From positions 1-64,000 of IMG/VR virus record IMGVR_UViG_3300009553_000023: a stretch of DNA of 64,000 bases. One strand, written 5' to 3'. The position numbers and the translations under genes were made by a program. Origin of the DNA: a virus. How positions within the stretch are numbered: position 1 is the first letter of the stretch; each line of letters starts with the position of its first letter. The notes under the pieces were generated by a model, which was not told where the DNA came from, did not search any database, and saw only the letters and a program-made list of their open reading frames with translations. Positions 1 to 64,000 of the stretch are shown one piece after another.

Positions 1-50
1 CCCGCGATCCTACGCCAGCCGGCCTGCCAAGTCCTAATCTTGGCCCGTCC

Positions 51-123
51 GCCCCAGTAGCTCAGTGGACAGAGCACCGGCCTTCTAAGCCGATGGTCGC
101 TGGTTCGAATCCAGCCTGGGGCG
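51..123 (+). tRNA. tRNA-Arg (anticodon TCT)
   Basis: The sequence folds as a full cloverleaf. The acceptor stem is GCCCCAG (51-57) with CTGGGGC (116-122), TA follows at 58-59, and the anticodon loop CTTCTAA (82-88) carries TCT at 84-86. The T arm is GCTGG-TTCGAAT-CCAGC. One C-A mismatch sits at the base of the anticodon stem. No CCA is encoded. Its place at the window edge, followed by repeats and phage genes, suggests an attachment-site tRNA, but a phage-borne tRNA is also possible. Confidence 0.93.
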
Positions 124-129
124 TTCCAC

Positions 130-223
130 CTGAGTCCACTCAGGTCCACTTTGGCCCGATGCAGAGCGAAGTTCGCCTCTGACCAACGATTCGGCTCAGC
201 TACCTCAGTCCACCTCAGTCCAC
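130..223. repeat. Short direct repeats next to the tRNA
   Basis: Four near-copies of CTCAGTCCAC occur just after the tRNA: 130-139 (CTGAGTCCAC), 139-149 (CTCAGGTCCAC), and two exact CCTCAGTCCAC copies at 203-213 and 213-223 with a 10-base period. GGTCGCATC also occurs twice at about 243-260. Arrays like this beside a tRNA resemble integrase arm-type sites of an attachment region; that role is inferred from position only. Confidence 0.5.
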
Positions 224-287
224 GCAGGGCCAAGGGGTCAAGGTCGCATCTGGGTCGCATCCGCTTGGGCTATGAGGGGGCGTTGGG

Positions 288-809
288 TTGAGCGAGAACC
301 CGAACTGGGACGAGCCGGTAGCGGTTGTCATGCGCCGAGGGGATCTAGCCGCAGTCGCTCAGGCAATCGGTCACGCCAACAACGTCAACGACGAGACCAA
401 GCGCGGGGCCGGCGCAATCCGCTCAGCCCTGGAGGGTCGCGACGAGGCGGCGGCTGTCGGTCTCCAGCGCTTCCGCTACGAAGGCGGGGACCTCAACTAC
501 GAGCCGTACGACTCAGCGCCGGGCGACTGGAGTGGCGACCTCGGTGACCTAATCGGGGACTACTTTCGCGCTGAGGACGTCGAAGCCCTGCTCGGCTCCA
601 AGGATGAGCTAACCCCCTGCGAGGCGCGAGAGCTATTCGCCCTCTGGCTTTGCCACGGGATGCAGCCGCCGGAGATTCACCCGTCCCATCCGGCCTACAC
701 GGGGGCGCAGAAGCTCGGGCTGGCGGGTTGCCGATGTGACGAACTAGGAACGTGCGGGCACAACCCCTCCCAGCGCGACGATGGGGAACGGCGGAGCGTG
801 AAGCTCTAG
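288..809 (+). CDS. Hypothetical protein, first gene after the tRNA
   Basis: This is a 173-residue acidic protein I do not recognise. I chose the TTG start at 288 because a GAGGGGG ribosome-binding site lies about seven bases upstream. The C-terminal third has a cysteine/histidine cluster (GCRCDELGTCGHN) that could bind a metal. The stop abuts the start of the nuclease gene, so it is probably cotranscribed with the nuclease and helicase downstream. No membrane segment or signal peptide is visible. Confidence 0.7.
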   Translation: MSENPNWDEPVAVVMRRGDLAAVAQAIGHANNVNDETKRGAGAIRSALEGRDEAAAVGLQRFRYEGGDLNYEPYDSAPGDWSGDLGDLIGDYFRAEDVEALLGSKDELTPCEARELFALWLCHGMQPPEIHPSHPAYTGAQKLGLAGCRCDELGTCGHNPSQRDDGERRSVKL

Positions 810-1163
810 ATGGGCGCGAGCTCGGATGCGGCAACAGTTGCGGCGGCGATCCGATCCTTCCGCTTCCGCTACGGCGATGAGGATCAGCTTCAGGAGGGCC
901 TGGCCGAAGCACTGAGTGGGGCGGGCTTCGAGGTCCAGCGCGAGGTACGGCTAAACGCTGAGGATCGGATCGACCTTCTAGTCGACCGGGTCGGTGTCGA
1001 GGTCAAGGTAGCGGGATCGACCGCACGGGTTGCTCGACAGCTTGCCCGGTACGCGAAGCACGACCTCGCGGGTCTGGTCTTGGTCACCAACAAGCTGCGC
1101 CACTCGCCTCCTGAGCTTTCGATGCCAGTCGAGGTTGTCTGCCTAGCGGGGGCGAGCCTCTAA
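810..1163 (+). CDS. PD-(D/E)XK-fold nuclease domain protein
   Basis: This 117-residue protein has the layout of a minimal restriction-endonuclease-like nuclease. A helix with acidic residues is followed by D55 in RIDLLVD and then E64 and K66 in GVEVKV, the D-(E/D)-X-K catalytic signature. It starts directly after the previous stop and ends overlapping the helicase start by one base, so nuclease and helicase should be translated together. Phages often pair such nucleases (VRR-NUC or related) with SNF2-like helicases in replication modules. The exact substrate cannot be read from sequence. Confidence 0.75.
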   Translation: MGASSDAATVAAAIRSFRFRYGDEDQLQEGLAEALSGAGFEVQREVRLNAEDRIDLLVDRVGVEVKVAGSTARVARQLARYAKHDLAGLVLVTNKLRHSPPELSMPVEVVCLAGASL

Positions 1164-2860
1164 TGAGGATCGAGTTTCACGAACCGAATTGGCAGATCAC
1201 TGCCACACCGGACGTAATGATCCGGCTGAAGCACATCTTCCCTCGCGCCAACAAGTACCGGACGGGGGCGCTCCATCTCGCCAGCACGCCGGAGGTTTGC
1301 CGAGACCTTGAGTGGATCATGGAGCGCTGGGAGTTCGACATACCGCCCGGCGACCTTCGCCGCCTCAGCGGCGGCGCGGACCAACATCGGGCCACCCAGG
1401 AGGAGGTCCGGTCCATCCTCAACTCAGGGCAAGCGCTGCGACTGGACGGAATGGAGCCTGCTCGGGCGCCGCGTGAGTATCAACGTGTGGCGGCTGACTT
1501 GGCGCTGACGACGGGGCATCTCCTCCTCGCTGACGATCTCGGTCTCGGCAAGTCAATGAGCAGTCTGCTCATGCTTCGTGACCCTGAGGCGTTGCCAGCG
1601 CTGATCGTCTGCCCGACTCACCTACCTGAGCAGTGGGTCTCGGAGCTGGGGAAGACCTTCCCGCTGCTGCGGACGCACATCATCCGCTCGCTCAAGGTCT
1701 ACGACCCTGCCGAGCGTCGAGAGATGGGCGGCCACAACCCAGACGTGCTGATAATCAACTACGCGAAGCTGCGCGGCTGGGGAGACCACCTCGCCGGTCA
1801 GGTCAAGACGGTGATCTTCGATGAGGTTCAGGAACTGCGCCGGGCAGATTCCGACAAGTATGTCGCCGCCGCCCAGATTGCAGACGGCGCGACCTACAAG
1901 ATGGGCCTCTCCGCGACTCCCGTCTACAACTACGGCGGCGAGACGCACAACATCTTCCAGGTGCTTGCTCCCGAAGTCCTTGGGAGCCGCGAAGAGTTTG
2001 CGCGCGAGTGGGGGAGCGGCTACTGGCACGACCAGGTTGAAGTCGCCGATCCAGCCGCGCTGGGGACCTATCTTCGGAACGAGGGGCTGCTACTTCGGCG
2101 CACCCGCAAAGACGTGGGCCGGGAGCTGCCCGAGGTGGTCAGGGTCACCCACGCCATCGACTCCGATGAGAAGGTCTACGACAAGCTGACCGGCGAGGCG
2201 ATCGACCTCGCCAAGCTGATCCTGAATTCGGAGGCCGAGCGAAAAGAGCGCTGGCAGGCATCCGGCGAACTGGACTGGCGCCTTCGCCAAGCGACTGGCA
2301 TCGCCAAGGCCCCCTACGTCGCTGACTTCACGCGCTTGCTCTTGGAGAGCGAGGAGTCGGTCGTTTTGTTCGGGTGGCATCGTGCCGTCTACGACATATG
2401 GGCCGAGCGGCTTGCCGACTTCGATCCTGTCTTCTACACGGGGGAGGAGAGCCCGGCGGCAAAGCAGCGGTCTCGGGACGAGTTCGTCTCAGGTCGGAGC
2501 CGCGTGCTCATCATGTCGCTCAGAGCTGGGCTCGGCCTGGACGGTCTTCAGGAGCGCTCCCATGTCGCTGTATTTGGGGAGTTGGACTGGTCTCCTGGAA
2601 TGCACGACCAATGCGTTGGGCGGCTGCACCGCGACGGACAAGGCGAATCGGTGGTCGCTTATTTCCTCGTCAGCGAGACGGGCGCCGATCCACCGATGGC
2701 TGAGGTGCTGAATCTCAAGCGGATGCAGAGCGAGCCGCTCATCGACCCGGAAGCCGAGTTGTTCACAGCGGCCGATCGCACGGGTCGCATCCGCCAACTC
2801 GCGGAGGAAGTCATGCGCCAGCGTCAAGCCCGGCCCCAACAGCAGTTGGTGGCCGCATGA
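1163..2860 (+). CDS. SNF2-family DEAD-like helicase/ATPase
   Basis: This 565-residue superfamily 2 ATPase has motif I GLGKS at 127-131, a DEVQ box at 220-223, motif III SATP at 250-253, and motif VI with GRLHRDGQ ending near 493, typical of the SNF2/RapA branch. Both RecA-like lobes are present and the length is normal for phage versions. It probably remodels DNA or protein-DNA complexes during replication with the nuclease just upstream. The next gene starts inside its last codons. Confidence 0.92.
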   Translation: MRIEFHEPNWQITATPDVMIRLKHIFPRANKYRTGALHLASTPEVCRDLEWIMERWEFDIPPGDLRRLSGGADQHRATQEEVRSILNSGQALRLDGMEPARAPREYQRVAADLALTTGHLLLADDLGLGKSMSSLLMLRDPEALPALIVCPTHLPEQWVSELGKTFPLLRTHIIRSLKVYDPAERREMGGHNPDVLIINYAKLRGWGDHLAGQVKTVIFDEVQELRRADSDKYVAAAQIADGATYKMGLSATPVYNYGGETHNIFQVLAPEVLGSREEFAREWGSGYWHDQVEVADPAALGTYLRNEGLLLRRTRKDVGRELPEVVRVTHAIDSDEKVYDKLTGEAIDLAKLILNSEAERKERWQASGELDWRLRQATGIAKAPYVADFTRLLLESEESVVLFGWHRAVYDIWAERLADFDPVFYTGEESPAAKQRSRDEFVSGRSRVLIMSLRAGLGLDGLQERSHVAVFGELDWSPGMHDQCVGRLHRDGQGESVVAYFLVSETGADPPMAEVLNLKRMQSEPLIDPEAELFTAADRTGRIRQLAEEVMRQRQARPQQQLVAA

Positions 2861-3045
2861 CGACCAGTCCCGCCACAGATCCTCTCCTAGCCCTACAGCT
2901 AAAGCTCCCCACCCATACCTACAGAGCAGTGAAGCTAAGGGCAAAGGAACTCCAAGGGGACGAGAGGGAGGCCTATCTCAAGGAGGTCCTGGCTCAGCGG
3001 GAGCGGAGCGAAGAGGCGGGGCAAGCAAAGAAAGAGGAGCCATGA
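2857..3045 (+). CDS. Small charged hypothetical protein
   Basis: This is a 62-residue, strongly charged and probably helical protein starting with an ATGA overlap on the helicase stop. Its last codons overlap the next gene, so it belongs to the nuclease-helicase operon. No family is recognised. It lacks cysteines and membrane segments, and the C-terminal half is a Lys/Glu-rich helix. Confidence 0.65.
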   Translation: MTTSPATDPLLALQLKLPTHTYRAVKLRAKELQGDEREAYLKEVLAQRERSEEAGQAKKEEP

Positions 3046-3863
3046 GCGCAACCGCCGAGATCCCAACGGTCCAGTTCGCTGCCGAGGAGCGGCCCGACTG
3101 CGGGTGGTGCACTGGGCCGGGCGACGTGCTCGTCGAGATCGAGAAGGACTCCAACCACTTCGTGGCGCGTTGCGATCGCTGCATCGACATGCCAGTCGAG
3201 CCCGACGAGGAGCACCTGAGCAAGAACGGCAAGCCCGCCTTCGACCTTACCCCGGAGCAACGCAACGCGATCTTCGCCGGCGACCACACCGCCATCAAGC
3301 TCAAACCCGGCGAGACCAAGCCAGAGGTAGAGGCAGGACAGACGGTCGTACTCGCTAGGTCTCGAGGCGGCAAGCAGTTCCTCGCCAAGACCGAGAGGGA
3401 GCGCAAGAAACGAGTGGAGGAAGGTCTCCCGCTCCTCGCCGAGATCCCGAGCGAGCCAACCGTCTGGATCGTCTTCCACGAGCCGAAGTTGAAGGAAGGT
3501 CGATGGCAGATCTCCTTCGACGCCCACGACACACGCGAAGCTGTCCGCACCCTCGCCAGCCCACCGACCGGCACACGCCTCCCCGGCCTCAAGACCCGCA
3601 AGCGCAGACGGGTCCCGAAGAAGGGCGAGTACAAAGCTCCAGGCCTCGGGCTCTCCGACGACGCAGCCCGCGGCTACGGAGGCGGTGGCAAGTCGACCGT
3701 TGATGAGCGCGAAGGTGTCGACGACGCCTCACTCCAGCGCTATGCGCAGCTCGCCGAAGAGGACGGTTTGAAGAGACGCACGAAGCACCGCCAGGCGGCC
3801 AAAATGATGGAGCGAGAGATGCGCGCTGCCGAGAATCGCAAGCGGAGATTGCCGTCCGCTTGA
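3042..3863 (+). CDS. Zinc-ribbon protein of the helicase operon
   Basis: This 273-residue protein begins with a four-cysteine zinc ribbon: CGWC near residue 20 and CDRC near residue 44. A middle region contains several beta strands and a conserved-looking IVFHEPKLKEGRWQISF stretch. The C-terminus is very basic and helical, rich in Arg and Lys. It overlaps the preceding stop by four bases and is the last gene before the large gene-free region. Nucleic-acid binding is likely from the ribbon and basic tail; the family is not recognised. Confidence 0.75.
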   Translation: MSATAEIPTVQFAAEERPDCGWCTGPGDVLVEIEKDSNHFVARCDRCIDMPVEPDEEHLSKNGKPAFDLTPEQRNAIFAGDHTAIKLKPGETKPEVEAGQTVVLARSRGGKQFLAKTERERKKRVEEGLPLLAEIPSEPTVWIVFHEPKLKEGRWQISFDAHDTREAVRTLASPPTGTRLPGLKTRKRRRVPKKGEYKAPGLGLSDDAARGYGGGGKSTVDEREGVDDASLQRYAQLAEEDGLKRRTKHRQAAKMMEREMRAAENRKRRLPSA

Positions 3864-3889
3864 ATCCGTCCGCTGCAACCGTCTAGACT
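3860..3889 (+). promoter_or_regulatory. Candidate promoter for the structured region
   Basis: TTGAAT (3860-3865) and TAGACT (3884-3889) are separated by 18 bases. Transcription from it would begin near 3896, five bases before the first helix of the structured region at 3901. That coincidence is the main support; the boxes match the sigma-70 consensus only moderately. Confidence 0.45.
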
Positions 3890-3895
3890 TATCGC

Positions 3896-4475
3896 GCTGT
3901 CCTGACCCAGGTTCGTCGCGGCCAATAGAGGCCGTCGCAGGTCAAGGGAACAGCCAGAAGTACCACCTCACCCACTTCTCCTTGGCGGCTTCGGTCGCAA
4001 GCGCTATGCCCTCGGAGCCCGTGCATGGGCTCGCTGGTCGCGGCCCCTTGGCCGGACGGGGTTCCGGTCGCGACCGGTTAATCCCAATCGAGGCAAGCGA
4101 AGGGGGCCCAACTTCAAGGACCGAGCCTGACCCTCTGGTCACTCGGTCTCACACTTCGGGGGACGGCTCGTGCGCGGGCACTCCTGTTCGGTAGCCAATC
4201 CGCGCAGGACCGCGTGTACGTAAAGAAGCTGGCCAGCGCCGACTCCCTCGAACCCTTGCAGGACCGCTCGCCCCCACCGCGAGCACATCGGACCAGCGGG
4301 ACCGAGACCTCGTCCCGTCGAGAGACGGATGAGCCGAAAGGCCCGACGAGGCCGGCCGCTGGCCGCTTCAAGGAAAGGACTGCAGCGATGAACGAGACCG
4401 TGACCACCTGGCGGCCCCGCAGCGAGAGCGCGCCTGGTCCACTGGAACGAAACCGCGAAACACGGCAGATCTGAG
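3896..4475 (+). ncRNA. Candidate large, ornate noncoding RNA
   Basis: About 600 bases carry no convincing gene but dense complementary pairing. Helices include 3901-3907 with 3940-3947 enclosing CGGCC/GGCCG; C(UUCG)G at 3989-3994; 4015-4020 with 4027-4032; 4036-4042 with 4069-4075 (7 bp) enclosing 4052-4056 with 4063-4067; 4119-4125 with 4142-4148 (7 bp) enclosing 4128-4132 with 4137-4141; 4170-4173 with 4178-4181; and 4293-4298 with 4357-4362 enclosing 4308-4314 with 4345-4351. The last pair closes a junction of two hairpins capped by GAGA (4320-4323) and GAAA (4336-4339) GNRA loops. Size and style resemble phage-borne ROOL and GOLLD RNAs; no family is assigned. Confidence 0.6.
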
Positions 4476-4477
4476 CC

Positions 4478-4591
4478 ATGTCCTTCATCTCAGGTGTAGC
4501 CATAGGCATCGCCTTCGTAATCGCAGTAGAGGCTGGGGTCATAGGCATCTGGTACCTGATCGTCAAGTACGGAGAAGGCAAGGGGGACTGA
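4478..4591 (+). CDS. 37-residue single-pass membrane peptide
   Basis: This short reading frame encodes a small peptide, MSFISGVAIGIAFVIAVEAG followed by a second hydrophobic stretch and a charged tail ending KGD. It would form one membrane helix with the tail on the other side. It sits directly after the structured RNA region and its stop overlaps the ribosome-binding site of the next gene. No clear site precedes its own ATG. Small membrane peptides are common in phages; the function is unknown. Confidence 0.5.
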   Translation: MSFISGVAIGIAFVIAVEAGVIGIWYLIVKYGEGKGD

Positions 4592-4600
4592 GGAGTTGCC

Positions 4601-4813
4601 ATGCCCTCCGTCAAGACAGCCAGGCGCCACGAACGCCGGCCAGGTCCATACCCAGCCGATCGTCATTGCTCCTGCGGCGCTGTCCTCTCCCGCAACAACC
4701 CAGGCCCTCTCTGCGCTCCATGCCAAGGAGGAGATTGGCACTCACCGGATGAGCTGAGCACGAGACGTGAACTCAACCTGGCCCGCGGGCGAGTTGAAGG
4801 GCTAGTCGCGTAA
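4601..4813 (+). CDS. Small zinc-finger protein
   Basis: This 70-residue basic protein has a CSCG and CAPC pair of knuckles about 14 residues apart, which should bind one zinc ion. A GAGGAG ribosome-binding site lies just before the ATG, and its stop overlaps the following start. The N-terminus is rich in Arg and His. Probably a small nucleic-acid-binding protein; no named family is recognised. Confidence 0.7.
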   Translation: MPSVKTARRHERRPGPYPADRHCSCGAVLSRNNPGPLCAPCQGGDWHSPDELSTRRELNLARGRVEGLVA

Positions 4814-5196
4814 TGGGCAAGGGGATCGGCATGCCCGCCGCGCTCAAGCTCGAATGGTTCGCCCGGGTGATCCACGAGTTCTTCGGCGAGTACGCCTACC
4901 ACGTCGGCTCTTCCCTGAAGTGCAGCATGGGGCAGGCGGAGACCTGGCGCGATGTCGATGTCCGGTTGATCCTCCCCGACGACGACTTCGATGCTCTCTT
5001 CGGCACCCTGACCGAACCGCGCTGCCTCAACCTGAAATGGAACGCAGCCTGCCTCGCCTTCGCCGCGCTCGGCCGGGACATAACCGGCCTACCGATCGAC
5101 TTCCAGATCGACCGCATGACAGAGGCGAACAAGGAATACGACGGCGAGCCGCGCTCTGCGCTGATCCCGGCCGACCACATTCCGGCCCCGGCATGA
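4813..5196 (+). CDS. Minimal nucleotidyltransferase-like protein
   Basis: The 127-residue protein follows the layout of a stand-alone nucleotidyltransferase of the pol-beta fold. A GSSLKCSMG loop stands in the GS position, the next strand carries the two acids in RDVDVRLI, and a later strand carries the third in LPIDFQID. Such minimal enzymes transfer NMP to protein, RNA or small molecules. The usual second Gly-Ser-Arg features are altered, so activity is uncertain. It lies a few hundred bases after the structured RNA and overlaps its neighbours, forming one short operon. Confidence 0.6.
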   Translation: MGKGIGMPAALKLEWFARVIHEFFGEYAYHVGSSLKCSMGQAETWRDVDVRLILPDDDFDALFGTLTEPRCLNLKWNAACLAFAALGRDITGLPIDFQIDRMTEANKEYDGEPRSALIPADHIPAPA

Positions 5197-5291
5197 CCCT
5201 CTTCCACAAAGAAGACACCCTCCTCATCCTCATCCTCATAGCCATAGGGAGCCTTGCCGCCATCGTCCTTATCCAGTGGAGATGGGCGTGA
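5193..5291 (+). CDS. 32-residue membrane peptide
   Basis: Translation restarts at an ATGA overlap on the nucleotidyltransferase stop and gives a 32-residue peptide. It has an acidic N-terminus, one long hydrophobic helix rich in Leu and Ile, and an end rich in Trp and Arg. The tight coupling and clean membrane profile support a real gene. Function unknown. Confidence 0.55.
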   Translation: MTLFHKEDTLLILILIAIGSLAAIVLIQWRWA

Positions 5292-5322
5292 GGCCTCCTC
5301 GAGGTATTCCGCCCTTGAGGCC
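5292..5322. terminator. Hairpin between convergent genes
   Basis: GGCCTC (5292-5297) pairs with GAGGCC (5317-5322) across a 19-base loop. It begins right after the membrane-peptide stop and lies just before the stop of the leftward HIRAN gene, the usual place for a shared terminator. No strong T-run follows on either strand. Confidence 0.4.
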
Positions 5323-5334
5323 GAGGCCGGTGGG

Positions 5335-5817
5335 CTACCGCTTGCCCTGAAGGATCTCGCCGTCGTAGGGGACGCGCAGGCTGATCCCGAGATTCGGATT
5401 GCCTTCGCCCTGACCGATGTAGGCCATGCAGATCGCCTGCTTGCCCTCTTCCTTCAAACCACGTAGTCGCTTCCCGAGGCGGCGCGCGGTACCGCGAGGT
5501 AGATGCCCGACGAGCTCGCCGTCGACCTCGACGCGAACCGCGAATTTGTCGTGCGGGTTGTCGGGGTCAAGGACCAGCTCTGCACTGCACTCGTAGCCAT
5601 GTTCGCCCTTCGCAGGGCACTGACTCACTCGCTTGAGCGCCGGTTGGTAGAAGGACTCGCCCACGACATTGATCCGCATGCAGTTGTCGTAGCGGCTCCA
5701 GTCGGGCTCGATGCCGGTCACCACCTTGCCGGCCATCGAGTGGCCCGGATGTGCAGCAGCAACCACCCGCTTCGGCCCAAAGAGCTTCCCCAGGAAGTTT
5801 CTGTCCTCGCTCGTCAC
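5335..5817 (-). CDS. HIRAN-domain protein (leftward moron)
   Basis: This 160-residue protein is read leftward against its neighbours. The core reads RINVVGESFYQ, then LDPDNPHDKFAVRV, then a GELVGHLPR strand: the pattern of a HIRAN domain, known from Rad5/HLTF-type proteins to bind DNA ends. I chose the GTG at 5817 because AGGAGGGG precedes it at good spacing; the open frame extends further up but has no site there. No helicase or nuclease domain is attached. An isolated leftward gene in a rightward module is typical of a moron. Confidence 0.75.
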   Translation of the reverse strand: MTSEDRNFLGKLFGPKRVVAAAHPGHSMAGKVVTGIEPDWSRYDNCMRINVVGESFYQPALKRVSQCPAKGEHGYECSAELVLDPDNPHDKFAVRVEVDGELVGHLPRGTARRLGKRLRGLKEEGKQAICMAYIGQGEGNPNLGISLRVPYDGEILQGKR

Positions 5818-5895
5818 CGATCCCCTCCTCGCGAATGGCCAGCAAGAGCCTAAACGCTCCGCAGAACTGGTGCGCTCGCCGCAGAAAGAGATGCG

Positions 5896-7851
5896 ATGCC
5901 TGAATTTGATCTCAAAACGGATGTCGAGAACCGCCAGGACGGAGTTAGCGGTGAGACGCGTGTAGGCCCGGGAACTCCTGAAGCTGGCGAGGGCTACCAC
6001 GCAAAACTGCACAACGAAGTCAATGCGGCGGTTAATCAGGTTGGCGAAGAACTAGACTCGCTTGGCAGCGCAGCTACCAAGGCTGTAGGCGCGGCGGGCG
6101 AATCAGGGAAGGTACTCGCCTCCGATGACCCCGCGCTCGTCCGAAACGTCAAGAGTTTCGGCGCCAAAGGCAACGGTGCCACTGATGACGCAACGCCGAT
6201 CCGCGAAGCCATCAAAGCTGTCGCTGAAGCAGGCGGAGGGACGGTCTTCTTTCCTGCGGGGAACTACCGAATCGCTTCGAATGTCGCGCTCAAACCGAAG
6301 GTAGAAATAAGGGGTGCGGCGCGCGAGGCGACGCTGATCAAAGCCGACATCGGCGTCACGGTCGCGCCGTTTACGGCGACCGAAATTGAAGACACCGTCG
6401 TGCGCGACCTGGCGATTGACGGGGACGCCGTGGTCTTCGTCGGCAACACCTTTGGGATTAGCTGGACTCGGTGTAAACGTGTTCGCCTCACCAACGTTCG
6501 GATCAAAAACACGTACCACATCGGCGCCTACAGTACCGAATGCACGGACTACTCGATCGACAACTGCCTGCTTGACGAATGCGGGAAGACCTCTGCGACC
6601 CCGAACTGCATCCACGTGCTCAAGGGGACGCGCGCGAAGGTCGCCTTCAACACGGTGATCGATTGGGGCAACGGCGGGAACGGTCGTGCGGTCTACGTCT
6701 CCGAATCGCCAGAAACGCAGATCATCGGCAATAGCTTCGCCAATCCCGGTGGTGTCAACCACTCCCACATGATCTCGGTCGACGCCGCCTCGGACCGATG
6801 CGTCATCACCGACAACTTGCTGGAAAACAGCGGCTACCCCGGCGAAGGGCGCAAATGCGTCGGGATCAGCGTCATCAACTCCGATGACCCACTCATCGGC
6901 AACAACCGCATTAGGGAGCCCACGCAAGACAAAGGCTCCCTGGAGTGCATTCAGGTCGACGGAACGTCGAAGCGGGCGACGATCACGGGCAACCACTGCG
7001 AGTACGGCGATGACAATGGCATCACCGCGTGGGGCGCCGGCGAACACGTCGTCTCGGGGAACCTGATCGAGTTCGCCGCGCACCACGGGATCTCCGTGAA
7101 CTCGAACAACTGCACCGTCTCGGGCAATCTCGTCAAGAACTCTGGGCAGCACCCAGAAATCATCAACCCCTCGGGAATCGGGATTCTGAGCGGCGTAACC
7201 GGGACCGTCGTCACGGGCAATCGCTGCTTCGACGACCAGGCGACGAAGACCCAGCTCTGGGGCGTCATCGAGATCAGCACCGCCGACAAAAACACAATCC
7301 TCGGCAACGATCTGACGGGCAACAAAGAAGGTCCAGTTTCCTACGTCGGCGCCAACACGATCGTCGGCGCGAACCAAGGGATGACGCCTCGCAAGGGAGA
7401 GGTGGAGATCCACAATATTGGAGCGACCACTTTCGATGACGCTCGAGCCGCGGTGACGCCTCCACTCGGGACCCTGCTGTATCGAGAAGACACCGGCCAG
7501 CTTGCTGCCCGAACGGGGGCCAACATCTGGACGGCACTCGCGAAGGACAAGACCGCGACGCTGACCGATGGGGCCGGGGTGACCCCGAACTTCGCTAATG
7601 GCAACCACTTCATCCTGGTTGCTAAAGGCAATCGCACTATCAACAACGTGACCAATCGCCTGGCTGGTCAGACGATCACCATGAGCATCAAAAACGAAAC
7701 CGGTGGCGCGATGACAACCACCTGGAACGAAGCCTTCAAATTGGCTGGCGCCTGGGTCGACCCCGCCAATGGCAAACGGCGAACGATCACCTTCTACTGC
7801 TATGACGGCTCGAACTGGGAAGAGCTGAGCCGCTCGGCTGCGGATATCTAA
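5896..7851 (+). CDS. Tailspike with parallel beta-helix (pectate-lyase-like)
   Basis: A 651-residue protein with a pectate-lyase-3 type core. The motif SFGAKGNGATDDATPIREA is followed by AGGGTVFFPAGNYRI near residues 75-120, then many short repeats of the GN-x-I/V-x type that build a right-handed beta-helix to about residue 500. The C-terminal 130 residues look like a receptor-binding or trimerisation domain ending in aromatic strands. The N-terminal 90 residues probably attach it to the tail. Depolymerase activity on host surface glycan is inferred from the fold. Confidence 0.85.
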   Translation: MPEFDLKTDVENRQDGVSGETRVGPGTPEAGEGYHAKLHNEVNAAVNQVGEELDSLGSAATKAVGAAGESGKVLASDDPALVRNVKSFGAKGNGATDDATPIREAIKAVAEAGGGTVFFPAGNYRIASNVALKPKVEIRGAAREATLIKADIGVTVAPFTATEIEDTVVRDLAIDGDAVVFVGNTFGISWTRCKRVRLTNVRIKNTYHIGAYSTECTDYSIDNCLLDECGKTSATPNCIHVLKGTRAKVAFNTVIDWGNGGNGRAVYVSESPETQIIGNSFANPGGVNHSHMISVDAASDRCVITDNLLENSGYPGEGRKCVGISVINSDDPLIGNNRIREPTQDKGSLECIQVDGTSKRATITGNHCEYGDDNGITAWGAGEHVVSGNLIEFAAHHGISVNSNNCTVSGNLVKNSGQHPEIINPSGIGILSGVTGTVVTGNRCFDDQATKTQLWGVIEISTADKNTILGNDLTGNKEGPVSYVGANTIVGANQGMTPRKGEVEIHNIGATTFDDARAAVTPPLGTLLYREDTGQLAARTGANIWTALAKDKTATLTDGAGVTPNFANGNHFILVAKGNRTINNVTNRLAGQTITMSIKNETGGAMTTTWNEAFKLAGAWVDPANGKRRTITFYCYDGSNWEELSRSAADI

Positions 7852-7857
7852 TCCCTG

Positions 7858-8262
7858 ATGGGGGCGATCGGTTCAGCCACGATCGGCGGCGCCACGATCG
7901 GCGGCACCCCCGAACGCGACGAGATCCCCGTAGTCCAGTTGGACGAGGAGGGTGTCAGCCCCGGCCTTCAACAGGAGGGCGATCCGATTGTCGGTCACTA
8001 CATCGCCGACAACACGGGGCGGACCGTCCTCGAGGTCGTCAACTCGGACTCCTCCAGTCACAGCGTCACCGTCGAGACCCCTCTGGTGATCGAGGAAGTC
8101 AACGTGGAGGAGATCGTCGTCTCAATACCGCCAGGGGCAACCCGCCTGCTCGGCCCCTTCACCCCGAAGGTCTACAACCAGGCGGACGGCTCGGTCTTCG
8201 TGGACGTGAGCGACAGGCACCTGCTGATGCGGGCCTACCGGGTCGTGGCACCCGTCGCGTGA
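7858..8262 (+). CDS. Virion protein, paralogue of the 14845 gene
   Basis: 134 residues, six bases after the tailspike stop. The C-terminal half shares a distinctive pattern with the protein at 14845: a Leu-rich strand, then GPF-x-P-x-VYNQ-x2-G-x-VFV-x-V, ending in MRAYRV. This pair defines a small beta-rich family in this phage. The N-terminus differs, with Gly-Ala-Thr-Ile repeats (ATIGGATIGG). Likely a structural or decoration protein judging from its place between tailspike and terminase. Confidence 0.8.
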   Translation: MGAIGSATIGGATIGGTPERDEIPVVQLDEEGVSPGLQQEGDPIVGHYIADNTGRTVLEVVNSDSSSHSVTVETPLVIEEVNVEEIVVSIPPGATRLLGPFTPKVYNQADGSVFVDVSDRHLLMRAYRVVAPVA

Positions 8263-8272
8263 CGCTCCCGTC

Positions 8273-8956
8273 ATGACGCCTCCAGGGGTTGCTCCGCCCG
8301 ATCAACCACGCTGTGGAGCCAAGAAGCGCCAAGGCTCAGGCACCTGCACCCAAGTGGCTGGCTGGGGCACGGATCACCCCGGCGTTGGCAAGTGCAAGCT
8401 CCACGGCGGTTGCACTGAATCCGGGCGCAAGGCAGCGCAGCGCGAAGGCGTTGAGCTGGAGGCTCAGCGCATGGTCGCCCTCGCTGGCGTCGACCAAGAC
8501 CCGATCGAACACCTCCTCGAATCGCTGCACCTGGCCGCAGCCCTCGTCCGTGTCTGGGGAACGATGGTCGCCGCGATAGACGAGAAGGCTGAGGAGGAGG
8601 CAGGCGACGATGGCTTCCTGCGGGGCGAGCTCGGCTACGAGGAGATCGAAAGCGAGAAGGGCTTCACAGACACGATGGTCAGGCCGAAGGATCGGCTTAT
8701 GGCGGTCGACAGCCGAGGCGAGTCACAAGTCCATCCCTACATGGTCGAGTACCAAAGAGCGCTTGAGCGCCGAGCCAAGTTCGCCAAGATGTGCCTCGAC
8801 GCAGGGGTCGCAGAGCGCCAGGTCAAGGTCGTCGAATTCCAAGTCGAGCTTGCGCAGAACGCTTTGATTCGAACCCTCGACGCGATGGGCCTGGCCGGCG
8901 AGCAAAAGCAGGAGGCCCTTCGAACCTATGCTCGCGAACTCCGCGCCGGCACATGA
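8273..8956 (+). CDS. Terminase small subunit
   Basis: The N-terminus has a zinc-finger-like motif with C14, C25, C41 and H44 in the context GWGTDHPGVGKCKLHGG, which is common in small terminases of actinobacterial phages. The remaining 170 residues are helical. It is 227 residues, lies directly upstream of the large subunit and overlaps it by 29 bases. It should recognise the packaging site and recruit the large subunit. Confidence 0.85.
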   Translation: MTPPGVAPPDQPRCGAKKRQGSGTCTQVAGWGTDHPGVGKCKLHGGCTESGRKAAQREGVELEAQRMVALAGVDQDPIEHLLESLHLAAALVRVWGTMVAAIDEKAEEEAGDDGFLRGELGYEEIESEKGFTDTMVRPKDRLMAVDSRGESQVHPYMVEYQRALERRAKFAKMCLDAGVAERQVKVVEFQVELAQNALIRTLDAMGLAGEQKQEALRTYARELRAGT

Positions 8957-10583
8957 CTTTGCTCATCTTCTAGCTGACCGCCTAGACCCACCGCATGACA
9001 GCGACCGCGAGATAGCGCTCGCGTGTGCGGCAAGCCTCTCGACCTTCATCCGCGAGGCATGGCCGATCCTCGAGCCAGCCACGCCATTTGTGGACGGCTG
9101 GCACATCGACGTGGTTGCTGAGCACCTCGAAGCGGTCTCCCGCGGGGAACTGCTGCGGTTGATCGTCAACGTCCCGCCGCGGACCATGAAGAGCCTGACG
9201 ACGGCTGTCTTTTGGCCTGCTTGGGACTGGCTAGACCACCCCTATCTGCGGTGGCTCTATGCCTCCTACGCCTCTGAACTGAGCCAGCGGGACTCGATGA
9301 AGATGCGCCGGCTGATCAAGTCGAAGGGCGGCGCCGAAGAGGGAACGATCTTCGAGCGCATTGGCTACCAGGGCGTCCTGCGGTTGCTCTCCAGCGACCC
9401 GTGGGAACTGACCAAAGACCAGGACGCAAAGACGAAGTACGAGACCACCGCAACGGGCTTCCGGCTCGCCACCTCTGTGGGTGCGATGGCGACGGGGGAG
9501 GGTGGAGACCGAGTGGTGGTCGACGACGCCCTCTCGGCCGAACAGGCGCGCTCAGACGCCGAACGCATCAAGGCGAACGAATGGTGGAGCGGGACCATGT
9601 CGACCCGCTTCAACAACGCTGGAGCGGCGGCAGTCATCGTCCAGCAGCGTCTCCACGAGGAAGACCTGACGGGCTACCTGCTTGAGCGTGGGGGGTGGCA
9701 CCACCTCTGCCTCCCGGCCGAGTATGAGCCCAAGCACCCATTCGTCTATCCCGACATGGTGCGGTTGCCTGATCGCGAAGAGACGGTCGAGGGCAAAGAC
9801 GACGAGCCCGAAGTAGTTGTCAAGCCCGGCCGTGAACTTCCCGGTGACCCCCGCACCGAGGAGGGCGAGCTGCTAGAGCCCGTCCGCCTCGGGCCCGCGA
9901 AGCTCGAAGAGCTGCTGCGGGAACAAGGCTCTTACGGCTATGCCGGCCAGCTTCAGCAGCGCCCAGCCCCCGCCGAAGGCGGCATGTTCAAGAAGCACTG
10001 GTGGAAACGCTTCGACGCAGAGGCGCCGCTGCCCATGTATACCCGCCTGGTCGTCTCCTGGGACATGCGCTTCAGCGACTCCCAGAAAGCCGCATCGAGC
10101 TACGTGGTGGGGCAGGTATGGGGTATCCGGGGAGCGGATCGCTATCTAGTCGGGCAGATCCGAGCGCGCCTCAGCTTCACGGAGACCCTGGCTGCGGTTG
10201 AAGCCCTAGACGAGTGGAAGCAGTGCGGGGCCAAGCTGATCGAGAAAAAGGCCAACGGCGAGGCCGTCCTCAACACGTTCAAGCACAAGATCCCCGGGCT
10301 GATCGACATCAACCCGAAAGAGAGCAAGGAGGCCCGCGCCGCTGCGGTGACTCCCGAAGTCGAGGCCGGGAACGTCTACTTGCCCCAGGGCGAATTCATC
10401 CCGGCCCCGAAGGGCTACGAACCCACGCGCACCGACGACTTCATGCACGAGCACGCCGTCTTCCCGAACGGCTCCCACGACGACCAGGTGGACTGCCTGA
10501 GCCAGCTACTTGACTGGGTGGCGAAGTCCCCTATGACCGGGGCGCCGATCATCCGTACTTCTCGCAGTCGGCACAAGCTGTGA
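8928..10583 (+). CDS. terL: Terminase large subunit
   Basis: The 551-residue packaging motor has a variant Walker A PPRTMKS at residues 83-89 and a Walker B VVVDD at 196-200. The C-terminal nuclease domain has D379 in VVSWDMRF and acidic residues in SHDDQVD at 516-522. Length and order fit the family. It overlaps the small subunit and is followed by the tRNA-like sequence. It would pump DNA into proheads and cut genome ends. Confidence 0.93.
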   Translation: MLANSAPAHDFAHLLADRLDPPHDSDREIALACAASLSTFIREAWPILEPATPFVDGWHIDVVAEHLEAVSRGELLRLIVNVPPRTMKSLTTAVFWPAWDWLDHPYLRWLYASYASELSQRDSMKMRRLIKSKGGAEEGTIFERIGYQGVLRLLSSDPWELTKDQDAKTKYETTATGFRLATSVGAMATGEGGDRVVVDDALSAEQARSDAERIKANEWWSGTMSTRFNNAGAAAVIVQQRLHEEDLTGYLLERGGWHHLCLPAEYEPKHPFVYPDMVRLPDREETVEGKDDEPEVVVKPGRELPGDPRTEEGELLEPVRLGPAKLEELLREQGSYGYAGQLQQRPAPAEGGMFKKHWWKRFDAEAPLPMYTRLVVSWDMRFSDSQKAASSYVVGQVWGIRGADRYLVGQIRARLSFTETLAAVEALDEWKQCGAKLIEKKANGEAVLNTFKHKIPGLIDINPKESKEARAAAVTPEVEAGNVYLPQGEFIPAPKGYEPTRTDDFMHEHAVFPNGSHDDQVDCLSQLLDWVAKSPMTGAPIIRTSRSRHKL

Positions 10584-10616
10584 CGTCTATGGTCGTGGGT
10601 ACGATTACGTCCTGTC

Positions 10617-10715
10617 CCCGACGTAGCTCAGCGATGCAGAAGCATCGGTCCCGTTGGATGGCTAGAGCGGCACAACAAACGTGGTCACGCGCCGGTTCAA
10701 GTCCGGCCGTCGGGG
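10617..10715 (+). tRNA. Aberrant tRNA-like gene with enlarged D region
   Basis: The acceptor stem CCCGACG (10617-10623) pairs with CGTCGGG (10708-10714), followed by TA and GCTC. The T arm GCCGG-TTCAAGT-CCGGC is canonical. The total of about 99 bases is too long: between them sit two D-arm-like pieces, one around GCTCAGCGATGCAGAAGC and one around GTTGGATGGCTAGAGC, plus a CGATGC-AGAA-GCATCG hairpin. The presumed anticodon loop AACAAAC lacks the universal T33. Read literally its anticodon would be CAA (Leu), but I do not trust that. Confidence 0.45.
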
Positions 10716-10743
10716 ACAAGCTGTAGCCGGGGTGGGGGGTAGG

Positions 10744-11118
10744 ATGGCGGGTGTGGTCGAGTCGCACAAGATGTTCGTCCCACCCCCGAATCATCCCTTC
10801 AACGGTGCGGCATGGGCCATGCGCCAACACCAGAAGGAGCGTGAGTACGTAGCGGAAGCTTTGCTCCGTGCGCGTCTACCCCGCCAGCTTCAGGGCCTGC
10901 TGAAGCGCCCACGTGCCTTGAAGCTTGCGCTGCGCCTCCGCCCCATGTGGAAACCGACCTTCATTCAACTTCAGGGCTACACGACGTTGGCCAGCGCTCA
11001 AGAGTTCGGCCAGGCCTGGCTCCGCGAGACGGCAGAGCGGGGCAACACACAGGCCAACGTGGGCGTAATCTACTCCCAGGCCGACGCGAGACAAAGAGCA
11101 ATAGCGGTCCATGCCTGA
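10744..11118 (+). CDS. Hypothetical protein after terminase
   Basis: A 124-residue basic, mostly helical protein. I set the start at the ATG at 10744, just after a G-rich site; an earlier start would lie inside the tRNA-like gene. It is rich in Arg and Leu and has no recognised domain. It overlaps the next small gene, forming a chain of short genes between terminase and portal. Confidence 0.65.
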   Translation: MAGVVESHKMFVPPPNHPFNGAAWAMRQHQKEREYVAEALLRARLPRQLQGLLKRPRALKLALRLRPMWKPTFIQLQGYTTLASAQEFGQAWLRETAERGNTQANVGVIYSQADARQRAIAVHA

Positions 11119-11317
11119 CATCGAGGGCACCCTCTACGTCCCGCTCGATTTCAAGCCCCGCATCCTCGTCGGCTGGCAAGTGAAGACGACTCGGGGCAAC
11201 GACGTGAACGAGTTCGCGATCACTCGCGCCTATACCTGGCCGCACTCAGTGTCCCGCTCGTTCGACGGGCGCAAGAAGGTGGCTTTCGTGGGAGACCGCT
11301 TGGAGCCGAATGCCTGA
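11111..11317 (+). CDS. Small hypothetical protein
   Basis: 68 residues, beta-rich by eye (GTLYVPLDF, ILVGWQVKT), with a basic C-terminus. It overlaps both flanking genes by 8 bases, which supports translation in series. Not recognised. Its place in the packaging-portal interval suggests a minor virion or assembly role. Confidence 0.6.
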   Translation: MPDIEGTLYVPLDFKPRILVGWQVKTTRGNDVNEFAITRAYTWPHSVSRSFDGRKKVAFVGDRLEPNA

Positions 11318-11639
11318 GACCATCCTCTACCGAGGCCCAAGCGGTGTAACCATAGACTCGCAGGCGATGCTAGATGAGCTGCGCGCCACCAATCTCCGCC
11401 TGGTCTTGGAGAGCGCGAAGGAAGACCCCGTGACCTACCGGGTAGGTGGTGAGGATCACACCGTCCGTGGTTTCGATGATGAACCCTGGCGAGCCGAGAT
11501 CCACCCCGCCGACCGCAAGCAAGTCCTTGACTTCGAGGAAGGCAACGGACCGGAGAAGGTAGAGGGCGTAGCGCGCCTACTGCGCCGAGTCCTTCCTGAG
11601 CCAGCCAAGGTCGTTGCCCACATGTCCGATGTTGTCTGA
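11310..11639 (+). CDS. Hypothetical protein
   Basis: 109 residues, acidic N-terminal half and basic C-terminal helix (VEGVARLLRRVL). The start overlaps the preceding gene by 8 bases and its end overlaps the following short gene. No family recognised. Confidence 0.6.
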   Translation: MPETILYRGPSGVTIDSQAMLDELRATNLRLVLESAKEDPVTYRVGGEDHTVRGFDDEPWRAEIHPADRKQVLDFEEGNGPEKVEGVARLLRRVLPEPAKVVAHMSDVV

Positions 11640-11784
11640 GATCTTCGCCGAGAACATGCGGGATGCCATCCGGTCCATTCAAGTGACGCCGGAGCAGGTT
11701 GTCCGCAACCTTCAGTCGTTCGCTGCCGCCGGTTTCAAGGTGGCGGACTTCGCGGCGCTCGTCCACCGATCGCCCGAGCGCTAG
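11629..11784 (+). CDS. 51-residue helical protein
   Basis: A short frame starting inside the end of the previous gene encodes a 51-residue helical protein beginning MLSEIFAENMRDAIRSI and including QVVRNLQSFAAAGF. The amphipathic pattern and coupled start suggest a real gene rather than a gap. Function unknown. Confidence 0.55.
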   Translation: MLSEIFAENMRDAIRSIQVTPEQVVRNLQSFAAAGFKVADFAALVHRSPER

Positions 11785-11812
11785 CCGCAGCCCCCCACCT
11801 ACCGGAGGCCCG

Positions 11813-11995
11813 ATGTCCCGCCACTCTGGGCGCACCCGCGCCAATTCACGCGTGCGCCACCAGCGAGCTGAGCGCAAGGCTGCTCGCAGGAGGGCGAGGA
11901 AGCTAAGGGCCGATGACGGTCTCAGGCTGCTCACCAGCGCGGACCTGCGAGGCAATACGGCGATGAAGGTGCTGCGCGAGGCGATCCGTGGCTGA
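11813..11995 (+). CDS. Small arginine-rich protein
   Basis: 60 residues, very basic in the first half (RHQRAERKAARRRARKLR). The ATG at 11813 follows a good GGAGG site. The stop overlaps the portal start by 8 bases. The Arg-rich helix suggests nucleic-acid or capsid-interior contact; this is a guess from composition. Confidence 0.6.
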   Translation: MSRHSGRTRANSRVRHQRAERKAARRRARKLRADDGLRLLTSADLRGNTAMKVLREAIRG

Positions 11996-14132
11996 CATCG
12001 CCCCGATGGTCGTCAAGGACTCTCGGCGGCGAGCCGTTCATCGCGCCGCCTCTCCGACCTTCAATGAGCTCGGGGTCACCGGCCTCCGCCAGTACGGCGG
12101 GTTCGTGGTCGAGGAGTGGCTACGCCAGCTCTCGGGCCAGCGCGCCTCCTGGGTCTACCGGGAGATGGCCGATAACGACGCCACGGTAGGTGCGTTCCTC
12201 TTCGCGATCGAAATGCTCGCCCGTGGCGTGCCGTGGGAGGTAGAAGAGGGCTCTGAAGCTGGCGCCGCGGAATTCATCGAGGAGTGCCGCAACGACATGT
12301 CCTCCACCTGGGAGGACATCGTTTGCGAAATCCTCACCATGCTCATCTTCGGCTGGTCTTGGCATGAGGAAGTCTTCAAGAAGCGCCAGGGCCCGCAGAA
12401 GGAGTCGATCCCGACCGGTGAGGGCGAGGAGCCGCAGGAAACCCCGCCCTCTTCCCGCTACAACGACGGCAAGATCGGCTGGCGCAAGCTCCCGATTCGT
12501 GCACAGGAGACCCTCTGGCGCTGGGACTTCGACGAAACCGGTGGCGTGCAGGCGATGGAACAGGTCGCTTGGGACGGCCAAAAGCGGCTCATCCCGATCC
12601 AGAAGTCGCTCCTCTTCCGGACCAAGGCCAACAAGGGCAACCCGGAGGGTCGCTCGATCCTCCGCAACGCCTACATCGCCTGGTTCCGCAAGAAGAATGT
12701 CGAAGAGATCGAGGCGATCGGCGTCGAGCGCGATCTAGCCGGCATCCCGGTCGCCAAGCCGCCCGAGGGCTTCGATCTGTACGCGGATACTGACGAGGCC
12801 AAGAAGGTCCGTGAGGCGGCCGAGGAGATGGTCTCCACGATCCGCCGCGACGAGGACGAGGGCGTGGTGCTTCCTGGTGGGTGGGAGTTGGAACTCCTGA
12901 CCACGGGCGGCTCCCGCCAGCTCGACACCAACGAGATCGTCACTCGCTACAAGCAGGACATCGCCACCTCCGTGCTGGCGGACCTGCTGCTCATCGGACA
13001 GGACAAGGTCGGCTCCTACGCAATGGTCGACGCGAAGGCCGATATCTTCGGGTCCGCGGTGGATACGTGGATGGAAGGCATTGCGGCGGTCTTCAACCGC
13101 TACGCGATCCCGCGCCTGCTTGCACTGAACGGGATGAGCCTCGACGATCCTCCGCAGCTTCGGCCGGGGACCGTGCGGCGCGTCGACCTCGACGCCCTGG
13201 CGCAGCTCCTCGAACGCCTTGCATCCGCCGGCGCCGTCGTCTTCCCCGACAACGACCTGCTGGCCTCCATCTATCAGCGTGCTGGTCTGCCTGCACCCGC
13301 CGCAGTAGAGGCAGCCAAGGCCGACCCAGAACCCGTGAGCGCCGCGGAGAAGCGCTTGGCGGATGTCGCGACGCCCGAGCTCGGTCGCCGCTATCTCGAC
13401 CTCTCAGAGCACCATGAGCGCCACCTACAGCGCGCCATGAACTCGGCGCTGCGTGCCTTCGGTGAGGAAGCGGCTCAGTCCTACGAACGGATCGTCTCTA
13501 AGGGTGCGGCCTCACCCGAAGAGCAGCTGGTCGCCGACCAGATCATGAAGGACATCGGCGCCGCTGCCTTCGCCCGGAAACTCGCCCGCTCCTACTACGG
13601 CCACTATGGCGATGTAGCGGACTCGATGATCCAAGCCTTCAAGGAGGAACTGGGGGTGTTGGGTCGCTCGATCGACCTCAACCTGACCAAGCAGGCTCGA
13701 GCGGACATCCTGCGTGAGGGCGGATTGCGGGTCGGGATGCTCGACATCGAACGCCAGCTTCGCTCCTCCATCCACAAGGCCCTCGCCGACGCTCGCGAAG
13801 CAGGCGAGGGATGGGCGCAGGCCGCGGCCCGCATCCGTAGCTATGTCCCGTCAGGCAAGTTCGTCAAGGCTGGTACTGCCTACCGCTCGCAGTTGATTGC
13901 ACGCACCGAGACCGCGAATGCCCAGCGTCAGGTCGCCCTCGCCGCCTACAGGACACACCCTGAAGTCGAGAAGATCGAACTCCTCGACGGGTTGGTGGCT
14001 GGCTCAGACGACGAATGCATCGCCCGCAACGGGTCCGTGGTCAGCTTTGCCGAAGCCGAAAGCATGGCTAAGGACGAGCACCCGCAGGGGACCCTCCAGC
14101 TTCTTCCGGTCTTCACGCCTCGCGGCGACTAA
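11988..14132 (+). CDS. Portal protein fused to a MuF-like head-morphogenesis domain
   Basis: At 714 residues this is about 200 longer than a stand-alone portal. The first 450 residues have the DUF935-type portal pattern (EEWLRQLSGQRASWVYREM, then WSWHEEVF, then a SAVDTW helix before the crown). The C-terminal part carries the Mu-F/SPP1-gp7 motif: YRSQLIARTETANAQRQVA, DGLVAGSDDECIARNG, and EHPQGTLQLLPV. The portal forms the dodecameric DNA gate; MuF proteins sit inside the prohead. Here both are one chain. Confidence 0.85.
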   Translation: MADIAPMVVKDSRRRAVHRAASPTFNELGVTGLRQYGGFVVEEWLRQLSGQRASWVYREMADNDATVGAFLFAIEMLARGVPWEVEEGSEAGAAEFIEECRNDMSSTWEDIVCEILTMLIFGWSWHEEVFKKRQGPQKESIPTGEGEEPQETPPSSRYNDGKIGWRKLPIRAQETLWRWDFDETGGVQAMEQVAWDGQKRLIPIQKSLLFRTKANKGNPEGRSILRNAYIAWFRKKNVEEIEAIGVERDLAGIPVAKPPEGFDLYADTDEAKKVREAAEEMVSTIRRDEDEGVVLPGGWELELLTTGGSRQLDTNEIVTRYKQDIATSVLADLLLIGQDKVGSYAMVDAKADIFGSAVDTWMEGIAAVFNRYAIPRLLALNGMSLDDPPQLRPGTVRRVDLDALAQLLERLASAGAVVFPDNDLLASIYQRAGLPAPAAVEAAKADPEPVSAAEKRLADVATPELGRRYLDLSEHHERHLQRAMNSALRAFGEEAAQSYERIVSKGAASPEEQLVADQIMKDIGAAAFARKLARSYYGHYGDVADSMIQAFKEELGVLGRSIDLNLTKQARADILREGGLRVGMLDIERQLRSSIHKALADAREAGEGWAQAAARIRSYVPSGKFVKAGTAYRSQLIARTETANAQRQVALAAYRTHPEVEKIELLDGLVAGSDDECIARNGSVVSFAEAESMAKDEHPQGTLQLLPVFTPRGD

Positions 14133-14168
14133 CGAGAAAGAGCCGCCCAAAGACGGCCCTCCTCGCTT

Positions 14169-14196
14169 GCGGGGCAAATTGGGGAATCGGCCCCGC
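14169..14196. terminator. Hairpin touching the stop of a leftward gene
   Basis: GCGGGGC (14169-14175) pairs perfectly with GCCCCGC (14190-14196) over a 14-base loop. The right arm ends on the first base of the leftward gene's stop codon. It would end both the portal transcript and the leftward cassette. No strong T-run is seen. Confidence 0.5.
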
Positions 14197-14546
14197 TAAG
14201 GCTTAAGTCCCAGCTCTTCGATGCTTCGCCGATGCTCTTCCCATCGCGTTGCCTTCCGACAACGCTCCTTGATGGCTGAACCTACGGCGGACCATGATGG
14301 GAGTCGGCCTGTATCGAGGTTGTCCGCAACCAGAAGGGCGGCGCGACCAAAGCCATCCCATGCTTGCGAGAACCGAGCTTCGGCCGCCGGACCCTGGATA
14401 ACTTCCACGAACTCCCTGGCGGATGCCAACCATTGTCGCCTTGGGTCGTTGTTGTAGTGCGAAGGTGCGTCGGGGAGGCAGAGGAACTCAAGCGCCATTC
14501 GTTCAAGCTCTTGTCGGGCACGGCGAGCAGCCAGGCGCTTAAACAT
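14196..14546 (-). CDS. Leftward hypothetical protein (second gene of a moron pair)
   Basis: 116 residues, helical, beginning MFKRLAARRARQELERMALE. I placed the start at 14546 because the stop of its leftward partner overlaps it by 8 bases; a longer frame exists upstream but lies inside that partner. Includes a Trp-rich stretch (REFVEVIQGPAAEARFSQAW). Not recognised. It lies opposite to portal and head genes. Confidence 0.65.
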   Translation of the reverse strand: MFKRLAARRARQELERMALEFLCLPDAPSHYNNDPRRQWLASAREFVEVIQGPAAEARFSQAWDGFGRAALLVADNLDTGRLPSWSAVGSAIKERCRKATRWEEHRRSIEELGLKP

Positions 14547-14748
14547 TTCCTTCCACCTCCGCCTCCCACATCTCGACTGAGCCAGAGAACGTTTCAACGA
14601 GGGGACGCGCCACCAAGCGCACACCATCTGGCAAGTCGTGATCGGTGCCCACGGCGCCGTCCAAGCCCATGAACGTGTTGATGCGCTCGGCTGCTGCGCG
14701 TTCAACGCGAGCCTTGGTCTCGCCCGTGACTGTGAATCGAACTTCCAT
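14539..14748 (-). CDS. Leftward small hypothetical protein (first gene of a moron pair)
   Basis: 69 residues beginning MEVRFTVTGETKARVERAAA, so a beta strand followed by a helix. A G-rich site (GAGGGGG) precedes the ATG at 14748 on the minus strand. On the same strand a TAAAAT box lies some 35 bases upstream and may be a -10 element. Function unknown. Confidence 0.6.
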   Translation of the reverse strand: MEVRFTVTGETKARVERAAAERINTFMGLDGAVGTDHDLPDGVRLVARPLVETFSGSVEMWEAEVEGNV

Positions 14749-14844
14749 CGCAGATTCCCCCTCTGCGTAGCGGTTTTCGAGCCGCGATTTTACCGCGCCA
14801 CTCGGCGCTCCCATCTCGTCTAACCCTCTCGAAAGGATCCCATC

Positions 14845-15186
14845 GTGGCCCGTATTGCCGTCCCCGTAACCCAGGTCAAAGTCGCTGGCGTCACGCCGCC
14901 CGTTCAGACCGCCGGCAACGCATCCGAAAACCATCAGATCGAAGGAAACGATGGCCGGATCTACGTCGAGGTCGAAAACGTAGACGCTGCAGCCACCCAC
15001 ACGATCACGTTCCTCACCCCGGGCAGCGCTGGTGGCGCTGAAATTGAAGACCCGGCGATCGTTGTCGGCAAATCGGCCAAGGTGCTCGCCGGGCCTTTTG
15101 CTCCTCAGGTCTTCAACCAGTCCAACGGGCAGTTGTTCGTGAATGTCAACAGCGCCGAACTGAAACTCCGGGCCTACCGGGTTTGA
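14845..15186 (+). CDS. Virion protein, paralogue of the 7858 gene
   Basis: 113 residues from a GTG preceded by GAAAGGA. The C-terminal half matches the protein at 7858: GPFAPQVFNQSNGQLFVNV and a final LRAYRV. The first half is a beta-rich domain rich in Val and Thr. Placed at the start of the head module, it is probably a capsid-surface or head-tail structural protein. Confidence 0.8.
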   Translation: MARIAVPVTQVKVAGVTPPVQTAGNASENHQIEGNDGRIYVEVENVDAAATHTITFLTPGSAGGAEIEDPAIVVGKSAKVLAGPFAPQVFNQSNGQLFVNVNSAELKLRAYRV

Positions 15187-15187
15187 T

Positions 15188-16105
15188 TTGCGCTTCCCTG
15201 GCCTGAACAGGCAGGCGAAAAAGGCCGACCGGTCGTCTGGAGCGATGGTCGCCCTCTACCCGACCGCAGACGTGGCGCAAGCGCTGGCACAGTCAGGTGG
15301 CGAGTCGGCCGAGGAACTGCACCTAACGCTTGCCTTCCTTGGTGAAGCTGCCGATCTGCGCGACCCGGAGGCAGTGCGGAAGGTGGTCGAGGGCTTTGCG
15401 GCCTCATCTCCGCCGCTGGCCGGCGTGGTTTCGGGTATCGGCCATTTTACGGCTGGGCCGGAGCCGGTCACGTACGCCAGCGCCGATGTGCCAGGGCTGC
15501 CTCGATTCCGCGAGCGTCTCTGCGAAGCCCTATGTGGAGTCGGTGCTGAGCCATCGACGGACCACGGATTCAGCCCGCACATCACCCTCGCCTACGACCA
15601 GCGGGACCCGACGATCCCGAACCTCGCCCTGGCGTTCAACGAGGTCGCACTCGTCCTCGGCTTCGAGCGCTTTACGTTCCCACTGACAGGCAAGAACGCC
15701 GCAGACGGGGAGACGATCGCCACCAAGGGGGAAGGGGAGATGGAACTGACTGTGCCCCTCTGGAAGGACGACGCCAAGCGCATCGTCTACGGGGTCGTCA
15801 TGCAGCCACATGTCCCCGACTCCCAAGGCGACTGGCAGGAGCCCGAGGACATCGAAGCAGCGGCGCACCGCTATCTCGCCGAATCCCGCAAGCACGACGT
15901 GCAGCACGCTGAGGAGCAAGTCTCAGTAGTACCTGTAGAGAGCTTCGTCACGCCCACGGATATGGAGTACGCCGGGCGCCCGGTTCTCAAGGGCTCCTGG
16001 GTGATGGCGGTGCGGGTGGACGATGACGAAGTCTGGAGCCAGGTCGTCAAGCGCGAGCTCACCGGCTTCTCGATCGGCGGCACCGGCGAACGCCTGAACG
16101 CCTGA
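15188..16105 (+). CDS. 2H phosphoesterase fused to XkdF-like prohead protein
   Basis: 305 residues from a TTG two bases after the previous stop. The N-terminal 160 residues are a LigT-type 2H phosphoesterase: HLT at 45-47 and HIT at 131-133 are the two catalytic H-x-T motifs, 86 residues apart. From about 185 the sequence matches XkdF-type phage proteins (DDAKRIVYGVVMQPHVPDSQ, then LKGSWVMAVRV and LTGFSIGG), which act in prohead maturation. 2H enzymes open cyclic phosphodiesters and some phage examples destroy CBASS signals. Confidence 0.85.
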   Translation: MRFPGLNRQAKKADRSSGAMVALYPTADVAQALAQSGGESAEELHLTLAFLGEAADLRDPEAVRKVVEGFAASSPPLAGVVSGIGHFTAGPEPVTYASADVPGLPRFRERLCEALCGVGAEPSTDHGFSPHITLAYDQRDPTIPNLALAFNEVALVLGFERFTFPLTGKNAADGETIATKGEGEMELTVPLWKDDAKRIVYGVVMQPHVPDSQGDWQEPEDIEAAAHRYLAESRKHDVQHAEEQVSVVPVESFVTPTDMEYAGRPVLKGSWVMAVRVDDDEVWSQVVKRELTGFSIGGTGERLNA

Positions 16106-16148
16106 CTTCCTTTAACGCCTGACGGGCCCATGTGGGCCAGGAGGCCCC

Positions 16149-17111
16149 ATGCCCCAACTCACCAATCTCGACGTCGAGTGGGTGTCGCTCGTTGACCGCG
16201 CCGCGGTTCGCGATCCCATCGAGCAGTCGGAACCCAACCGCTTCCTGATCTGGAAGCGCGATCAGTCCCAAGGAGGACACCCAATGTCGAAACTCACAAA
16301 GGAGCTGCTCGACCAGCTCGGCGACGCGGTTGAGAAGGAAGACGCTCTCGCCAAGCTCGTCGAGAAGGCTGACAACCCCGAGGAGGTCGGAAGTGCCCTC
16401 CAGGGTGTCGCGCGCCTGCTCACCGCCCACAAGGCCGACCTGACCCCGGAGATCGTCGCGGAGGTCGCGAAGGCCGCTGGGCTGGAGTTGCCGACCCCTG
16501 AGGCTCCTGAGGCCTCGGTCTTCAAGGCCGAGAACGCCTCTGAGGTCGTCGAGGCCCTTAAGGGCGCCGATGTCCCCGAGAGCGTCGTCAAGGAGGTCGA
16601 GGAGGCACTGGCCAAGGCGGCCGAGAAGGCAGAGCTGGAGAAGGCCGACCTCCCACCGGCCGTCAAGGCCGCTCTGCAGAAGGCCGAGGATGACCGCAGG
16701 GAGTCCGCACGCAAGGCTGAGGAGGCCGAGCGGATCGCCAAGGAGGAGCGCGACACCCGCCTCAACAAGGAATTCATCGCCAAGGCTGAGGAGTTCAAAG
16801 GCCTGACCGTGAAGTCCGAGGAGTTCGGCCCTGTCCTCAAGTCCGCCAGCGAGAAGCTGGAGAAGGACGAATACGAGGCACTGGAGACCGTCCTGAAGGC
16901 TGCCGACGAGCAGATCGTCAGAGGCGAGCTCTTCAAGGAGGCCGGTGCGAGCGGCTCCCACACGCCCTCCGGTGCGTTCGAAGAGGCCACCAAGAAGGCG
17001 GAGGAGATCCGCAAGTCCGATTCCTCGCTCACTGCAGAGCAGGCGCTGGAGAAGGCCTTTGAGGCTGATCCCGCCCTCCAGGAGCGCTACCTCGCCGAGG
17101 TCCGCCGCTAA
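16149..17111 (+). CDS. Scaffolding-like protein
   Basis: A 320-residue protein dominated by Lys, Glu and Ala, with long predicted coiled coils (AEKAELEKADLPPAVKAALQ region). It begins with LTNLDVEWVSLVDRAAVRDP, a segment commonly found at the end of prohead-protease proteins. A second ATG at 16284 follows a strong AAGGAGGA site, so a shorter product may be the scaffold itself. Its position right before the decoration and capsid genes fits scaffolding. Confidence 0.75.
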   Translation: MPQLTNLDVEWVSLVDRAAVRDPIEQSEPNRFLIWKRDQSQGGHPMSKLTKELLDQLGDAVEKEDALAKLVEKADNPEEVGSALQGVARLLTAHKADLTPEIVAEVAKAAGLELPTPEAPEASVFKAENASEVVEALKGADVPESVVKEVEEALAKAAEKAELEKADLPPAVKAALQKAEDDRRESARKAEEAERIAKEERDTRLNKEFIAKAEEFKGLTVKSEEFGPVLKSASEKLEKDEYEALETVLKAADEQIVRGELFKEAGASGSHTPSGAFEEATKKAEEIRKSDSSLTAEQALEKAFEADPALQERYLAEVRR

Positions 17112-17138
17112 CCGCGGCAGGCAGAAGGAGAAACACTC

Positions 17139-17540
17139 ATGGCAACTCAGAAGATCGATGAGTTCGATTTCGAAGCCGCCCCTGCGGGCGAAGACCTTTC
17201 GACCAAGCAGTTCACGCTGGTGAAGCTGAACGAAAAAGGCGAACTGGTCAAAGCAGGTGGCGGTGATCTCGGTTTCGTCCTCCAGGACAAGCCCACCAAA
17301 GGCGTGACCGGCACCTTCGCGGTTGCTGGCCGCGTCAAGTGCGTCGCCGGCGCCGAAGTGAAACCTGGCGAACTGCTCTCGTCCGACGCGAACGGCCACG
17401 CCGTCCCGGCGACCGCAACCAAAGTCGCCGAAGAAAAAGTGAAAGCCCTCGGGACCAAGATCGTCGGCATCGCCCTCGAGGCGGCTGCCTCCGGTGAGGT
17501 CTTCGCCTTCCGGGCTGCCCCGACTGCTGGCCGCGCCTAA
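17139..17540 (+). CDS. Capsid decoration protein (DUF2190-like)
   Basis: 133 residues with repeated small beta strands: GFVLQDKPTKGVTGTFAV, then GRVKCVAGAEVKPGELLSSD and a C-terminal GIALEAAASGEVFAF. This pattern is typical of capsid stabilising proteins of the DUF2190 type that trimerise on the head. AGAAGGAG precedes the ATG. It lies between scaffold and capsid as expected. Confidence 0.8.
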   Translation: MATQKIDEFDFEAAPAGEDLSTKQFTLVKLNEKGELVKAGGGDLGFVLQDKPTKGVTGTFAVAGRVKCVAGAEVKPGELLSSDANGHAVPATATKVAEEKVKALGTKIVGIALEAAASGEVFAFRAAPTAGRA

Positions 17541-17571
17541 GCGCTCCAGCCACATCTAAGGAGAAAGCACA

Positions 17572-18579
17572 ATGGCTGGAACTGTCACCCCGATCCGCAA
17601 GGACGCAACGCCTTCGGATCTCCATATCGACCAGTACCTCACGAACCTCTCGGTTGCGTTTGCCCAGGACTCGGGGAAATTCGTCGCCGACAAGGTGTTC
17701 CCGGTGGTGCCGGTCACCAAGCAGTCGGACAAGTACTCCATCTACCCCAAGGGTCACTTTTGGCGCGATGAGGTTGCTCCCCGCCCGCTGGGAGGCCGCC
17801 CCAACCAGGCCGGGTATGACGTCGAATCGGGCACCTACCTCTGCGAGGAGGAAGGTCTAGAGCACAAGATCGACGATCGCGTTCGCGCGAACGCCGACCA
17901 GCCCCTAAACCCCGACCGCGCCGGCATGCGCCTGCTCACCGAACAGACGATGATCCACCGCGACAGCGACTGGGCTGGCGCGTTCTTCAAAAAAGGGGTC
18001 TGGGGTAGCGACCTGAAAGGCAAAAGCTCATCGCCTGGGGCTGGGGAATTCCTCCAGCTCGACCAGACCGGCACCGAACCCGTCGAATTCCTCGACGAAC
18101 AGCGCGACGACCTTGGCAGCGCTACAGGCATGGATCCCAACACCCTGGTCCTCGGTCGCGACGTTGCCCGCGTGGTCAAGAACCACCCCGAAGTCAAGGA
18201 TCGGATCAAGTACACGCAGCGCGGCATTGTCACGCCGGAGCTGCTGGCCGAGCTCTTCGGGGTCGAGCGGGTCGTCATTCCTGGTTCAGTCAAGAACAAC
18301 TCCGAGGAGGGAGTTGCCGATGCGATCGACTTCATCGTCGGCCGCAAGGACATGCTGCTCATCTACTCAGCCCCGAATCCCTCCATCGACCAGCCCTCCG
18401 GCGGCTACATCTTCGCCTGGACCGGCCTGATCCCCGGGGCGACCAATGCCTATGGTGGCGTGATCGAGCGAGGCCGTGAGGATCTCGCACATTCCGATGT
18501 GCTCCAGATTCGGGTTGCCTACGACATGCAGGTCGTGGCTTCTGAGCTGGGCATCTTCTTCGAAGGTGCGGTGGCCTAA
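17572..18579 (+). CDS. Major capsid protein
   Basis: 335 residues in the usual capsid slot, preceded by AAGGAGA. It starts with a short N-arm, then VADKVFPVVPVTKQSDKY and a long E-loop-like region, and ends with strands VLQIRVAYDMQVV and LGIFFEGAV typical of the HK97-fold P-domain. The length fits capsid proteins that use a separate scaffold. Confidence 0.88.
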   Translation: MAGTVTPIRKDATPSDLHIDQYLTNLSVAFAQDSGKFVADKVFPVVPVTKQSDKYSIYPKGHFWRDEVAPRPLGGRPNQAGYDVESGTYLCEEEGLEHKIDDRVRANADQPLNPDRAGMRLLTEQTMIHRDSDWAGAFFKKGVWGSDLKGKSSSPGAGEFLQLDQTGTEPVEFLDEQRDDLGSATGMDPNTLVLGRDVARVVKNHPEVKDRIKYTQRGIVTPELLAELFGVERVVIPGSVKNNSEEGVADAIDFIVGRKDMLLIYSAPNPSIDQPSGGYIFAWTGLIPGATNAYGGVIERGREDLAHSDVLQIRVAYDMQVVASELGIFFEGAVA

Positions 18580-19221
18580 ATGCCCTACATCGCTAAGCGG
18601 CGCCTTCGCTTCGGTGATGGCTGGATCGAGCCGGGGGAGCCAGTCCCGGAGGAGGAGGGACGCAACTACGCGTCCCTCCTCACCCACGGCCACATCGTCG
18701 AGGCGAAGGCCGCCAACGAGATGTCTGACGAGGAACTCACTGCCGAGGTTGAGCGTCTCACTACCGAGAACGAGCAACTCAAGGCGGCGGACACACCGGA
18801 GAGCATTGAGGTGCCCGATGGCGTGACGCCGGGTGTCACGCCAGGGTGGCCACTCGATGCGACCACCGGCACGCCCCTTTCCTTGAGCGAGGAGCAGCGC
18901 TCGGTACTCGCCGAACAGGAGATCGGGGAGGGCAACGAGAACGATCCGGTTCTCGCCATTCTCACCTACGAGGGCGATTTTGTGATCGTCAGCGGTGGCC
19001 AGGAGGCAGAGCAAGCCGAGGCTGACACGGGAGATGCGGCCGCTGAGGCTGAGTCGCCGGACCCTGAGCCCGCCGGGCAAACAGTTACCGAGGCCACCGA
19101 CGCAGCGATCAAACTCGCCGAGGACGAGGACATCGACCTGCGCAGTGTGGTTGGCAGCGGTAAGGACGGTCGCGTAGTCGAGGGCGACGTGCAGAAGGCT
19201 ATCGCCGAGCGCAACGCCTAA
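18580..19221 (+). CDS. Head protein with an E3-binding-like C-terminal domain
   Basis: 213 residues beginning at the base after the capsid stop. The first 40 residues form a small beta domain (KRRLRFGDGWIEPGEPV). The middle is acidic and probably disordered. Residues about 170-211 (AIKLAEDEDIDLRSVVGSGK then GRVVEGDVQKAI) match the peripheral-subunit-binding domain of 2-oxoacid dehydrogenase E2 chains, which docks E3. In a virion gene this small fold likely serves as an adaptor. Confidence 0.7.
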   Translation: MPYIAKRRLRFGDGWIEPGEPVPEEEGRNYASLLTHGHIVEAKAANEMSDEELTAEVERLTTENEQLKAADTPESIEVPDGVTPGVTPGWPLDATTGTPLSLSEEQRSVLAEQEIGEGNENDPVLAILTYEGDFVIVSGGQEAEQAEADTGDAAAEAESPDPEPAGQTVTEATDAAIKLAEDEDIDLRSVVGSGKDGRVVEGDVQKAIAERNA

Positions 19222-19226
19222 CACGC

Positions 19227-19643
19227 ATGTCCTGGAGCTACAGCGGCGACCCATCCGGTAGCAAAGGGGACGCCGTCCGGTTTGAGATTCCCGACACCGA
19301 TGAAAGCCGGCAACTGGTCTCCGACGAGGAGATCGCCTACGCCCTTTCAGAGGAGTCGGGGATCATCGGGGCCGCGGCGCGCTGTTGTGAGATCGTCGCC
19401 CGCCGGTACACCCAGCAGGCCGACGTAGCCACGGGCGATGTCAAGCTCACGTACTCGAAACAGGCCGAAAACCTGGCAGTTAGAGCTAAGGAGCTTCGTG
19501 CCGCAGCACAGGGTTCACACGCTCCGTACTCGGGCAGTCAGAGTGTCTCGCGTAAGGAAGCACTAGGCGAAGACGCAGATCGCGTCGTGGGCCGGTTCTC
19601 ACGTGGGCAGTTCGACAACCCTTCGGCCGCAGGTGGTGTCTGA
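19227..19643 (+). CDS. Head-tail connector (adaptor)
   Basis: 138 residues and helical, with an N-terminal segment (VRFEIPDTDESRQLVSDEEI) and a following helix-rich core (AARCCEIVARRYTQQAD) as in gp6/gp15-type adaptors below the portal. It sits between capsid and stopper genes. Its last base is shared with the next start. Confidence 0.75.
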   Translation: MSWSYSGDPSGSKGDAVRFEIPDTDESRQLVSDEEIAYALSEESGIIGAAARCCEIVARRYTQQADVATGDVKLTYSKQAENLAVRAKELRAAAQGSHAPYSGSQSVSRKEALGEDADRVVGRFSRGQFDNPSAAGGV

Positions 19644-20020
19644 TGGCGCTTGGCGTCTCGCCCGCTCTGGCAGCGCAGCAGGCCGGAATAGTCCTGCCGG
19701 ACACCTGCTACATCCTGACCCGATCCGAAGAATCGAACGGGGCTGGCGGTAAGAAAGCCACCTACATCAAAGGCGACCCGCTCCCCTGCGGACTGGCGCC
19801 GCTGAAAGGGGGCGAGTACACCGGCAGCCGGGCTCTGCCGAGACCCGCAGGCGAACGCCTCGATGATCGCACGACGAATGTGCTGACGCTTTTGCCCGAC
19901 ACCGAGATCACCGAGGAGGATCGGGTCGAGATCGACAAGCATGGTCTCTTCGAGGTGACCGCTCTCCGTCGGCGCTCGATCGAAATCCTCCGCGAAGTCG
20001 AGCTGAGAGAGGCTCCCTGA
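19643..20020 (+). CDS. Head-tail stopper-like protein
   Basis: 125 residues, beta-rich: CGLAPLKGGEYTGSR, then TNVLTLLPDTEITEEDRVEI and FEVTALRRRSIEI. The strand order recalls head-closure proteins (gp16/HK97 gp7-like) that assemble as a ring on the adaptor. Identified mainly by position and secondary structure. Confidence 0.6.
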   Translation: MALGVSPALAAQQAGIVLPDTCYILTRSEESNGAGGKKATYIKGDPLPCGLAPLKGGEYTGSRALPRPAGERLDDRTTNVLTLLPDTEITEEDRVEIDKHGLFEVTALRRRSIEILREVELREAP

Positions 20021-20412
20021 TGCCCGCAGAGCTAGCCAGCCGCATCCCCGAGATCATCCTGGAGGGAGAGGTGCGTGCCGAGCTCGCCGTTTCCCGGACC
20101 TGCATGGAGATCGAGGCCAACGCCAAGCACAACCTCATCGCCAACGGTTCAGTCAAAACGGGGGAGCTGGTCAGCAGTGGCGAGACCCACGTAGAGGGCA
20201 CAACAGGCGAAGTGACGTTCGGAACGGATCACAGCTTTTTCGTCGAGTACGGCACGGGGGAGCGAGGCAGCGAGAGTGAGTTTGAGGGCAAGCCGGACGA
20301 CATCTCTTATTCGCCTGGGTGGCCTGGCATGTCGGCCCGCCCTTACCTCACCCCCGCAGCCGAGTCGCAACGCGCTCCCTTTCTCGCGGACATGTCGCGG
20401 ATCTACGGGTAA
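20020..20412 (+). CDS. HK97 gp10-like tail-completion protein
   Basis: 130 residues with the gp10 pattern: an N-terminal helix ending in EIEANAKHN, a glycine-rich turn, and FGTDHSFFVEYGTG followed by PGMSARPYLTPAAE near the end. These motifs are diagnostic of the HK97-gp10/tail-completion family. Start and stop overlap its neighbours by one base. Confidence 0.85.
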   Translation: MPAELASRIPEIILEGEVRAELAVSRTCMEIEANAKHNLIANGSVKTGELVSSGETHVEGTTGEVTFGTDHSFFVEYGTGERGSESEFEGKPDDISYSPGWPGMSARPYLTPAAESQRAPFLADMSRIYG

Positions 20413-20828
20413 TGGACCCGCTGCGGGAAGCAATCGGCAAGGCGCTAGCCACCGACGCGCCGCTGCAGGCTCTTCTCGGGGCCCCCGGTGAAGTCCACCA
20501 CGCCAAGGCCCCGTCGAAAGCCAAGTATCCGTATGTGGTCTTCAACCGCCAGGCCGGAACGAACGTCTGGGCGATGGGTCCGAAACCGGCCTTCAGGGAC
20601 GATCTCTGGCTTGTCAAGGGTGTCTGCCGTGATCTTGACGCCGGGTCGGCAGAGGACATCGATGCCCGCTGCGAGGAAGTGCTGAACGACGCTGCGTTGG
20701 AAGTCGCAGGACATCGCCACCTCTTCTGCCTGCGCGAGTCCGACATGCCGACCTATTCGGAGGCTGACTCAGGCGAGGCCATCTACCACTGTGGTGGCCT
20801 GTACCGAATCAAGGAGGAACCGCTTTGA
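20412..20828 (+). CDS. Tail-completion protein (DUF3168-like)
   Basis: 138 residues. The ATG at 20412 overlaps the preceding stop (TAATG), so I reject a longer upstream start. PLREAIGKALATDAPLQALLG begins the DUF3168 helix, followed by PYVVFNRQAG, WLVKGVCRD and a final YHCGGLYRIKEE. It should cap the tail tube on the head side. Confidence 0.75.
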   Translation: MDPLREAIGKALATDAPLQALLGAPGEVHHAKAPSKAKYPYVVFNRQAGTNVWAMGPKPAFRDDLWLVKGVCRDLDAGSAEDIDARCEEVLNDAALEVAGHRHLFCLRESDMPTYSEADSGEAIYHCGGLYRIKEEPL

Positions 20829-21205
20829 GCTTGACCGAGATTCGTAAGGCAATGGCCGCACCCTTGGCCGACCTCCCCGGGACCGTGAAAGTGGCCGTGG
20901 GCGAGTCCAAGGAAGGCGCCGACCTTGAGCGGATGGTGGTCGGAGTAGTCGTCGGCCCGCTCCAGACCCCTGCCCCCGCTCAAGGGGGAATCGAGCCACT
21001 CAACAACGTCGACACCACTGAAGTCCTCGACGAACTACTCGAGGACGAGGGCGAGCGCTCAGTCAAAGCTCGCCTTGAGGCAGACCGCACCCTTGGCGGC
21101 GCGGTCGCCGATCTCTTCGTGGCCGGGCACTCCGGCTACTGCGTGTATCCGAGTCCCAAGGGGCCGCAGCTCGGCGCCGAGTGGACCGTGACCTACACCG
21201 TCTAG
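20825..21205 (+). CDS. Tail-terminator-like protein
   Basis: 126 residues from a TTG overlapping the preceding TGA. Mixed alpha/beta with a hydrophobic strand (MVVGVVVGPLQTPAPAQGG) and a final WTVTYTV. The position between DUF3168 and tail-tube genes suggests a minor tail-joining component; no motif is decisive. Confidence 0.6.
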   Translation: MSLTEIRKAMAAPLADLPGTVKVAVGESKEGADLERMVVGVVVGPLQTPAPAQGGIEPLNNVDTTEVLDELLEDEGERSVKARLEADRTLGGAVADLFVAGHSGYCVYPSPKGPQLGAEWTVTYTV

Positions 21206-21283
21206 CTGCACCTGGCCCTCTGGGCCGATTCTCACCGCGCCTGGCATAGGCGCTCCATATCACCCTCAGAAAGGAGGGCGTCC

Positions 21284-21514
21284 ATGCCAGACGGCAAGGC
21301 TGCCACCACCTATGAGGTCGTCGGGCGCCAGGCCGTACTTGGCCGCGCCAAAGGCGACCGCATCACCTCCGCCGAGATCGGCGACGAGACGCAAGAACAG
21401 CGGCTCCTCGACAGCGGCGCGATCAAGCCAATCACCCCCGAGGCCCAGCCGGCCCCGACAACCACGACCAGCCCCGGCACGAAGCCGGAGGCCGGCGCGA
21501 CCCCGAAGGAGTAA
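21284..21514 (+). CDS. Small tail-module protein
   Basis: 76 residues after a strong AAAGGAGG site. The N-terminal half is a small beta domain (TTYEVVGRQAVLGRAKGDRI); the C-terminal third is a Pro/Thr-rich, probably disordered tail. Located six bases before the tail-tube gene. Function unknown. Confidence 0.65.
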   Translation: MPDGKAATTYEVVGRQAVLGRAKGDRITSAEIGDETQEQRLLDSGAIKPITPEAQPAPTTTTSPGTKPEAGATPKE

Positions 21515-21520
21515 CGAGCG

Positions 21521-21943
21521 ATGGCAAAGAGCATCCTCCGAGAAGCGAAAGTTGAAGTCAACGGCGTCGACCTGAGCAACCACGTCCAGAAGGTCACGGT
21601 CACCAAGAAAGCCGACGAACAGGACGTAACGGCGATGGGTGCCAAAAGCAAGGAAACCCTGCTCGGCATCAGCGACGACATGATCCAGGTCACCTTCTAC
21701 CAGGACCATGCTGAAGGCTCCGTCAACCGGACGCTCAGCCCCCTGCAGGGCTCGAACACGCCTTTCAAAATCAAGGTGACCCACTCCTCGGGCTCGATCT
21801 CCAAAACGAACCCCGCCTGGGAAATCGAAGAATGCATCCTGCCGGAATTCACGCCCCTGGATGGCCAGGTCGGCTCGGCCGAGACCACGGACTGCAGCTT
21901 CAAGCCTGCGGGCGGCGAAGGCCTGAAAGAACTCACCTCGTGA
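21521..21943 (+). CDS. Major tail (tube) protein
   Basis: 140 residues, beta-sandwich-like: ILREAKVEVNGVDLSNHVQK, QVTFYQDHAEGSV, PFKIKVTHSSGSIS, and a final EECILPEFTPLDG. The pattern and position immediately before the tail-assembly chaperones identify it as the tube subunit. Confidence 0.78.
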   Translation: MAKSILREAKVEVNGVDLSNHVQKVTVTKKADEQDVTAMGAKSKETLLGISDDMIQVTFYQDHAEGSVNRTLSPLQGSNTPFKIKVTHSSGSISKTNPAWEIEECILPEFTPLDGQVGSAETTDCSFKPAGGEGLKELTS

Positions 21944-22311
21944 AACGACTCACGAAGGAGCAACTCAAGGCGCGCGCGAGCTTCAACTTCAAGGAGGTGG
22001 AGCTCGCACTGCCGGAGCTTGGTGAGAAGGACGCCGGGATTCTCTGTCGCACTCCGTCAATTAAGAACATCCACCAGCTCGAACGAGCATCCCAGGAGCG
22101 CAAGGACAAAGGCATCAGTAGCCCCGGTGTAATTGCAGGGCTGCTCGCCACCTACTGTGCGGACCCGGAGCTCAGTGAAGAGGAATGGCTGGAGGTCGTC
22201 AAGGACTGGCCGTCGACAACGATGGACAAGATCTATGAGACCTGCGCCAAGCTCGCCGGGACCACCGAAGAGGAGGCTCGCGCGCTAGCGACCGAGTTTC
22301 GCGGTTCCTGA
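21940..22311 (+). CDS. Tail assembly chaperone (first frame)
   Basis: 123 residues from a GTG overlapping the tube-protein stop (GTGA). Helical, with RASFNFKEVELALPELGEKD in the N-terminal part and a helical C-terminal half. It sits between tube and tape measure like lambda gpG. The frame ends in TCC-TGA at 22306-22311, where a +1 shift would continue into a second frame. Confidence 0.8.
   Translation: MKRLTKEQLKARASFNFKEVELALPELGEKDAGILCRTPSIKNIHQLERASQERKDKGISSPGVIAGLLATYCADPELSEEEWLEVVKDWPSTTMDKIYETCAKLAGTTEEEARALATEFRGS
22303..22311 (+). promoter_or_regulatory. Probable +1 frameshift site (GGT TCC TGA)
   Basis: The chaperone frame stops at TGA 22309-22311 after TCC. Skipping T22309 continues in the +1 frame as ETDIPFRFELALELG and on to 22453. 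That frame is open only from 22289, after a TAG at 22286, so any shift must occur in this short window. TCC-TGA is the shift codon pair of antizyme genes; TTT-C at 22297-22300 is an alternative. Confidence 0.55.
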
Positions 22312-22453
22312 GACAGATATTCCCTTTCGGTTTGAACTGGCCTTGGAGCTAGGGATGACCGTGGGGGAGCTTGAAGAGCGCATGGACTCCTACGAGTTCC
22401 GCGCTTGGAACCTGTTCATCAGGGAACGCGAAAAGCGTCGTGCTGAGGACTAG
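22310..22453 (+). CDS. Tail assembly chaperone extension (GT-type second frame)
   Basis: 47 further residues (ETDIPFRFELALELGMTVGE and so on) with the usual motif of the second-frame domain: a helix, then LGMTVGELEERMDSYEFRAW and a charged end. It lies in the +1 frame relative to the first chaperone. An internal ATG at 22355 with GGAG upstream would also allow a 32-residue separate product. This domain normally recruits tape measure to the tube subunits. Confidence 0.7.
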   Translation, partial: ETDIPFRFELALELGMTVGELEERMDSYEFRAWNLFIREREKRRAED

Positions 22454-22482
22454 GCGCCCCGTGTGACTAGGGCACGGGGCGC
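22454..22482. terminator. Ten-base-pair hairpin across a leftward stop codon
   Basis: GCGCCCCGTG (22454-22463) pairs perfectly with CACGGGGCGC (22473-22482) over a 9-base loop. The stop codon of the leftward gene (22467-22469) lies in the loop, and the rightward chaperone stop touches the left arm. A compact bidirectional terminator between convergent genes. Confidence 0.6.
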
Positions 22483-22766
22483 AGGTGCCGTTTGGGTGCT
22501 CGTTGCATCTCTACCGTGGCGCCTGCGGCTTCTAGTTCGTCTCGAAGTTGCTCAGCGATGCCTGGCTCAAGGTTGCGGCCGATTCGCGTAGGTGCGGCCT
22601 GGATAAGCCCATGGGCCTCGCTCAGGCGAAGCCCCATCCGCTCTCGGAGCACATGAATGACGGGGACCTTCTTCCCGTCGACCCCCATCAGTCGCACCTC
22701 TACATCGCCCTCGCCTACAGCGACCGGCGCCAGCGCTGGGCCTTTCCGTCGGCTCAGGAACCCCAC
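22467..22766 (-). CDS. Ribosomal protein L7/L12 C-terminal-domain-like protein (moron)
   Basis: 99 residues from a GTG, read leftward between tail chaperone and tape measure. Residues about 33-88 match the L7/L12 C-terminal domain: VPVIHVLRERMGLRLSEAHG, LIQAAP in the conserved turn, then IAEQLRDELEAAGATVEM. In ribosomes this domain binds translation factors. There is no L7/L12 N-terminal dimerisation domain; instead a short basic head (GFLSRRKG) and a beta segment precede it. A leftward gene inside tail genes is a likely moron. Confidence 0.75.
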   Translation of the reverse strand: MGFLSRRKGPALAPVAVGEGDVEVRLMGVDGKKVPVIHVLRERMGLRLSEAHGLIQAAPTRIGRNLEPGIAEQLRDELEAAGATVEMQRAPKRHLRPVP

Positions 22767-22842
22767 GCCTCATCCCTTCTGACCTCGGGAGTCACTTGAC
22801 CTTGCATCGTACCCTGCCCAATCAAGCCTCAGAGGCCTGCCC

Positions 22843-25800
22843 GTGAACACCGCGGCGGCAACCCTCCGGGTCATTGTCGAGGCCCAGACGGGGCCGGCGA
22901 GTGCGAACCTCGCGAAGTTCGACGGCCAGCTCGAGGCAACCGCCGCCAAGGCCGACGCCGCGATGGGCCGCGTTGCAGCATCGAGCGAGAAGGCTGCCAT
23001 CGCCTCGGGTCGGCACTGGGAGGCGACCGGTCGCTCGATCACCAAAGTTGGCAAGACCATCGGTCTAGTCGCTGCGCCGGTGGCCCTCTTTGGGGCCGCG
23101 GCGGTGAAGATGTCGATCGACTTCCACAAGGCGATGGAGATGATCTCCACGCAGGCCGGGGCGTCGCAGGGGGAAGTCCGCCAGCTTGAAAAAGCTGTCC
23201 TGGGCTTGTCGCGGCACTCGACCCAGGGGCCGACCGAACTCGCAAACGCCCTATTCCGACTCGAGGGGGCGGGGCTCCGGGGGAAGAAGGCGATGGACGC
23301 CCTACGGGCTTCGGCGAAGCTCGCCACGGTAGGCGGCGCCGATGTAGAAGACACCGCAAAGACCCTGTCGCAGGTCTGGTTCACCGATATCAAGGGAGCA
23401 GAAGACTTCAAGCGTGTCGTTGCAGAAGTCAACGCCACGGTCGGCGCCGGCGACCTTCGCCTTCCCCAACTCGTCGATGCGCTTGGCACCGGAGTGCTCG
23501 CCTCCGCCAAGCAGGTGGGCCTCTCGCTGAAAGACGTGAACGGTGCTCTTGCCGTGTTCGGTGATGAGACCAACAACGTTTCGGGGTGGTCTGCCCAGCT
23601 CGCGACGGCGTTTCATTTCTTCACCAACCCCACTGAAAAGGCGACGGGCGCCCTCGAACACATGGGGCTGACGGGCAACTCCCTCGCCCGGGACATGCAC
23701 AAGAGCCAAGGGCTGATAACTGCCCTCTCGGATCTTCGCGACCACCTGGAACGACTACCGGGTGGGCTAGAGGGAGTCCAGGCCGGGAAGACGCTTGGTG
23801 ACATCCTGCCGGGTGGGCGTGGGCGCGTGCTGCTGGTCCTGCTCAATCAGCTCGAACGCTACGAACAGAAGATGGTGCAGATCAAAGGCACCACCGACCA
23901 GTTCGGCAACGCTGTTCGCAAGACTTTCGCATTGCCTGGCGCGAAAATGGAACGCGCCTGGTCATCGATTCGAGCCGACATGATCGAAACCGGCGACGTG
24001 CTACTGCCCGCTGTGGTCCCGGGCTTCGAACACCTTGTCCATCTTGCCGATGTGGCGATGCACATATTCACCGCCATGCCTCCCGGTCTCCAGAGCGCAG
24101 CAGTGGAGGCCGGACTCATCGGTATTGGCCTCTCCGGGGCGTTGATCGTCACCGGCAAGCTGGTTGAGGCATTTGGAGTCCTGCGTGGCTCGATGATGGG
24201 TGTCGCTGCGGCGAACTTCGCCTCTTTCGTCAGCGGCGGAGTGGGGGACCTGAGGGCTGCCGGTGCCCTTGCGATGAGTGGCGAGCTGGGTGGCTTCTCG
24301 ATGGTCGGATCGGAGGCAGCCGGTGCCCTGATGGGAGGCCTCAAAAGAGCGCTGCCTCCCCTCGTTGCTGCAGCAGGGCTAGGGGACATCGTCCTAACAG
24401 CCACGCATGGCGATTGGGGCAAGGTCGGTGCTGAGGCTGGAGGAGCCGTTGTCGGTGGCATCGCAGGCGCCTTTGTAGGTAACCCGCTGTTGGGCGTCGG
24501 CTTGGGCGCGATCTTGGGTGGTCTTAGCGACGATCTCGCGAACTCACTCTTCGGAGGCTCGGACGACAAGCTAGCGAGCTTCCAGTCCGGGCTAAGCACC
24601 GATATGGATCGCTTGACAGGTGCCGCCAAGGTCCAGAAGGAAGCGTTTGAGGCCCTGGCAAATGCCGGCCACAAGGTGGCGGCAAGTCACCACAGGGTTC
24701 ATGCGGCCGAGTCTCGCCTCGCAGCGGCGAAACGCGAGCTGAAAAACACCGAAGAGGAGTTCCGGGGCACCCGGCACCTATCCATATCCCAAGCCATCCA
24801 GCTTGCGCGCAAGGAAGAGAATGTTCGGGAGGCAGCGCGTCAGGTAGCCGTCGCCAAGCGCGCTGAGGAAACCGTCGAAAAACTCCAAGGCGTCCGGCGC
24901 AAGATCACCAAGCGCCAGCTTGAACAGACCGTAGAAGTCGAGAAGGGCGTCGCGGAACGGCGAGCTAAACAGATCGGCCCCCTCAAGCACCTGCTCCAGT
25001 ACGAAGAAAACCAAGGTGCCTCGCGCAAGCGCATCATCGAAATCGGCAAGGTACTCCTCGCCGATATGGAAGCGCGCCAGAAGGCCTTGGCGAAGGTCAA
25101 CCAGGCCGAGAGTGAAGCAGCCACCAAGATCTCTCCCCAGTTCGCGAAGCATCTCGAACAGCTCAAGTCGGCCGAGAAACAGTTCTCCGATGCGATGGCG
25201 AGGTCGACGAGGAACTTCGAACGGACGCATTCCCTCATGCAGGAAAGCGATCGCCTGTTTGGGGCTAATCGCCAGGCGGTTGGGCGAACCACCCAAAGCT
25301 ACGAACACCTGAAGGGTGTCATGGGCCCGTTCCGGGCGGAATTCCATACGAAGCTCGGCTACGCGATGGCCGATGCCGAATCGTGGAGCAAAGCGACCAA
25401 ACTCGGCGTCTCGGCGGTTGAAACGCGCTTTCATAACTTCGCCTCGAAGCTCGGGATCGCCAACGTCCACTTCGACGTCAAAGACCAAGCGCCGCAGAAA
25501 CATCAGAAAGGCGGCTTCACGGTCCCCGGCAACTCGACCGGGGATCAGCATCCCTATCTAGTTCCCACCGGCTCGTTCGTCATGAACAGGGTCGCTTCGG
25601 CGGCGGCCGGATTGCAGAGCGGTGGGATGACGCCAGTGATGCTGGAGTCGAAAGAGACCGTCTTTTATCCGGATGCGGTCGCCCGCCATGGAGCCACGAA
25701 CCTCGCAGCCTGGAACGCCCGCTTTCCTCGATTCCAGAAAGCACAAACTGGCGGTTCCATCGGCCCCGAACCGGTGATCGTTGGTCCGACCGGGCAATTG

Positions 25801-28710
25801 CAATCTGTGGGCCAAGCGGCCGTGCATGCCGTCTATCAAGGCGCCCAGAAGTACTTGTCTCAGCATCAACCCACCGGGCTAGCACTCCCCGGTGGAGGCG
25901 GTTCGGTCGTCGAGCAAATTGGCCGCGTCCTCTTCGCCAACGGCTTCAACAAGATCGGCGCCGCTGGCATCATCGGCAACGCTTACCGAGAGTCAGGTTG
26001 GAATCCGGCAGCGGTAGGGACGGGCGGTGGCGGACTCTGGGGCTTTACATCTGGCGCCATCTCACTTGCCGCCCTCCAGGCGGCGGCTGGTCGGGCGGGT
26101 GTCCCCTGGACTGATGTTCCTTTCCAGACCGGGTTCATGCTCCGTCACGGCGGCATGGGTCTTCGGAACGTGCTCAACCACGCCGGAAGCGCGGGCGACG
26201 CCGCCCGAATCTTCATGGAACAGTGGGAGCGCCCAGGAATCCCGGCGCTGGGGGAGCGCGAAGCAGCCGCTCGCAAGGCCCTGGCGATGGGTTACCAACA
26301 GGGCGGCCAGGTGAAGCCGGTAGGCAAAGCCCTTCGACACGAATTCAACGAGACCATACGTCGCATTTGGCCGAGGGCCGCGCCCTACTACGGGCATTCT
26401 GCGATGCCCACAACTATCGTGCTAGACCTTCCCCGCGGAACTGCTGGCGAGGCTGTGCATACCCGGCATGGCAAGGCAGCGGTCATAGACCGCAATGCGG
26501 CGCTTGGAATTGTTTCGGGCCACGAACCGGGGAACCCGGGCGCGCCTGCAGGGAAGGGGACTCTCCTGCATGAGTGGAGCCATGTCTTTCAGGTTCCCGG
26601 CCTGAAGACTTGGGAAGCTGAGGGCGGGGCTGAGGACTTCAAGCTCTGGGCAGGGCCGCAGATCTTTGGCGATACGGGAGCCTTTGGCTCCCGTACTAGG
26701 CGCTATTTTGACGATGCCCAAAAAGTTGCCCATGACAAGGGTTGGCCTTGGGTAAAGTACGGTCAGTTTGGTAGGACCCCTCAAGGCCAAGTTCATCGGC
26801 AGGAGGGCGGGCTGGTTCTCTCCCTCCAAAAAGGTGGCCCGACCGACGCAGTCCACTGGGCTATGCGTCATCTCGGCAGCACCGACCATTGGGGCTACCC
26901 GGGGGAGTGGTGCGGCGCGTTCCTAGCTGCGGACATGGAAGCGGTAGGACTCACTCCTCCATCCGGCTATCCCTCGGCGATCAATTGGGCCTCCTACGGC
27001 TCCCCGCTGGGCCGCTCACACATCCAGGCCGGGGCGATCCTGGATTACGGCAGCGCTCACGTGGCGATGGCAATCAGCTCCAGCGAGCAGATTCAGGGCA
27101 ACAACAGCGAAGGAAAGGTCGGCACCTCCGGGATCGGCGGGGTCATCGGGGGTTCAAAACTGACGGCGGTCCGCTGGCCACCCTACGCCACGGGCCCTGG
27201 TGCTGGCTCCTCTCTAACCGAAAAAGTCCCCGGCATCTTCCATGGCGCCCACACGAAAGCCCTTTCGCTCAGCGGCGCGATCCCCAAGACGATCGGGGGC
27301 GTCAACCGCGAGATCGCCCGCCGGGAGAAAGAACTTCACATCTACCGTCGCGCCGCACAACTCGCAGGCGCCAAAGGAATGCCCAAGACCCAGCAGGCGA
27401 TTCAGCACAACGTCACGGCGCTCGAAAAGCGGGTGAGCGAACTGCGCCGTGCGCTCCACAAGCTACGCCAGGAGGTCGCCAAGAAACGCATTTCAAAGCA
27501 CCTGGGGCGTTCCCTCGGAACCGTCACTGGCTACGAGAAGCTCATCGAAGGCAAGGCTCGCACCTACAACCAGCTCAACGAATTCGCCAGCCAGACCGTG
27601 GACCTTGAGCCCCAGGAAGCCATCCTCTCAGCTGGGGCTACCGAAGCTCAGCGGGAGGCCGCCGAAAAGCTCTACGTCGCGAACCTGACCAGCTACATCG
27701 ACTCTCAGGAGCGTCCTGCGTATCAGCGTGTCCTCGAAGCGGAGGCCGATTGGCGCAACACAATCCTGCGCGCCGAGATCTTCGGGTTTGGCAAGAACAA
27801 ACCATCGGCCGCACACCTCGAGCATCGCTGGGAAAAGGGCATTCGCGGCGTCGATAGCGACATCGACGCCATCAACGCCTTCACCAAAAAGGTCTCCGAC
27901 GAGAAGGGGCAGTGGAAGTCAGCCCACCCTAAAGAAGACTTTCCAAAATGGCTCAAAGCGGCTATCAAAAAAGACGAAGCCGAACGGGAACGGCTCCCAG
28001 TCCTCCGATTCCGCGATCGTGAACTGCGCAAAGTCCTCGGCGAAGCGCGGGGGGAGTTCTACCCAGGCGTCAAAGATCCGATTCAACCCCCGACGACCCC
28101 GCTTGCTGGAACCGGGACCTTTGAGTCTGACCTGGAAGACGTACAGGGCGTCCATTGGCCCGACCAGCATGCCCTCGGTGCCTCAATTCCGGGGATGCGC
28201 ATCAAGGGGCATTTCGGCGGGGCGATCTGGGAGACGCAGGGAGCAATCGAAGAACTAGGGCTGAAGATCCAACAGGCCAGCGCGAACATCGGCGGGAGCG
28301 GTGGAGCCGGGACTGACGATTCCGAAGAAATAGCGCTCCTCAAGGAAGAACTGCTCCATGAACGTATGGGGAAGGGGCTTCGGCATATCGAGGAAGTCGT
28401 AAGCGGCGAAACTCCGAAGCCGAGCCAACTCGGCCTGCCCTATGCCGGCGCCTATGCATCTGGTGGTGTGGTTGGAGCACTCGTGGGGGAGAAGGGACCT
28501 GAGATCGCGGCCTTCCCAACGGGCACGCGAATCCACTCCGCGCGCGAGAGCGCCTCGATCCTCAAGCCCAACGTGAACGTCTACTTCTACGAGGGTGAGG
28601 GCATCGCGCAGGTGGAAGTTGACGGCCAACAGGTCGAAGCAATCGTCAACCGCATGGACCGGCGTTCCGCGCGTGGTGCGGCTCGCGGGATGGCAAGGGC
28701 AGGTTTCTAA
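22843..28710 (+). CDS. Tape measure protein with lysozyme, metalloprotease-like and CHAP-like modules
   Basis: 1955 residues from a GTG. The N-terminal 330 residues carry the PhageMin_Tail pattern (ISTQAGASQGEVRQLE, then LSQVWFTDIKG); Ala/Gly-rich membrane-like segments occupy about 420-570, and coiled coil follows to about 850. At about 1020-1145 lies a phage-tail-lysozyme domain (GIIGNAYRESGWNP). H1243-E-W-S-H1247 with E/D residues after it is an HExxH zinc-protease motif. Near 1340-1430 a CHAP-like domain has C1357 (GEWCGAFL) and H1406 (SAHVAMA). The protein sets tail length and should open the wall during DNA entry. Confidence 0.9.
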   Translation: MNTAAATLRVIVEAQTGPASANLAKFDGQLEATAAKADAAMGRVAASSEKAAIASGRHWEATGRSITKVGKTIGLVAAPVALFGAAAVKMSIDFHKAMEMISTQAGASQGEVRQLEKAVLGLSRHSTQGPTELANALFRLEGAGLRGKKAMDALRASAKLATVGGADVEDTAKTLSQVWFTDIKGAEDFKRVVAEVNATVGAGDLRLPQLVDALGTGVLASAKQVGLSLKDVNGALAVFGDETNNVSGWSAQLATAFHFFTNPTEKATGALEHMGLTGNSLARDMHKSQGLITALSDLRDHLERLPGGLEGVQAGKTLGDILPGGRGRVLLVLLNQLERYEQKMVQIKGTTDQFGNAVRKTFALPGAKMERAWSSIRADMIETGDVLLPAVVPGFEHLVHLADVAMHIFTAMPPGLQSAAVEAGLIGIGLSGALIVTGKLVEAFGVLRGSMMGVAAANFASFVSGGVGDLRAAGALAMSGELGGFSMVGSEAAGALMGGLKRALPPLVAAAGLGDIVLTATHGDWGKVGAEAGGAVVGGIAGAFVGNPLLGVGLGAILGGLSDDLANSLFGGSDDKLASFQSGLSTDMDRLTGAAKVQKEAFEALANAGHKVAASHHRVHAAESRLAAAKRELKNTEEEFRGTRHLSISQAIQLARKEENVREAARQVAVAKRAEETVEKLQGVRRKITKRQLEQTVEVEKGVAERRAKQIGPLKHLLQYEENQGASRKRIIEIGKVLLADMEARQKALAKVNQAESEAATKISPQFAKHLEQLKSAEKQFSDAMARSTRNFERTHSLMQESDRLFGANRQAVGRTTQSYEHLKGVMGPFRAEFHTKLGYAMADAESWSKATKLGVSAVETRFHNFASKLGIANVHFDVKDQAPQKHQKGGFTVPGNSTGDQHPYLVPTGSFVMNRVASAAAGLQSGGMTPVMLESKETVFYPDAVARHGATNLAAWNARFPRFQKAQTGGSIGPEPVIVGPTGQLQSVGQAAVHAVYQGAQKYLSQHQPTGLALPGGGGSVVEQIGRVLFANGFNKIGAAGIIGNAYRESGWNPAAVGTGGGGLWGFTSGAISLAALQAAAGRAGVPWTDVPFQTGFMLRHGGMGLRNVLNHAGSAGDAARIFMEQWERPGIPALGEREAAARKALAMGYQQGGQVKPVGKALRHEFNETIRRIWPRAAPYYGHSAMPTTIVLDLPRGTAGEAVHTRHGKAAVIDRNAALGIVSGHEPGNPGAPAGKGTLLHEWSHVFQVPGLKTWEAEGGAEDFKLWAGPQIFGDTGAFGSRTRRYFDDAQKVAHDKGWPWVKYGQFGRTPQGQVHRQEGGLVLSLQKGGPTDAVHWAMRHLGSTDHWGYPGEWCGAFLAADMEAVGLTPPSGYPSAINWASYGSPLGRSHIQAGAILDYGSAHVAMAISSSEQIQGNNSEGKVGTSGIGGVIGGSKLTAVRWPPYATGPGAGSSLTEKVPGIFHGAHTKALSLSGAIPKTIGGVNREIARREKELHIYRRAAQLAGAKGMPKTQQAIQHNVTALEKRVSELRRALHKLRQEVAKKRISKHLGRSLGTVTGYEKLIEGKARTYNQLNEFASQTVDLEPQEAILSAGATEAQREAAEKLYVANLTSYIDSQERPAYQRVLEAEADWRNTILRAEIFGFGKNKPSAAHLEHRWEKGIRGVDSDIDAINAFTKKVSDEKGQWKSAHPKEDFPKWLKAAIKKDEAERERLPVLRFRDRELRKVLGEARGEFYPGVKDPIQPPTTPLAGTGTFESDLEDVQGVHWPDQHALGASIPGMRIKGHFGGAIWETQGAIEELGLKIQQASANIGGSGGAGTDDSEEIALLKEELLHERMGKGLRHIEEVVSGETPKPSQLGLPYAGAYASGGVVGALVGEKGPEIAAFPTGTRIHSARESASILKPNVNVYFYEGEGIAQVEVDGQQVEAIVNRMDRRSARGAARGMARAGF

Positions 28711-31361
28711 TGGCACTCCAGAACATCATCCTCGACCCATCTGAGGTCGCGATCGAAGGTCGCAAAGAACTTCCCCTTGAAGGCGGTGGAATCCGGATCT
28801 TCTACGAAGGCCTCGACTTCGGAGATCAGGAAGTCAAAGCGTTCATGGCTGAAGGGCGGTTCGGGTCGCGTCCCATCGATCACGACTGGCCGCAGCGGAC
28901 GATCAAGATCCCGCTGGTCATACGGGCGTATGGGTCGGAAACCTTTGATGACATCCGGGTGAAACTCCAAGCCTGGACCTCAGCAGTTGCCAATGACGGG
29001 GGCGGCTGGCTGAAGCGCATACTTCCGTCTGGGCGCCACATCTTCGCGGACATAGTCGAAGCGAAACTTCACCTTAGCTCGGACTGGACTGCCGAAAATC
29101 GAAAAGTCGACCGCAGTGCAATGCTGGAACTTCAGGCGCTTGCTGACTTCTACGGGGATAAGAAAACGGGGCCCATACATGAATTTACTGGCGATGGCTC
29201 ATGGACCGAACAAATCGAAGGCGACCTACCTGGACGAGTGGTTGATCTTGCCGTAGAAGACAAGTCAGGGAGTGACCAGTACGGGCTGATGTGGCATTTC
29301 CGCCGTGACGTGTCCAGTGAAGAAGAAGGTGCCTCTTGGGTTTTCGACGCCGAGGATCTCATGCCGATGGATCAGGCGAGTATTGCCAATTTGTCCGGGG
29401 CTAGCCCCGCTGGCAGTTCGACCAACAACATCGTCGAACATAAAGCACTAGGCACGGATTGGACTCCGATGCTGAGCTTGACTCGGTCTCCGAAAGTGCG
29501 AGCGGTCGGCGCCGCAGTGGCGGGCACAGGTGGGGTGACACCACCTCTCCCGACAGGGGTGCAGAAAGACGACATTCTCATCATGTACCTGGAGACCGAA
29601 AATCAAGCAGTCACGGCTCCAACTGGCTGGACGCAGGTCCACGCACCGAGCATCACCACCGGTACGCCAACGCGCCTCACGGTCCTATGGAAGCGCGCAG
29701 TCGCGGGCGAGGCGGCGCCGAACGTCCCCGACCCTGGCGACCACGTTATCGCCCGGATCATCGCGGTCAGCGGGTGCATCAAAACGGGCAACCCCTGGAA
29801 CGTCACCGGCCAGGGCACCGAGGAAACCTCGGACACCAGCGTCGAATTCGTGAGCGTCACAACGACCGTCGACCAGTGCCTTGTGCTGCAGGCGGCCTCG
29901 ACCGGCGTTGACGTTTCGAGCACCGCGCACGCTTCGGCTTGGGCCAACTCCAACCTTCAGGCCGTCACCGAGCGGATGGACAACTGGACCGCGGAAGGCG
30001 CTGGGGGCGGCTTCGCGGTGGCATCTGGGCTCAAGATCAAGGCGGGCGCCATTGGAGCGACAACAGCTACCGTCGGTACTGCAGCCCCCAAGGCCCAATC
30101 GACGATCGCTCTACGTCCCGCAGAAGGCGGCAATGCTCTTGAACTCACGGGCGTGTTCGATGTCTGGGCACGGGTGCGATCGACCAGCGGAAAATTGCCG
30201 TGGCTTCGCCTTCTTTCAGGCTTTGGTGACTTGGTCGGGATGGACGAACTTCAGCAGCGCCGGATACCTGGACTCAGCGCTTTTTTCATGCTTTATCTCG
30301 GCCAAGTGTCCTATCCGGCGCCTTCCTTCGGCCCCCAGCGCGGACAGGGTGTGATTCAAGCGCGAGGTGAAGATGGCGGCGAGATGGCACAGGTCGACCG
30401 CCTGTACTTCCAGAGCGTAGGTGACTCCTGTGGGGTGCTTAGCGCGCAGATGAGCCCGAGGGTGGGCGTAACCGGCTTTGACGTACGCGATGAATTCGAA
30501 GGCGCCAAAGCTGTTCTGAACGAACGCTCAATCCCCGATGGTTCGGGGAAATGGGCGACAAGTGGGGCGACTGGCGATTTTGAAACCGATGGGGCGGGCT
30601 CTCTTATCCGGACCAAAACAGCAGATACGGCAAACCGAATCGCAACTCCGCCGGGAGGCCCTTATAAAGTCGTCGCTGCAAAACTCGAAGGCCTCGAATG
30701 GTCCGATGTACCCCACGAATCGGGGATTGGCACGGTCGACGGCGGTCTCCGCACGGGCCTTCATGCATTTGGCGCACATTTCTGCTTGGTTCACGAAGGC
30801 TTTGGTTCGGGGAAAGCCGGAGTTGCGCTAGACGAAGTCCAGTACATCGAAGCATGGACTCACACGCAGCCCCTGACTCTTCAAGCCGGCAAACGTTACT
30901 CCTTCACCATGCTTGCGGTTGGCGGTCACTATGTAGCGCTGTGGATAGATATCGAAGGCGTACCGGTTAGCGCACCCCTCGTCGTGCCTATATCGACGGC
31001 TGAAGGCAAAATTGAACTCCTAGATGAGTATGATGGCTATTCGACACCAGTGACCCGCAGATATGGGAGCTTTCGGCGATGGGTGCCTCCGCTTGACGCG
31101 GTGATCTACGCGAACCGCGACTGCCACCTCAGCGAGCGCGGGATGTTTAGGTCTACCAACGATGGCAGTGGTTATGGTGCGGTGAATAGACCAGGTGCCG
31201 ACCTACCCCGTATTCCAGTGTCTGGGCCGAAAGAAGCTCCGGTTGAGATTGCGCTTAAGACAAGTCGAGGTGACTTTAGCGAAGCACCTGACGGAGGCCT
31301 CGATAAATTCGCCGCGCAGCACACATACCAGCCTTGCTGGTCATCGGTGCCTACGAGCTAG
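28710..31361 (+). CDS. Distal tail protein with inserted carbohydrate-binding-like domains
   Basis: 883 residues, starting on the tape-measure stop. Residues 1-180 fit a distal tail (Dit) N-terminus (GGIRIFYEGLDFGDQEV, then FGSRPIDHDWPQRTIKIPL). A central beta-rich segment (about 265-470, DILIMYLETENQAVTAPTGW onward) resembles a phage-tail carbohydrate-binding domain, and a second lies near 590-800. Oversized distal tail proteins of this type usually help adsorb to cell-surface glycans. Confidence 0.7.
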   Translation: MALQNIILDPSEVAIEGRKELPLEGGGIRIFYEGLDFGDQEVKAFMAEGRFGSRPIDHDWPQRTIKIPLVIRAYGSETFDDIRVKLQAWTSAVANDGGGWLKRILPSGRHIFADIVEAKLHLSSDWTAENRKVDRSAMLELQALADFYGDKKTGPIHEFTGDGSWTEQIEGDLPGRVVDLAVEDKSGSDQYGLMWHFRRDVSSEEEGASWVFDAEDLMPMDQASIANLSGASPAGSSTNNIVEHKALGTDWTPMLSLTRSPKVRAVGAAVAGTGGVTPPLPTGVQKDDILIMYLETENQAVTAPTGWTQVHAPSITTGTPTRLTVLWKRAVAGEAAPNVPDPGDHVIARIIAVSGCIKTGNPWNVTGQGTEETSDTSVEFVSVTTTVDQCLVLQAASTGVDVSSTAHASAWANSNLQAVTERMDNWTAEGAGGGFAVASGLKIKAGAIGATTATVGTAAPKAQSTIALRPAEGGNALELTGVFDVWARVRSTSGKLPWLRLLSGFGDLVGMDELQQRRIPGLSAFFMLYLGQVSYPAPSFGPQRGQGVIQARGEDGGEMAQVDRLYFQSVGDSCGVLSAQMSPRVGVTGFDVRDEFEGAKAVLNERSIPDGSGKWATSGATGDFETDGAGSLIRTKTADTANRIATPPGGPYKVVAAKLEGLEWSDVPHESGIGTVDGGLRTGLHAFGAHFCLVHEGFGSGKAGVALDEVQYIEAWTHTQPLTLQAGKRYSFTMLAVGGHYVALWIDIEGVPVSAPLVVPISTAEGKIELLDEYDGYSTPVTRRYGSFRRWVPPLDAVIYANRDCHLSERGMFRSTNDGSGYGAVNRPGADLPRIPVSGPKEAPVEIALKTSRGDFSEAPDGGLDKFAAQHTYQPCWSSVPTS

Positions 31362-31386
31362 CAGGGTGCCGTGGTGAAAAGCTGCG

Positions 31387-31405
31387 TAGCCTGGCTTTCA
31401 GGCTA
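31387..31405. terminator. Hairpin overlapping a leftward stop codon
   Basis: TAGCCTG (31387-31393) pairs with CAGGCTA (31399-31405) over a GCTTT loop. It lies 25 bases after the rightward stop and covers the stop codon of the leftward gene (31398-31400). On the plus strand it is followed by AGGGTTTCTT. Confidence 0.6.
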
Positions 31406-32231
31406 AGGGTTTCTTGGGGCAGTTTACTTCAACGCGATGGAGGGCTCCGAGGATCTGACGCCGCATTCGATGGGGGATGGCATTGCGGCCTCGATGATGC
31501 CTGAGGAACCGAAATGCAATGGCTTCCCGCTGTTCGAGCAGATGTTCGCTCCCCCCACACCTTTGGAATGCGGTAGGTATAGCGATCCTGCCGTGGCGCT
31601 CGACCCATACTTCCTTCCAAAAGGTCTGGGCGCAGACTTCATTCCTAATGGCTTCCGTGAAGCCTTCCAAGCACGATGCTTGGGGTTCGGAGCCTTCGAC
31701 CCGCGATAGGTATATGAGATAGAGGCAGGGTGTTTCGAGCATCCCTGCGGGCCATAGCCTGTATCGAAGATGGAGATGCATAGTCAGCGGTTGCATGCCG
31801 TTGCCGTCGACCACCGGTTCACTCATCCAAGCAACATGCAGTGGCGGATTATGTCGCTCGAACCGAGTGCCCCTGAGTTGGTCGAGATACCACGAAGTGG
31901 GGGTTTGTCGGTTCCAGAATTCCGTGATCGTCGGTAGCTTCCCGCATGGACTCGGAAGAAGGCGAAGGTGGCCTGCACCGAAGACGACCTGAGGCGCTCG
32001 GGCCAACAGAGCAAAGCGCCCTCCGCATGGTGGCATTGTCCCTTTCTGACCGCCTAGAGGTACTTCGTATTCCCACGCAGTCTGCTCATCCGCGTTTTCG
32101 CATTCATTTGGTTCGGCGAGCGCTTTCACAATCACGTCGCCACCACGGGATGCGACTGCTTCGGTAATACCGGCGCTCGCCGGGGTCGCACCGATGAGGA
32201 GCATGGTGATCGCGAGGAGAACCCATTTCAC
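31398..32231 (-). CDS. Secreted protein (leftward moron)
   Basis: 277 residues from a GTG. It starts with a clear signal peptide: one Lys, a hydrophobic core (WVLLAITMLLIGA) and an AXA cleavage site (TPASA|GIT). The mature part has several cysteines and Trp/Pro-rich segments (LHLRYRLWPAGMLE) but no recognised family. It stands alone, opposite to the tail genes, and its upstream side has a weak promoter-like pair (TTGCCG, TAGGGT). Best explained as a lysogenic-conversion-type cargo gene; the activity is unknown. Confidence 0.65.
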   Translation of the reverse strand: MKWVLLAITMLLIGATPASAGITEAVASRGGDVIVKALAEPNECENADEQTAWEYEVPLGGQKGTMPPCGGRFALLARAPQVVFGAGHLRLLPSPCGKLPTITEFWNRQTPTSWYLDQLRGTRFERHNPPLHVAWMSEPVVDGNGMQPLTMHLHLRYRLWPAGMLETPCLYLIYLSRVEGSEPQASCLEGFTEAIRNEVCAQTFWKEVWVERHGRIAIPTAFQRCGGSEHLLEQREAIAFRFLRHHRGRNAIPHRMRRQILGALHRVEVNCPKKPLA

Positions 32232-32286
32232 GGCCGCAAAACCCTAGCGCGTACCGAAACGCCCGGCAACATCGGAGGGTCGTCCA

Positions 32287-34005
32287 GTGCCTGAAATCAA
32301 CCGTATCCGGGTCAATGAGCGGCCGCCTATGCGCCAATACCTCCTTGCCACGACGCCGGGCGGCCGGACCATCCGCTGGGGCGAGGATGAGGCCTCGCCG
32401 GAGAACATCTTCGAAGATCTCGAGTACTCCTCCACTGCCCCAGGAGGTCCCAAGGAGCTGAGCTGCAAGCTCCCGCGCAAGGCGGGCGTCGACTACTCGG
32501 ATATGAAGATGGGCACGCGGATCGAGGTCTTCGGTGCTGGACAACGCAAGCTCGCCGAATACCGGCTGGAGCGCACCCCGCGAACCTCGGGCGACTATCT
32601 AGTCATCGAGCCGGCGGCAGTGGGCTACCAGGCGCTTCTCACCGACCAAGAGGAAGTGCTGGAGATCTTGATCGACTCCGATGTCAGCGGGTGGACCGAC
32701 GTGTCGGCGCAACACAGGTCAGACGCGGTGAAATCCGGCTATCCGATCGTGGCCTCCGCATCAACGGGGTTTGGAGACAAAGGTGAAGTGCCCGCGAGCA
32801 TCGTTTTCGACTTCACGAACGTCTCCATGGAAGAAGGCCGCAACGAGAATGCTGAGTACTCCTACTACGGCGGTGGAGTGGACATCGGCCCGATCCTCTC
32901 GGGGTTCCAAGTTCTCACTGGCTCGAAAGCAAATGCTTCATGGAACGATATTTTGCGTGCGTCAACCGATGACGTCCTCAGCAAATACGTAGATGGCACC
33001 GACCTCAACGCGACGAGCCTATCGGCGGGTGCGTTCACTGAACTGAATCCCCCTGAACCAGGCTACAAGTACGCCTTTGTGCTCAGCACATGGACTGGCA
33101 CTGGTAGCGGAGTAAACATGTCCGACATGCGGGCCTGGACGACCCCGAAGGTCTTGGGTCGCCATGGCCTGCCTCTGTATGGAACGTGGCCTGAAATAGG
33201 AGTCCTTGCCTCTGATGTCATCGCCTACCTGCTTGCCAAGTATGTCCCCGGTCTCCAATACACGACTGGGGCCTATGGGTCGATCAAGCCGTCGTCCTTC
33301 GTTATCCCCCACCTGGCCTTCAAAGACCAGCCGGTGACCGTGCAGGAAATGATCACCCAGGCCGTCCGCTTTGAGCTGCTCGAATGGGGCGTATGGCCGG
33401 GGCAGTTCGGCCCCACCTTCTGTCTCAACCCCCGCGGCCAACGGGAAGGCCGGAAGCGTTGGCGGACGCGGATTAGGCCAGCGAAGTTCGAAGAAACCGG
33501 CCAGCAGATGGATCAAGTCTGGAATCGCGTTGTCGTCTCCTACAACGATGTCGATGGCACCTCACGGGTGCTCGGTCCTCCCGGCTCGGGCTTCAGGGCG
33601 ACCGACCCTCGCTGTGAAGACACAGACCCCTTGAACCCGATCAACGAAACGGGCGAAGCACGCACCAAGCACATCGCACTCAACGAGCCCCACACCCAAG
33701 AAGGAGCGGCAGAAGTAGCGCAGCGGTTCCTCGAACAGGCCAAGCTTCTGGATGGCTCTGGGCAAATGACCCTCACGGGCTTTGTAGAAGACGAGCACGG
33801 CATCGAATGGCCCTATTACTGCGTCGAAGCAGGGGACGAAATCGAACCGCTGGATGCCTCGATAAAGGGCTATCGCTACATCGTTGAAGCGAACCGATCG
33901 CGGTCGTCGCGGTCGTCTCGAATCAGCATCGACGCGCCGCCCGATGGCTATGCGGAGATGCTTGAACGCCTAGGTGCCCGTGAGGCCGCCGGTGGCTTCT
34001 CTTGA
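32287..34005 (+). CDS. Tail-tip / baseplate protein
   Basis: 572 residues from a GTG. Begins with a beta domain (GRTIRWGEDEASPENIFEDL) and carries later blocks (GDYLVIEPAAVGYQ; MITQAVRFELLEWG; QVWNRVVVSYNDV) that resemble tail-associated or siphophage minor tail proteins following the distal tail gene. A C-terminal Ser/Arg-rich strand segment closes it. The exact role in adsorption is not visible. Confidence 0.65.
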   Translation: MPEINRIRVNERPPMRQYLLATTPGGRTIRWGEDEASPENIFEDLEYSSTAPGGPKELSCKLPRKAGVDYSDMKMGTRIEVFGAGQRKLAEYRLERTPRTSGDYLVIEPAAVGYQALLTDQEEVLEILIDSDVSGWTDVSAQHRSDAVKSGYPIVASASTGFGDKGEVPASIVFDFTNVSMEEGRNENAEYSYYGGGVDIGPILSGFQVLTGSKANASWNDILRASTDDVLSKYVDGTDLNATSLSAGAFTELNPPEPGYKYAFVLSTWTGTGSGVNMSDMRAWTTPKVLGRHGLPLYGTWPEIGVLASDVIAYLLAKYVPGLQYTTGAYGSIKPSSFVIPHLAFKDQPVTVQEMITQAVRFELLEWGVWPGQFGPTFCLNPRGQREGRKRWRTRIRPAKFEETGQQMDQVWNRVVVSYNDVDGTSRVLGPPGSGFRATDPRCEDTDPLNPINETGEARTKHIALNEPHTQEGAAEVAQRFLEQAKLLDGSGQMTLTGFVEDEHGIEWPYYCVEAGDEIEPLDASIKGYRYIVEANRSRSSRSSRISIDAPPDGYAEMLERLGAREAAGGFS

Positions 34006-34028
34006 CCCCAACTCCAAAGTGAGGACCG

Positions 34029-34328
34029 TTGACCCCTGACGATCGAGAGTTCGGAATCCTCATCGGCAAGGTCGACGCGCTCACCGAGCAGGTCGCCGAA
34101 TTGCGCCGGACAAACTCTGCCGAGCACGCTGCCAACGGGGAACGCCTTGAGCGGCTAGAGGCCTCCCTACGCGAACCGCTGAAGGACCATGAGCAGCGGA
34201 TCGATTCGCTGGAGACCACCAGGGACGAAGGCAAAGGAGCCGCGAGGCTCGTGAAGGTCGGCCAGGGGGCCTTCGCCCTCGCCCTCGTGTTCTTGACCTA
34301 CCTAGCCACGAAGGGCGGTGTGGGATGA
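34029..34328 (+). CDS. Coiled-coil protein with C-terminal membrane helix
   Basis: 99 residues from a TTG. Residues 12-70 form a coiled coil (VDALTEQVAELRRTNSAEH) and residues 76-95 a membrane helix (GAFALALVFLTYLATKGG). This design resembles XhlA-like proteins that assist a holin. It overlaps the next gene by four bases at the start of the lysis region. Confidence 0.65.
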   Translation: MTPDDREFGILIGKVDALTEQVAELRRTNSAEHAANGERLERLEASLREPLKDHEQRIDSLETTRDEGKGAARLVKVGQGAFALALVFLTYLATKGGVG

Positions 34329-34891
34329 GGAATGCATTCCAACGACAGCTAGCAGCGCTGGGGTGGAGGGCGGCAGGCTTTGCGGGCGCTGCTTTTGTCG
34401 TTCTGGTCGGCGCGTTCCTCTGGGGCTCCGGTATCGAAAGCCGGGTGAGCCGTGCCGAGCGGGACCATCATCGCGACCACCGCCTCATCGTCCGGCTGGC
34501 GCAGGGTAAGCCGCTTCACCCGCATCACCGTGACATCAAAATCTCATCCAAGGAAGTCCAAAACTTGGAACAGCAGGCAGGTGAAGAGGTAGCTACGGAA
34601 GCTCCAAACCACGGCGAGCACCACGCCGGTCAGCAGGAAGTGCGAGGCCACGAACCCAAAGCGCCGCACCCGCAGCACTCGAAGCTGCCGAGCGCTCCGA
34701 AACAGAAGCCGACCAAATCGACGCCGCCGGCACCCGTGGCGTTTGAATCGACCACGAGTTCGAGCCCACCACTCGAAGAGGCTGGCAACTCCGGTGAGAC
34801 ACCCGCGGCAGAAAACAGCGATGGCCTCAAAGCTTGCGTGAACGTCGCAGTAAGTGCCTGCCTGAACGCAGGACTTACCGAAGCACCCTGA
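34325..34891 (+). CDS. Membrane-anchored His/Pro-rich protein
   Basis: 188 residues with one N-terminal membrane helix (AAGFAGAAFVVLVGAFLWG) after a short basic head, so the rest should be outside. The exported part is rich in His, Pro, Ser and Glu and looks disordered, with two Cys near the end. It may span the cell wall near the lysis machinery; no family is recognised. Confidence 0.6.
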   Translation: MRNAFQRQLAALGWRAAGFAGAAFVVLVGAFLWGSGIESRVSRAERDHHRDHRLIVRLAQGKPLHPHHRDIKISSKEVQNLEQQAGEEVATEAPNHGEHHAGQQEVRGHEPKAPHPQHSKLPSAPKQKPTKSTPPAPVAFESTTSSSPPLEEAGNSGETPAAENSDGLKACVNVAVSACLNAGLTEAP

Positions 34892-34942
34892 ATCCTCTCG
34901 CCGCCTGAGCGGCATCTATATCTATGAAGGGAGGGCCGCTCT

Positions 34943-35542
34943 GTGGCCCATCACCATTACCGCGACCCGCGGCTCAACCGTCTGCGGTTACGCATCCACG
35001 CCAACCGCGAGGGCCGTGCCCGTGGCTACAAGCGACGGATCGCCTACCTGCAGCTTCGAATCGGGAAGGTGGTCGAGCGCCGGCACGGCCTGAGCCACAT
35101 CGTCATCCTCGATGGCGCTCCATGCGCGCTCGGGCAGAAGCTGTTTTTGCTCGACTGCAGGCGCCACGGTGGCTGGCAAGGAGTTCTGGTCTCTGGCGAC
35201 CGCCGCGAAAATTCGCGCACGCGGCGCCTCCTGCATCGGCTCGGCCTACACACGCAGACGGAGCTGATCGCGCTCGGCTACCCGGCGAACCCGATCACCC
35301 TCTCCTCGCACTGCGGCTACTCGGATGGGGTCAGCGAGCCTTCCGTTGGGCGGGAAAAGCGCTTCTCCCATGACGAGCTCTGGATGCTCGGCATGGATGT
35401 CACGCTTTGGGATGCCCTGCTGGTCGCTGCTCGACGCCTGCGCTATTCGCTTGTGCAGCCCTACCCGGCTAGCAACGAGGAACATCACGTCAACCTTAGG
35501 AAGGATCCTAAGCACCGTCTCATTGAGCGGGGGCTGGTGTGA
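34943..35542 (+). CDS. Putative M15-type wall peptidase
   Basis: 199 residues from a GTG, next to the lysozyme. The N-terminal 45 residues are very basic. Later come SSHCGYSDG and a final NEEHHVNLRKDP; the S-x-H...D and E-x-x-H arrangement recalls zinc ligands of M15 D-Ala-D-Ala carboxypeptidase-like enzymes. An HIVILDGAPCALGQKLFLLD segment in between is of unknown meaning. The match is by motif only, so the enzyme class is tentative. Confidence 0.5.
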   Translation: MAHHHYRDPRLNRLRLRIHANREGRARGYKRRIAYLQLRIGKVVERRHGLSHIVILDGAPCALGQKLFLLDCRRHGGWQGVLVSGDRRENSRTRRLLHRLGLHTQTELIALGYPANPITLSSHCGYSDGVSEPSVGREKRFSHDELWMLGMDVTLWDALLVAARRLRYSLVQPYPASNEEHHVNLRKDPKHRLIERGLV

Positions 35543-36036
35543 AGCGGCGTTGGTCGATCCTTTGGGCGGCTCGCTTTATCGCTCGTTGGGAGGGTTTCCT
35601 CGGATATGCCTACTGGGACAGCCTCGGTGGCGTGTGGACGATCGGCTACGGTCACACGCCTGCGCAGCCCGGAGAACGTTGGAGCCGAGCGAAGGCGCTG
35701 CGCGTCCTTGGCGGCGACTGTCGCTCTGCGGCGCACGCCGTTGACAAACTCGTCAAGCACCGGCTGACGGTTCGCCAGCGGATCGCGCTCATCAGCTTCA
35801 TCTTCAACCTTGGTCCTGGGGTCCTGCCTCACTCGGATCTGCTCAAGGCATTGAACCGGGGCGAATTCCATCGTGCTGCTCGAGAGCTACTCGACTACGA
35901 CCACGCAGGTGGGCAGCGTGTGCTCGGTTTGACGCGACGCCGGAGATCAGAGGCCTGGCTGCTCACTCACCCGCGGAAGCGGCCGCCCGAGAGACCGACG
36001 CCGACGCACCACAAGGCGCATCGCCGCGCTCGTTGA
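35539..36036 (+). CDS. GH24 phage lysozyme (endolysin)
   Basis: 165 residues from a GTG overlapping the preceding TGA. The T4-lysozyme-type active site is E18 in RWEGF, D27 in AYWDS and T34 in VWTIGYGHT. The catalytic domain fills the first 130 residues; a basic Arg/Pro-rich tail follows and may bind wall polymers. It cuts the peptidoglycan sugar chain at lysis. Confidence 0.92.
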   Translation: MKRRWSILWAARFIARWEGFLGYAYWDSLGGVWTIGYGHTPAQPGERWSRAKALRVLGGDCRSAAHAVDKLVKHRLTVRQRIALISFIFNLGPGVLPHSDLLKALNRGEFHRAARELLDYDHAGGQRVLGLTRRRRSEAWLLTHPRKRPPERPTPTHHKAHRRAR

Positions 36037-36084
36037 TCTCGGTCTCGTCACCGACCGAACCCTCCGGCTCGAAAGGAGCTTTCA

Positions 36085-36858
36085 TTGAAGCTTGGAAAGA
36101 AGCCATTCGTCTCCGACGAGCGTGACCTGAAGCTCGCCAACTACTACGACCACACGGAGAGTCCGCGGTTGCCGACCGCGCATGGACACGCCGATCTGGT
36201 CAAAGAGTGGGGGATGCTCGGCAACGACGAGGTTGGCGACTGCGTGCTCGCCGGCGCCGCGCATGAGACGCTACTTCTGGGCGCTGAGGGTGGCCACCAT
36301 CCTGCCTTTACTGACGAGACGGTCCTCGGCGACTACTCGGCTCTGACCGGCTATGTGTCTGGCGACCCATCGACCGACCAGGGAACCGACGTCCGAGATG
36401 CCGCCCGCTACCGCAAGCACACGGGGATCGAGGATGCGGACGGGCGCCGGCACCGCATCGGCGCCTACGTTTGGCTTGAGCCTGGCAACGTCAACCAACT
36501 GCTCCACGCCCTCTACGTCTTCGGGACCGTCGGCGTCGGATATGAACTTCCGCGATCCGCCGAGGAGCAGTTCGCTGAGGCGAAGCCTTGGACTGTGGTC
36601 GATGACTCACCGATCGCCGGCGGCCACTACGTGCCCGCTGTTGGCTACGAACCCGGCGAATACACCGATCAGGGAGTCAACACTTTCATCGGGTCGGTGA
36701 CCTGGGGGAGGGTCGTCTCGATTACTTCCGAGTTCTACGAGAAGTACTGCACCGAGGCCCTTGTCTATGTGAGCGCATCAGCGCTCGGCCCTGACGGCAA
36801 GACCCCGGAGGGACTCGACAAGGCCGCTCTGCTCGCCGATCTCAAAGCGCTCGCCTGA
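36085..36858 (+). CDS. Papain-like cysteine protease
   Basis: 257 residues from a TTG seven bases after GAAAGGAG. C53 lies in VGDCVLAGAAHE and H181 in GGHYVPAVGY, the Cys and His of a C1-type peptidase; the usual third residue lies near SVTWG. The domain is complete and has no signal peptide. Such proteins recur in lysis or virion regions of actinobacterial phages; the substrate is unknown. Confidence 0.75.
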   Translation: MKLGKKPFVSDERDLKLANYYDHTESPRLPTAHGHADLVKEWGMLGNDEVGDCVLAGAAHETLLLGAEGGHHPAFTDETVLGDYSALTGYVSGDPSTDQGTDVRDAARYRKHTGIEDADGRRHRIGAYVWLEPGNVNQLLHALYVFGTVGVGYELPRSAEEQFAEAKPWTVVDDSPIAGGHYVPAVGYEPGEYTDQGVNTFIGSVTWGRVVSITSEFYEKYCTEALVYVSASALGPDGKTPEGLDKAALLADLKALA

Positions 36859-36913
36859 GCGCGCAATTCATCCCGCTCGCGGTTTTGGCGAGCTACAGAA
36901 AGGAAGGCATCGA

Positions 36914-37147
36914 ATGCCGCTCATTACCGTTCCGGCCAGCCGGAAGGTCGTCGCTACGTTCGTGGTTGCTGGCGTCCTCGCCCTGCTCCGAACCGTTGGA
37001 GTCATCGAACCGCCCGCCGATCTCACTGCATGGATCATCGCCGGCGCCGGCCTCTTCGCGGGAGCAGCCGTTGGAGAGGGCTCCAAGTACGTGAACTTCT
37101 TCCTTGAAGCCCGCAAGCTGCCGTTCCGCGTCGAGGACGAGGCGTAG
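36914..37147 (+). CDS. Holin (two membrane helices)
   Basis: 77 residues with two hydrophobic segments, [19 protein letters not shown] and [18 protein letters not shown], and a charged tail. Good AAAGGAAG site. The size, topology and position behind lysozyme and peptidase genes fit a holin that releases the endolysin. Confidence 0.75.
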
Positions 37148-37148
37148 G

Positions 37149-38564
37149 GTGCTTCGTCGGGCCCTTCTCCTCGCTGCTGCGGTCTTTGTCCTTCTCGGGG
37201 CGACGGCTGCAGCAGCGACTTCGACCGACCAGAAGCAGAACGAACGGATCACCGCCCTGGTGACCCGAGTCAACGGTCTCGAAGCACGGATCGTCTTGCT
37301 CGAAAACCGGGCTGCGGTTCCCGGTCCAGCCGGCCCGCAAGGTCCCCCAGGGCCACAAGGCCCAACTGGTCCCGAAGGGCCGGCAGGTCCTCCCGGACCA
37401 GAAGGCCCAGTCGGTCCGCAAGGACCGCAAGGTCCGCAGGGCATTCCCGGACCTCCGGGCGAATCGATCATCGAACCACCTCCGGTCTTCCCGCTCGAAG
37501 AACCGCAGCCTGAACCCGAACAGGAAAAACCGGCTGCGGGGTGCAGCTCGACCGTCTCCTCTGGATCTGCGGCAGAAGCAGCAGTGACGTCGGCCTCGAG
37601 CGGATCGGTGATCTGCCTGGCCGATGGCTCCTACGGCGGCCTCACCCTGAAAGCGTCCAAGCCGGTGGCGCTCCAAGCCGCCCATCCCGGCGCGGCGACG
37701 ATCGGCGCCACCACCCTCGAAGGCACCGATCTCACCCTGGCCCGCTTCAAGGTCAACGGCGAAGTCAGTGTCAAGCCCGGGTCGAAGCGGATCTCGATCG
37801 AGCACAACCGAATCACGGGCGGCTACATGGGAGTCAACGCTTGCCCTTCGACCACCACGACCTGCGACGACGAGAGGATCGTCGGCAACCAGTTCGTCGG
37901 CCCGTTCGGTGAGGACGCGATCAGGGCCAACCGCTACCACGACGGCAACGGAGACGGGGTGGGTCTGCTCGTAGAAGGCAACGAGTTCACCCAGATCCGC
38001 GAGAACGGGAACCACTCGGATTGCCTACAGACGGTTTGGCCGGGCGATCACCTGGTCTACCGCCGCAACTACCTGCACGACAACCGCTGCCAGGGGTTCT
38101 TCATCAAGGACCAGAACCTCGCAGGCCCTGAAGCCAAGGTGGAAGGCATCCGCTTCGAAGACAACCTGTTCCTACGAAACCACGAACCGTGCGGCGCCCC
38201 GGCGACCAGCTGCGGCCAGCCCATCTACGTGCACATCTTCGGCCCCTACTCGGGCCTGAAGGTCTCCCACAACACGGTCTGGGGCGACGGGTCGGACTCG
38301 ATCCTTGCCCTGCGTGAAGGGATCGCCTCGGACACGGTGATCGACTCGAACGCGATCTACCGGTTCTGGACCGACTCCAATGCATCGGGAGCGACGTTCA
38401 CGAACAACACGCTGTGCACGATCGAAGGCACCTGGCCCTCGTCTCGGCCGGGCACGACCACCGAATGCAAACCGTCGTTCCGGGGTACGGCTGCTGACGA
38501 CTACCGGCTTGCTTCTGGGCGTGGGGTGGACTGGGCACCGGCTGAAGTGCACTTCGGGCCGTGA
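37149..38564 (+). CDS. Exported collagen-like protein with beta-helix domain
   Basis: 471 residues from a GTG directly after the holin. Residues 1-21 are a signal-peptide-like segment ([18 protein letters not shown]). A coiled coil follows at about 30-55. About fifteen G-P-x/G-x-Q collagen triplets ([14 protein letters not shown] onward) occupy about 58-105. A Pro/Glu linker then leads to a right-handed beta-helix from about 135 ([20 protein letters not shown] onward), with asparagine-rich turns and several Cys pairs. It would form an exported trimer and could coat the host surface or act as a fibre. Confidence 0.8.
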
Positions 38565-38938
38565 GCCTCGAGCGGGCCACGCTCTCCATCCCCGGCACCC
38601 CCAAGTCCTTCAACCAGATCGGCTACCGATCGCACTGGGCGATTGGTCAGCGAGAGAAGCAGACATGGCAGGGCTGGCTCGCTGTGGCGATGATGGAGCA
38701 GAAGGTTCCCCGCCGGATGAAGCAGGTGACGGCCACGGCGACCCTGCGGTTCAAGCAGCGTCGGCGGAGGGACTCCGGGAACTTTCGCGTCGTCCTCGAG
38801 AAGGCGCTTGGCGACGCCTTGGTCGAAGGCGGATGGCTTCCCGACGACACATCGGACCTCTACCTCTTCGGAGCGGTCGAGCTACTCGCCCCAGTGCAGA
38901 GACCGGAGACGATTGTGGTCTTGGACTACGAGCGGTAA
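38561..38938 (+). CDS. rusA: RusA-family Holliday junction resolvase
   Basis: 125 residues from a GTG overlapping the previous stop. It keeps the RusA layout: [13 protein letters not shown] at the front, then D71 and N74 in RRDSGNF, K81, D85, and the paired acids D95-D96 in GWLPDD. It cuts four-way DNA junctions in replication or packaging. Its stop overlaps the tail of a leftward gene. Confidence 0.88.
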
Positions 38939-39129
38939 AGACGAAGCGAGTTTGCAGTAAGAGCGGCGGCATCTTCCTGCTGGAGCCGTCGGCCGCTCGC
39001 GGCGGCTTCTCGGATGAACCGAAGCTGCCTTTCGGTTGGCCGGAAGTCCCGGCCGTCCTCTAGTTTCAGGCTCTCGGTCAAGAACTCCTCGCCGCTTACC
39101 GGCTTGTCTGGGATGGGGCCGTGAGCCAT
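38926..39129 (-). CDS. Leftward hypothetical protein
   Basis: 67 residues. Start chosen at the ATG of a TGATG overlap with its upstream partner at 39129-39131. It contains a helix-loop pattern (FRPTERQLRFIREAAASG). Converges with RusA, overlapping its tail by 13 bases. Function unknown. Confidence 0.6.
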   Translation of the reverse strand: MAHGPIPDKPVSGEEFLTESLKLEDGRDFRPTERQLRFIREAAASGRRLQQEDAAALTANSLRLYRS

Positions 39130-39341
39130 CAGTTGAGCCCCATCTTCCAAAGCATCTCGCGCGTCTCGACAAACTGGGCGTCGGGAGAGCGGTCAAGATT
39201 GGCGCCGGGGTAGGCGCGCTCGTAGTAGCGGATCTCTGCAAGCTCTTGTTCGCCGCGTTCAACTCGACCTTTCGGCTCGGGAGCAGCACCAAGGACGTGC
39301 GGCGGAACTTTGAGGCCGTCTATGTGGAGGACCGTGGGCAT
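39129..39341 (-). CDS. Leftward hypothetical protein
   Basis: 70 residues beginning MPTVLHIDGLKVPPHVLG. It starts in a TGATG overlap with the frameshifted frame upstream and ends in the overlap with the next leftward gene. The C-terminal helix is rich in Glu and Arg. Not recognised. Confidence 0.6.
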   Translation of the reverse strand: MPTVLHIDGLKVPPHVLGAAPEPKGRVERGEQELAEIRYYERAYPGANLDRSPDAQFVETREMLWKMGLN

Positions 39342-39648
39342 CAGCGAAGGGCGCGGTATTTCTGCGTGACTTCTGCATCGGGACACGGGCGAGAGCGCTC
39401 AAGTCTGTATTCGGCGACTTCGTCGCGGCGGAGCGCAGGCGGACCAGTCGGAACGGTGTAGGCCACAACCGGATTGACTGGCGCCGGGAGTCTCAGGACC
39501 GGGCCGATGATGCTCTCGCGCCGCCCGTCAAGCGCGCGCCGCCAACCAACTGCGCCTGCTGCTGCTCCAAGAGCGCTGCGTCAGCGGCGTATAGGTCGGG
39601 CCGTTCGAGCAGCTTGCGAGTCACCTGCCAGATCTCTCTCGGTTCCAT
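39341..39648 (-). pseudogene. Leftward gene split by a frameshift
   Basis: From ATG 39648 one frame reads MEPREIWQVTRKLLERPDLY and continues to GGARLTGG, ending soon after. A second frame, without a start of its own, continues as RRESIIGPVLRLPAPVNPVV and runs to a TGATG overlap at 39341 with the next leftward gene. Together they would make one gene of about 100 residues, broken near 39510-39545. It could be a real frameshift, a decayed gene or a sequence error. Confidence 0.4.
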
Positions 39649-39757
39649 GAACTCGTACGGCCTCACCGCCCCACTGTAGCGCCCCTCTTCTCGGTAAAGC
39701 CGCGGTCAGTGCGGCTCCCCTGAAAGCAACCGGAAGGAATCATCCGACTCCGGACCA

Positions 39758-39771
39758 CCCTGATATCAGGG
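39758..39771. promoter_or_regulatory. Perfect 14-bp palindrome upstream of an Rpf-like gene
   Basis: CCCTGATATCAGGG is a perfect inverted repeat ten bases before the start of the transglycosylase gene, between divergent transcripts. A dimeric regulator could bind it. No matching second copy was noticed. Confidence 0.4.
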
Positions 39772-39780
39772 GCTCTCGTC

Positions 39781-40329
39781 GTGCTCTACCTGCTGCTGTT
39801 CGCGAGCCCGACGACTGCCCTGCGTCCCAGTACCACCATCGACCCCTGCATCCTCTATTCGGACTCACCTGCTTCGGTTCGCTCGTTCGTCGAGGAGGTC
39901 TGGAGCCCTGATCGTTGGCGCCGCGGTGATCCGCCGGCGAAGACGATCCGAGCCTGGAGGCACAAGCAGCACTGTCTTCCTCCTGGATGGCAACGAGCAC
40001 TGAAGAAGAGGTGGCGGGAGCTGCAGGCCGCGTTCTTCGATCGCCGTCGGGCCGAGCTTCGGCGCCGGCGCGTCACGCCCTTCTGCTCAAACGGCACCTG
40101 CTACGCGCTTCCGGTCCCCCTAGTGATCTGCGAGAGCGGGGGCAACTACAGCTTCACGTACGGGGCCTATTCGATCTTGGATGCGGCTTGGCGAGCATGG
40201 GGCGGCAAGACCGCTCACGCCGGTGAAGCGTCCAAGCGCGAACAGGACCTCATCGCCCACTACGGCTACAGCCGCTACGGCGAGAGCCCGTGGGAATGCA
40301 AAGGCGATGGCTCTACGGGCTGGCCGTAG
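39781..40329 (+). CDS. Rpf-like transglycosylase with a signal-like N-terminus
   Basis: 182 residues from a GTG preceded by AGGGG. The N-terminus is hydrophobic (LYLLLFASPTTA). The C-terminal 75 residues match the Rpf/transglycosylase-like fold: E118 in VICESGGNY is the catalytic glutamate, followed by FTYGAYSILDAAWRAWGG, ASKREQDLIA, and the closing GESPWEC. A middle Arg-rich segment is unusual. Rpf enzymes cleave peptidoglycan and wake dormant actinobacteria; here wall cutting during entry or exit is equally likely. Confidence 0.8.
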   Translation: MLYLLLFASPTTALRPSTTIDPCILYSDSPASVRSFVEEVWSPDRWRRGDPPAKTIRAWRHKQHCLPPGWQRALKKRWRELQAAFFDRRRAELRRRRVTPFCSNGTCYALPVPLVICESGGNYSFTYGAYSILDAAWRAWGGKTAHAGEASKREQDLIAHYGYSRYGESPWECKGDGSTGWP

Positions 40330-40361
40330 ACTGCGCCGCGATAACTGAACTCTGTGACTGA

Positions 40362-40400
40362 CCCCCGTTGCCCCTGGTTGGGCGGCGGGGGTTTCTTCGT
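40362..40400 (+). terminator. Strong intrinsic terminator
   Basis: CCCCCGTTGCCC pairs with GGGCGGCGGGGG (12 bp including two G-T pairs) around a CTGGTT loop and is followed by TTTCTTCGTT. It ends the late transcript after the Rpf-like gene. Confidence 0.85.
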
Positions 40401-40448
40401 TCTGGGGCGGTCGTCTTTAGGAACGGATAGGGTGCCGCGCCGATAGGG

Positions 40449-40661
40449 ATGGCATCGACCAATAAGGAAATTAAGGAGCTCATTCGGGAGGCCGAAAGGC
40501 AGGGCTGGAGGGTCTCGAAGACGAAAAAGGGGCACATACGCTTCTTCGCTCCAGACGGCGAAACGATCTTGACGGCACCGGGTACTCCAAGTGAGCATCG
40601 GTGGCTTAACAACCTGCTCCCGCAGCTGAGGCGCTACGGTTTCGTATGGAAGGGAAGGTGA
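40449..40661 (+). CDS. HicA-like toxin-family protein
   Basis: 70 residues with the HicA double-stranded-RNA-binding-like fold: IKELIREAERQGWRVSKTKK, then GHIRFFAPDG with the histidine in the usual catalytic place, then a helical end. HicA proteins cut mRNA and are held by HicB. The gene has its own region between two terminators and sits eight bases before its partner. Confidence 0.75.
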   Translation: MASTNKEIKELIREAERQGWRVSKTKKGHIRFFAPDGETILTAPGTPSEHRWLNNLLPQLRRYGFVWKGR

Positions 40662-40668
40662 TCGCAGC

Positions 40669-41031
40669 ATGAACGATTCGATTTACCAGGCTTGGCATCG
40701 CGAACTTGGCCATGCTGAATACCGCTTGTCGATCACGATGGAAGGCTACGGAGCTGACGAGGACGCCGCCGAGGCATTTCTCTGCGGCTTCGAGCAGGAG
40801 CACCCAGAGGTCGGGGCGGTGATCTCGCAGAACAGCGCGGAGGACACGATCACGGCGATCTTCTCGCTCAGCGCCAACAGTGACCTGCATGCACTGAAGC
40901 TGGGTGCTGCGATTTGGGTCGAGGCGGGCGTGGCCTCCGGCTTGGTGCCCAAAGACGTCATTCGGACCGAGACGGAGCTGGTGAATGGCGAGCGCGAGCA
41001 GGCAGAGCATCAGTCGGCCGTGCTCGCCTAG
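40669..41031 (+). CDS. Partner of the HicA-like gene, not HicB-like
   Basis: 120 residues. Contains LSITMEGYGADEDAAEAFLC, an alpha/beta core (GAVISQNSAEDTITAIFSL) and a helix (HALKLGAAIWVEAG). It lacks the RNase-H-like fold and DNA-binding domain expected of HicB, so the antitoxin assignment rests only on being downstream of the HicA-like gene in the same transcript. Confidence 0.6.
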   Translation: MNDSIYQAWHRELGHAEYRLSITMEGYGADEDAAEAFLCGFEQEHPEVGAVISQNSAEDTITAIFSLSANSDLHALKLGAAIWVEAGVASGLVPKDVIRTETELVNGEREQAEHQSAVLA

Positions 41032-41060
41032 CCCAACCTCAGAACACTTAGCGACTTATT

Positions 41061-41089
41061 GCCCTCGCCTCGGCGGGGGCTTTTCTTTT
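41061..41089 (+). terminator. Intrinsic terminator
   Basis: GCCCTCG (41061-41067) pairs with CGGGGGC (41074-41080) around CCTCGG and is followed by TTTTCTTTT. It closes the HicA-like two-gene unit. Confidence 0.85.
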
Positions 41090-41194
41090 GCCCGGCGCCG
41101 GTCAGCGCCGTAACAGCGAACCACGCCGTGTATCTGATCCACTTCGGCGAGAGGCTATGGCTATTCCGCCCCGTGGCGGATTGGCTTCACGGGG

Positions 41195-41425
41195 ATGGGA
41201 GAGGCAGGGGACCTACAGCGCCGGCTCGGCGAAGCGATCAAGAAACGGCGCGAACGAGACGCCGTCTCGCAGGAGAGCCTGGCCGCGAAGGCTGACCTCC
41301 ATCCGACCTTCCTCTCTGAACTGGAGAACGGCCATAAGGATTTGCGGCTCTCGACGCTCTGCAAGGTCGCAGACGGGCTCGGCATCTCGGTGCTCGAGCT
41401 GATCGGCCTCGCTGAACGCACATAG
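41195..41425 (+). CDS. XRE-family transcriptional regulator
   Basis: 76 residues, essentially one helix-turn-helix domain: LGEAIKKRRERDAVSQESLA, KADLHPTFLSELENGHKD as recognition helices, then KVADGLGISVLELIGLAE. No oligomerisation domain. Stands alone between two terminators, so it is probably a small autonomous regulator. Confidence 0.85.
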   Translation: MGEAGDLQRRLGEAIKKRRERDAVSQESLAAKADLHPTFLSELENGHKDLRLSTLCKVADGLGISVLELIGLAERT

Positions 41426-41505
41426 GACTTCGGTGATCGGCTAAGGTCCAGAGCGAGCTTCGGTCACTCCCTCGACCGTCGCACCAGCTCGATGACTGGA
41501 AGAAG

Positions 41506-41541
41506 ACGCCCCTCGGCTATCCGCTGGCCGAGGGGCGTTTT
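41506..41541. terminator. Bidirectional intrinsic terminator
   Basis: ACGCCCCTCGGC pairs perfectly (12 bp) with GCCGAGGGGCGT over TATCCGCTG, followed by TTTTG on the plus strand. It separates the XRE gene from the convergent leftward gene. Confidence 0.85.
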
Positions 41542-41545
41542 GTCG

Positions 41546-41935
41546 TCATAGGTCCCGCAGCTTCTTCGGGAGCCGGGGCAACTTGCGTTCTCTGTAGGCC
41601 TGCTCGATCGCCTTGGCCAACTGCTTCAGTTCGTACTCGGCCCCCTCGCCGGCAGGGTGGACCGTGAAGCTGTCCAGCTCTTTCAGCGCCCGGATTACTT
41701 CCTCGCTGAGCTCGAGGCTTGGGTTGATCTCGCGGATGAAGCGGATCAGAAACCTGTTGCAGGCCGCTTTGTACCGACTGGCTTCCTGAACACCCATGAG
41801 GATCGTCAGCCGTAGGGCTTGGTGCAGGTAGACATAGCCGCTTTCCGAGGCCCCTTGCCAGGCGAAGGGCAGACTTTCCTCCTCGAGGGCTTGGTCGAGG
41901 TCTACGTAGATCTGTCGGTTGCCGGCTTCTCCCAT
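41546..41935 (-). CDS. Leftward hypothetical protein
   Basis: 129 residues: a Glu-rich front, a helix with LHQALRLTILMGVQEASRYK and a basic end (YRERKLPRLPKKLRDL). It uses ATG 41935 with no strong binding site, and is read against the XRE gene and the following HTH gene. Function unknown. A longer open frame on the same strand, spanning this gene in another frame, has the look of an artefact. Confidence 0.6.
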   Translation of the reverse strand: MGEAGNRQIYVDLDQALEEESLPFAWQGASESGYVYLHQALRLTILMGVQEASRYKAACNRFLIRFIREINPSLELSEEVIRALKELDSFTVHPAGEGAEYELKQLAKAIEQAYRERKLPRLPKKLRDL

Positions 41936-42066
41936 GCGAACGCATGTTCGATCTCAAGGGCTCTGAGGTCAAGCGGTACGCCCGCGGTCTACGGCCTGCT
42001 GGCCCTATGAGCCAAGAAGCGCAACCGTTCCCTGCTAGGGAGTAGGGGGAAGGCGCCGGGATCTTG

Positions 42067-42273
42067 ATGCCCGTCATGCCCGACGTCGACCCCCTTAAGA
42101 GACTGAGAGAGATCGCGAAGCTGGAACGCGAAGTCGAGGGGCTGCGCCCGGAACGCAACCGCCTCATGGGAGAGGCTGCCGGCGAAGGCCACTCCCGGCA
42201 GACGATCGCCGACGCGGCTGACAAGTCAAAGACCCACGTCAAGGACATCCTCAGGGAGGTCCTGGCCAAATAG
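42067..42273 (+). CDS. Small HTH-like DNA-binding protein
   Basis: 68 residues. A Glu/Arg-rich helix (LKRLREIAKLEREVEGLRPE) precedes a resolvase-like helix-turn-helix (HSRQTIADAADKSKTHVKDI). I start it at ATG 42067; 42076 is also possible. Probable regulator. Confidence 0.65.
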   Translation: MPVMPDVDPLKRLREIAKLEREVEGLRPERNRLMGEAAGEGHSRQTIADAADKSKTHVKDILREVLAK

Positions 42274-42339
42274 ATGGGTAGGTGGCCTACCCCCTTTTAG
42301 GCCATCGGGCTTCGCTCTTCCGGTACGGTCGCGGACCTT

Positions 42340-43098
42340 ATGGCGGAGCAATCAGCCCTGAGCGCCTACGAGCAGATGGCGCCGTTCTACGATGACTTCA
42401 CGGCGCACCACGACTACAGGTCCCTGACCGTTGATTTGCTCGACATACTTGGGCGCTGGGGGTTGCGGGGCGATCGACTGCTCGACGTAGGCTGCGGCAC
42501 AGGAAACAGCTTCATGGAGATGTTGTCCGGTGGCTGGAAAGTGACGGCGTGTGACATCTCGCCTTTGATGTTGGCGAAAGCCCGGGCAAAGTCGCCCGCG
42601 TCAGTTCGATTGGAGGTCGCCGACATGCGCGAACTCCCCGCGCTCGGGGAGTTCGACCTGATCTGGGCGCTCGATGACGCAGTGAATTACCTGCTGAGCC
42701 TCGAGGAACTCGTGTCGACACTGACGGCGATGCGAGCCAACCTTGCCCCTGCGGGTCTCCTGCTCTTCGATGTCAACGAGCTCCTGATGTATCGGACCTT
42801 CTTCGCCGAAGAGAGCACGACGGAGTTCGACGGGCGGCGCGTAACGTGGCGCGGCCTCACCGCACGAGATGTGGCACCAGGCTCGATCTGCGAAGCTGAG
42901 GGGATAGCTGGCGCTCACGTCGCCCGCCATCAGCAGCGGCACTTCCCGGAAGCGACAGTGCTGCAAGCGCTGGATCGCGCTGGCTTGCAATGTCTCGCCG
43001 TCTATGGCTCCCATGATGGGGGCCTAGAGCAGCCGCTTGACCAATCGGCGCACACCAAGGCCGTCTACGTCGCGCGAACTGGAACGGGTAATGGGTAG
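42340..43098 (+). CDS. Class I SAM-dependent methyltransferase
   Basis: 252 residues with motif I LLDVGCGTGN near residue 50, an acidic residue ending strand 2 (VTACDISPLM), VADMRELPALGEFDLIWALD for motif IV, and a final strand ending GLLLFDVN. No DNA-methylase NPPY or PPCQ motif, so it more likely acts on a small molecule or protein. Autonomous and flanked by regulators, a probable accessory cargo gene. Confidence 0.8.
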   Translation: MAEQSALSAYEQMAPFYDDFTAHHDYRSLTVDLLDILGRWGLRGDRLLDVGCGTGNSFMEMLSGGWKVTACDISPLMLAKARAKSPASVRLEVADMRELPALGEFDLIWALDDAVNYLLSLEELVSTLTAMRANLAPAGLLLFDVNELLMYRTFFAEESTTEFDGRRVTWRGLTARDVAPGSICEAEGIAGAHVARHQQRHFPEATVLQALDRAGLQCLAVYGSHDGGLEQPLDQSAHTKAVYVARTGTGNG

Positions 43099-43263
43099 CG
43101 GACCGGCCCGCCAGATTTGCCGGCAAAGGCCAGTCCGCCACGCTCCACTAGCGGAACTTGCCGATCTGAACGTGCGGAGCTACTGGCGAAATTGGCGCGA
43201 TCGTCACTGGGCATCACCTCCTCTCGTCGTCGAAGGAAGCTGCACAGAAAGGACCTTTGCAGC

Positions 43264-43299
43264 GGTGGAGGATGTTCCACCGGTAAAGGAACGTTGAAT
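43264..43299 (+). promoter_or_regulatory. Possible regulatory element before the ArsR-like gene
   Basis: The 231-base gap holds GGTGGA/TCCACC (43264-43269, 43276-43281), GTTCC/GGAAC (43274-43278, 43288-43292) and a TTGAAT box (43294-43299), all 30-65 bases before the ArsR-like start. No convincing -10 box or gene is seen. Confidence 0.3.
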
Positions 43300-43328
43300 C
43301 GCCAGCCGGTCAGCAAGATTCGTTTAGC

Positions 43329-43949
43329 ATGAAAACCCTTGAGCCTGAGTTAGAGGAGAGGAGTCTGGGCCACATGCCGACGAAGGCGCAACGAGAACAA
43401 CGCGAGGCCAACCGCAATAAGGCAATGGGGCATGCCATCCGAGCCGCTGCATTTCGAGTGATCCGAGACGCGCCGGCTAGCCCTTCTGATGTCGCCAAGG
43501 AGATCGGCGAGTCAACGCAGAGCGTGAGCTTCCACATGAAACAACTCGTGAAGCTCGGCTGCGCTGAACTCATCGAGCAGCGGATCGTCGGAGGCAACGT
43601 CAAGAACATCTACAAGGCGACAGAGCCGTTCATGATCGAGACGGAGGAGTGGGAAGAACTGGCCCCTGAGGTCAAGGACGCTCGAGCACGGGACTTTGCC
43701 CAGGCTCATGTCGACGATCTAGTCCTCTGGGCCAGGACTCACGGCGGGAAGGATAAGTTCTTTCACCTCACCGGCAATCACTATTCGTTGGACGAGCAAG
43801 GGCGCGATCGGATCATGGAGATCGCGGAAGAAGCCCGGCTCGCCTCCGAGGAGGAGGCCGCAGCGGCAGCCCAGCGAATCGCTGATGGTGCTGACTCGAT
43901 GCGCGTTGCCACCATGATCGGTGTAATCGAGGTCCCGGCTACCAAGTAA
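43329..43949 (+). CDS. ArsR-type winged-helix regulator
   Basis: 206 residues. Residues about 35-100 form a winged helix of the ArsR type (AAAFRVIRDAPASPSDVAKE, GESTQSVSFHMKQLVKLGCA). The C-terminal half is helical with a NHYSLDEQGRDRIMEIAEE segment. Longer than a basic ArsR protein, so it may have a sensor half. Start 43329 (ATG); 43374 is possible. Confidence 0.75.
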   Translation: MKTLEPELEERSLGHMPTKAQREQREANRNKAMGHAIRAAAFRVIRDAPASPSDVAKEIGESTQSVSFHMKQLVKLGCAELIEQRIVGGNVKNIYKATEPFMIETEEWEELAPEVKDARARDFAQAHVDDLVLWARTHGGKDKFFHLTGNHYSLDEQGRDRIMEIAEEARLASEEEAAAAAQRIADGADSMRVATMIGVIEVPATK

Positions 43950-44095
43950 AGCTTGCTTGAACGGTATCCGCTTGACACCTCGGTGAGTACTCCGAAAAGC
44001 TGCGGCCATGCAGAACGGGGAGGGGAGGCGGCCGAATGTTATTGTCTACGTCTGGTGATCACGTGAGCGGGTTGGTCAGGGAGAAGGAACGAGCG

Positions 44096-44338
44096 ATGAC
44101 GATCGCCTATACGTCTCTGTGGCAACTCCGCGAACTCGACCCCGATGAGGAGCCAACGCAACTCAGGATTGCTCGGATTGAGCTTGGTCGTCGTCTAGGT
44201 CGGGCGGACGTATCCGAAGCTCGCCCCCTGGCTCGCCGGAGTCGTCCGGCGGCTGAGGCCACGCAGGCGACCCAGGCTCGGGCTGATCGCCACCTTCGAG
44301 CCGTCGCCATGCCTGCACCATCGCCGGCAACTGGCTGA
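44096..44338 (+). CDS. Doubtful small gene facing the repressor
   Basis: 80 residues (MTIAYTSLWQLRELDPDEEP then an Arg-rich end) behind a good GAAGGA site. However its last 176 bases overlap the leftward repressor gene, and the C-terminal composition looks like a shadow of it. The first 22 residues are unique. Kept at low confidence. Confidence 0.35.
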   Translation: MTIAYTSLWQLRELDPDEEPTQLRIARIELGRRLGRADVSEARPLARRSRPAAEATQATQARADRHLRAVAMPAPSPATG

Positions 44339-44597
44339 AATCGACTGAGAAGAACTCATGTGGCAGACCGGTTGCCTCCTGAACGAGCCTAACCGCCTTC
44401 TCGCGTTTGCTGGCCCGTAGACGGAACCGCTTCTCGCTTCCAAACTCACCGTGCTCCCAGAGCCGCAGGTCGTGGCGGTCGACTTTAAGGCGCTTTGCAA
44501 ACTCCTCACCGGATTCTCGGAGATAGCCACGACCAGCGCTGAGGCGCCTGCCGAGCTCTGAATCCGAAATTGGCTCGCCCATATCGGGGCGGACCAT
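44163..44597 (-). CDS. XRE/CI-like repressor
   Basis: 144 residues read leftward. SDSELGRRLSAGRGYLRESG is the first helices and EEFAKRLKVDRHDLRLWEHG the helix-turn-helix of an XRE/CI-type repressor. The C-terminal 55 residues are Pro/Asp-rich and disordered. It lies back-to-back with the early promoter and the operator, as in a lysogeny switch, and is the best candidate for the prophage repressor. Confidence 0.78.
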   Translation of the reverse strand: MVRPDMGEPISDSELGRRLSAGRGYLRESGEEFAKRLKVDRHDLRLWEHGEFGSEKRFRLRASKREKAVRLVQEATGLPHEFFSVDFSQLPAMVQAWRRLEGGDQPEPGSPAWPQPPDDSGEPGGELRIRPPDLDDDQAQSEQS

Positions 44598-44660
44598 AGC
44601 CGCTCTTTCGTGCCTAGGGCGCGAACGATTTCCCTGCTCTTTCCGAGAAGTAGCAACAAA

Positions 44661-44679
44661 TTGACAGAACTTCTATCAA
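44661..44679. promoter_or_regulatory. Operator, near-perfect 19-bp palindrome
   Basis: TTGACAGAACTTCTATCAA reads almost the same on both strands (TTGAYAGAA-C-TTCTRTCAA; only the fifth bases differ, around a central C). It covers the whole -35 box. Binding of the repressor encoded at 44163-44597 would block the early promoter. Confidence 0.7.
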
Positions 44680-44690
44680 TCTGGTATAAC
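44661..44690 (+). promoter_or_regulatory. Early promoter (PR-like)
   Basis: TTGACA (44661-44666) and TATAAC (44685-44690) are separated by 18 bases: a near-consensus promoter. Transcription should start at about 44697-44701, so the first mRNA would have almost no leader before ATG 44701. Confidence 0.85.
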
Positions 44691-44700
44691 TTCGTCCACG

Positions 44701-44886
44701 ATGAGCAAGCAAGCAGAGCTGACTCAAGTTGGTGCCCAGATCGATGGCGACCTCTTGGCCCTTCTAGACGCGAGGTGCGAACGAGAGGGACGCAAGCGTG
44801 CCCAAGGGATTCGCCAAGCGATCAAGGCTTGGGCCGAGCCAACAGAGGACCGCCAGTCCCCAGCTGACCAAAAGGCAGCCGCCTGA
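44701..44886 (+). CDS. Ribbon-helix-helix regulator, leaderless gene
   Basis: 61 residues: a beta strand (VGAQIDGDLLALL) followed by two helices (REGRKRAQGIRQAIKAWA), the CopG/Arc fold. It is the first gene of the early operon and should be translated from the 5' end of the mRNA. Its position fits a Cro-like role in the lysis-lysogeny switch. Confidence 0.78.
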   Translation: MSKQAELTQVGAQIDGDLLALLDARCEREGRKRAQGIRQAIKAWAEPTEDRQSPADQKAAA

Positions 44887-45173
44887 TGGCTGGGCGCGAT
44901 CTCGTCAGCGAGTACTTCAACGAGCCGATCCTCTATGGCGGCCTGATCTGCACCCGAGCAGAGGCGATCGCCGACATGGAAGTGCAGGGCATGAGCAAGC
45001 GCTGCATCGACCGCTGGATGTTCGGTGCTGAAACTGCGCCTGATCCCGCGATCCTGGTCGTTGACGAGGGCGATAACTGCAGCGCCTGGGAGCCCATCGG
45101 TGTCACGCCCGCTGCTCGCGGCGAGGGCAAGAGCGAAAGCATCGCCCACTACTTCGAAGCGGTAGGTGCCTGA
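44886..45173 (+). CDS. Early hypothetical protein
   Basis: 95 residues, starting on the preceding stop. Contains CTRAEAIADMEVQGMSKRCI followed by an acidic C-terminal half. Not recognised; translation is coupled to both neighbours. Confidence 0.65.
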   Translation: MAGRDLVSEYFNEPILYGGLICTRAEAIADMEVQGMSKRCIDRWMFGAETAPDPAILVVDEGDNCSAWEPIGVTPAARGEGKSESIAHYFEAVGA

Positions 45174-45460
45174 TGCACCGCCCGACCTACTTCCGGCGCC
45201 CCGGTGGCCTCATGCGCTGCTGCCTCGACTCCCTGGACTCCCACATGGTCACCAGGATGGCCGCGGGGGAAGGGCCTCCAGAGGACGGGGATACCAATAC
45301 GACCCAGTGCTGCCAGATGCCTCTCGTGCATCGAGATGGTGCTTGGGAGTGGGCGAAGCCGAGGAAGGCACCTTGGAGTGACCCGCTCGGAGGGGCTGAG
45401 GAGCAGGTAGCCCAGGCACGTGCTGAACAAGAGGCGCGGGTCGAGGAGGTCGCTCGATGA
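45173..45460 (+). CDS. Early hypothetical protein
   Basis: 95 residues with a cysteine pair near the front (MRCCLDSLDSH) and another in the middle (TTQCCQMP), so a zinc site is possible. Glu/Ala-rich C-terminal helix. Coupled to neighbours; unknown. Confidence 0.6.
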   Translation: MHRPTYFRRPGGLMRCCLDSLDSHMVTRMAAGEGPPEDGDTNTTQCCQMPLVHRDGAWEWAKPRKAPWSDPLGGAEEQVAQARAEQEARVEEVAR

Positions 45461-45630
45461 CCACCGCCACCCACACCCCCTCGGACCCCTACATGCAGCC
45501 GATGGGGCGACCCGCAGGGCACATGTACCACGTCCCCTGCAAGGACTCGGAACAGCGGGCCTTCTTCCTCAGGTGCCTTGAGCGCGATTTCCGGGGATGC
45601 GAAGAAGCTGCCGGGGGCGGTGCCGTATGA
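45457..45630 (+). CDS. 57-residue early protein
   Basis: Starts in an ATGA overlap; begins MTTATHTPSDPYMQPMGRPA and contains CKDSEQRAFFLRCLERDFRG with three Cys. The N-terminal seven residues resemble those of the next gene (MTVATRTP), as if start regions had been duplicated. Unknown function. Confidence 0.6.
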   Translation: MTTATHTPSDPYMQPMGRPAGHMYHVPCKDSEQRAFFLRCLERDFRGCEEAAGGGAV

Positions 45631-45881
45631 CGGTGGCCACCCGCACCCCCTTCGTCGTAGAACGGGTTGACCTCCGTGAACCGGATCTGACTGAGACGTG
45701 GGAGGTAGAGAGCGTCGAGGATGCGGCCGCTCAGTTCGAGTCCGAGGCCTCGCCGCAGAACTGGGCGCTCGAGGACATCGAGGCTGAACTTGCCGAGCGA
45801 GGCGAGCTGCGGACCTGTGATGACGACGCGCGCTTCGAATTCGTAGCCAAGCGTCGGGATGTTGCGGGGTGGGTTCGTTGA
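45627..45881 (+). CDS. Early acidic protein
   Basis: 84 residues from the ATGA overlap at 45627. A beta front (PFVVERVDLREPDLTETWEV) is followed by an acidic helix. Its N-terminus resembles the preceding gene. Unknown. Confidence 0.6.
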   Translation: MTVATRTPFVVERVDLREPDLTETWEVESVEDAAAQFESEASPQNWALEDIEAELAERGELRTCDDDARFEFVAKRRDVAGWVR

Positions 45882-46402
45882 GCGCGGGGATCTTGCAAGA
45901 CGAGCAGGTGCGACGTGCGAACGAAGCAGCGGGCCACGCGCTCTGCGGTCACTGCAACGGCACCGGCAACGAGTTGTACGCGATGTACCGGGCCTGCCCC
46001 GAGTGCGGCGGGAGCGGTGTCGCTGCGCGCCACGGCGAGCGGTGCGCGCTGGCTCGCTGGCTGATCCTCTGGCGTGAGCGCAAGGCCCGCGAGCGCGCTC
46101 TGCGCAAGCGTCGCCGGGTCGAACTCGACTGGCGGCACCCCCGAGTTGCGCTCGCGATGGCCCTCGGCTTCGGCCCGGACGCTGACGGTCAAGCGCAGTG
46201 GGAGGTCGTCAGCCGTATTCGCTGGGCTGCCTCTCACTACCTCTGCATCGGTAGCTGGTTCTGGAACGGCAAGGACGACTGCCACCGATGCGGCGCTCAG
46301 CCGGTCGATGTTGACTTCTGCATGCGCCGGGTTGGCTTTCGCCGCGCCGAGTGCATCGACCACGAGATGTGCAGCGAAGCTGTTGCGGAGGCCACCCAGT
46401 GA
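45878..46402 (+). CDS. Zinc-finger protein with DnaJ-like CxxC repeats
   Basis: 174 residues from TTG 45878, overlapping the preceding stop (a GTG at 45869 is possible). CGHCNGTGNELYAMYRACPE is a CxxCxGxG-type pair as in DnaJ, and a later CHRCGAQP gives a second site. A central basic helix separates them. Likely nucleic-acid or protein contact; no J domain. Confidence 0.65.
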   Translation: MSAGILQDEQVRRANEAAGHALCGHCNGTGNELYAMYRACPECGGSGVAARHGERCALARWLILWRERKARERALRKRRRVELDWRHPRVALAMALGFGPDADGQAQWEVVSRIRWAASHYLCIGSWFWNGKDDCHRCGAQPVDVDFCMRRVGFRRAECIDHEMCSEAVAEATQ

Positions 46403-46692
46403 CCGCCCGCCAGAAAGAGGCACGTGAGCGAATGGCGGGCGAGCTTCAGCAGCTTGGCCTTTACCTGACCAGCTCGTTCGTGCGATCCGGTCGAGATTCG
46501 ATGGCCCAAGGATTTGAGCACGTACTAAAGCGCGTGCCTCGCTTCGAGGCGTCGGTCGAAAAGTACGAACACGAGTGGTCGATCGAGCAATGGGGCGTCG
46601 GCACGGTCGGCTACGGCACCCTCCGTCGTCTTCGCCGCTACACCGCTGATCTGCGCGCCTTCGTCTGCCGCTGGCAGGGGGCTGAACTGTGA
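46399..46692 (+). CDS. Early hypothetical protein
   Basis: 97 residues from a GTG overlapping the previous TGA. Helical, with AGELQQLGLYLTSSFVRSGR and a Trp-rich C-terminal half. The first 15 bases of this gene match those of the next gene exactly (MTARQ). Confidence 0.6.
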   Translation: MTARQKEARERMAGELQQLGLYLTSSFVRSGRDSMAQGFEHVLKRVPRFEASVEKYEHEWSIEQWGVGTVGYGTLRRLRRYTADLRAFVCRWQGAEL

Positions 46693-47207
46693 CCGCCCGC
46701 CAGCGCAGAGACTCCCGCCGGGTAGCGGTGGGGGAGCAGGTAGAAGATCGGCGGCGCGCTTGCCAAGGCTGCGGCGCTGACCTAACTGGCGCACACGGAA
46801 AGCGCAAGTGGTGCTCCGAGCGCTGCCGAAAGGTGAACAGCTACGGCGGCAAGTGCGAAACGTGTGGGGCGCCCACAGACCCGAGCCAGGGTCCGGGTAA
46901 GGCCCCAAAGCACTGCAAGGAATGCGCCCCAGCGGCAAACGCGAAGTGGCCCCCCGAGCGCATCCTCCAGAAGATCCGCGAGTGGGCCGACTTGTACGGC
47001 GACCCGCCAGGTTGCATGGACTGGAATCCCACTCTGGCGGCCAACAAGGGCGCGGCCGACCTCGCCACGATTCGGGAGCGCTTTGAGTCCGGCGATTGGC
47101 CCTGGTACGGGTCTGTCACCTACAACTGGCCCACCTGGAACGACGCCATTCGTGCCGCTGGCCTTCAACCGCGTGAGGCGGGCAAAGGGCGAAAGGTGTT
47201 CGCGTGA
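46689..47207 (+). CDS. Zinc-finger protein with HNH-associated repeat
   Basis: 172 residues. The front has two zinc knuckles (CQGCGADLTGAHGKRKWCSE, CETCGAPT). The last 80 residues match the helix-turn-helix repeat that accompanies HNH homing endonucleases (ILQKIREWADLYGDPPGCMD, then WPTWNDAIRAAGLQPRE). It has no nuclease core itself. A likely DNA-binding protein derived from a homing-endonuclease arm. Confidence 0.65.
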   Translation: MTARQRRDSRRVAVGEQVEDRRRACQGCGADLTGAHGKRKWCSERCRKVNSYGGKCETCGAPTDPSQGPGKAPKHCKECAPAANAKWPPERILQKIREWADLYGDPPGCMDWNPTLAANKGAADLATIRERFESGDWPWYGSVTYNWPTWNDAIRAAGLQPREAGKGRKVFA

Positions 47208-47350
47208 ATCGACCCGCGCGCATAGACGTAGTGGCCCTCAGCAAGGAGATCGCAGACCGCCGCTGGGCGCGCATCTCACCGCTCCTCAAAGAGGCCAAGG
47301 CAGGCAACCCCTGTGCCAAGGAACTGCTGGCTAGGGAGGGGCGGTCGTGA
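47204..47350 (+). CDS. 48-residue early protein
   Basis: Starts at a GTG overlapping the preceding stop: MNRPARIDVVALSKEIADRR, then ISPLLKEAKAGNPCAKELLA. Basic and helical. Unknown; coupled on both sides. Confidence 0.55.
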   Translation: MNRPARIDVVALSKEIADRRWARISPLLKEAKAGNPCAKELLAREGRS

Positions 47351-47904
47351 GCGGGGAAGACGCTTTCGTGGATCAGCTCCAAGAGCACCCGATGGGCGGT
47401 ATTCCCGGCCCACCCGACCCTCCGATCACTCCGGGCTTTGGAGGATGGCCGTCACGCGAGAGACTGAACTCGCTGGTCGCGACCCTCGGGATATTCGAGT
47501 GGTGCGAGGCCAACGGCCTTCTTGACGCTGAGATGGGCGAGCTACGCCGCGCCCGCGACGCCTTCATGTTCGACTGGGGGCCGACCGCCGAACGTTGGCG
47601 GGAGCAGCAGGGCAACGAGCCGGAGTCGAGCTGGTCACAGATGGCCGCGCTGCTCAAGGAGAACCAAGAGCTTCGCGCTGCGAGCGAGCAGACCGGAACG
47701 CGCACCGAGTACATCGTCGTCCACGGCGAACAGGCGGTGCCGCTGACCATTCCACTCAAGGTGGACTTGGCCGAGGCCGAGCGAGTCCGAGACGCCTACA
47801 ACCCGGTCGGCTTCAACGAGGTTTTCTCCGACATCCGCCTTCAGCAGCGCACCGTCACCGAGACACCCTGGGGAGACATTGAGGCAGAGGAGGCGTCGTG
47901 CTGA
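47347..47904 (+). CDS. Early hypothetical protein
   Basis: 185 residues from a GTG in a GTGA overlap. N-terminal Pro-rich segment, then a helical centre (LRRARDAFMFDWGPTAERWR) and a beta C-terminus (VPLTIPLKVDLAEAERVRDA). Begins MSGE like two other genes of this operon. Unknown. Confidence 0.6.
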   Translation: MSGEDAFVDQLQEHPMGGIPGPPDPPITPGFGGWPSRERLNSLVATLGIFEWCEANGLLDAEMGELRRARDAFMFDWGPTAERWREQQGNEPESSWSQMAALLKENQELRAASEQTGTRTEYIVVHGEQAVPLTIPLKVDLAEAERVRDAYNPVGFNEVFSDIRLQQRTVTETPWGDIEAEEASC

Positions 47905-48125
47905 CCGCAACCGTCTCAGGTCTCTCTGCGTTGGTCCTCGTCGCTGCCTTTGCCTTCCTCTGCTTCTGGGCGCTCTGGGTCTCCAAAGACGTCCGCAAGC
48001 GAGAGGGGCGACGCCTACAGCACCCCAGGCGGGAGCAGCCGGTCGACCTCGCTGCTGAGCGCCGGATCTTCGAGGCCGAACGAGACCGCCACGCCGAAGA
48101 GATCGTCTTGCGGAGGGCCGCTTAG
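47898..48125 (+). CDS. Small membrane protein
   Basis: 75 residues with one N-terminal membrane helix (ALVLVAAFAFLCFWALWVS) and a strongly charged cytoplasmic helix rich in Arg and Glu. Coupled to neighbours. Unknown. Confidence 0.65.
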   Translation: MLTATVSGLSALVLVAAFAFLCFWALWVSKDVRKREGRRLQHPRREQPVDLAAERRIFEAERDRHAEEIVLRRAA

Positions 48126-48520
48126 TGACGTCCGAGCATCAACCAAAAAGAGACGCCCGAACTGGTGAGACAGCCGGGCGCCATACGACCAAGGGAGGTC
48201 CCCCTGTGGCCGCAGTACCAAACCCTACCGACCGAGCTGAGGCCCTTGAGCAGGTAGACAACGGCCGGCGCCTGGCAGTAGCGATGGAGCAGGAGCTTCT
48301 GGCCCAAGTCGCCCGAGGCGAAGGCTTCATCCCAGGGGCACTCGATGCCGAGTCGGCGCAGCGCATCGGCTCAAAGCTCCTCGACGCCCAAGGGGCGATC
48401 CTCGCCGCCGCCTACGAGGTTCCGCTTGAGGGCGAGACCCACCTGTACAAGCAGTTCTGCGCCCTGCTGAAGCAGCTCGATGACATTGGGGCGGTTCTCT
48501 CGGAGAGGTTCGGATCGTGA
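48125..48520 (+). CDS. Early helical protein
   Basis: 131 residues from a GTG sharing a base with the previous stop (GTG 48206 is an alternative). Mainly helical (RAEALEQVDNGRRLAVAMEQ, YKQFCALLKQLDDIGAVLSE). Lies immediately upstream of the RecT-like gene. Unknown. Confidence 0.6.
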   Translation: MTSEHQPKRDARTGETAGRHTTKGGPPVAAVPNPTDRAEALEQVDNGRRLAVAMEQELLAQVARGEGFIPGALDAESAQRIGSKLLDAQGAILAAAYEVPLEGETHLYKQFCALLKQLDDIGAVLSERFGS

Positions 48521-49383
48521 GCGGGGAGGGGCAGGCGGTAGCGACCAAGCGCCGCGACACCACGCCGCTGCTTCGGCGGGACCCAGAAGGGCTAGCCCAG
48601 CACTTCGCACAGTCGGGGTACTTCAAGGACGCTTCCGACGTAAGCAAGGCGATCGTAAAGATCGTTGCTGGCGAAGAAGTTGGTCTAGGTCCGATGGCGT
48701 CGATGCAGGGCATCCACATCATCGACGGCAAGCCGAGTCACAGCGCCAACGTGCTGGCGACCCTCATCAAACGCTCCGAGAAGTACTCCTACAAGGTTCT
48801 ACGCAGCGACGAGGAGATCTGCGAACTCGAATTCCTCGAGGACGGCGAGCCTCAGGGCATCTCGAAATTTACGATCGAGCGGGCGCAGAAGATGCGGGTC
48901 AAGGAGTACGGCGAATTGAAGCCATTGGCCGACACTCGCCGCTGGCAGAACTCGCCAGAGGACATGCTCTTCGCCCGTGCCATGTCGCGCGGTCATCGGA
49001 AGTTCGCCCCTGATGTCACCGCTGGAGTCCCCGCCTACACACCGGAGGAGCTCGGCGCTGAGGTCGACGATGAGGGCGAAGTCGTCTACGTCGAGAACGA
49101 GGTCGAGGTCACGGAGTCCCAGCCGGCGCCGACCCTTAATGAGGAGCAGGTCGAGCACCTCGACAAAGGCTACGAGCTAGCCAAGCCAGCCCTCGAAGAA
49201 AACGGCGTCAACGCTCTCGACGGGTTGAACGTCAGGCTCGGGGCGCTGGGGATCGACGGCTTCAACCCGAACGAATCGGTTGCCGAGCAGCTCGCGAAGC
49301 TGACCGAGGAGCAGGCCGAGGCGCTCGATGCCGACCTACAGCAGCTCGTGGACCAGGAGGCGGGTGAGCCTGATGGCGAGTAA
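48517..49383 (+). CDS. recT: RecT-like single-strand annealing protein
   Basis: 288 residues. The core has the RecT-family order seen in actinobacterial phages: LAQHFAQSGYFKDASDVSKA, GLGPMASMQGIHIIDGKPSH, SANVLATLIKRSEKYSYKVL, then a FTIERAQKMR strand and PEDMLFARAMSRGHRKFAPD. An acidic tail follows. With the exonuclease gene overlapping downstream it would form a RecET-like recombination pair. Confidence 0.82.
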   Translation: MSGEGQAVATKRRDTTPLLRRDPEGLAQHFAQSGYFKDASDVSKAIVKIVAGEEVGLGPMASMQGIHIIDGKPSHSANVLATLIKRSEKYSYKVLRSDEEICELEFLEDGEPQGISKFTIERAQKMRVKEYGELKPLADTRRWQNSPEDMLFARAMSRGHRKFAPDVTAGVPAYTPEELGAEVDDEGEVVYVENEVEVTESQPAPTLNEEQVEHLDKGYELAKPALEENGVNALDGLNVRLGALGIDGFNPNESVAEQLAKLTEEQAEALDADLQQLVDQEAGEPDGE

Positions 49384-50239
49384 ACGCCCGCCCAACCGCA
49401 CCGAGACCCTGCCCGATGGAACCGAGGTTGCCTTCTGGGACAAGGTCGGCGTCGATGGCAAAGGGCAACGTCGCTGCTACAGGGTCGGCGGGCGCGAAGA
49501 GACCTGGCCGTCCGTGTCGACGATCGCGGGCATCTACGCCATCCCGGCGCTGCCGCCCAAGGCGGTGAAGATGCAGGAGGAAGCGGTGATCGCGCTCGCC
49601 CAGAGCGGGGTGGACATCGCCAGCCTCACCCGCGAGCAGCTTCGAGCCAAGCTCTGGGAGGCCGGGACGCACTACGACGCGATCTGGGGCGAAGCCCGCA
49701 AACGCGGCGACGTGGCTCACGATGTGCTGCTGCGGCTCTGGCAGGGAGAGGTACCGAACCTGGCCGACTACCCAGACGAGCGCCCGTGGATTCAGGCGGG
49801 GTTGAAGTTCGCCCGCGACGAGGACCCCGAAGTCATCGACGCTGAGTACTTCGTTGCTTCAACGACTCACAAGTTTGCGGGCCGCGGCGACCTGCTTTAC
49901 GTGCCCCGCAAGGGACCACGTAAGGACAAGCTAGTCCGCCTCGATTTCAAAACCCAGACATCCTTCTCCTACCAACCACTGCGCAAAGGGGAAGAGGAGC
50001 CGGGTCGGTTGCGGCCCCCGTGGGACGAGTCGTTGATTGCACTCGCTGGGTACGAGCTCGCCGCAGTTGAGTCGGGCTATCTCCCCTCGGATGTTCGGTT
50101 GGTGGTCCGATTGGGTCCGGAAGGCGAATACGACGCGACTGAGAGTCACGCGACCGAAACCGTCTTCCTGGCGGCTCTCACCGCTTATCGCGAGAAGGCC
50201 TATCTCACAAAGCCTCGCCCCGAGCCGGTGGTCGCATGA
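49373..50239 (+). CDS. PD-(D/E)XK exonuclease (RecE/RecB-like)
   Basis: 288 residues; ATG 49373 overlaps the RecT-like stop. After a domain with TWPSVSTIAGIYAIPALPPK and GDVAHDVLLRLWQG comes the catalytic region: HKFAGRGDLLYVPR with the GxxD acid and LVRLDFKTQT with the D-x-K pair. The Cas4/RecB nuclease fold supplies single strands for the annealing protein. Confidence 0.8.
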   Translation: MASKRPPNRTETLPDGTEVAFWDKVGVDGKGQRRCYRVGGREETWPSVSTIAGIYAIPALPPKAVKMQEEAVIALAQSGVDIASLTREQLRAKLWEAGTHYDAIWGEARKRGDVAHDVLLRLWQGEVPNLADYPDERPWIQAGLKFARDEDPEVIDAEYFVASTTHKFAGRGDLLYVPRKGPRKDKLVRLDFKTQTSFSYQPLRKGEEEPGRLRPPWDESLIALAGYELAAVESGYLPSDVRLVVRLGPEGEYDATESHATETVFLAALTAYREKAYLTKPRPEPVVA

Positions 50240-50676
50240 AGCGGCGGGGTGGCAGCGGCCGATTCGAGCGGACGTTGACCGAGCGCATCTGCGAGCACGC
50301 GGCCTGTGGCAAGCAATTCTTGCCACGTTCCAGCACCCAACGGTTCTGCGGCAAACCGTGCATGTATGCAGCCCGGCGCGGAGCATGGTCCGGAACCGCC
50401 AATCCGCGATTTCGTGGCGGTCTCTCCCAGAACAAAACCACAGGCCGCTGGCTGATCGTTTGCCGCGACTACTCGCTCGTTCTCTTCTACCGCGCAGTCA
50501 TGGAGGCACACCTTCGCCGGCATCTGCGCTCCGTCGAGATCGTCCACCACATCAACGGCGATCCGACCGATGATCGCCTGGAGAACCTCGAACTCACCAC
50601 TCGAAGTGAACACGTCGAGATGCATCGTGCCGAGTTGAATGCTGCTCGCGGTAACGAGAGCGAGCTGGTCGCATGA
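50236..50676 (+). CDS. HNH endonuclease, free-standing
   Basis: 146 residues from the ATGA overlap. A front zinc knuckle (CEHAACGKQFLPRSSTQRFC, C later) precedes the HNH core VHHINGDPTDDRLENLEL. It stands between the exonuclease and the coiled-coil recombination-region protein, a typical place for a mobile homing gene. Confidence 0.82.
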   Translation: MKRRGGSGRFERTLTERICEHAACGKQFLPRSSTQRFCGKPCMYAARRGAWSGTANPRFRGGLSQNKTTGRWLIVCRDYSLVLFYRAVMEAHLRRHLRSVEIVHHINGDPTDDRLENLELTTRSEHVEMHRAELNAARGNESELVA

Positions 50677-51488
50677 CCGCCCCCGGGGCAGAAGTAGCCG
50701 AGGCACCCGAACTGGTCGAGCTGATCCCAGCGAGCGTCGAGGACCGCACCGCCGAGTTCGAGCGAGAGGTCGCCAAGGCCCGCGAGATGGCCGAGGCGAT
50801 CCCGGTCACCGACGAGGAGGAGGCGCGGAAGGCTCTCGAGTTCGCGCAGGGGCTGAAGCGTCAAGCCAAGGAGATCGAGGAGGAGCGGATCTCGCTGACC
50901 AAACCGCGCAAGGACGCCGCCGAAGAGATCAAGCGCCGCTACGACGCCGTGAAAGCACCGTTCGCGGAGGCCGAAGGCGTTGTGCTCGGCAAGCTCGGCA
51001 AGTTCCAGCGCAAGCGAGAAGACGAAGCCCGAGAGCGCCAGCGCGTCGAAGAAGAGGAGCGCCGGCGGATCGAGGAGGAGGCGCGAGCCAAACGGGAGGC
51101 GGCCGAGAAGGCAGAGCGCGAAGCCGCCGAGCTCGCCGCCGAAGCAGCAGACCAAGGCGACACGGAGGCCGCGGCGGAACTCGAGGCTGAGGCACGTAGA
51201 GACGCGGAGCGCGCCGCTGTCACTGAGCAGGCGATCCAGTCACTACCTGCCGAGCGTCCTGCCGCAGCTCCGAGCCTTGACGGTCTCGCGACCCCGAAAC
51301 GCTGGGAGCCGGTGCTGACCGACCTGGCCAAGGTGCCCACTTACCTGCCCGATGGAACTCCTCTGATCGAGGTCCGGACCGGGCCGCTGCGCGCCTACAT
51401 GTACGCACATCTGAAAGAGCACGGGTGCCCGCCGGAGGTCCCCGGCTTTGAGTTCAGGCAGGTCACCGGGACGCAGGTGAGGACATGA
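50673..51488 (+). CDS. Coiled-coil protein of the recombination module
   Basis: 271 residues. A helical N-terminus (LEFAQGLKRQAKEIEEERIS and LTKPRKDAAEEIKRRYDAVK) precedes a long charged coiled coil (about 110-190) and a small C-terminal domain (PKRWEPVLTDLAKVPTYLPD onward). Similar proteins accompany RecT/nuclease pairs in actinophages; the function is not known. Confidence 0.65.
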   Translation: MTAPGAEVAEAPELVELIPASVEDRTAEFEREVAKAREMAEAIPVTDEEEARKALEFAQGLKRQAKEIEEERISLTKPRKDAAEEIKRRYDAVKAPFAEAEGVVLGKLGKFQRKREDEARERQRVEEEERRRIEEEARAKREAAEKAEREAAELAAEAADQGDTEAAAELEAEARRDAERAAVTEQAIQSLPAERPAAAPSLDGLATPKRWEPVLTDLAKVPTYLPDGTPLIEVRTGPLRAYMYAHLKEHGCPPEVPGFEFRQVTGTQVRT

Positions 51489-51757
51489 TGGAGGCGACCC
51501 CTGCCAAACGCTGCTCGATGTGTTTCGGCCTCGGCTGGGTCACGGACTGCAACGACCTGAACAAGCCGGGGCCGCGCATGGTCGAGTTCATCCCGTGCTT
51601 TCACCCCGAGTGTGACTGCTCAGGGCAGGAGATCCAGTCGCTCTGTTTCAAGGGCATCGAGTTCCAGCACGTCTCGATACACCCCTCCAAGCACTACGTG
51701 ATGTCCGTCAGTGACCCGGTAGCGAGGGATGCCCTGGGAAGGGCTGGGGCTTCATGA
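51485..51757 (+). CDS. Small zinc-binding early protein
   Basis: 90 residues with at least six Cys (CSMCFGLGWVTDC, then CFHPECDC and SLC), probably a two-metal zinc domain. Coupled on both sides. Unknown. Confidence 0.6.
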   Translation: MMEATPAKRCSMCFGLGWVTDCNDLNKPGPRMVEFIPCFHPECDCSGQEIQSLCFKGIEFQHVSIHPSKHYVMSVSDPVARDALGRAGAS

Positions 51758-51930
51758 ACGCCCGCGACGCCGAGGTAGTGGAACTTGTCTGCGAAGCGTG
51801 TGGGTTCGCCCATTGCCTCAAAGCCGTCCTGATGTGCCCCTCTGCTCTTACTGCCGGTGTCTGTACCCGTGAGGAGTACGAGAGACGGCATGTGGAGGAA
51901 CGACAGCAGCGAATGGGGGCTGCGGCGTGA
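51754..51930 (+). CDS. 58-residue cysteine-rich early protein
   Basis: From an ATGA overlap: MNARDAEVVELVCEACGFAH then CLKAVLMCPS and CTREEYERRHVEER. Five Cys suggest a zinc site. Unknown. Confidence 0.55.
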   Translation: MNARDAEVVELVCEACGFAHCLKAVLMCPSALTAGVCTREEYERRHVEERQQRMGAAA

Positions 51931-52109
51931 GCAGGGTGAGCGTCTCGATCCTGGAGGTGCCGGGCGACGTGGAGGTATTCCGCTGCACGGGCCCAGCCGA
52001 GGAAGTGGCCGAAGCCGTAGCCGAGGAATTCGAGCTCCTCGTCGAGGAAGACAGCGCTGACGCCAAGAGCGTCTACGTGGTCGAGATCAAGCGGGAGGTG
52101 GCGGCGTGA
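51927..52109 (+). CDS. 60-residue acidic protein
   Basis: Coupled GTG start. Beta-rich acidic peptide (VSILEVPGDVEVFRCTGPAE). Unknown. Confidence 0.55.
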   Translation: MSRVSVSILEVPGDVEVFRCTGPAEEVAEAVAEEFELLVEEDSADAKSVYVVEIKREVAA

Positions 52110-52495
52110 TCTTCAAGCCCGAGCTGGCAGAGGCGATCCTTCGCGGCGAGAAGACAGCGACTCGCCGGAAGTTCAGCGACAACCGACGCTCGCCCTGGTG
52201 GGAACACGGTTGCTCCTACATGGTCGGCCAGGTTTTCACGATCAATCCCGGCCGTGGTGTCCCACGTGTGGGCGAAGCTCGCGTCACGGCGGTCTACTCA
52301 GAGCCGCTCGGCCACATGGTCGAGGCCGACGCACTGAAGGAGGGCTTCCGGCCCGAGGGCACAGCCACTGCACTCGCTGCTTTTGACGAGTCCTGGGAGA
52401 CGATCAACGGCGAGTACTTCGCTGACGAAGCGGTTTGGGTTATCGAATTCGAGCTTGTAGGGGAACATCAGCAGGTAGTGGGGAGGGCAGCGTAG
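52106..52495 (+). CDS. ASCH-domain protein
   Basis: 129 residues from a GTG. The front motif AILRGEKTATRRKF is the ASCH signature, followed by the beta core (GQVFTINPGRGVPRVGEARV). ASCH proteins bind RNA, and some hydrolyse modified nucleosides. In phages they are common beside methyltransferase genes, as here. Confidence 0.8.
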   Translation: MIFKPELAEAILRGEKTATRRKFSDNRRSPWWEHGCSYMVGQVFTINPGRGVPRVGEARVTAVYSEPLGHMVEADALKEGFRPEGTATALAAFDESWETINGEYFADEAVWVIEFELVGEHQQVVGRAA

Positions 52496-53073
52496 TGGGC
52501 GATCGCTCACCCGCAAGCGTCCGAGGCCAAAGAGGCCGAGGCATGGGCGGCCACTCGGTACCCAACGGTGGCCTGAGCAACGAGTGGTACACGCCGCCAG
52601 GAATCTTCGAGGCACTCGGGATCTCCTTCGACCTCGACCCCTGCCACCCCGCAGAGCGCTTGCCTTGGATCCCAGTCGAGCACACCTACGACAAGGCCGA
52701 CGACGGGCTAGCGCAGCCTTGGTCGGGGCGGGTGTGGATGAACCCTCCCTACGGCGCCGAGACAGATCCCTGGCTTGAGCGGTTTGTCGAGCACGGCAAT
52801 GGCATCGCTCTAGTTTTCGCTCGGACCGAGACCGAATGGTTCCACCGCCATGCCCTCGCGGTCGACGCATGGTGTCTGATCCGGGGGCGACTTACCTTCG
52901 TCTACGCCGACCGCACACCGTCGCGCTACAACGCAGGCGCTCCCTCAGTGCTACTTGCTGCAGGGGATGACTGCAGCACTGCGCTCCTTAACTGTGGCCT
53001 CGGAATCACCGTCAGTGTCAACGAGCGCTCAGCCCTCGGTCAGGCATCGATCTTTGCGGGGGCCACAGCGTGA
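52495..53073 (+). CDS. Phage DNA N6-adenine methyltransferase
   Basis: 192 residues from a GTG overlapping the previous stop. NEWYTPPGIFEALGISFDLD is the family front; VWMNPPYG is the catalytic NPPY motif; FARTETEWFH and APSVLLAAGD follow. It would methylate adenines to avoid restriction or regulate replication. Confidence 0.88.
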   Translation: MGDRSPASVRGQRGRGMGGHSVPNGGLSNEWYTPPGIFEALGISFDLDPCHPAERLPWIPVEHTYDKADDGLAQPWSGRVWMNPPYGAETDPWLERFVEHGNGIALVFARTETEWFHRHALAVDAWCLIRGRLTFVYADRTPSRYNAGAPSVLLAAGDDCSTALLNCGLGITVSVNERSALGQASIFAGATA

Positions 53074-53897
53074 CCCGCGCCTGCGCGTACGAGCCCTGTG
53101 GCCGCGGCTTCGAGCCAGGCCATCCTCGTCAGAGATTCTGCACCCCGACGTGCCGAGCGAATCAGCACTACGTGGACAACCCCGAGAAGGGCCGGCAACT
53201 CCAGGATGGTGCGTTGCGGTGCGTTGCAGAGCAACCTCTGCGAGAGGTCCGGGGCCAGCAGGAGGAAGGAGCCTCCGCCGATTACTTGATCTTGGCCCGC
53301 GAGCAGATCGGCCGCACCTTGCTGGCCACCGGTTGGTTCACCGCTGACGACCTCGAGCCACTTGGCATCCCGAAGCGATTCCGCCGTTCAGTGCATGGTT
53401 CAGCAACTGGCTACTTCTCGGGCGAGCTTGGGTGCATGGTGGAAGCCGGTCGACGCAAGTCAGAGCGCCCGGCGCGCAAGGGCGGCAAGAACACGGTTTT
53501 CCGCATCACCGCGAAAGGTCGCCGCGAACTACCTGTCCTCCTCAAGGACATGGAGGGCCCGGTCCGAGATGCATCCAAACGCTTGTACGGAGATCAACTC
53601 GCCGGAGTGGGGGGAGGGTTCGTGGCTGGTTCTCGCTCCGTCTCCGCCGCGACCGGTCACTCCCCCCATTCGGGCGAGACCCCCGCCGGGGTGAGCAGCG
53701 AGCAGTCGGTGCATTCCTCTCCCGCCGATGCCTCTCCCTCGCTCGCTGCTCATCCGGGTGGGACTCCCCAAGGGGACCCTGGCGCTCTGACTGGTAGCGC
53801 CGGGGAGCCCCACCCCTCTTGTGAACCAGTACCGCTGTTTGAGGAAGAGGAGCGGCCACGCTCTGCCTTCACCGATCCTGAGATGGAGGCTGCCTGA
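53070..53897 (+). CDS. Zinc-knuckle and winged-helix protein
   Basis: 275 residues. CAYEPCGRGFEPGHPRQRFC with a following C is a zinc knuckle. A winged-helix-like part (GWFTADDLEPLGIPKRFRRS, then KNTVFRITAKGRRELPVLLK) follows. The last 110 residues are Ser/Pro/Gly-rich and disordered. Likely DNA binding. Confidence 0.65.
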   Translation: MTRACAYEPCGRGFEPGHPRQRFCTPTCRANQHYVDNPEKGRQLQDGALRCVAEQPLREVRGQQEEGASADYLILAREQIGRTLLATGWFTADDLEPLGIPKRFRRSVHGSATGYFSGELGCMVEAGRRKSERPARKGGKNTVFRITAKGRRELPVLLKDMEGPVRDASKRLYGDQLAGVGGGFVAGSRSVSAATGHSPHSGETPAGVSSEQSVHSSPADASPSLAAHPGGTPQGDPGALTGSAGEPHPSCEPVPLFEEEERPRSAFTDPEMEAA

Positions 53898-54820
53898 TGG
53901 CTGACCACGGAACCGCGATCGAGTGGACCCAGGCGCCTGGCTTCAAGGGCGAGACCTGGAACCCTGTCACCGGCTGCGACCGCGTCTCGCCTGGCTGTGC
54001 TCACTGCTACGCGCTCGACCTGGCGGCGAAGTTCAAGGGCTGGGGCCAGAAGCGCTACCAGAACGACGGCGACCCAAAAACTTCGGGTCCCGGCTTTGGG
54101 CTGACCCTTCACCCCGACAAGCTGGAGGAACCGTTGCGCTGGCGCAAGCCCCGCATGGTGTTCGTCAACTCCATGTCGGACCTCTTCCACGAGGCGATTC
54201 CCTTCGACTACATCGCAGACGTCTTCGACGTGATGGCGTCGGAGCAATGTGAGCGCCACATCTTTCAGGTGCTCACGAAGCGGCCCGAGCGAATGATCGA
54301 GTTCCTTCAGTGGCACGGGGAATACGTGACCGGCGACCGACCCGCCAGCGTCGCGTTTGACGTGTGTAGTTTCGTGCCGAACGTCTGGCTCGGCGTCACG
54401 ATCGAGAATCGCCGATTTGTACATCGGGCCGACCTTCTGCGGGAGATGCCTGCGGCCGTACGGTTCATCAGCGCTGAGCCGTTGCTCGGCCCTCTGGTCG
54501 GTCATTGGACCGAGGAAACCGGCGACTATGGCGCTACTCATGGGTGGGAGCACGTCTGGCCGGATGGCTCCACAGAGGGTGACCCCCTCGACCTAACTGA
54601 AATCGACTGGCTTATTTCCGGCGGCGAGTCAGGCCCAAGGCACCGGCGCTTTGATCCCCAGTGGGCGCTCGACCTTCGGGATGCCTGCGAGGCCTCCGGG
54701 ACGGCTTTCTTCCACAAGCAGAACGGTGGCCGCACACCCAAAGCAGGAGGTCGCGAACTAGGCGGTCGCACCTACTCAGATTTCCCGGCTGCCCTGCAAG
54801 CAACAACGGGGGCAGCTTGA
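53897..54820 (+). CDS. DUF5131 (phage Gp37/Gp68) family protein
   Basis: 307 residues. The front WTQAPGFKGETWNPVTGCDR and C27, C34, C37 in CDRVSPGCAHCYA define the family and suggest an iron-sulphur or zinc site. RMVFVNSMSDLFHEAIPFDY and SGGESGPRHRRFDPQWALDL are further signature blocks. Related proteins are linked to three-Cys-motif (TcmP) partners; the reaction is not established. Confidence 0.85.
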   Translation: MADHGTAIEWTQAPGFKGETWNPVTGCDRVSPGCAHCYALDLAAKFKGWGQKRYQNDGDPKTSGPGFGLTLHPDKLEEPLRWRKPRMVFVNSMSDLFHEAIPFDYIADVFDVMASEQCERHIFQVLTKRPERMIEFLQWHGEYVTGDRPASVAFDVCSFVPNVWLGVTIENRRFVHRADLLREMPAAVRFISAEPLLGPLVGHWTEETGDYGATHGWEHVWPDGSTEGDPLDLTEIDWLISGGESGPRHRRFDPQWALDLRDACEASGTAFFHKQNGGRTPKAGGRELGGRTYSDFPAALQATTGAA

Positions 54821-54871
54821 GGACCCATGCCATGGCAAGGGGAGATCGACAACTGCGGGGTGGGCTGCTAG

Positions 54872-55216
54872 ATGGCGAAGCCGCCAGCGTTCCAGTTCTA
54901 TGCGAAGGACTGGGTCATGTCCACCAGGACGATCCCCGCCGAGGCGCGGGGCATCCACATCGACCTGCTCTGCTTCGCGTGGGAGGAGGAGGGCCTGCCC
55001 GCCGACTTGGAGGGGCTACACACCTTCGTCGGTCTGAGCAAGCGCAAGTTCAAGGCCCTCTGGGATGCACACCTTGCCCATCGGTGGGAGAGCGACGGCA
55101 ACGGCAAGCTGGTGAATCCCCGGATCGAGGAGGAGCGTCGCAAGCAGAAGGAGTGGCGGAAGAAGTCTGCAAAGGGCGGTCGCGCCAGTGCCAAAGCAAG
55201 AGGCAAGCAAAAGTGA
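54872..55216 (+). CDS. DUF1376-like replication protein
   Basis: 114 residues. PAFQFYAKDWVMSTRTIPAE and RGIHIDLLCFAWEEEGLP are signature blocks of DUF1376 proteins, which lie at the front of phage initiators. The tail is very basic (KKSAKGGRASAKARGKQK). Directly upstream of the DnaA-N gene, it probably forms part of a split initiator. Confidence 0.75.
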   Translation: MAKPPAFQFYAKDWVMSTRTIPAEARGIHIDLLCFAWEEEGLPADLEGLHTFVGLSKRKFKALWDAHLAHRWESDGNGKLVNPRIEEERRKQKEWRKKSAKGGRASAKARGKQK

Positions 55217-55719
55217 ACCACCCTTCAACCTTACGCTTTAAGGGTGGTGCGAAGGGTGGTTCAACACTGCAGTTTGCACCTTGCAGTTTGCCTAGAGAAC
55301 AGAACCCCCCAATCCCCCCGCAGGCGGTGGCGCTGGCGAGCGATCCCGTTCCCATCGAGGTCCGCCGACTACGAGTCGCCAACGGCTCCCGACGCAAGCG
55401 TGACCTCGCCGCTGTTCGGATGGCCGAGGAACTCCAGCGCCTCGAGTCGGTCGGCCAGGCTGACGCCGAGGTCCACCGCTGCTGGGCGGAGGCGAAGGAG
55501 CGGGTCGAGGCGAGCGTCCCGCCGTCGACCTTCGCGAACTGGATTGCTCCGGTCGAGCCGGTCGGCGCCACCGAGAGCGCCATCGTCCTCACCGCCCCCG
55601 CTGGCATCCGAGCCTGGACTGAGCGCCGGTATTCCGGCCTGATCCGCGACGCCCTCGCTGCCAGCGACGGTCCCTACAGCGAAATCGAGTTCGTGGGGGA
55701 GGGGGAGCCGTGCCGGTAG
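55213..55719 (+). CDS. Replication initiator with DnaA N-terminal-like domain
   Basis: 168 residues from a GTG overlapping the preceding stop. The last 90 residues match the DnaA N-terminal domain: CWAEAKERVEASVPPSTFAN, WIAPVEPVGATES, then LTAPAGIRAWTERRYSGLIR. There is no AAA+ or DnaA DNA-binding domain. DnaA-N recruits helicase, so this may load host helicase at the nearby repeats. Confidence 0.72.
   Translation: MNHPSTLRFKGGAKGGSTLQFAPCSLPREQNPPIPPQAVALASDPVPIEVRRLRVANGSRRKRDLAAVRMAEELQRLESVGQADAEVHRCWAEAKERVEASVPPSTFANWIAPVEPVGATESAIVLTAPAGIRAWTERRYSGLIRDALAASDGPYSEIEFVGEGEPCR
55216..55291. repeat. Iteron-like repeats, candidate replication origin
   Basis: Three copies of AAGGGTGGT(T) occur: inverted at 55216-55225 and direct at 55240-55248 and 55252-55261. 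They are followed by two TGCAGTTTGC repeats at 55268-55277 and 55282-55291. All lie inside the front of the initiator gene, as in lambda O. The protein is low in conserved features here, so the DNA probably has its own role. Confidence 0.6.
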
Positions 55720-56258
55720 CGGAGAGCAGCCAGTGCATGGCGGCCTTGGCGAAAGCGAATCGCATTCGTCTCGCCCGAGCCGCTCTCAAACGCCGCGTTC
55801 GCTCGGGTCAGGTCACCGTCGAATCGCTACTGACCGTCGGCTCGCCCATTCCACCGGAGGCAGAGTCGATGACGATCGCCGAACTCCTCGGCTGCCAAGT
55901 TCGCTGGGGAGAGACGAAGGTCCGGAAGTATCTCGCTGCACTGAGCATCGGCGGCCACGTCGCCCTGGCCAACCTGACCGACCGACAGCGCAAGCTGATC
56001 CTCGAAGGCCCGGCTGAGCCCGAGCGCAAACGGCCGCCCGCTCGCCTGGATGGCCCTCGCCTGCTCGCATGGTTGGAAGAGCGCCGACTTCTCTCCGAGG
56101 ACGTTCGCGTTAGCAGCAAGACGTTCAAGGGACGGTTTCAGCGCTGGCGGAGGGGAGCGTCGGTGACGCTGGACACGGCCGACCACACGCTCCTTACGCT
56201 CGGCCTTCACCTCTCCGAACTGCCGCCGCACCTTTACCTAAGCGGTGAGCAAGCGTGA
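55710..56258 (+). CDS. mIHF-like protein with C-terminal extension
   Basis: 182 residues from a GTG. Residues about 10-100 follow the mycobacterial integration host factor pattern: AALAKANRIRLARAALKRRV, ESLL, MTIAELLGCQVRWGETKVRK, YLAALSIG then LTDRQRKLI, the S13-like DNA-binding end. A further 80 residues (LDGPRLLAWLEERRLLSEDV onward) are not part of mIHF. Host mIHF assists L5 integrase; here the gene lies in the replication module. Confidence 0.72.
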   Translation: MPVAESSQCMAALAKANRIRLARAALKRRVRSGQVTVESLLTVGSPIPPEAESMTIAELLGCQVRWGETKVRKYLAALSIGGHVALANLTDRQRKLILEGPAEPERKRPPARLDGPRLLAWLEERRLLSEDVRVSSKTFKGRFQRWRRGASVTLDTADHTLLTLGLHLSELPPHLYLSGEQA

Positions 56259-56440
56259 GGATCTTCAAGCGGACCGCCGAACTCGAAGACCGGGTGGAAG
56301 GCCTGGAGTTACTGCTGGCCGAGCTACTGCGCGCTCAAGATCCTCAGCCCACTGAAGAGCGCCCGCGCGATCGGGCCTTGCCGCCTGGTGGTTGTCGCCC
56401 GCCGGCGCCCGTGCCCAGTCCGAACCGGAGCGACTCATGA
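56255..56440 (+). CDS. 61-residue coiled-coil/Pro-rich protein
   Basis: Coupled GTG start; a short coiled coil (RTAELEDRVEGLELLLAELL) then a Pro/Arg-rich end. Unknown. Confidence 0.55.
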   Translation: MRIFKRTAELEDRVEGLELLLAELLRAQDPQPTEERPRDRALPPGGCRPPAPVPSPNRSDS

Positions 56441-56601
56441 AGGTCGACGTCCCAACCTCCCCGGAGATCCTGGCCACGGTCCCCGGGCGCTGTCCTGAGT
56501 GCAATGCCGCCATTCGCGTAGACGACCCGATCGTCGAAGTACTGGCGACCAAAGCTTGGGTGCATCCGGAGTGCGTTCCGGTTGAGGAGGCGCGGTTCTA
56601 G
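56437..56601 (+). CDS. Small zinc-ribbon protein
   Basis: 54 residues. CPECNAAIRVDDPI and a later WVHPECVPVE supply three Cys and a His for one zinc. Coupled to the HNH-like gene downstream. Unknown. Confidence 0.6.
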   Translation: MKVDVPTSPEILATVPGRCPECNAAIRVDDPIVEVLATKAWVHPECVPVEEARF

Positions 56602-57161
56602 TGCGCTATGTCTGCGACCAAGGCTGCATGGAGGAGGGCACGAAGAAGAACCCGCCACCCCGTACCTGCCCAACCCACGGCTCCCCGTTCGTCTACGAGA
56701 AGCAGCTGCGCCGCTCGACACCGCTCAAAGCGGTCAGCGGCGGGAACCAAGAGGCAGTCCGCCGCCGCGGCTCGACCCTCAAGCGAGGGAAGGGCTTCGA
56801 GGCCTCACCGCAACAGCGCGAGAAGGTCAAGCGGATGCCCTGTCTGGCCTGCGGCAGGGAGGCGACCGAAGACGGGAGGGTGACGATCGACCCCGCTCAC
56901 GTCTGGCCCCAGGGCAAGGGCGGCTGCAAGGACCCCGACTGCGTCTTTCCGCTCTGCAGGGCCGCCGACTACTCCTGCCACACGCTCTTTGACGAAGGCA
57001 AGCTCGACCTCCTCCCGCGTCTAGCCGAGCAGGCTGAAAGCTGGGCCACAGAGATCGCCCATCCGATTCTCTGCCACGGGGTGACGCTGATCGAACTGGT
57101 CCGGCGTCTCGCCGGCAACCGGCAGGAACTCACATGGGTTGAGCGGGAGGTGGCGGCATGA
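56601..57161 (+). CDS. HNH-like nuclease
   Basis: 186 residues from a GTG. Middle motif CLACGREATEDGRVTIDPAH, then WPQGKGGCKDPDCVFPLCRA and HTLFDEGKLDLLP, give the DPAH-x-QGKGG-DP-x-CVFPLC-H-x3-DEG order of DUF968/HNH-type nucleases. Front CDQGCMEEG adds a metal site. Possibly cuts branched or recombining DNA. Confidence 0.72.
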   Translation: MRYVCDQGCMEEGTKKNPPPRTCPTHGSPFVYEKQLRRSTPLKAVSGGNQEAVRRRGSTLKRGKGFEASPQQREKVKRMPCLACGREATEDGRVTIDPAHVWPQGKGGCKDPDCVFPLCRAADYSCHTLFDEGKLDLLPRLAEQAESWATEIAHPILCHGVTLIELVRRLAGNRQELTWVEREVAA

Positions 57162-57889
57162 AGCCCGTACTCCTCGACCTCTTCTGCGGTGCTGGCGGCT
57201 GCACCAAGGGCTACCAAGAAGCTGGCTTCTACGTCGTCGGCGTGGATATCGAGCCACAGCCGAACTACTGCGGGGACCTGTTCGTGCAGGCCGACGCACT
57301 GGAGATGGCAGCAGCCCTGGCGAAAGACGGGGCTCTGTTCTGCGGGCCGGGCTTGACCATCCTGATCCCCGACGCCATTCACGCCTCCCCGCCTTGCCAG
57401 GCCTACACGAAGTACCACAACACCGGCAATGTAGGGGAGTACCCCGACCTCATTGCCCCAGCCCGCGAGTTGCTCAGCACAACCGGAATTCCCTCGGTGA
57501 TCGAGAACGTTGAGGGCGCGCCCCTCAGTGACCCGATCCTCATCTGCGGCTCGATGTTCGACCCGCCGATGGATATCCGTCGCCACCGACTGTTCGAGTG
57601 CAGCTGGGACCTCACCCCACCGCTTTGGCCTTGCCGGCACAAGCTGCACGGACCCGATCGCTTCCCCGGCGGCCGCTCCAAGGCCCGCACAGGCTCGAGC
57701 CGAGGACGAGTCAGAGGCACGGTTGAGATTGGCTCATGGGATATCCCGCTCAATCGCCAAAGGGCGGCGATGGGCATCGACTGGATGACGCTCGAGGAGC
57801 TCAGCGAGGCCATCCCACCCGCCTACACGCGCCACATCGGCGAGCAGCTGATGGCCCACCTCGAGCAGCCATCGGAACTCGCCGCATGA
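57158..57889 (+). CDS. C5 cytosine methyltransferase-like protein
   Basis: 243 residues from the ATGA overlap. Motif I LLDLFCGAGGCTKG; catalytic Cys C80 in HASPPCQAYT; IENVEGAPL for motif VI; RRHRLFE for motif VIII. The variable region is short, as in many phage forms, so the target may be short or it may be degenerate in specificity. With the adenine enzyme it probably hides phage DNA. Confidence 0.88.
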   Translation: MKPVLLDLFCGAGGCTKGYQEAGFYVVGVDIEPQPNYCGDLFVQADALEMAAALAKDGALFCGPGLTILIPDAIHASPPCQAYTKYHNTGNVGEYPDLIAPARELLSTTGIPSVIENVEGAPLSDPILICGSMFDPPMDIRRHRLFECSWDLTPPLWPCRHKLHGPDRFPGGRSKARTGSSRGRVRGTVEIGSWDIPLNRQRAAMGIDWMTLEELSEAIPPAYTRHIGEQLMAHLEQPSELAA

Positions 57890-57918
57890 CTTCCTACCCC
57901 CGAAAGGAGCGCCCCCCA

Positions 57919-58275
57919 ATGAGCGCTGAGACCGACACGGAGACCGACCACAAGGCAGAGGCGCTGAGGATGCTCGACGTCGCGGTGAAGCACGGGAAGG
58001 AAACCGGGGATCCCCCGCTTCCCCAGCACGGCTTCCTCGCTGCCCTCGTCTATTCCAACCTAGCCATAGCCGAGGGACAGGAGCGGGTGGCGGAGGCACT
58101 GGAGGGCGAGCGAGCATTGCCGCGAGGCGTCGAGAACGGCGACCTGACGCGCTGGATTCTAGATGGCCTCGAACTGCCTGCCGATGATCCGGGAAACGCC
58201 GAGGCGGCGCGGGTGCAGCGAGTCATCCAGGTTGCGGTTGAAGGCTGGTTCGCACCCGCTGGAGCAGGCGAGTGA
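57919..58275 (+). CDS. Early hypothetical protein
   Basis: 118 residues. ATG 57919 follows AAAGGAG; a start at 57886 overlapping the previous stop is possible. Helical, acidic (DHKAEALRMLDVAVKHGKET, GERALPRGVENGDLTRWILD). Not recognised. Confidence 0.62.
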   Translation: MSAETDTETDHKAEALRMLDVAVKHGKETGDPPLPQHGFLAALVYSNLAIAEGQERVAEALEGERALPRGVENGDLTRWILDGLELPADDPGNAEAARVQRVIQVAVEGWFAPAGAGE

Positions 58276-58487
58276 CCGCCTACCGCGCCATCGTCAAGGT
58301 CGCTCTCGACGCGACGGCCGAGGAGCGCGTCACGGCCCTCGTCAAAGGCATTGAGGAATGCGCGCTGGAGCTTGTCGGTGAGCTTGGCAAGGGCGCCGAC
58401 TTCCTCGATAACGCCTTGGAGGACGCCCGGTCTGTCGCTGAACACGAACTTGAAATGCGGCGGTTCCGCGAAGAGGAGAAAGCATGA
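58272..58487 (+). CDS. 71-residue acidic helical protein
   Basis: Coupled GTG. TAYRAIVKVALDATAEERVT then an acidic helix. Unknown. Confidence 0.55.
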   Translation: MTAYRAIVKVALDATAEERVTALVKGIEECALELVGELGKGADFLDNALEDARSVAEHELEMRRFREEEKA

Positions 58488-58819
58488 CCGGCCCCTCCAC
58501 ACAGGACAGTCCGAAGGTGCCGGAGAAGTGGGCGCCTCAGGAGCTTGTGCGGCTTCGCTCCGGCTGTGTGCCAACGACCCCCGCTGAGGGCGATTCCTTG
58601 CGCGGCCTTGAAGCCGAAACCTACATCCCCGTCTCCGCCTTCCTCTCCGATGCGACGGTGGAGGTGCTGGCTCAGCGGCTTTACGAGGAACACGGCGTTG
58701 AGCGACCCCAGGAACGAAGGTGGTCGGCAACAGTAGAGGCAGTCCGCGAGATGTACCGCCAGGATGCCCGCGCCCACTTGCAGGCCGTTGCCGAGCAGGT
58801 AGGAGGTGGTCAGGGATGA
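58484..58819 (+). CDS. Early hypothetical protein
   Basis: 111 residues from an ATGA overlap. Pro-rich front, then a two-helix C-terminal part (SATVEAVREMYRQDARAHLQ). Unknown. Confidence 0.58.
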   Translation: MTGPSTQDSPKVPEKWAPQELVRLRSGCVPTTPAEGDSLRGLEAETYIPVSAFLSDATVEVLAQRLYEEHGVERPQERRWSATVEAVREMYRQDARAHLQAVAEQVGGGQG

Positions 58820-58977
58820 GCGAGCCAAGCGCCCTCGACCGGATTGTCGCTGACAACGATCCCCGCAACGGCTCCATCGCTCAGCGGTTGATCCGCATGT
58901 CGGAGCAGCCCGACCGTCAGCCCAACGAGGAAGGGCTTTATGACGACGCCTCTCCCGCAGGAGGCAAAGACCAGTGA
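58816..58977 (+). CDS. 53-residue early protein
   Basis: ATGA start; begins MSEPSALDRIVADNDPRNGS and is acidic and Asn-rich. Unknown. Confidence 0.55.
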   Translation: MSEPSALDRIVADNDPRNGSIAQRLIRMSEQPDRQPNEEGLYDDASPAGGKDQ

Positions 58978-59327
58978 GCGATCTAGCGCCGAAGGGTCAA
59001 CTGATCGCGCTGGGCCTCGAACAGCGCACCGAGCCTGACGAGGAGTGGGGCAAGGGCTGGTACCTGCGCCCCGGCGAATGGGAGTTCGGCCCCTTCCTGG
59101 CTCGCTTGTGGCCGTGGGCGATCGCGCTGAAGTGCGCCGTCTGCATTCTGCTTGGCCGCAAAGGCTCAGAGCGCTGGACCGAGGACTGGATCATGGTCGC
59201 GGCTTGGGATGGCGAACGCTGCAACGGCTACCCCGAAGCCAGCTACGACCAGTGGAAGGAACTTCGCGTTCGCAAGGGCTGGCGCCCCTCTACCTGGCTG
59301 TACGACGCAAGGACGGAATCCACATGA
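58974..59327 (+). CDS. Trp-rich early protein
   Basis: 117 residues, GTG start. About nine Trp and several Tyr, with GPFLARLWPWAIALKCAVCI and GERCNGYPEASYDQWKELRV. Mostly beta. No family recognised. Confidence 0.6.
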   Translation: MSDLAPKGQLIALGLEQRTEPDEEWGKGWYLRPGEWEFGPFLARLWPWAIALKCAVCILLGRKGSERWTEDWIMVAAWDGERCNGYPEASYDQWKELRVRKGWRPSTWLYDARTEST

Positions 59328-61306
59328 GCGACCGCACGCAGACGCTCACGGTGGAGATCGAGGTGAACCGCTCGGATGCCGAGCGCTGGATCGGCGGCCG
59401 AGGGTCAGATGCCATCCTGGACAATCTTCTGCGGCCGGCCATAAGGCAAGCCCTCGCCCAGCCAGAGCACCAGGGGGACGAGGGACTGGCACAAAAGCTG
59501 CGAGACAAGGCCGCCGAAAAGCGTGACCTCTCAGCGAAATGCGAAACGGTTGCGGCCGGAGAACGTGCCCTCGGCGTGGCGGAAGGATTCGATCTGGCCG
59601 CCGATCTACTGCCCCCCGCCCCAGCACTTAGCGACAAGGAGAGGGAGCGACTGGCCTCGATCGCCGGGCTACTGGACGCCGCGATAGAACGCGGACAACT
59701 GACTTCACCGGTCTGGAGTGAAGAGGCCACCTTCCTCCGCGCCGCCGCCGCCGAGAGTCCTGGCCGAGGGGGCGCTAGCGGACTGCGCGAAGCGCTGGAA
59801 CGCGCGTGGCTACTGGGCTGGCACTACTGCGACGACATGGGAGAGCGGACCTCCGTTGAGGAGTGCACAAAGGTGGCGGAAGCCCATGCCTACTCTGCGC
59901 TTTGCGAGCAGGTAACAGAGCGAGCCGAGGAAGAGCGCGACAAATGGAAGTTCGAGCCATGTAGGTGTGGAGGGGGAGTACTTAGCGCCGAGGAGAGGGA
60001 TCAACTACGCAAAGCGGCGCAGCTTCTCAAGGAAACGACAGAAGGCCCCGACCCATACGCCGACGATCTCATCGGCTGCCTCCGCAACCTCGCCTCTCAG
60101 GAGCACCGGGGGGAAGAACCGGCACTTCGCCGCGAGCGAGCAGTCACTGAACTCTTGGCGCTCGCCGCCATCGCTGACAGCCAACGGATGCGCGAAGAGT
60201 TGGAGGCTCTGGCTGCCCGCTTTTCGTTGCCGCCGCTTTCCTCCGACCCCTCGCCAGGAGAGGTAGGGAAGCTACGGGAACGACTGCTTTCCAACACCGC
60301 TCTCTACGCCGCGAAGCAAAAGTGGGCTGAGAGCGGGGCTAGCTGGCACGACGCCGTCGAGGCACTTATCGACGCTGCCTACCAGCTCCAGGAGTTCCCC
60401 AAAGTCTGCCAACGGTGCGCCCAAGAGAAGGCCGGGTGCATCCGAGTAGGCGACGACTGGCTATGCCCCACCTGCAACCCAGCCCCCAGCCAGGTAGAGG
60501 GAGACGAAAGCCACGCCGTTGAGGGCGCTGAAGAACGCGGCTACGAGGAGGACCGCCAACCAGAGCCAGGAGACGAGGAGGACTGGCCGGAGGTTGAGCT
60601 TGTCCGAATCGCTGGCACCAAACTGCTCAGACTCGTCACTGACGGAGCCACCTACAGCAACGCACACGAGTTCCGCCGCTATCTACCCGCTACCTCCCAG
60701 GACTCCTCAGGGCTGGAGGCGATGCGAGTGGCCGCGTCGATGTACAAGCAGCTTGCGGAGGAACGAGGGGGCCGCGCAGAGCGAGCCGAAACCGCACTAG
60801 AGGAGTTGGTGGCCGAACTCAACGCTGAGGCCAAGGCGGTCGAGGGGAAGGCTAAGGAGGCGAGACGCGCGAGAACGCATTGCCCCGAGCATGGGGAGCT
60901 GTGCGGGCGACCCAACTGGACCGGGTATTGCTGCTGGCGGGTCGAACGAGTCGAGGAGTGGATCGAGGACTATGACAATGCTCTGGCTTCGGCCCTGTCG
61001 CGGGTTGAGACGCTCGAAGCCGAACTCTCCCAAGCCCTAGCAGCCGGCCTCAGCGATGGGGATCGGGAGCTGATTCGCAACATGGCAACGCGAATCGAAG
61101 AAGGGATGCCGGAGTGCCTGCCCGAGGCTCGCGTCCTCCGCAAGCTCGCCACCCCGAAGGAGGGGGGGGAGGAGACGATCACGGTTGCTCGCGCTCGGAT
61201 GCAGTTGCGCGAGGCATTCGAGACCTCTGAACCGCCCCAGGACGGCACGGACCTGGAGTACTTCATCCGCCGTGCGCTCCCCTCGAAGGAGGCCGACCGT
61301 GACTGA
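59324..61306 (+). CDS. Large modular early protein with internal repeats
   Basis: 660 residues from the ATGA overlap. Three degenerate copies of a helical unit occur at about 95-145 (ALSDKERERLASIAGLLDAA), 226-270 (VLSAEERDQLRKAAQLLKET) and 577-625 (GLSDGDRELIRNMATRIEEG), each followed by a Leu/Ala-rich helix. A Cys site lies at about 363-385 (CQRCAQEKAGC, CPTC) and another Cys cluster at about 528-543. No enzyme motif is seen. Confidence 0.65.
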   Translation: MSDRTQTLTVEIEVNRSDAERWIGGRGSDAILDNLLRPAIRQALAQPEHQGDEGLAQKLRDKAAEKRDLSAKCETVAAGERALGVAEGFDLAADLLPPAPALSDKERERLASIAGLLDAAIERGQLTSPVWSEEATFLRAAAAESPGRGGASGLREALERAWLLGWHYCDDMGERTSVEECTKVAEAHAYSALCEQVTERAEEERDKWKFEPCRCGGGVLSAEERDQLRKAAQLLKETTEGPDPYADDLIGCLRNLASQEHRGEEPALRRERAVTELLALAAIADSQRMREELEALAARFSLPPLSSDPSPGEVGKLRERLLSNTALYAAKQKWAESGASWHDAVEALIDAAYQLQEFPKVCQRCAQEKAGCIRVGDDWLCPTCNPAPSQVEGDESHAVEGAEERGYEEDRQPEPGDEEDWPEVELVRIAGTKLLRLVTDGATYSNAHEFRRYLPATSQDSSGLEAMRVAASMYKQLAEERGGRAERAETALEELVAELNAEAKAVEGKAKEARRARTHCPEHGELCGRPNWTGYCCWRVERVEEWIEDYDNALASALSRVETLEAELSQALAAGLSDGDRELIRNMATRIEEGMPECLPEARVLRKLATPKEGGEETITVARARMQLREAFETSEPPQDGTDLEYFIRRALPSKEADRD

Positions 61307-61865
61307 GTGGAGCGAGCAGTGGGTGCTCTACCTGAACGCCGAGCGCGAGCGGGTGGCCTACGGAATGCATATCGGTGAAGGGGTCGAGGTCGTCCCCAAG
61401 CAAGAGGCCGAGCAGAAGATCGAGGAGGCCAGGGAGAAGAGCGCTGAGTACACGGCGCGAGCGGTCGCGGCCGAGCAAGACTTGCGCCGAAAGGTCGAAG
61501 CGGAGTTGGAGGAGTTCAGGCGCTCGGCCTCATCCAACGCCGTGGTTGACGTGATCGCAGAAAACGCTGCACTCCGCACCCGCGCCGACCAAGCCCTAAA
61601 GCAAGGGGCAGCCGAAGAGCGCCAGAACACTCTGCGAGAAAAAGGGCGGGCAGAGCATGCAGAGCGTGCCCTAGATCGCGCTCGGCAAGGGGCTGCGGAA
61701 GAGCGAGCGCGGCTGAGGGAGAAGCTGAAGCGCCTGCTCGACCGGGCGCCGTCGGCACCACTCGCGGTCCTCAGCCAACACCCCCCAGACGAGGGCCGGG
61801 TCTACGCGCTTGATCCAGACGATCTTCTCTCCGCAATAGACCAGGAGGACTCCAGTGAGCGGTGA
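61299..61865 (+). CDS. Coiled-coil early protein
   Basis: 188 residues from a GTG overlapping the previous gene. After a beta front (WVLYLNAERERVAYGMHIGE) it is one long coiled coil (about 40-150), with repeated KQGAAEERQ/RQGAAEERA blocks and a small acidic end. Unknown. Confidence 0.62.
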   Translation: MTEWSEQWVLYLNAERERVAYGMHIGEGVEVVPKQEAEQKIEEAREKSAEYTARAVAAEQDLRRKVEAELEEFRRSASSNAVVDVIAENAALRTRADQALKQGAAEERQNTLREKGRAEHAERALDRARQGAAEERARLREKLKRLLDRAPSAPLAVLSQHPPDEGRVYALDPDDLLSAIDQEDSSER

Positions 61866-62226
61866 GCGGCTAGAGGGCGAGTGGCGCTGCTCGGCTTGCG
61901 GCCACGGTGAGCATCTCTGCGGCTGCGCCATCGCCGTGGTGTACGGGCGCCTGGAAGCCAACGGCGAACTGACAGAGGATCACGTGACGCAAGACGGCCT
62001 TTTCGAGGACAGCGTCGAGTGCATCGTGCACCAATCCACTGCGCCGCTCGAACGCTGGATCGCCGGGGCCTGGTGCCGTTTTCAGCGCTGTGAGAAATGC
62101 GACGGGCGAGGCGAAACGCAGCGACCTCGCGAATTCGGCGGCTATTCCCGCCACTTCTGCCGTCCCTGCAACGGTCGCGGCGGTCATTGGGTTCCTGTCG
62201 CCGAGGCGGTGATGGTCGATGCCTAG
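61855..62226 (+). CDS. Zinc-rich early protein
   Basis: 123 residues from a GTG. CSACGHGEHLCGC and a later CEKCDGRGETQRPR plus CRPCNGRGGHW give two CxxCxGxG-type knuckles like DnaJ, as in the gene at 45878. Mostly beta between. Unknown. Confidence 0.6.
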   Translation: MSGERLEGEWRCSACGHGEHLCGCAIAVVYGRLEANGELTEDHVTQDGLFEDSVECIVHQSTAPLERWIAGAWCRFQRCEKCDGRGETQRPREFGGYSRHFCRPCNGRGGHWVPVAEAVMVDA

Positions 62227-62530
62227 CTACGAGCTACCGGAGGGGGTGGAGACGATGCTGGTCCGCGTCTGCGCGGGCTGCAACGAGCCGATCAGGTCCA
62301 CCAGTGGGCACATCCACAAACGCTTCTCACCTGCCCAGCAGATCAAGGTCGTCCGCCTCTCCGACCTCGACGCCATCCGCTCTCAGGAGCGTCAACGAGT
62401 AAGGGAGGCGCTCCGTCGGCCAGTTTCAAGCGACGCAATCTTGAAGGCGTATCAGCAAGGCGGCTGGCCCAAGGTATTCGAGGTTCGCATCTTCCAAGTC
62501 CTCGACTCTCTGGAGGACGGGGATGAGTAG
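62219..62530 (+). CDS. Early hypothetical protein
   Basis: 103 residues from an ATG overlapping the previous stop by 8 bases. A CAGCNEPI knuckle near the front, then a helical C-terminal half (REALRRPVSSDAILKAYQQG). Unknown. Confidence 0.58.
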   Translation: MPSYELPEGVETMLVRVCAGCNEPIRSTSGHIHKRFSPAQQIKVVRLSDLDAIRSQERQRVREALRRPVSSDAILKAYQQGGWPKVFEVRIFQVLDSLEDGDE

Positions 62531-62714
62531 CCAGGCGAATGTTCGGGCCGTCGGTGTCGTATTCGTCTTGGTTGGCGCCGGTCTAAATGCCTTCCTGCCC
62601 TACAGCGGGACCAAGGTGATTGCGGCGCTTGCGGGCCTGCTCATCGGACTGGGCATCCACTACATCTGGCCAATCCCGGACTCCAATACACGTGAGGAGG
62701 CAGGGGATGGCTGA
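62523..62714 (+). CDS. Small two-helix membrane protein
   Basis: 63 residues with two hydrophobic segments (VGVVFVLVGAGLNAFL and VIAALAGLLIGLGIHYIW) joined by a short loop, plus an acidic end. Unknown, but clearly a membrane protein. Confidence 0.62.
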   Translation: MSSQANVRAVGVVFVLVGAGLNAFLPYSGTKVIAALAGLLIGLGIHYIWPIPDSNTREEAGDG

Positions 62715-63072
62715 GCCAAAGGTCGCAATCGACTTCCCGTGGCCCGTAGAGGCTGGCTTCGAGGGCATGGGCCAATGGTTCAAATTCCCGACTGATCTAG
62801 GTGACGCTCATGGCGGCCATGCTCCGCTGCAAGACGGGACGCTGATCGCCTTCCTAGCCGACCCGCTCGGCAACGCCTGTTTCGCACGACTTCGCCCCGA
62901 GACCAACTGGGCGATTGAGGAGAGGCGCAAGGGCAAGTGGCCGCCCGCGATCAAGGAGCCGATGGACCAAGCGTGGCGGACCTTGCTCGACGCCTTCGCC
63001 GCCGCGAACCGCAAGATGCGCGCGCTTGAAGCCTCGGCCGGGCAGCTAAAGGACGGCGACGATGGCGAGTAG
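62707..63072 (+). CDS. Early hypothetical protein
   Basis: 121 residues from an ATG overlapping the previous stop by 8 bases. Beta front (AEPKVAIDFPWPVEAGFEGM, TLIAFLADPLGNACFARL), helical end with basic and acidic patches. Unknown. Confidence 0.6.
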   Translation: MAEPKVAIDFPWPVEAGFEGMGQWFKFPTDLGDAHGGHAPLQDGTLIAFLADPLGNACFARLRPETNWAIEERRKGKWPPAIKEPMDQAWRTLLDAFAAANRKMRALEASAGQLKDGDDGE

Positions 63073-63183
63073 GGCGCAGATGTGCGGGAAAGTCCCGATG
63101 GGACCCGAGACGACCCGCGCTAACCTCGAACCGGCAGCCCCATGCGGCAAGGGGGCGGAGGCGCCGGCTGCCGGGGGGCGCCC

Positions 63184-63462
63184 ATGCCTGACCTTCACTC
63201 CGTCCCAACACCGGACACGCCTGAGCCCTCGCTCGAGGAGCGGCGCTGTGTCGAGCTCCACCGGGACCTCGGCTGGCTACGAGTCATCCGAGGCCACTGG
63301 GAGTTCGACGGGCTCTGGTCCCACTTCGTGCTCCCTCATCGCTGGGCACGCTTCGAGCTCAACCTCACCCTCGGTCCTCTCTCAGTGCATCTCTTCCGTC
63401 GCAGGGTCCAAGAGCTTCCAGAGCCAGAGGAGTACCGGCGGCTTCACGTGGTCGATCGATAG
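63184..63462 (+). CDS. Early hypothetical protein
   Basis: 92 residues from ATG 63184, the first start after the gap following the previous gene. Helical front, Trp/Leu/Phe-rich beta core (WEFDGLWSHFVLPHRWARFE). No family. The 111-base gap before it holds no good gene. Confidence 0.6.
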   Translation: MPDLHSVPTPDTPEPSLEERRCVELHRDLGWLRVIRGHWEFDGLWSHFVLPHRWARFELNLTLGPLSVHLFRRRVQELPEPEEYRRLHVVDR

Positions 63463-63526
63463 GGCTCAGAAGCACTACGGAAATGGGGTAGCCAAGAACC
63501 GCCAACGACAGAAAGGCGGTTCCTTC

Positions 63527-63739
63527 ATGCCCCAGCCCGGCGATCGACTTCGGATCAAGGAAAACCGACCCACCTCTGAGCGTCTCCCCGACGAGTTCGA
63601 AGGCACGTTGGTCTCGGAAAGCAGCGGGGAGGAGGGCACCTGGCTCGTGCTGAAGGACTGCTCCCCTGGAGCTCCTCAGCGGCTTGTGCTGTGGGAGTAC
63701 TGCGAGGCGGTTGAGTTGGTGAAGGCGGACTCAGGATGA
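63527..63739 (+). CDS. Small beta-rich early protein
   Basis: 70 residues from ATG 63527 with GAAAGG nearby. The longer frame reaching back to 63062 is not used. Contains LPDEFEGTLVSESSGEEGTW and a strand ending VLWEYCEAVELV. Unknown. Confidence 0.6.
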   Translation: MPQPGDRLRIKENRPTSERLPDEFEGTLVSESSGEEGTWLVLKDCSPGAPQRLVLWEYCEAVELVKADSG

Positions 63740-63912
63740 AGCTTCGTCCGATCTCCAAAGAGCTTCAGAAGCGTGGATTGTTGTCCCGGCCAGGGCCGAG
63801 CAATCCCCAGATCCTCACCGAGCGTGGTCGTGAAGCACTGGCTTGGGCACCCGTCGGAAGAGAGAAGGCGCCGGAAGCCCTCACGTTGGAGCAGCAGGGG
63901 GAGGGGCGCTAG
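63736..63912 (+). CDS. 58-residue winged-helix-like protein
   Basis: ATGA overlap. MKLRPISKELQKRGLLSRPG then QILTERGREALAWAPVGREK looks like the last half of a small winged helix. It precedes the excisionase-like gene. Unknown. Confidence 0.55.
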   Translation: MKLRPISKELQKRGLLSRPGPSNPQILTERGREALAWAPVGREKAPEALTLEQQGEGR

Positions 63913-64000
63913 GTGGCCGCGATACGCATTGTCGATCCCGTGGAGGCCCCCTTCTTCACCGTGCCCTCGCTGGCCAAACGCCTCAGCGTCGACCGAAAGA
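63913..64000 (+). CDS. Excisionase-like HTH protein (cut by the window edge)
   Basis: Only 29 residues are visible, from a GTG one base past the preceding stop: after an acidic front comes FFTVPSLAKRLSVDRK, the beta-turn-helix start of MerR/excisionase-type (HTH_17) DNA-binding domains. In temperate phages such a gene normally lies beside the integrase, which would then sit just past the window. Confidence 0.6.
   Translation, partial: MAAIRIVDPVEAPFFTVPSLAKRLSVDRK

What the first reader, a model, noticed from the sequence alone, without database searches (positions are those of the whole stretch)
3896..4475. Large ornate RNA candidate with nested GNRA-capped helices
Gene-free for about 600 bases, yet full of perfect nested helices (7-bp stems at 4036/4069, 4119/4142 and 4308/4345; a junction with GAGA and GAAA tetraloop hairpins inside a further 6-bp stem; a C(UUCG)G loop). 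A promoter-like pair ends six bases before the inferred start. Size and style resemble the ROOL/GOLLD class of phage-borne RNAs, whose roles are unknown; it may be a new family.
Basis: partly seen in the sequence, partly recalled or inferred. Interest (0 to 1): 0.87.

Follow-up and report, generated by a model that had tools for sequence, protein, structure and literature searches.

The report
Modular RNA cluster in phage tRNA slot
A 524-base gene-free stretch of an uncultivated phage is not one giant RNA but a chain of small folded RNA modules, shared piecemeal with nine related phage contigs where transfer-RNA genes often fill the same slot; one module is a structured RNA motif that is absent from the public RNA-family library.

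Summary
Comparison makes the region real. Nine related uncultivated phage contigs carry a mosaic of tRNA genes and short non-coding modules, and the window shares several of these modules. The 3' module 'D' (4290-4369) occurs once in the window and once in eight of the nine contigs. Its bulged-A helix GG(A)CCASCG/CGSTGGCC shows changes on both sides at six base pairs, and in four contigs it starts 1-3 nt after the tRNA end. A three-way-junction module (about 4155-4252) lies in a block 95% identical to a contig whose neighbouring coding DNA is only ~68% identical; its paired changes all keep pairing. Modules and tRNAs are joined by a strand-specific CTTC linker (77 seen, 33 expected), resembling the mycobacterial RNase E site R|CNU. 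No Rfam family matches, so it is not ROOL or GOLLD. Best reading: a precursor of tRNAs and tRNA-sized structured RNAs, cut at R|CUUC linkers; this phage keeps only the non-tRNA modules. Structure and conservation are shown; transcription, cutting and function are inferred.

The parts
3860..3889 (+). promoter-like element TTGAAT-18-TAGACT; its -35 overlaps the stop codon of the upstream gene; inferred RNA start about 3896
   Evidence: sequence; window 3858-3889 aligns at 81% with L006 5193-5224 and the element is inside the window/L002 alignment; strict consensus scan negative
3896..3954 (+). module A: leader hairpin, closed by GCTGTCC/GGAACAGC, with TGACC/GGTCA and GCGGCC/GGCCGT inside
   Evidence: aligned to L002 (window 3851-3992 ~ L002 1656-1792, 73%, E 1e-20); TGACC/GGTCA becomes TGATC/GATCA in L002; fold z -2.61
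   Evidence: no alignment in any relative
4112..4161 (+). module C: CTTC linker, stem GACCGAG/CTCGGTC with inner GACC/GGTC, then invariant GGTCACTCGGTCTCACAC
   Evidence: in L005, L024, L025
4155..4252 (+). module C': predicted three-way junction closed by TTCGGGGGA/TCCCTCGAA
   Evidence: 4137-4267 is 95% identical to L024r 1763-1892; 4 of 5 substitutions fall at paired positions and all keep the pair, one pair changed on both sides
4264..4288 (+). module E: hairpin CCGCTCG..CGCGAGCACATC, which takes the place of the tRNA 3' end before module D
   Evidence: in L006, L018, L024
4290..4369 (+). module D: bulged-A helix GG(A)CCAGCG/CGCTGGCC, inner helix and two GNRA-type hairpins (GAGA, GAAA), 3' tail GCTTC
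   Evidence: covariance model R1, one copy each in nine contigs including the window; covariation; fold z -4.61
4366..4369 (+). CTTC linker after D; others in the stretch at 3975-3978, 3989-3992, 4112-4115 and 4154-4157, all preceded by a purine
   Evidence: CTTC is the most enriched 4-mer, on one strand only, across the ten regions
4388..4474 (+). 28-codon ORF that bounds the RNA cluster on its 3' side
   Evidence: Shine-Dalgarno AAGGAAAGGA; conserved C-terminus in L006 and L018
4601..4813 (+). small Zn-ribbon-like protein gene that marks the slot in relatives
   Evidence: relatives in L002, L005, L006, L007, L024

Best explanation
Positions 3864-4387 are the RNA-gene slot of a phage operon. 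A promoter at 3860-3889 drives a transcript that, in related phages, is a string of tRNA genes and tRNA-sized folded RNA modules joined by short R-CUUC linkers. In this phage the slot holds only the non-tRNA modules (A, C, C', E, D), and it ends in module D just before protein genes resume. The linkers are most likely cut by a host single-strand endonuclease of the RNase E type that cleaves before C in R|CNU, which would release tRNAs (then trimmed by RNase P) and small stable RNAs such as D, leaving a 3' hairpin with one extra purine. D, placed right after the last tRNA or its substitute hairpin, most likely serves as the 3' cap of the cluster: it protects the RNA upstream and separates it from the mRNA downstream. 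Shown: modular conservation, D's structure, strand, linker enrichment, tRNA synteny. Inferred: transcription, cutting, the enzyme, D's capping role.
For: Relatives carry tRNAs beside the same modules, several with the same downstream gene. D: 8 aligned members, 96.2% of cells paired against 85.5% in shuffles (0/500), 6 pairs with two-sided changes, slid partners at most 59% paired; a ninth member (L007) was found by the model without being in it (E 2.4e-5). D begins 1-3 nt after ARAGORN's tRNA 3' end in L002, L013, L025, L032. Module C' changes keep pairs. Wobble pairs (U-G in D; G-U and U-G in C') fit only the + strand. CTTC 77 seen against 32.9 expected, reverse complement 32; 11 of 12 tRNAs in the relatives have CTTC within 25 nt upstream, binomial 1.4e-7 before allowing for relatedness. 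Mycobacterial RNase E prefers RR|CNU and cuts in vitro at RN|CNU (PMC10641625). The 131-nt block around C' is 95% identical to L024 against 68% in nearby coding DNA.
Against: No expression data. No host is known; an actinobacterial host is only hinted at by a helicase nearest to Arthrobacter phages at 49%. CTTC sites are not clearly more unpaired than shuffled ones in local folding (mean 0.30 against 0.23). Several modules and tRNAs are related by descent, so the counts are not independent. The tRNA control set outside the group is only 4 genes. The window's own tRNA-Arg (50-124) lacks the linker. Module C helices are nearly invariant, so they give no covariation support.
Confidence: 0.5

Rival explanations
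1. One single large ornate RNA (ROOL/GOLLD style) of about 490-580 nt that folds and acts as a whole, with the modules as its domains.
For: Contiguous, promoter at the 5' end, several domains with compensatory changes; ROOL and GOLLD also sit near phage tRNA islands and GOLLD can hold tRNAs in its linker (PMC12286853).
Against: Modules occur in different subsets and are separated by tRNAs or even protein genes in L024 and L025; global fold z only -1.57; no long-range pairing shown.
Confidence: 0.15
2. D and its neighbours are cis-acting 5' untranslated elements (riboswitch- or leader-like) that control the small downstream genes.
For: In the window, L006 and L018 D lies right before the same Shine-Dalgarno AAGGAAAGGA and a small ORF; module A has a leader-like place.
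Against: In L002 D is followed by a tRNA-Ile gene, and in L013, L024, L025 and L032 by other sequence or other genes; no alternative pairing with the Shine-Dalgarno seen.
Confidence: 0.13
3. D is a transcription terminator or attenuator at the end of the tRNA cluster.
For: G+C-rich hairpin at the 3' end of the cluster, right after tRNAs.
Against: No U tract and no terminator call; conserved bulged A, conserved GG/CC ends and conserved RCUUC are not needed for a terminator; genes continue on the same strand close by.
Confidence: 0.1
4. The modules are DNA-level elements, for example recombination or insertion sites that let phages swap tRNA cassettes, and the hairpins matter as DNA.
For: Mosaic, cassette-like exchange between phages; a 131-nt block at 95% identity among diverged neighbours.
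Against: G-U type substitutions that keep pairing fit RNA; one D per record, unlike cassette arrays; CTTC bias is strand-specific.
Confidence: 0.1

Closest known systems
ROOL and GOLLD RNAs
   Same: phage-borne, structured, unknown function, often near tRNA islands (PMC12286853)
   Different: no covariance-model match up to E = 10; modular small units rather than one 600-800 nt fold; each unit found in its own subset of phages
Stable non-tRNA RNAs of the phage T4 tRNA cluster (RNA C and RNA D; from my own knowledge, not read here)
   Same: small structured RNAs of unknown function made from the same transcript as phage tRNAs
   Different: no sequence comparison was made; the group here has a shared linker motif and several exchangeable modules
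tRNA operons processed by RNase E and RNase P in bacteria
   Same: polycistronic tRNA transcript with single-strand cut sites between units
   Different: sites here would be R-CUUC, like the mycobacterial preference R|CNU (PMC10641625), and some units are not tRNAs

Membership tests
ROOL / GOLLD / any Rfam 15 family | match to the family covariance model | tested here: not met
   no match for 3800-4650 up to E 10 except a chance miRNA hit at 4569-4611; only a tRNA at gathering score in the whole window; only tRNAs in relatives
ROOL / GOLLD | one continuous RNA of about 600 nt or more conserved end to end across phages | tested here: not met
   homology is in separate blocks in different subsets of phages
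ROOL / GOLLD | homo-oligomeric RNA cage | not testable with these tools
   needs transcript and cryo-EM
phage tRNA-cluster RNAs | located in a tRNA slot of related phages | tested here: met
   tRNA genes in L002, L013, L018, L024, L025, L032 next to the same modules
phage tRNA-cluster RNAs | co-transcribed with tRNAs and processed into stable small RNAs | not testable with these tools
   no RNA data
structured RNA motif (module D) | helix kept by changes on both sides | tested here: met
   6 of 13 pairs, 96.2% of cells paired
intrinsic terminator | G+C-rich hairpin followed by a U tract | tested here: not met
   scan negative; tail is GCUUCAAGG
protein-coding gene | reading frame kept between homologues | tested here: not met
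   insertions and deletions of 1 and 2 bases between homologues of C and D

The most novel reading that the evidence does not exclude
A phage-wide system of exchangeable, tRNA-sized structured RNA cassettes, punctuated by an R-CUUC cutting code and released together with tRNAs, with module D as a dedicated new RNA (for example a decoy for host nucleases that attack phage tRNAs, or an RNA that escorts the tRNAs).
Probability: 0.2. Interest if true: 0.8.

Novelty: new variant of a known kind. Interest (0 to 1): 0.6.

Why it matters
Phage tRNA clusters are common and their non-tRNA parts are seldom studied. Here a motif absent from Rfam, with good covariation, sits 1-3 nt after tRNA ends, and a single short linker punctuates nearly every unit. 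That turns the question 'what are the extra RNAs in phage tRNA clusters and how are they cut out' into a direct test with a short synthetic transcript and one purified enzyme.

Tried and rejected
Rfam at gathering score and at E 10: nothing but tRNA and a chance hit. BLAST of the stretch against 50,697 phage records: chance hits only. The pattern for D in bacterial genomes gave 68 hits that look like chance matches (broken or unrelated folds, no tRNA beside them seen by eye); they were not each scored with the model. The same pattern with A/T in the variable outer pair gave 7 hits in viral contigs, none in context (one weak model hit in L121, 23.6 bits, in A+T-rich sequence, judged chance). 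So the variable outer pair is C-G or G-C only in what was found. Protein-coding reading rejected because homologues differ by 1-2 base indels. Terminator reading weakened by the lack of a U tract. Host search with the terminase and helicase proteins in 396 genomes of one phylum gave at best one distant hit. A search for tRNA-like decay of module E was by eye only. A MAFFT alignment of six promoter regions was too noisy to use. Unpairedness of CTTC in local folds did not separate it from shuffles.

Full report
What was claimed and what is there. The gene-free part is 524 nt (3864-4387), because a 28-codon ORF with a Shine-Dalgarno and a conserved C-terminus starts at 4388. Single-sequence statistics are weak: 4 perfect 7-bp stems against 1.9 +/- 1.4 in dinucleotide shuffles, and 10 of 100 other tiles of the window have as many; global folding z = -1.57 on the + strand and -0.35 on the - strand. 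So the observation alone would not carry the claim.

Relatives. The upstream 273-aa protein has one relative in IMG/VR (L002, 77%). The small Zn-ribbon-like protein downstream (4601-4813) has relatives in L002, L005, L006, L007 and L024. A pattern for the conserved piece near 4290-4369 brought in L013, L018, L024, L025 and L032. Neither protein is found in the annotated phage collection. The window's record is itself a virus contig of 65,447 bases.

The slot. In L002, L013, L018, L024, L025 and L032 the comparable region holds tRNA genes (Met, Ile, Arg, Glu, Ser, Gln). All-against-all comparison of the ten regions shows separate conserved blocks, each in its own subset of phages: A (window and L002), C (window, L005, L024, L025), C' (window and L024), E (window, L006, L018, L024), D (window plus L002, L006, L007, L013, L018, L024, L025, L032), and others not in the window (X in L013, L018, L024, L025; a further hairpin in L013 and L025, perhaps also L002). 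In L024 the C/C' block and E/D are about 1.4 kb apart, with protein-coding sequence and two tRNAs between them. This is a mosaic of small units, not one large RNA conserved end to end.

Module D. Eight members were aligned. The helix GG(A)CCASCG/CGSTGGCC plus inner pairs gives 96.2% standard pairs (shuffles 85.5%, 0/500 as high), 6 pairs with changes on both sides, and at most 59% when the partner is slid. The search pattern fixed some of these columns, but it did not demand complementarity at the variable outer pair, and it left the inner columns and the 3/81 pair free. A covariance model built from them found a ninth member, L007, that was not in the alignment (35.7 bits, E 2.4e-5). A search of the ten whole records gave one strong copy per record, none in L005. 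Folding z is -4.6 (window), -5.6 (L006), -6.0 (L018), -7.2 (L024), -2.3 (L002) and -2.7 (L032). In L002, L013, L025 and L032 the motif's first G comes 1-3 nt after the tRNA end given by ARAGORN. In the window, L006, L018 and L024 it follows hairpin E instead.

Modules A, C and C'. Window 4137-4267 matches L024 at 95% over 131 nt although nearby coding DNA matches at 68%. Of five substitutions in the folded part, four lie at paired positions and every pair is kept, one of them by a change on both sides (UA to CG, 4230/4235); the wobble pairs fit only the + strand. This rests on two sequences. Module A shows TGACC/GGTCA changed to TGATC/GATCA in L002. Module C is nearly invariant, so its helix is consistent but not tested by covariation.

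The linker. Across 7,669 nt of these regions CTTC is the most enriched 4-mer (77 against 32.9 expected) while its reverse complement is at 32. Elsewhere in the same loci the rate is 6.3 per kb against 10 per kb here. Eleven of the twelve tRNAs in the relatives have CTTC within 25 nt upstream, where 19% would be expected by position alone (binomial 1.4e-7, not corrected for shared descent). The five copies in the window stretch all read R-CTTC. Mycobacterial RNase E cuts before C with purines upstream and U three nt downstream (PMC10641625), which fits R|CUU. The fit is suggestive only: the host is unknown, and local folding does not show these sites to be clearly more open than shuffled ones.

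What it does. The best-supported reading is a precursor RNA of the tRNA-cluster kind, cut at the linkers into tRNAs and tRNA-sized structured RNAs, with D as its 3' cap. The window's phage lacks recognisable tRNAs in the slot and keeps the other modules. The slot, the modular conservation, D's structure and the linker bias are shown; the transcript, the cutting enzyme and the roles are inferred.

Known kinds. It is not a member of ROOL, GOLLD or any Rfam 15 family. It shares with ROOL and GOLLD the neighbourhood of tRNA islands (PMC12286853). From my own knowledge, the phage T4 tRNA cluster also yields two stable non-tRNA RNAs of unknown function; no comparison with them was made. Hence 'new variant of a known kind'.

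Noticed in passing
L002 about 2520-2640: A sequence that begins and ends like a tRNA (CCCGGCGTAGCTCAG...GTTCGAATCTCGCCGCCGGGC) but has about 50 extra bases in the anticodon region; ARAGORN and Rfam do not call it. It may be an intron-bearing or broken phage tRNA.
   Followed up: no
L018 (- strand) 4420-4520, L024 (- strand) 11530-11630, L025 (- strand) 5912-6015, L013 4124-4200: Second recurrent motif after tRNAs: hairpin GGCAC-TCGC..GCGA-GGCCC followed by GGGCAGGYAGAG..CTCTRCCTGCYC and GCTTCTTCC, with compensatory changes by eye.
   Followed up: partly
window 5287-5334; L002 3732-3774; L005 1447-1540: Short recurring element that reads about MRPPRGIPPLRPRPVG, found at the ends of unrelated small ORFs in this phage group.
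   Followed up: no
window 4478-4591: 37-codon ORF for a small membrane protein (MSFISGVAIGIAFVIAVEAGVIGIWYLIVKYGEGKGD), with a relative in L005.
   Followed up: partly
window 50-124: Only tRNA gene of the window (Arg, TCT); it lacks the CTTC linker seen before the cluster tRNAs of relatives.
   Followed up: partly

What the first reader, a model, noticed from the sequence alone, without database searches (positions are those of the whole stretch)
22467..22766. Phage-borne L7/L12 C-terminal domain
L7/L12 C-terminal domains recruit elongation factors. A free 99-residue version on a leftward moron within tail genes could compete for translation factors or host GTPases, perhaps to slow host or superinfecting-phage translation.
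Basis: partly seen in the sequence, partly recalled or inferred. Interest (0 to 1): 0.62.

Follow-up and report, generated by a model that had tools for sequence, protein, structure and literature searches.

The report
Phage-carried free ribosome-stalk domain
A tailed phage carries, in a side slot among its tail genes, a small gene for a stand-alone copy of the ribosome-stalk domain that normally recruits translation factors; phages were already known to carry such domains, so this is a new example of a known kind whose target is untested.

Summary
ORF 22467-22766 (minus strand, GTG start, 99 aa) is a free-standing L7/L12 C-terminal domain: Pfam PF00542 E=1.2e-14, predicted fold matching 1ctf (rmsd 0.8). 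The N-terminal dimerisation/uL10-binding part is absent. The gene lies leftward between the tail-assembly chaperone pair and the tape measure gene. Two related uncultivated phages carry a homologue in the same slot and orientation (about 60% and 38% identity); 10 more distant records lack PF00542, so 3 of 13 have it. It evolves faster than its neighbours but dN<dS. The factor-binding face is only partly kept: V66 and R73 equivalents in 3 of 3, but the lysines found in 9 of 9 cellular bL12 (K70, K84) in 0 of 3, with an arginine at G79 in 3 of 3. Best reading: an untethered, modified mimic of the stalk tip that competes for a stalk client; identity is secure, mechanism inferred. Phage bL12 domains, including a free-standing 98-aa one, were reported in 2019 (PMC6375957). 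No sign of lysogeny was found. New member of a known kind.

The parts
22467..22766 (-). Gene for the free-standing L7/L12 C-terminal-domain protein (99 aa, GTG start)
22503..22700 (-). PF00542 domain proper
   Evidence: six-frame hit coordinates
22454..22482 (.). 11-bp GC-rich hairpin with the L12 stop codon in its loop, between the convergent chaperone T frame and the L12 gene; possible bidirectional terminator, no U-tract
   Evidence: plus strand -35.7 kcal/mol for the 71-nt stretch, z -2.43; minus strand z -2.33; the terminator scan did not call it
22767..22842 (-). Divergent intergenic region with the ribosome-binding site of the L12 gene; TACGATGCAAG (22801-22811, minus strand) is shared exactly with L002 and absent from L004
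   Evidence: no sigma-70-like promoter found
21940..22311 (+). Tail assembly chaperone, G-like frame (named by position; no family hit)
   Evidence: homologues in L002, L004, L027
22307..22453 (+). T-like frame of the chaperone pair, +1 relative to the G frame; convergent with the L12 gene, stops 13 nt apart
22843..28710 (+). Tape measure protein gene, divergent from the L12 gene
   Evidence: phrog_1533, E=9.6e-30
21521..21943 (+). Major tail protein gene
   Evidence: phrog_4574, E=2.2e-20

Best explanation
The gene makes a small soluble copy of the stalk-tip domain of ribosomal protein bL12 that lacks the part anchoring it to uL10, so it cannot take the normal stalk position. It most likely binds one or more proteins that dock on the host stalk tip, through the helix 4 - helix 5 face, and competes with or diverts them during infection. 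Shown: fold, missing tether, slot, orientation, conservation in three phages, partial remodelling of the binding face. Inferred: expression from its own leftward unit, the binding, the competition and its benefit. The client could be a translational GTPase, a release factor or a host effector that docks on the stalk; the loss of K70/K84 and the fixed arginine at position 79 suggest a narrowed or altered client set.
For: Domain and fold. The bL12 equivalog TIGR00855 matches only from model position 54 on, 47.8 bits against a cut-off of 84.4, so the N-terminal part is absent. Same slot and orientation in L002 and L004, both PF00542 hits above cut-off; L004 is predicted to the same element order. 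dN 0.37 against dS 0.96 for window-L002 (NG86). V66 and R73 equivalents are kept in 3 of 3, R79 is in 3 of 3, net charge of the 65-88 stretch is +2/+2/+3. The bL12 CTD binds IF2, EF-Tu, EF-G and RF3 through a conserved positively charged site in helices 4 and 5 (PMC6753160, passages); a second bL12 CTD contacts RF1 (PMC6076264, passages).
Against: K70 and K84 equivalents are lysine in 9 of 9 cellular domains but 0 of 3 here (H/E/R and H/H/V), and I69 is T in L004: full factor binding is doubtful. The roles of these single residues are recalled, not read. Fast divergence (L12 55% and 37% identity against major tail protein 87% and 84%) could also mean weak constraint. Expression, binding partner and host are unknown.
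Confidence: 0.45

Rival explanations
1. It binds the ordinary translational GTPases much as host bL12 does and slows or biases host translation.
For: Fold identical within model accuracy; V66, I69 (2 of 3) and R73 equivalents and net positive charge kept.
Against: Both lysines seen in 9 of 9 cellular domains are lost in 3 of 3. A domain without tether must compete with several copies per ribosome of the host protein.
Confidence: 0.22
2. Counter-defence decoy: it captures a host effector that docks on the stalk tip, such as the CARF-RelE nuclease Cami1 of type III CRISPR.
For: A stalk-captured defence nuclease exists (title of Mogila et al. 2023 seen in the reference list of PMC12830947; a Cami1-70S entry with bL12, 8phj, is among the fold hits). 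Fast divergence, variable slot and altered surface would fit a host-conflict gene.
Against: No direct evidence; host unknown; Cami1 contact residues were not examined; Cami1 is one effector and its spread in the host group is unknown.
Confidence: 0.1
3. The domain has been recruited as a general protein-binding module unrelated to translation, for instance a ClpS-like adaptor or a tail-assembly helper.
For: ClpS is the next fold in the search (best E 9.0e-3, TM 0.46 by query); it lies next to chaperone and tape measure genes; an L12 domain is also embedded in RIIB proteins of Schitoviridae phages.
Against: Sequence is clearly L12, not ClpS; it points against the tail operon; 10 of 13 related records lack PF00542.
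Confidence: 0.2
4. It is a captured host fragment with little or no function, on its way out.
For: Faster change than its neighbours.
Against: Intact ORF with a ribosome-binding site in three phages, dN<dS, domain score above cut-off in the most diverged copy.
Confidence: 0.1

Closest known systems
Phage-encoded bL12-domain proteins (Mizuno et al. 2019, PMC6375957), especially the 98-aa protein of Ralstonia phage RSB3
   Same: Small phage proteins in which the bL12 C-terminal domain spans most of the length; 30-40% identity to cellular homologues; varied genomic context (passages read)
   Different: That paper says the phage domains keep residues for uL11, EF-G and EF-Tu binding; here two lysines present in all nine cellular domains compared are gone in all three homologues. 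Slot and phage lineage differ; no sequence match to any of 50,697 phage records at E<=0.01.
Cellular ribosomal protein bL12 (rplL)
   Same: C-terminal domain sequence and fold
   Different: No N-terminal dimerisation/uL10-binding domain; binding-face lysines lost
L12 domain embedded in RIIB proteins of Schitoviridae (e.g. Pectobacterium phage phiA41)
   Same: Phage-borne L12 C-terminal domain; weak match to the L004 homologue (E=4e-3)
   Different: Part of a 702-aa protein beside an RIIA gene, not a separate gene
ClpS adaptor
   Same: Related fold
   Different: Sequence similarity is to L12 only; ClpS residues were not tested

Membership tests
PF00542 L7/L12 C-terminal domain | Profile score above the curated cut-off | tested here: met
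   54.8 bits against 25.9; homologues 44.7 and 47.7 bits
PF00542 L7/L12 C-terminal domain | beta-alpha-alpha-beta-alpha-beta fold of 1ctf | tested here: met
Ribosomal protein bL12 (functional stalk protein) | N-terminal dimerisation and uL10-binding domain plus hinge | tested here: not met
   TIGR00855 matched only at 54-124 of 125, 47.8 bits against 84.4; only about 20 residues precede the domain
Ribosomal protein bL12 (functional stalk protein) | Helix 4/5 residues conserved in cellular bL12 | tested here: inconclusive
   V66 and R73 kept 3 of 3, I69 2 of 3, K70 and K84 0 of 3; residue roles recalled
Phage-encoded bL12-domain proteins (Mizuno et al. 2019) | bL12 domain protein encoded in a phage genome | tested here: met
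   65,447-base virus record with terminase, portal, capsid and tape measure genes
Phage-encoded bL12-domain proteins (Mizuno et al. [quoted passage not shown]
   needs expression and ribosome isolation
ClpS adaptors | ClpS family profile match | tested here: not met
   The only Pfam hit at E<=1 is PF00542

The most novel reading that the evidence does not exclude
The gene is a rapidly diverging counter-defence decoy: a free stalk tip with a re-cut surface that soaks up host immune effectors which must dock on the bL12 stalk (as the CARF-RelE nuclease Cami1 does), while sparing the phage's own need for EF-G and EF-Tu because the lysines thought to be used for those factors have been lost.
Probability: 0.08. 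Interest if true: 0.8.

Novelty: new member of a known kind. Interest (0 to 1): 0.36.

Why it matters
Phage bL12 domains have been in print since 2019 (PMC6375957) and none of the papers listed in my searches settles their function. This clade gives a minimal form: domain only, its own gene, same slot in three phages, with a consistently altered binding face. That makes a direct test possible of whether such domains act on translation factors or on something else docking on the stalk.

Tried and rejected
Full ribosomal bL12: rejected, N-terminal part absent. Host contamination or chance ORF: rejected (phage genes all round; syntenic homologues). Wider spread: tblastn of the window protein against 50,697 phage records found nothing at E<=0.01; genome-contig scans with the protein and with the major tail protein alignment found no relative, so no host or prophage was identified; viral-contig scans with the protein, A1, A2, A4 and A3 returned only the L002 and L004 contigs plus, for A2, L006; a scan with the window chaperone found none. 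A scan with the major capsid protein gave 11 loci, two on the known contigs and 9 on other records; none of the 9 has PF00542; a repeat with A3 also gave nothing but has no internal positive control. In plasmid-labelled records the 16 hits look like ordinary rplL. Many phage-labelled hits of E. coli bL12 look like bacterial DNA. Single acquisition against several: not resolved; the tree of the domain groups window with L002 (bootstrap 99) but places L004 elsewhere at weak support (69), while synteny and the shared LRL and APT motifs favour one origin. Promoter: no sigma-70-like site. dN/dS with L004 is near saturation and the YN00 method failed for 8 of 9 pairs. Papers with residue-level binding data (PMC5939111, PMC1356325) are not held, so the roles of V66, I69, K70, R73, K84 are recalled. 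Paper searches listed only PMC6375957 as a study of phage bL12 as far as titles and abstracts show; they cover the open-licence library only. An idea that the protein tunes the +1 frame change in the neighbouring chaperone pair by competing for release factors was dropped as untested: the UGA directly at the overlap is present in window and L002 but not in L004.

Full report
What is there. The ORF at 22467-22766 on the minus strand encodes 99 residues from a GTG start. Residues 23-88 match PF00542 over 66 of 67 positions (E=1.2e-14). The whole-protein bL12 model TIGR00855 matches only positions 54-124 and stays below its cut-off (47.8 against 84.4 bits). So this is the C-terminal domain alone, with about 20 residues before it and about 11 after it. 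The predicted structure (mean pLDDT 76.7) has the expected element order. All 10 PDB matches with E<=0.001 are L7/L12, led by the E. coli domain 1ctf with rmsd 0.8 A. ClpS proteins follow at E about 0.01 and worse.

Surroundings. The window lies in a virus record of 65,447 bases. PHROGs hits give terminase, portal, major capsid, major tail and tape measure genes. The L12 gene points left, between a rightward chaperone pair (21940-22311 and a +1 frame 22307-22453) and the rightward tape measure gene at 22843. The chaperone genes are named by position and by their overlapping frames; the G-like one has no family hit. The L12 stop codon and that of the T frame are 13 nt apart, and an 11-bp hairpin spans the junction. 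The terminator scan did not report it and there is no U-tract, so a terminator role is a guess. In 50 ORFs searched against PHROGs, 49 of them among the 96 of the mechanical list, no integrase or repressor appeared. The 1,447 bases of the record outside the window were searched only for PF00542.

Relatives. L002 (IMGVR_UViG_3300025941_001121) and L004 (IMGVR_UViG_3300044694_000148) carry the gene in the same slot and orientation. Identity to the window protein is 60% over the best segment of 85 residues and 38% over 80 columns, or 54/98 and 34/93 aligned residues. Both exceed the Pfam cut-off. The L004 protein, which has a two-residue insertion after helix 4, is predicted with the same element order. 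The major tail proteins of the same phages are 87% and 84% identical and the major capsid proteins 84% and 83%, so the L12 gene changes much faster than the virion genes. The G-like chaperone next to it is also fast (76% and 52%). For window against L002 dN is 0.37 and dS 0.96, so the protein is still under purifying selection, though weaker than for the tail protein (0.10 and 0.58). Of 13 records examined for PF00542 (window, L002 and L004 contigs, L006, and 9 capsid relatives) 3 have it. Several of the 10 without are short fragments. L026, L027 and L029 are identical over 560 bases that begin at the end of the G-like frame and cover the slot; there, in L027, the same gap holds another leftward open frame whose start reads like a membrane segment. 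In L006 I see no leftward gene in the corresponding place. The slot thus looks like a place for exchangeable leftward accessory genes; this is an inference from few genomes.

The binding face. Against nine cellular bL12 domains (E. coli; four from plasmid-labelled records and four from phage-labelled records that look like bacterial DNA) the three phage proteins keep V66 and R73 in 3 of 3 and I69 in 2 of 3. They have no lysine at 70 or 84 (0 of 3, against 9 of 9 cellular at each). They share an arginine at position 79, where 8 of 9 cellular domains have glycine. Net charge of the stretch 65-88 is +2, +2 and +3, within the cellular range of +1 to +3. The panel has no actinobacterial and no host-matched member, since the host is unknown; Listeria and Enterococcus rows are nearly identical. 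Three other phage domains compared in the same call keep K70 in 3 of 3 and K84 in 2 of 3. The factor-binding site is described as conserved, positively charged and in helices 4 and 5 (PMC6753160, passages); which single residues matter is recalled. So the face is modified in a consistent way rather than preserved or eroded at random; with three sequences this is a lead, not a proof.

How it may work. Without the N-terminal domain the protein cannot be held by uL10 (established knowledge of bL12; passages). The simplest working model is a soluble stalk-tip mimic that engages a stalk client through helices 4 and 5 and competes with the host stalk. Whether the client is a GTPase, a release factor (bL12 also contacts RF1 and RF3: PMC6076264, passages) or a defence effector that docks on the stalk (Mogila et al. 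2023, seen only as a title in a reference list) is open. The missing lysines argue against simple full-strength binding of EF-G and EF-Tu.

What is known. Mizuno et al. 2019 (PMC6375957, passages read) reported bL12 domains in seven cultivated phages, including a 98-aa protein of Ralstonia phage RSB3 that the domain spans, and in uncultivated phages. They found peptides of one phage bL12 in ribosome fractions but could not purify ribosomes by its tag, and suggested that viral bL12 domains offer interfaces for virus-specific factors. The present gene is therefore a new member of a known kind, from a lineage with no match to this protein among 50,697 phage records.

Verdict. Observation confirmed; interpretation partly supported; ordinary in kind, with a mildly interesting twist in its fixed slot and altered binding face.

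Noticed in passing
window 21940-22453: The chaperone pair before the tape measure gene lies in two overlapping frames, the second +1 to the first; the join GGT TCC TGA is shared with L002, while L004 has TCC GGA without a stop at once. Looks like a programmed frameshift of +1 (or -2).
   Followed up: partly
L027:15776-16074 (minus); slot identical over 560 bases in L026 and L029: In relatives with 68% identical capsid protein the slot between chaperone pair and tape measure holds a different leftward open frame that begins with a membrane-like segment: a likely exchangeable accessory slot.
   Followed up: partly
L012 (Pectobacterium phage phiA41) 2501-2710: An L12 C-terminal domain is embedded in the RIIB protein of Schitoviridae phages.
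   Followed up: no
L011 (Streptomyces phage Bmoc gp3) and L013 (Pseudomonas phage UNO-G1W1): Hypothetical proteins with an L12-like helix 4/5 motif (GLGLKESK).
   Followed up: no
window 5896-7851: A tail-spike-like protein is encoded upstream of the terminase gene, far from the tail module.
   Followed up: no
window 16059-17555: A 498-aa leftward frame between protease and capsid genes with no Pfam or PHROGs hit.
   Followed up: no
phages collection, e.g. CAKLQH020000005.1: Several phage-labelled records carry rplJ-rplL or bare rplL and look like bacterial contamination.
   Followed up: no
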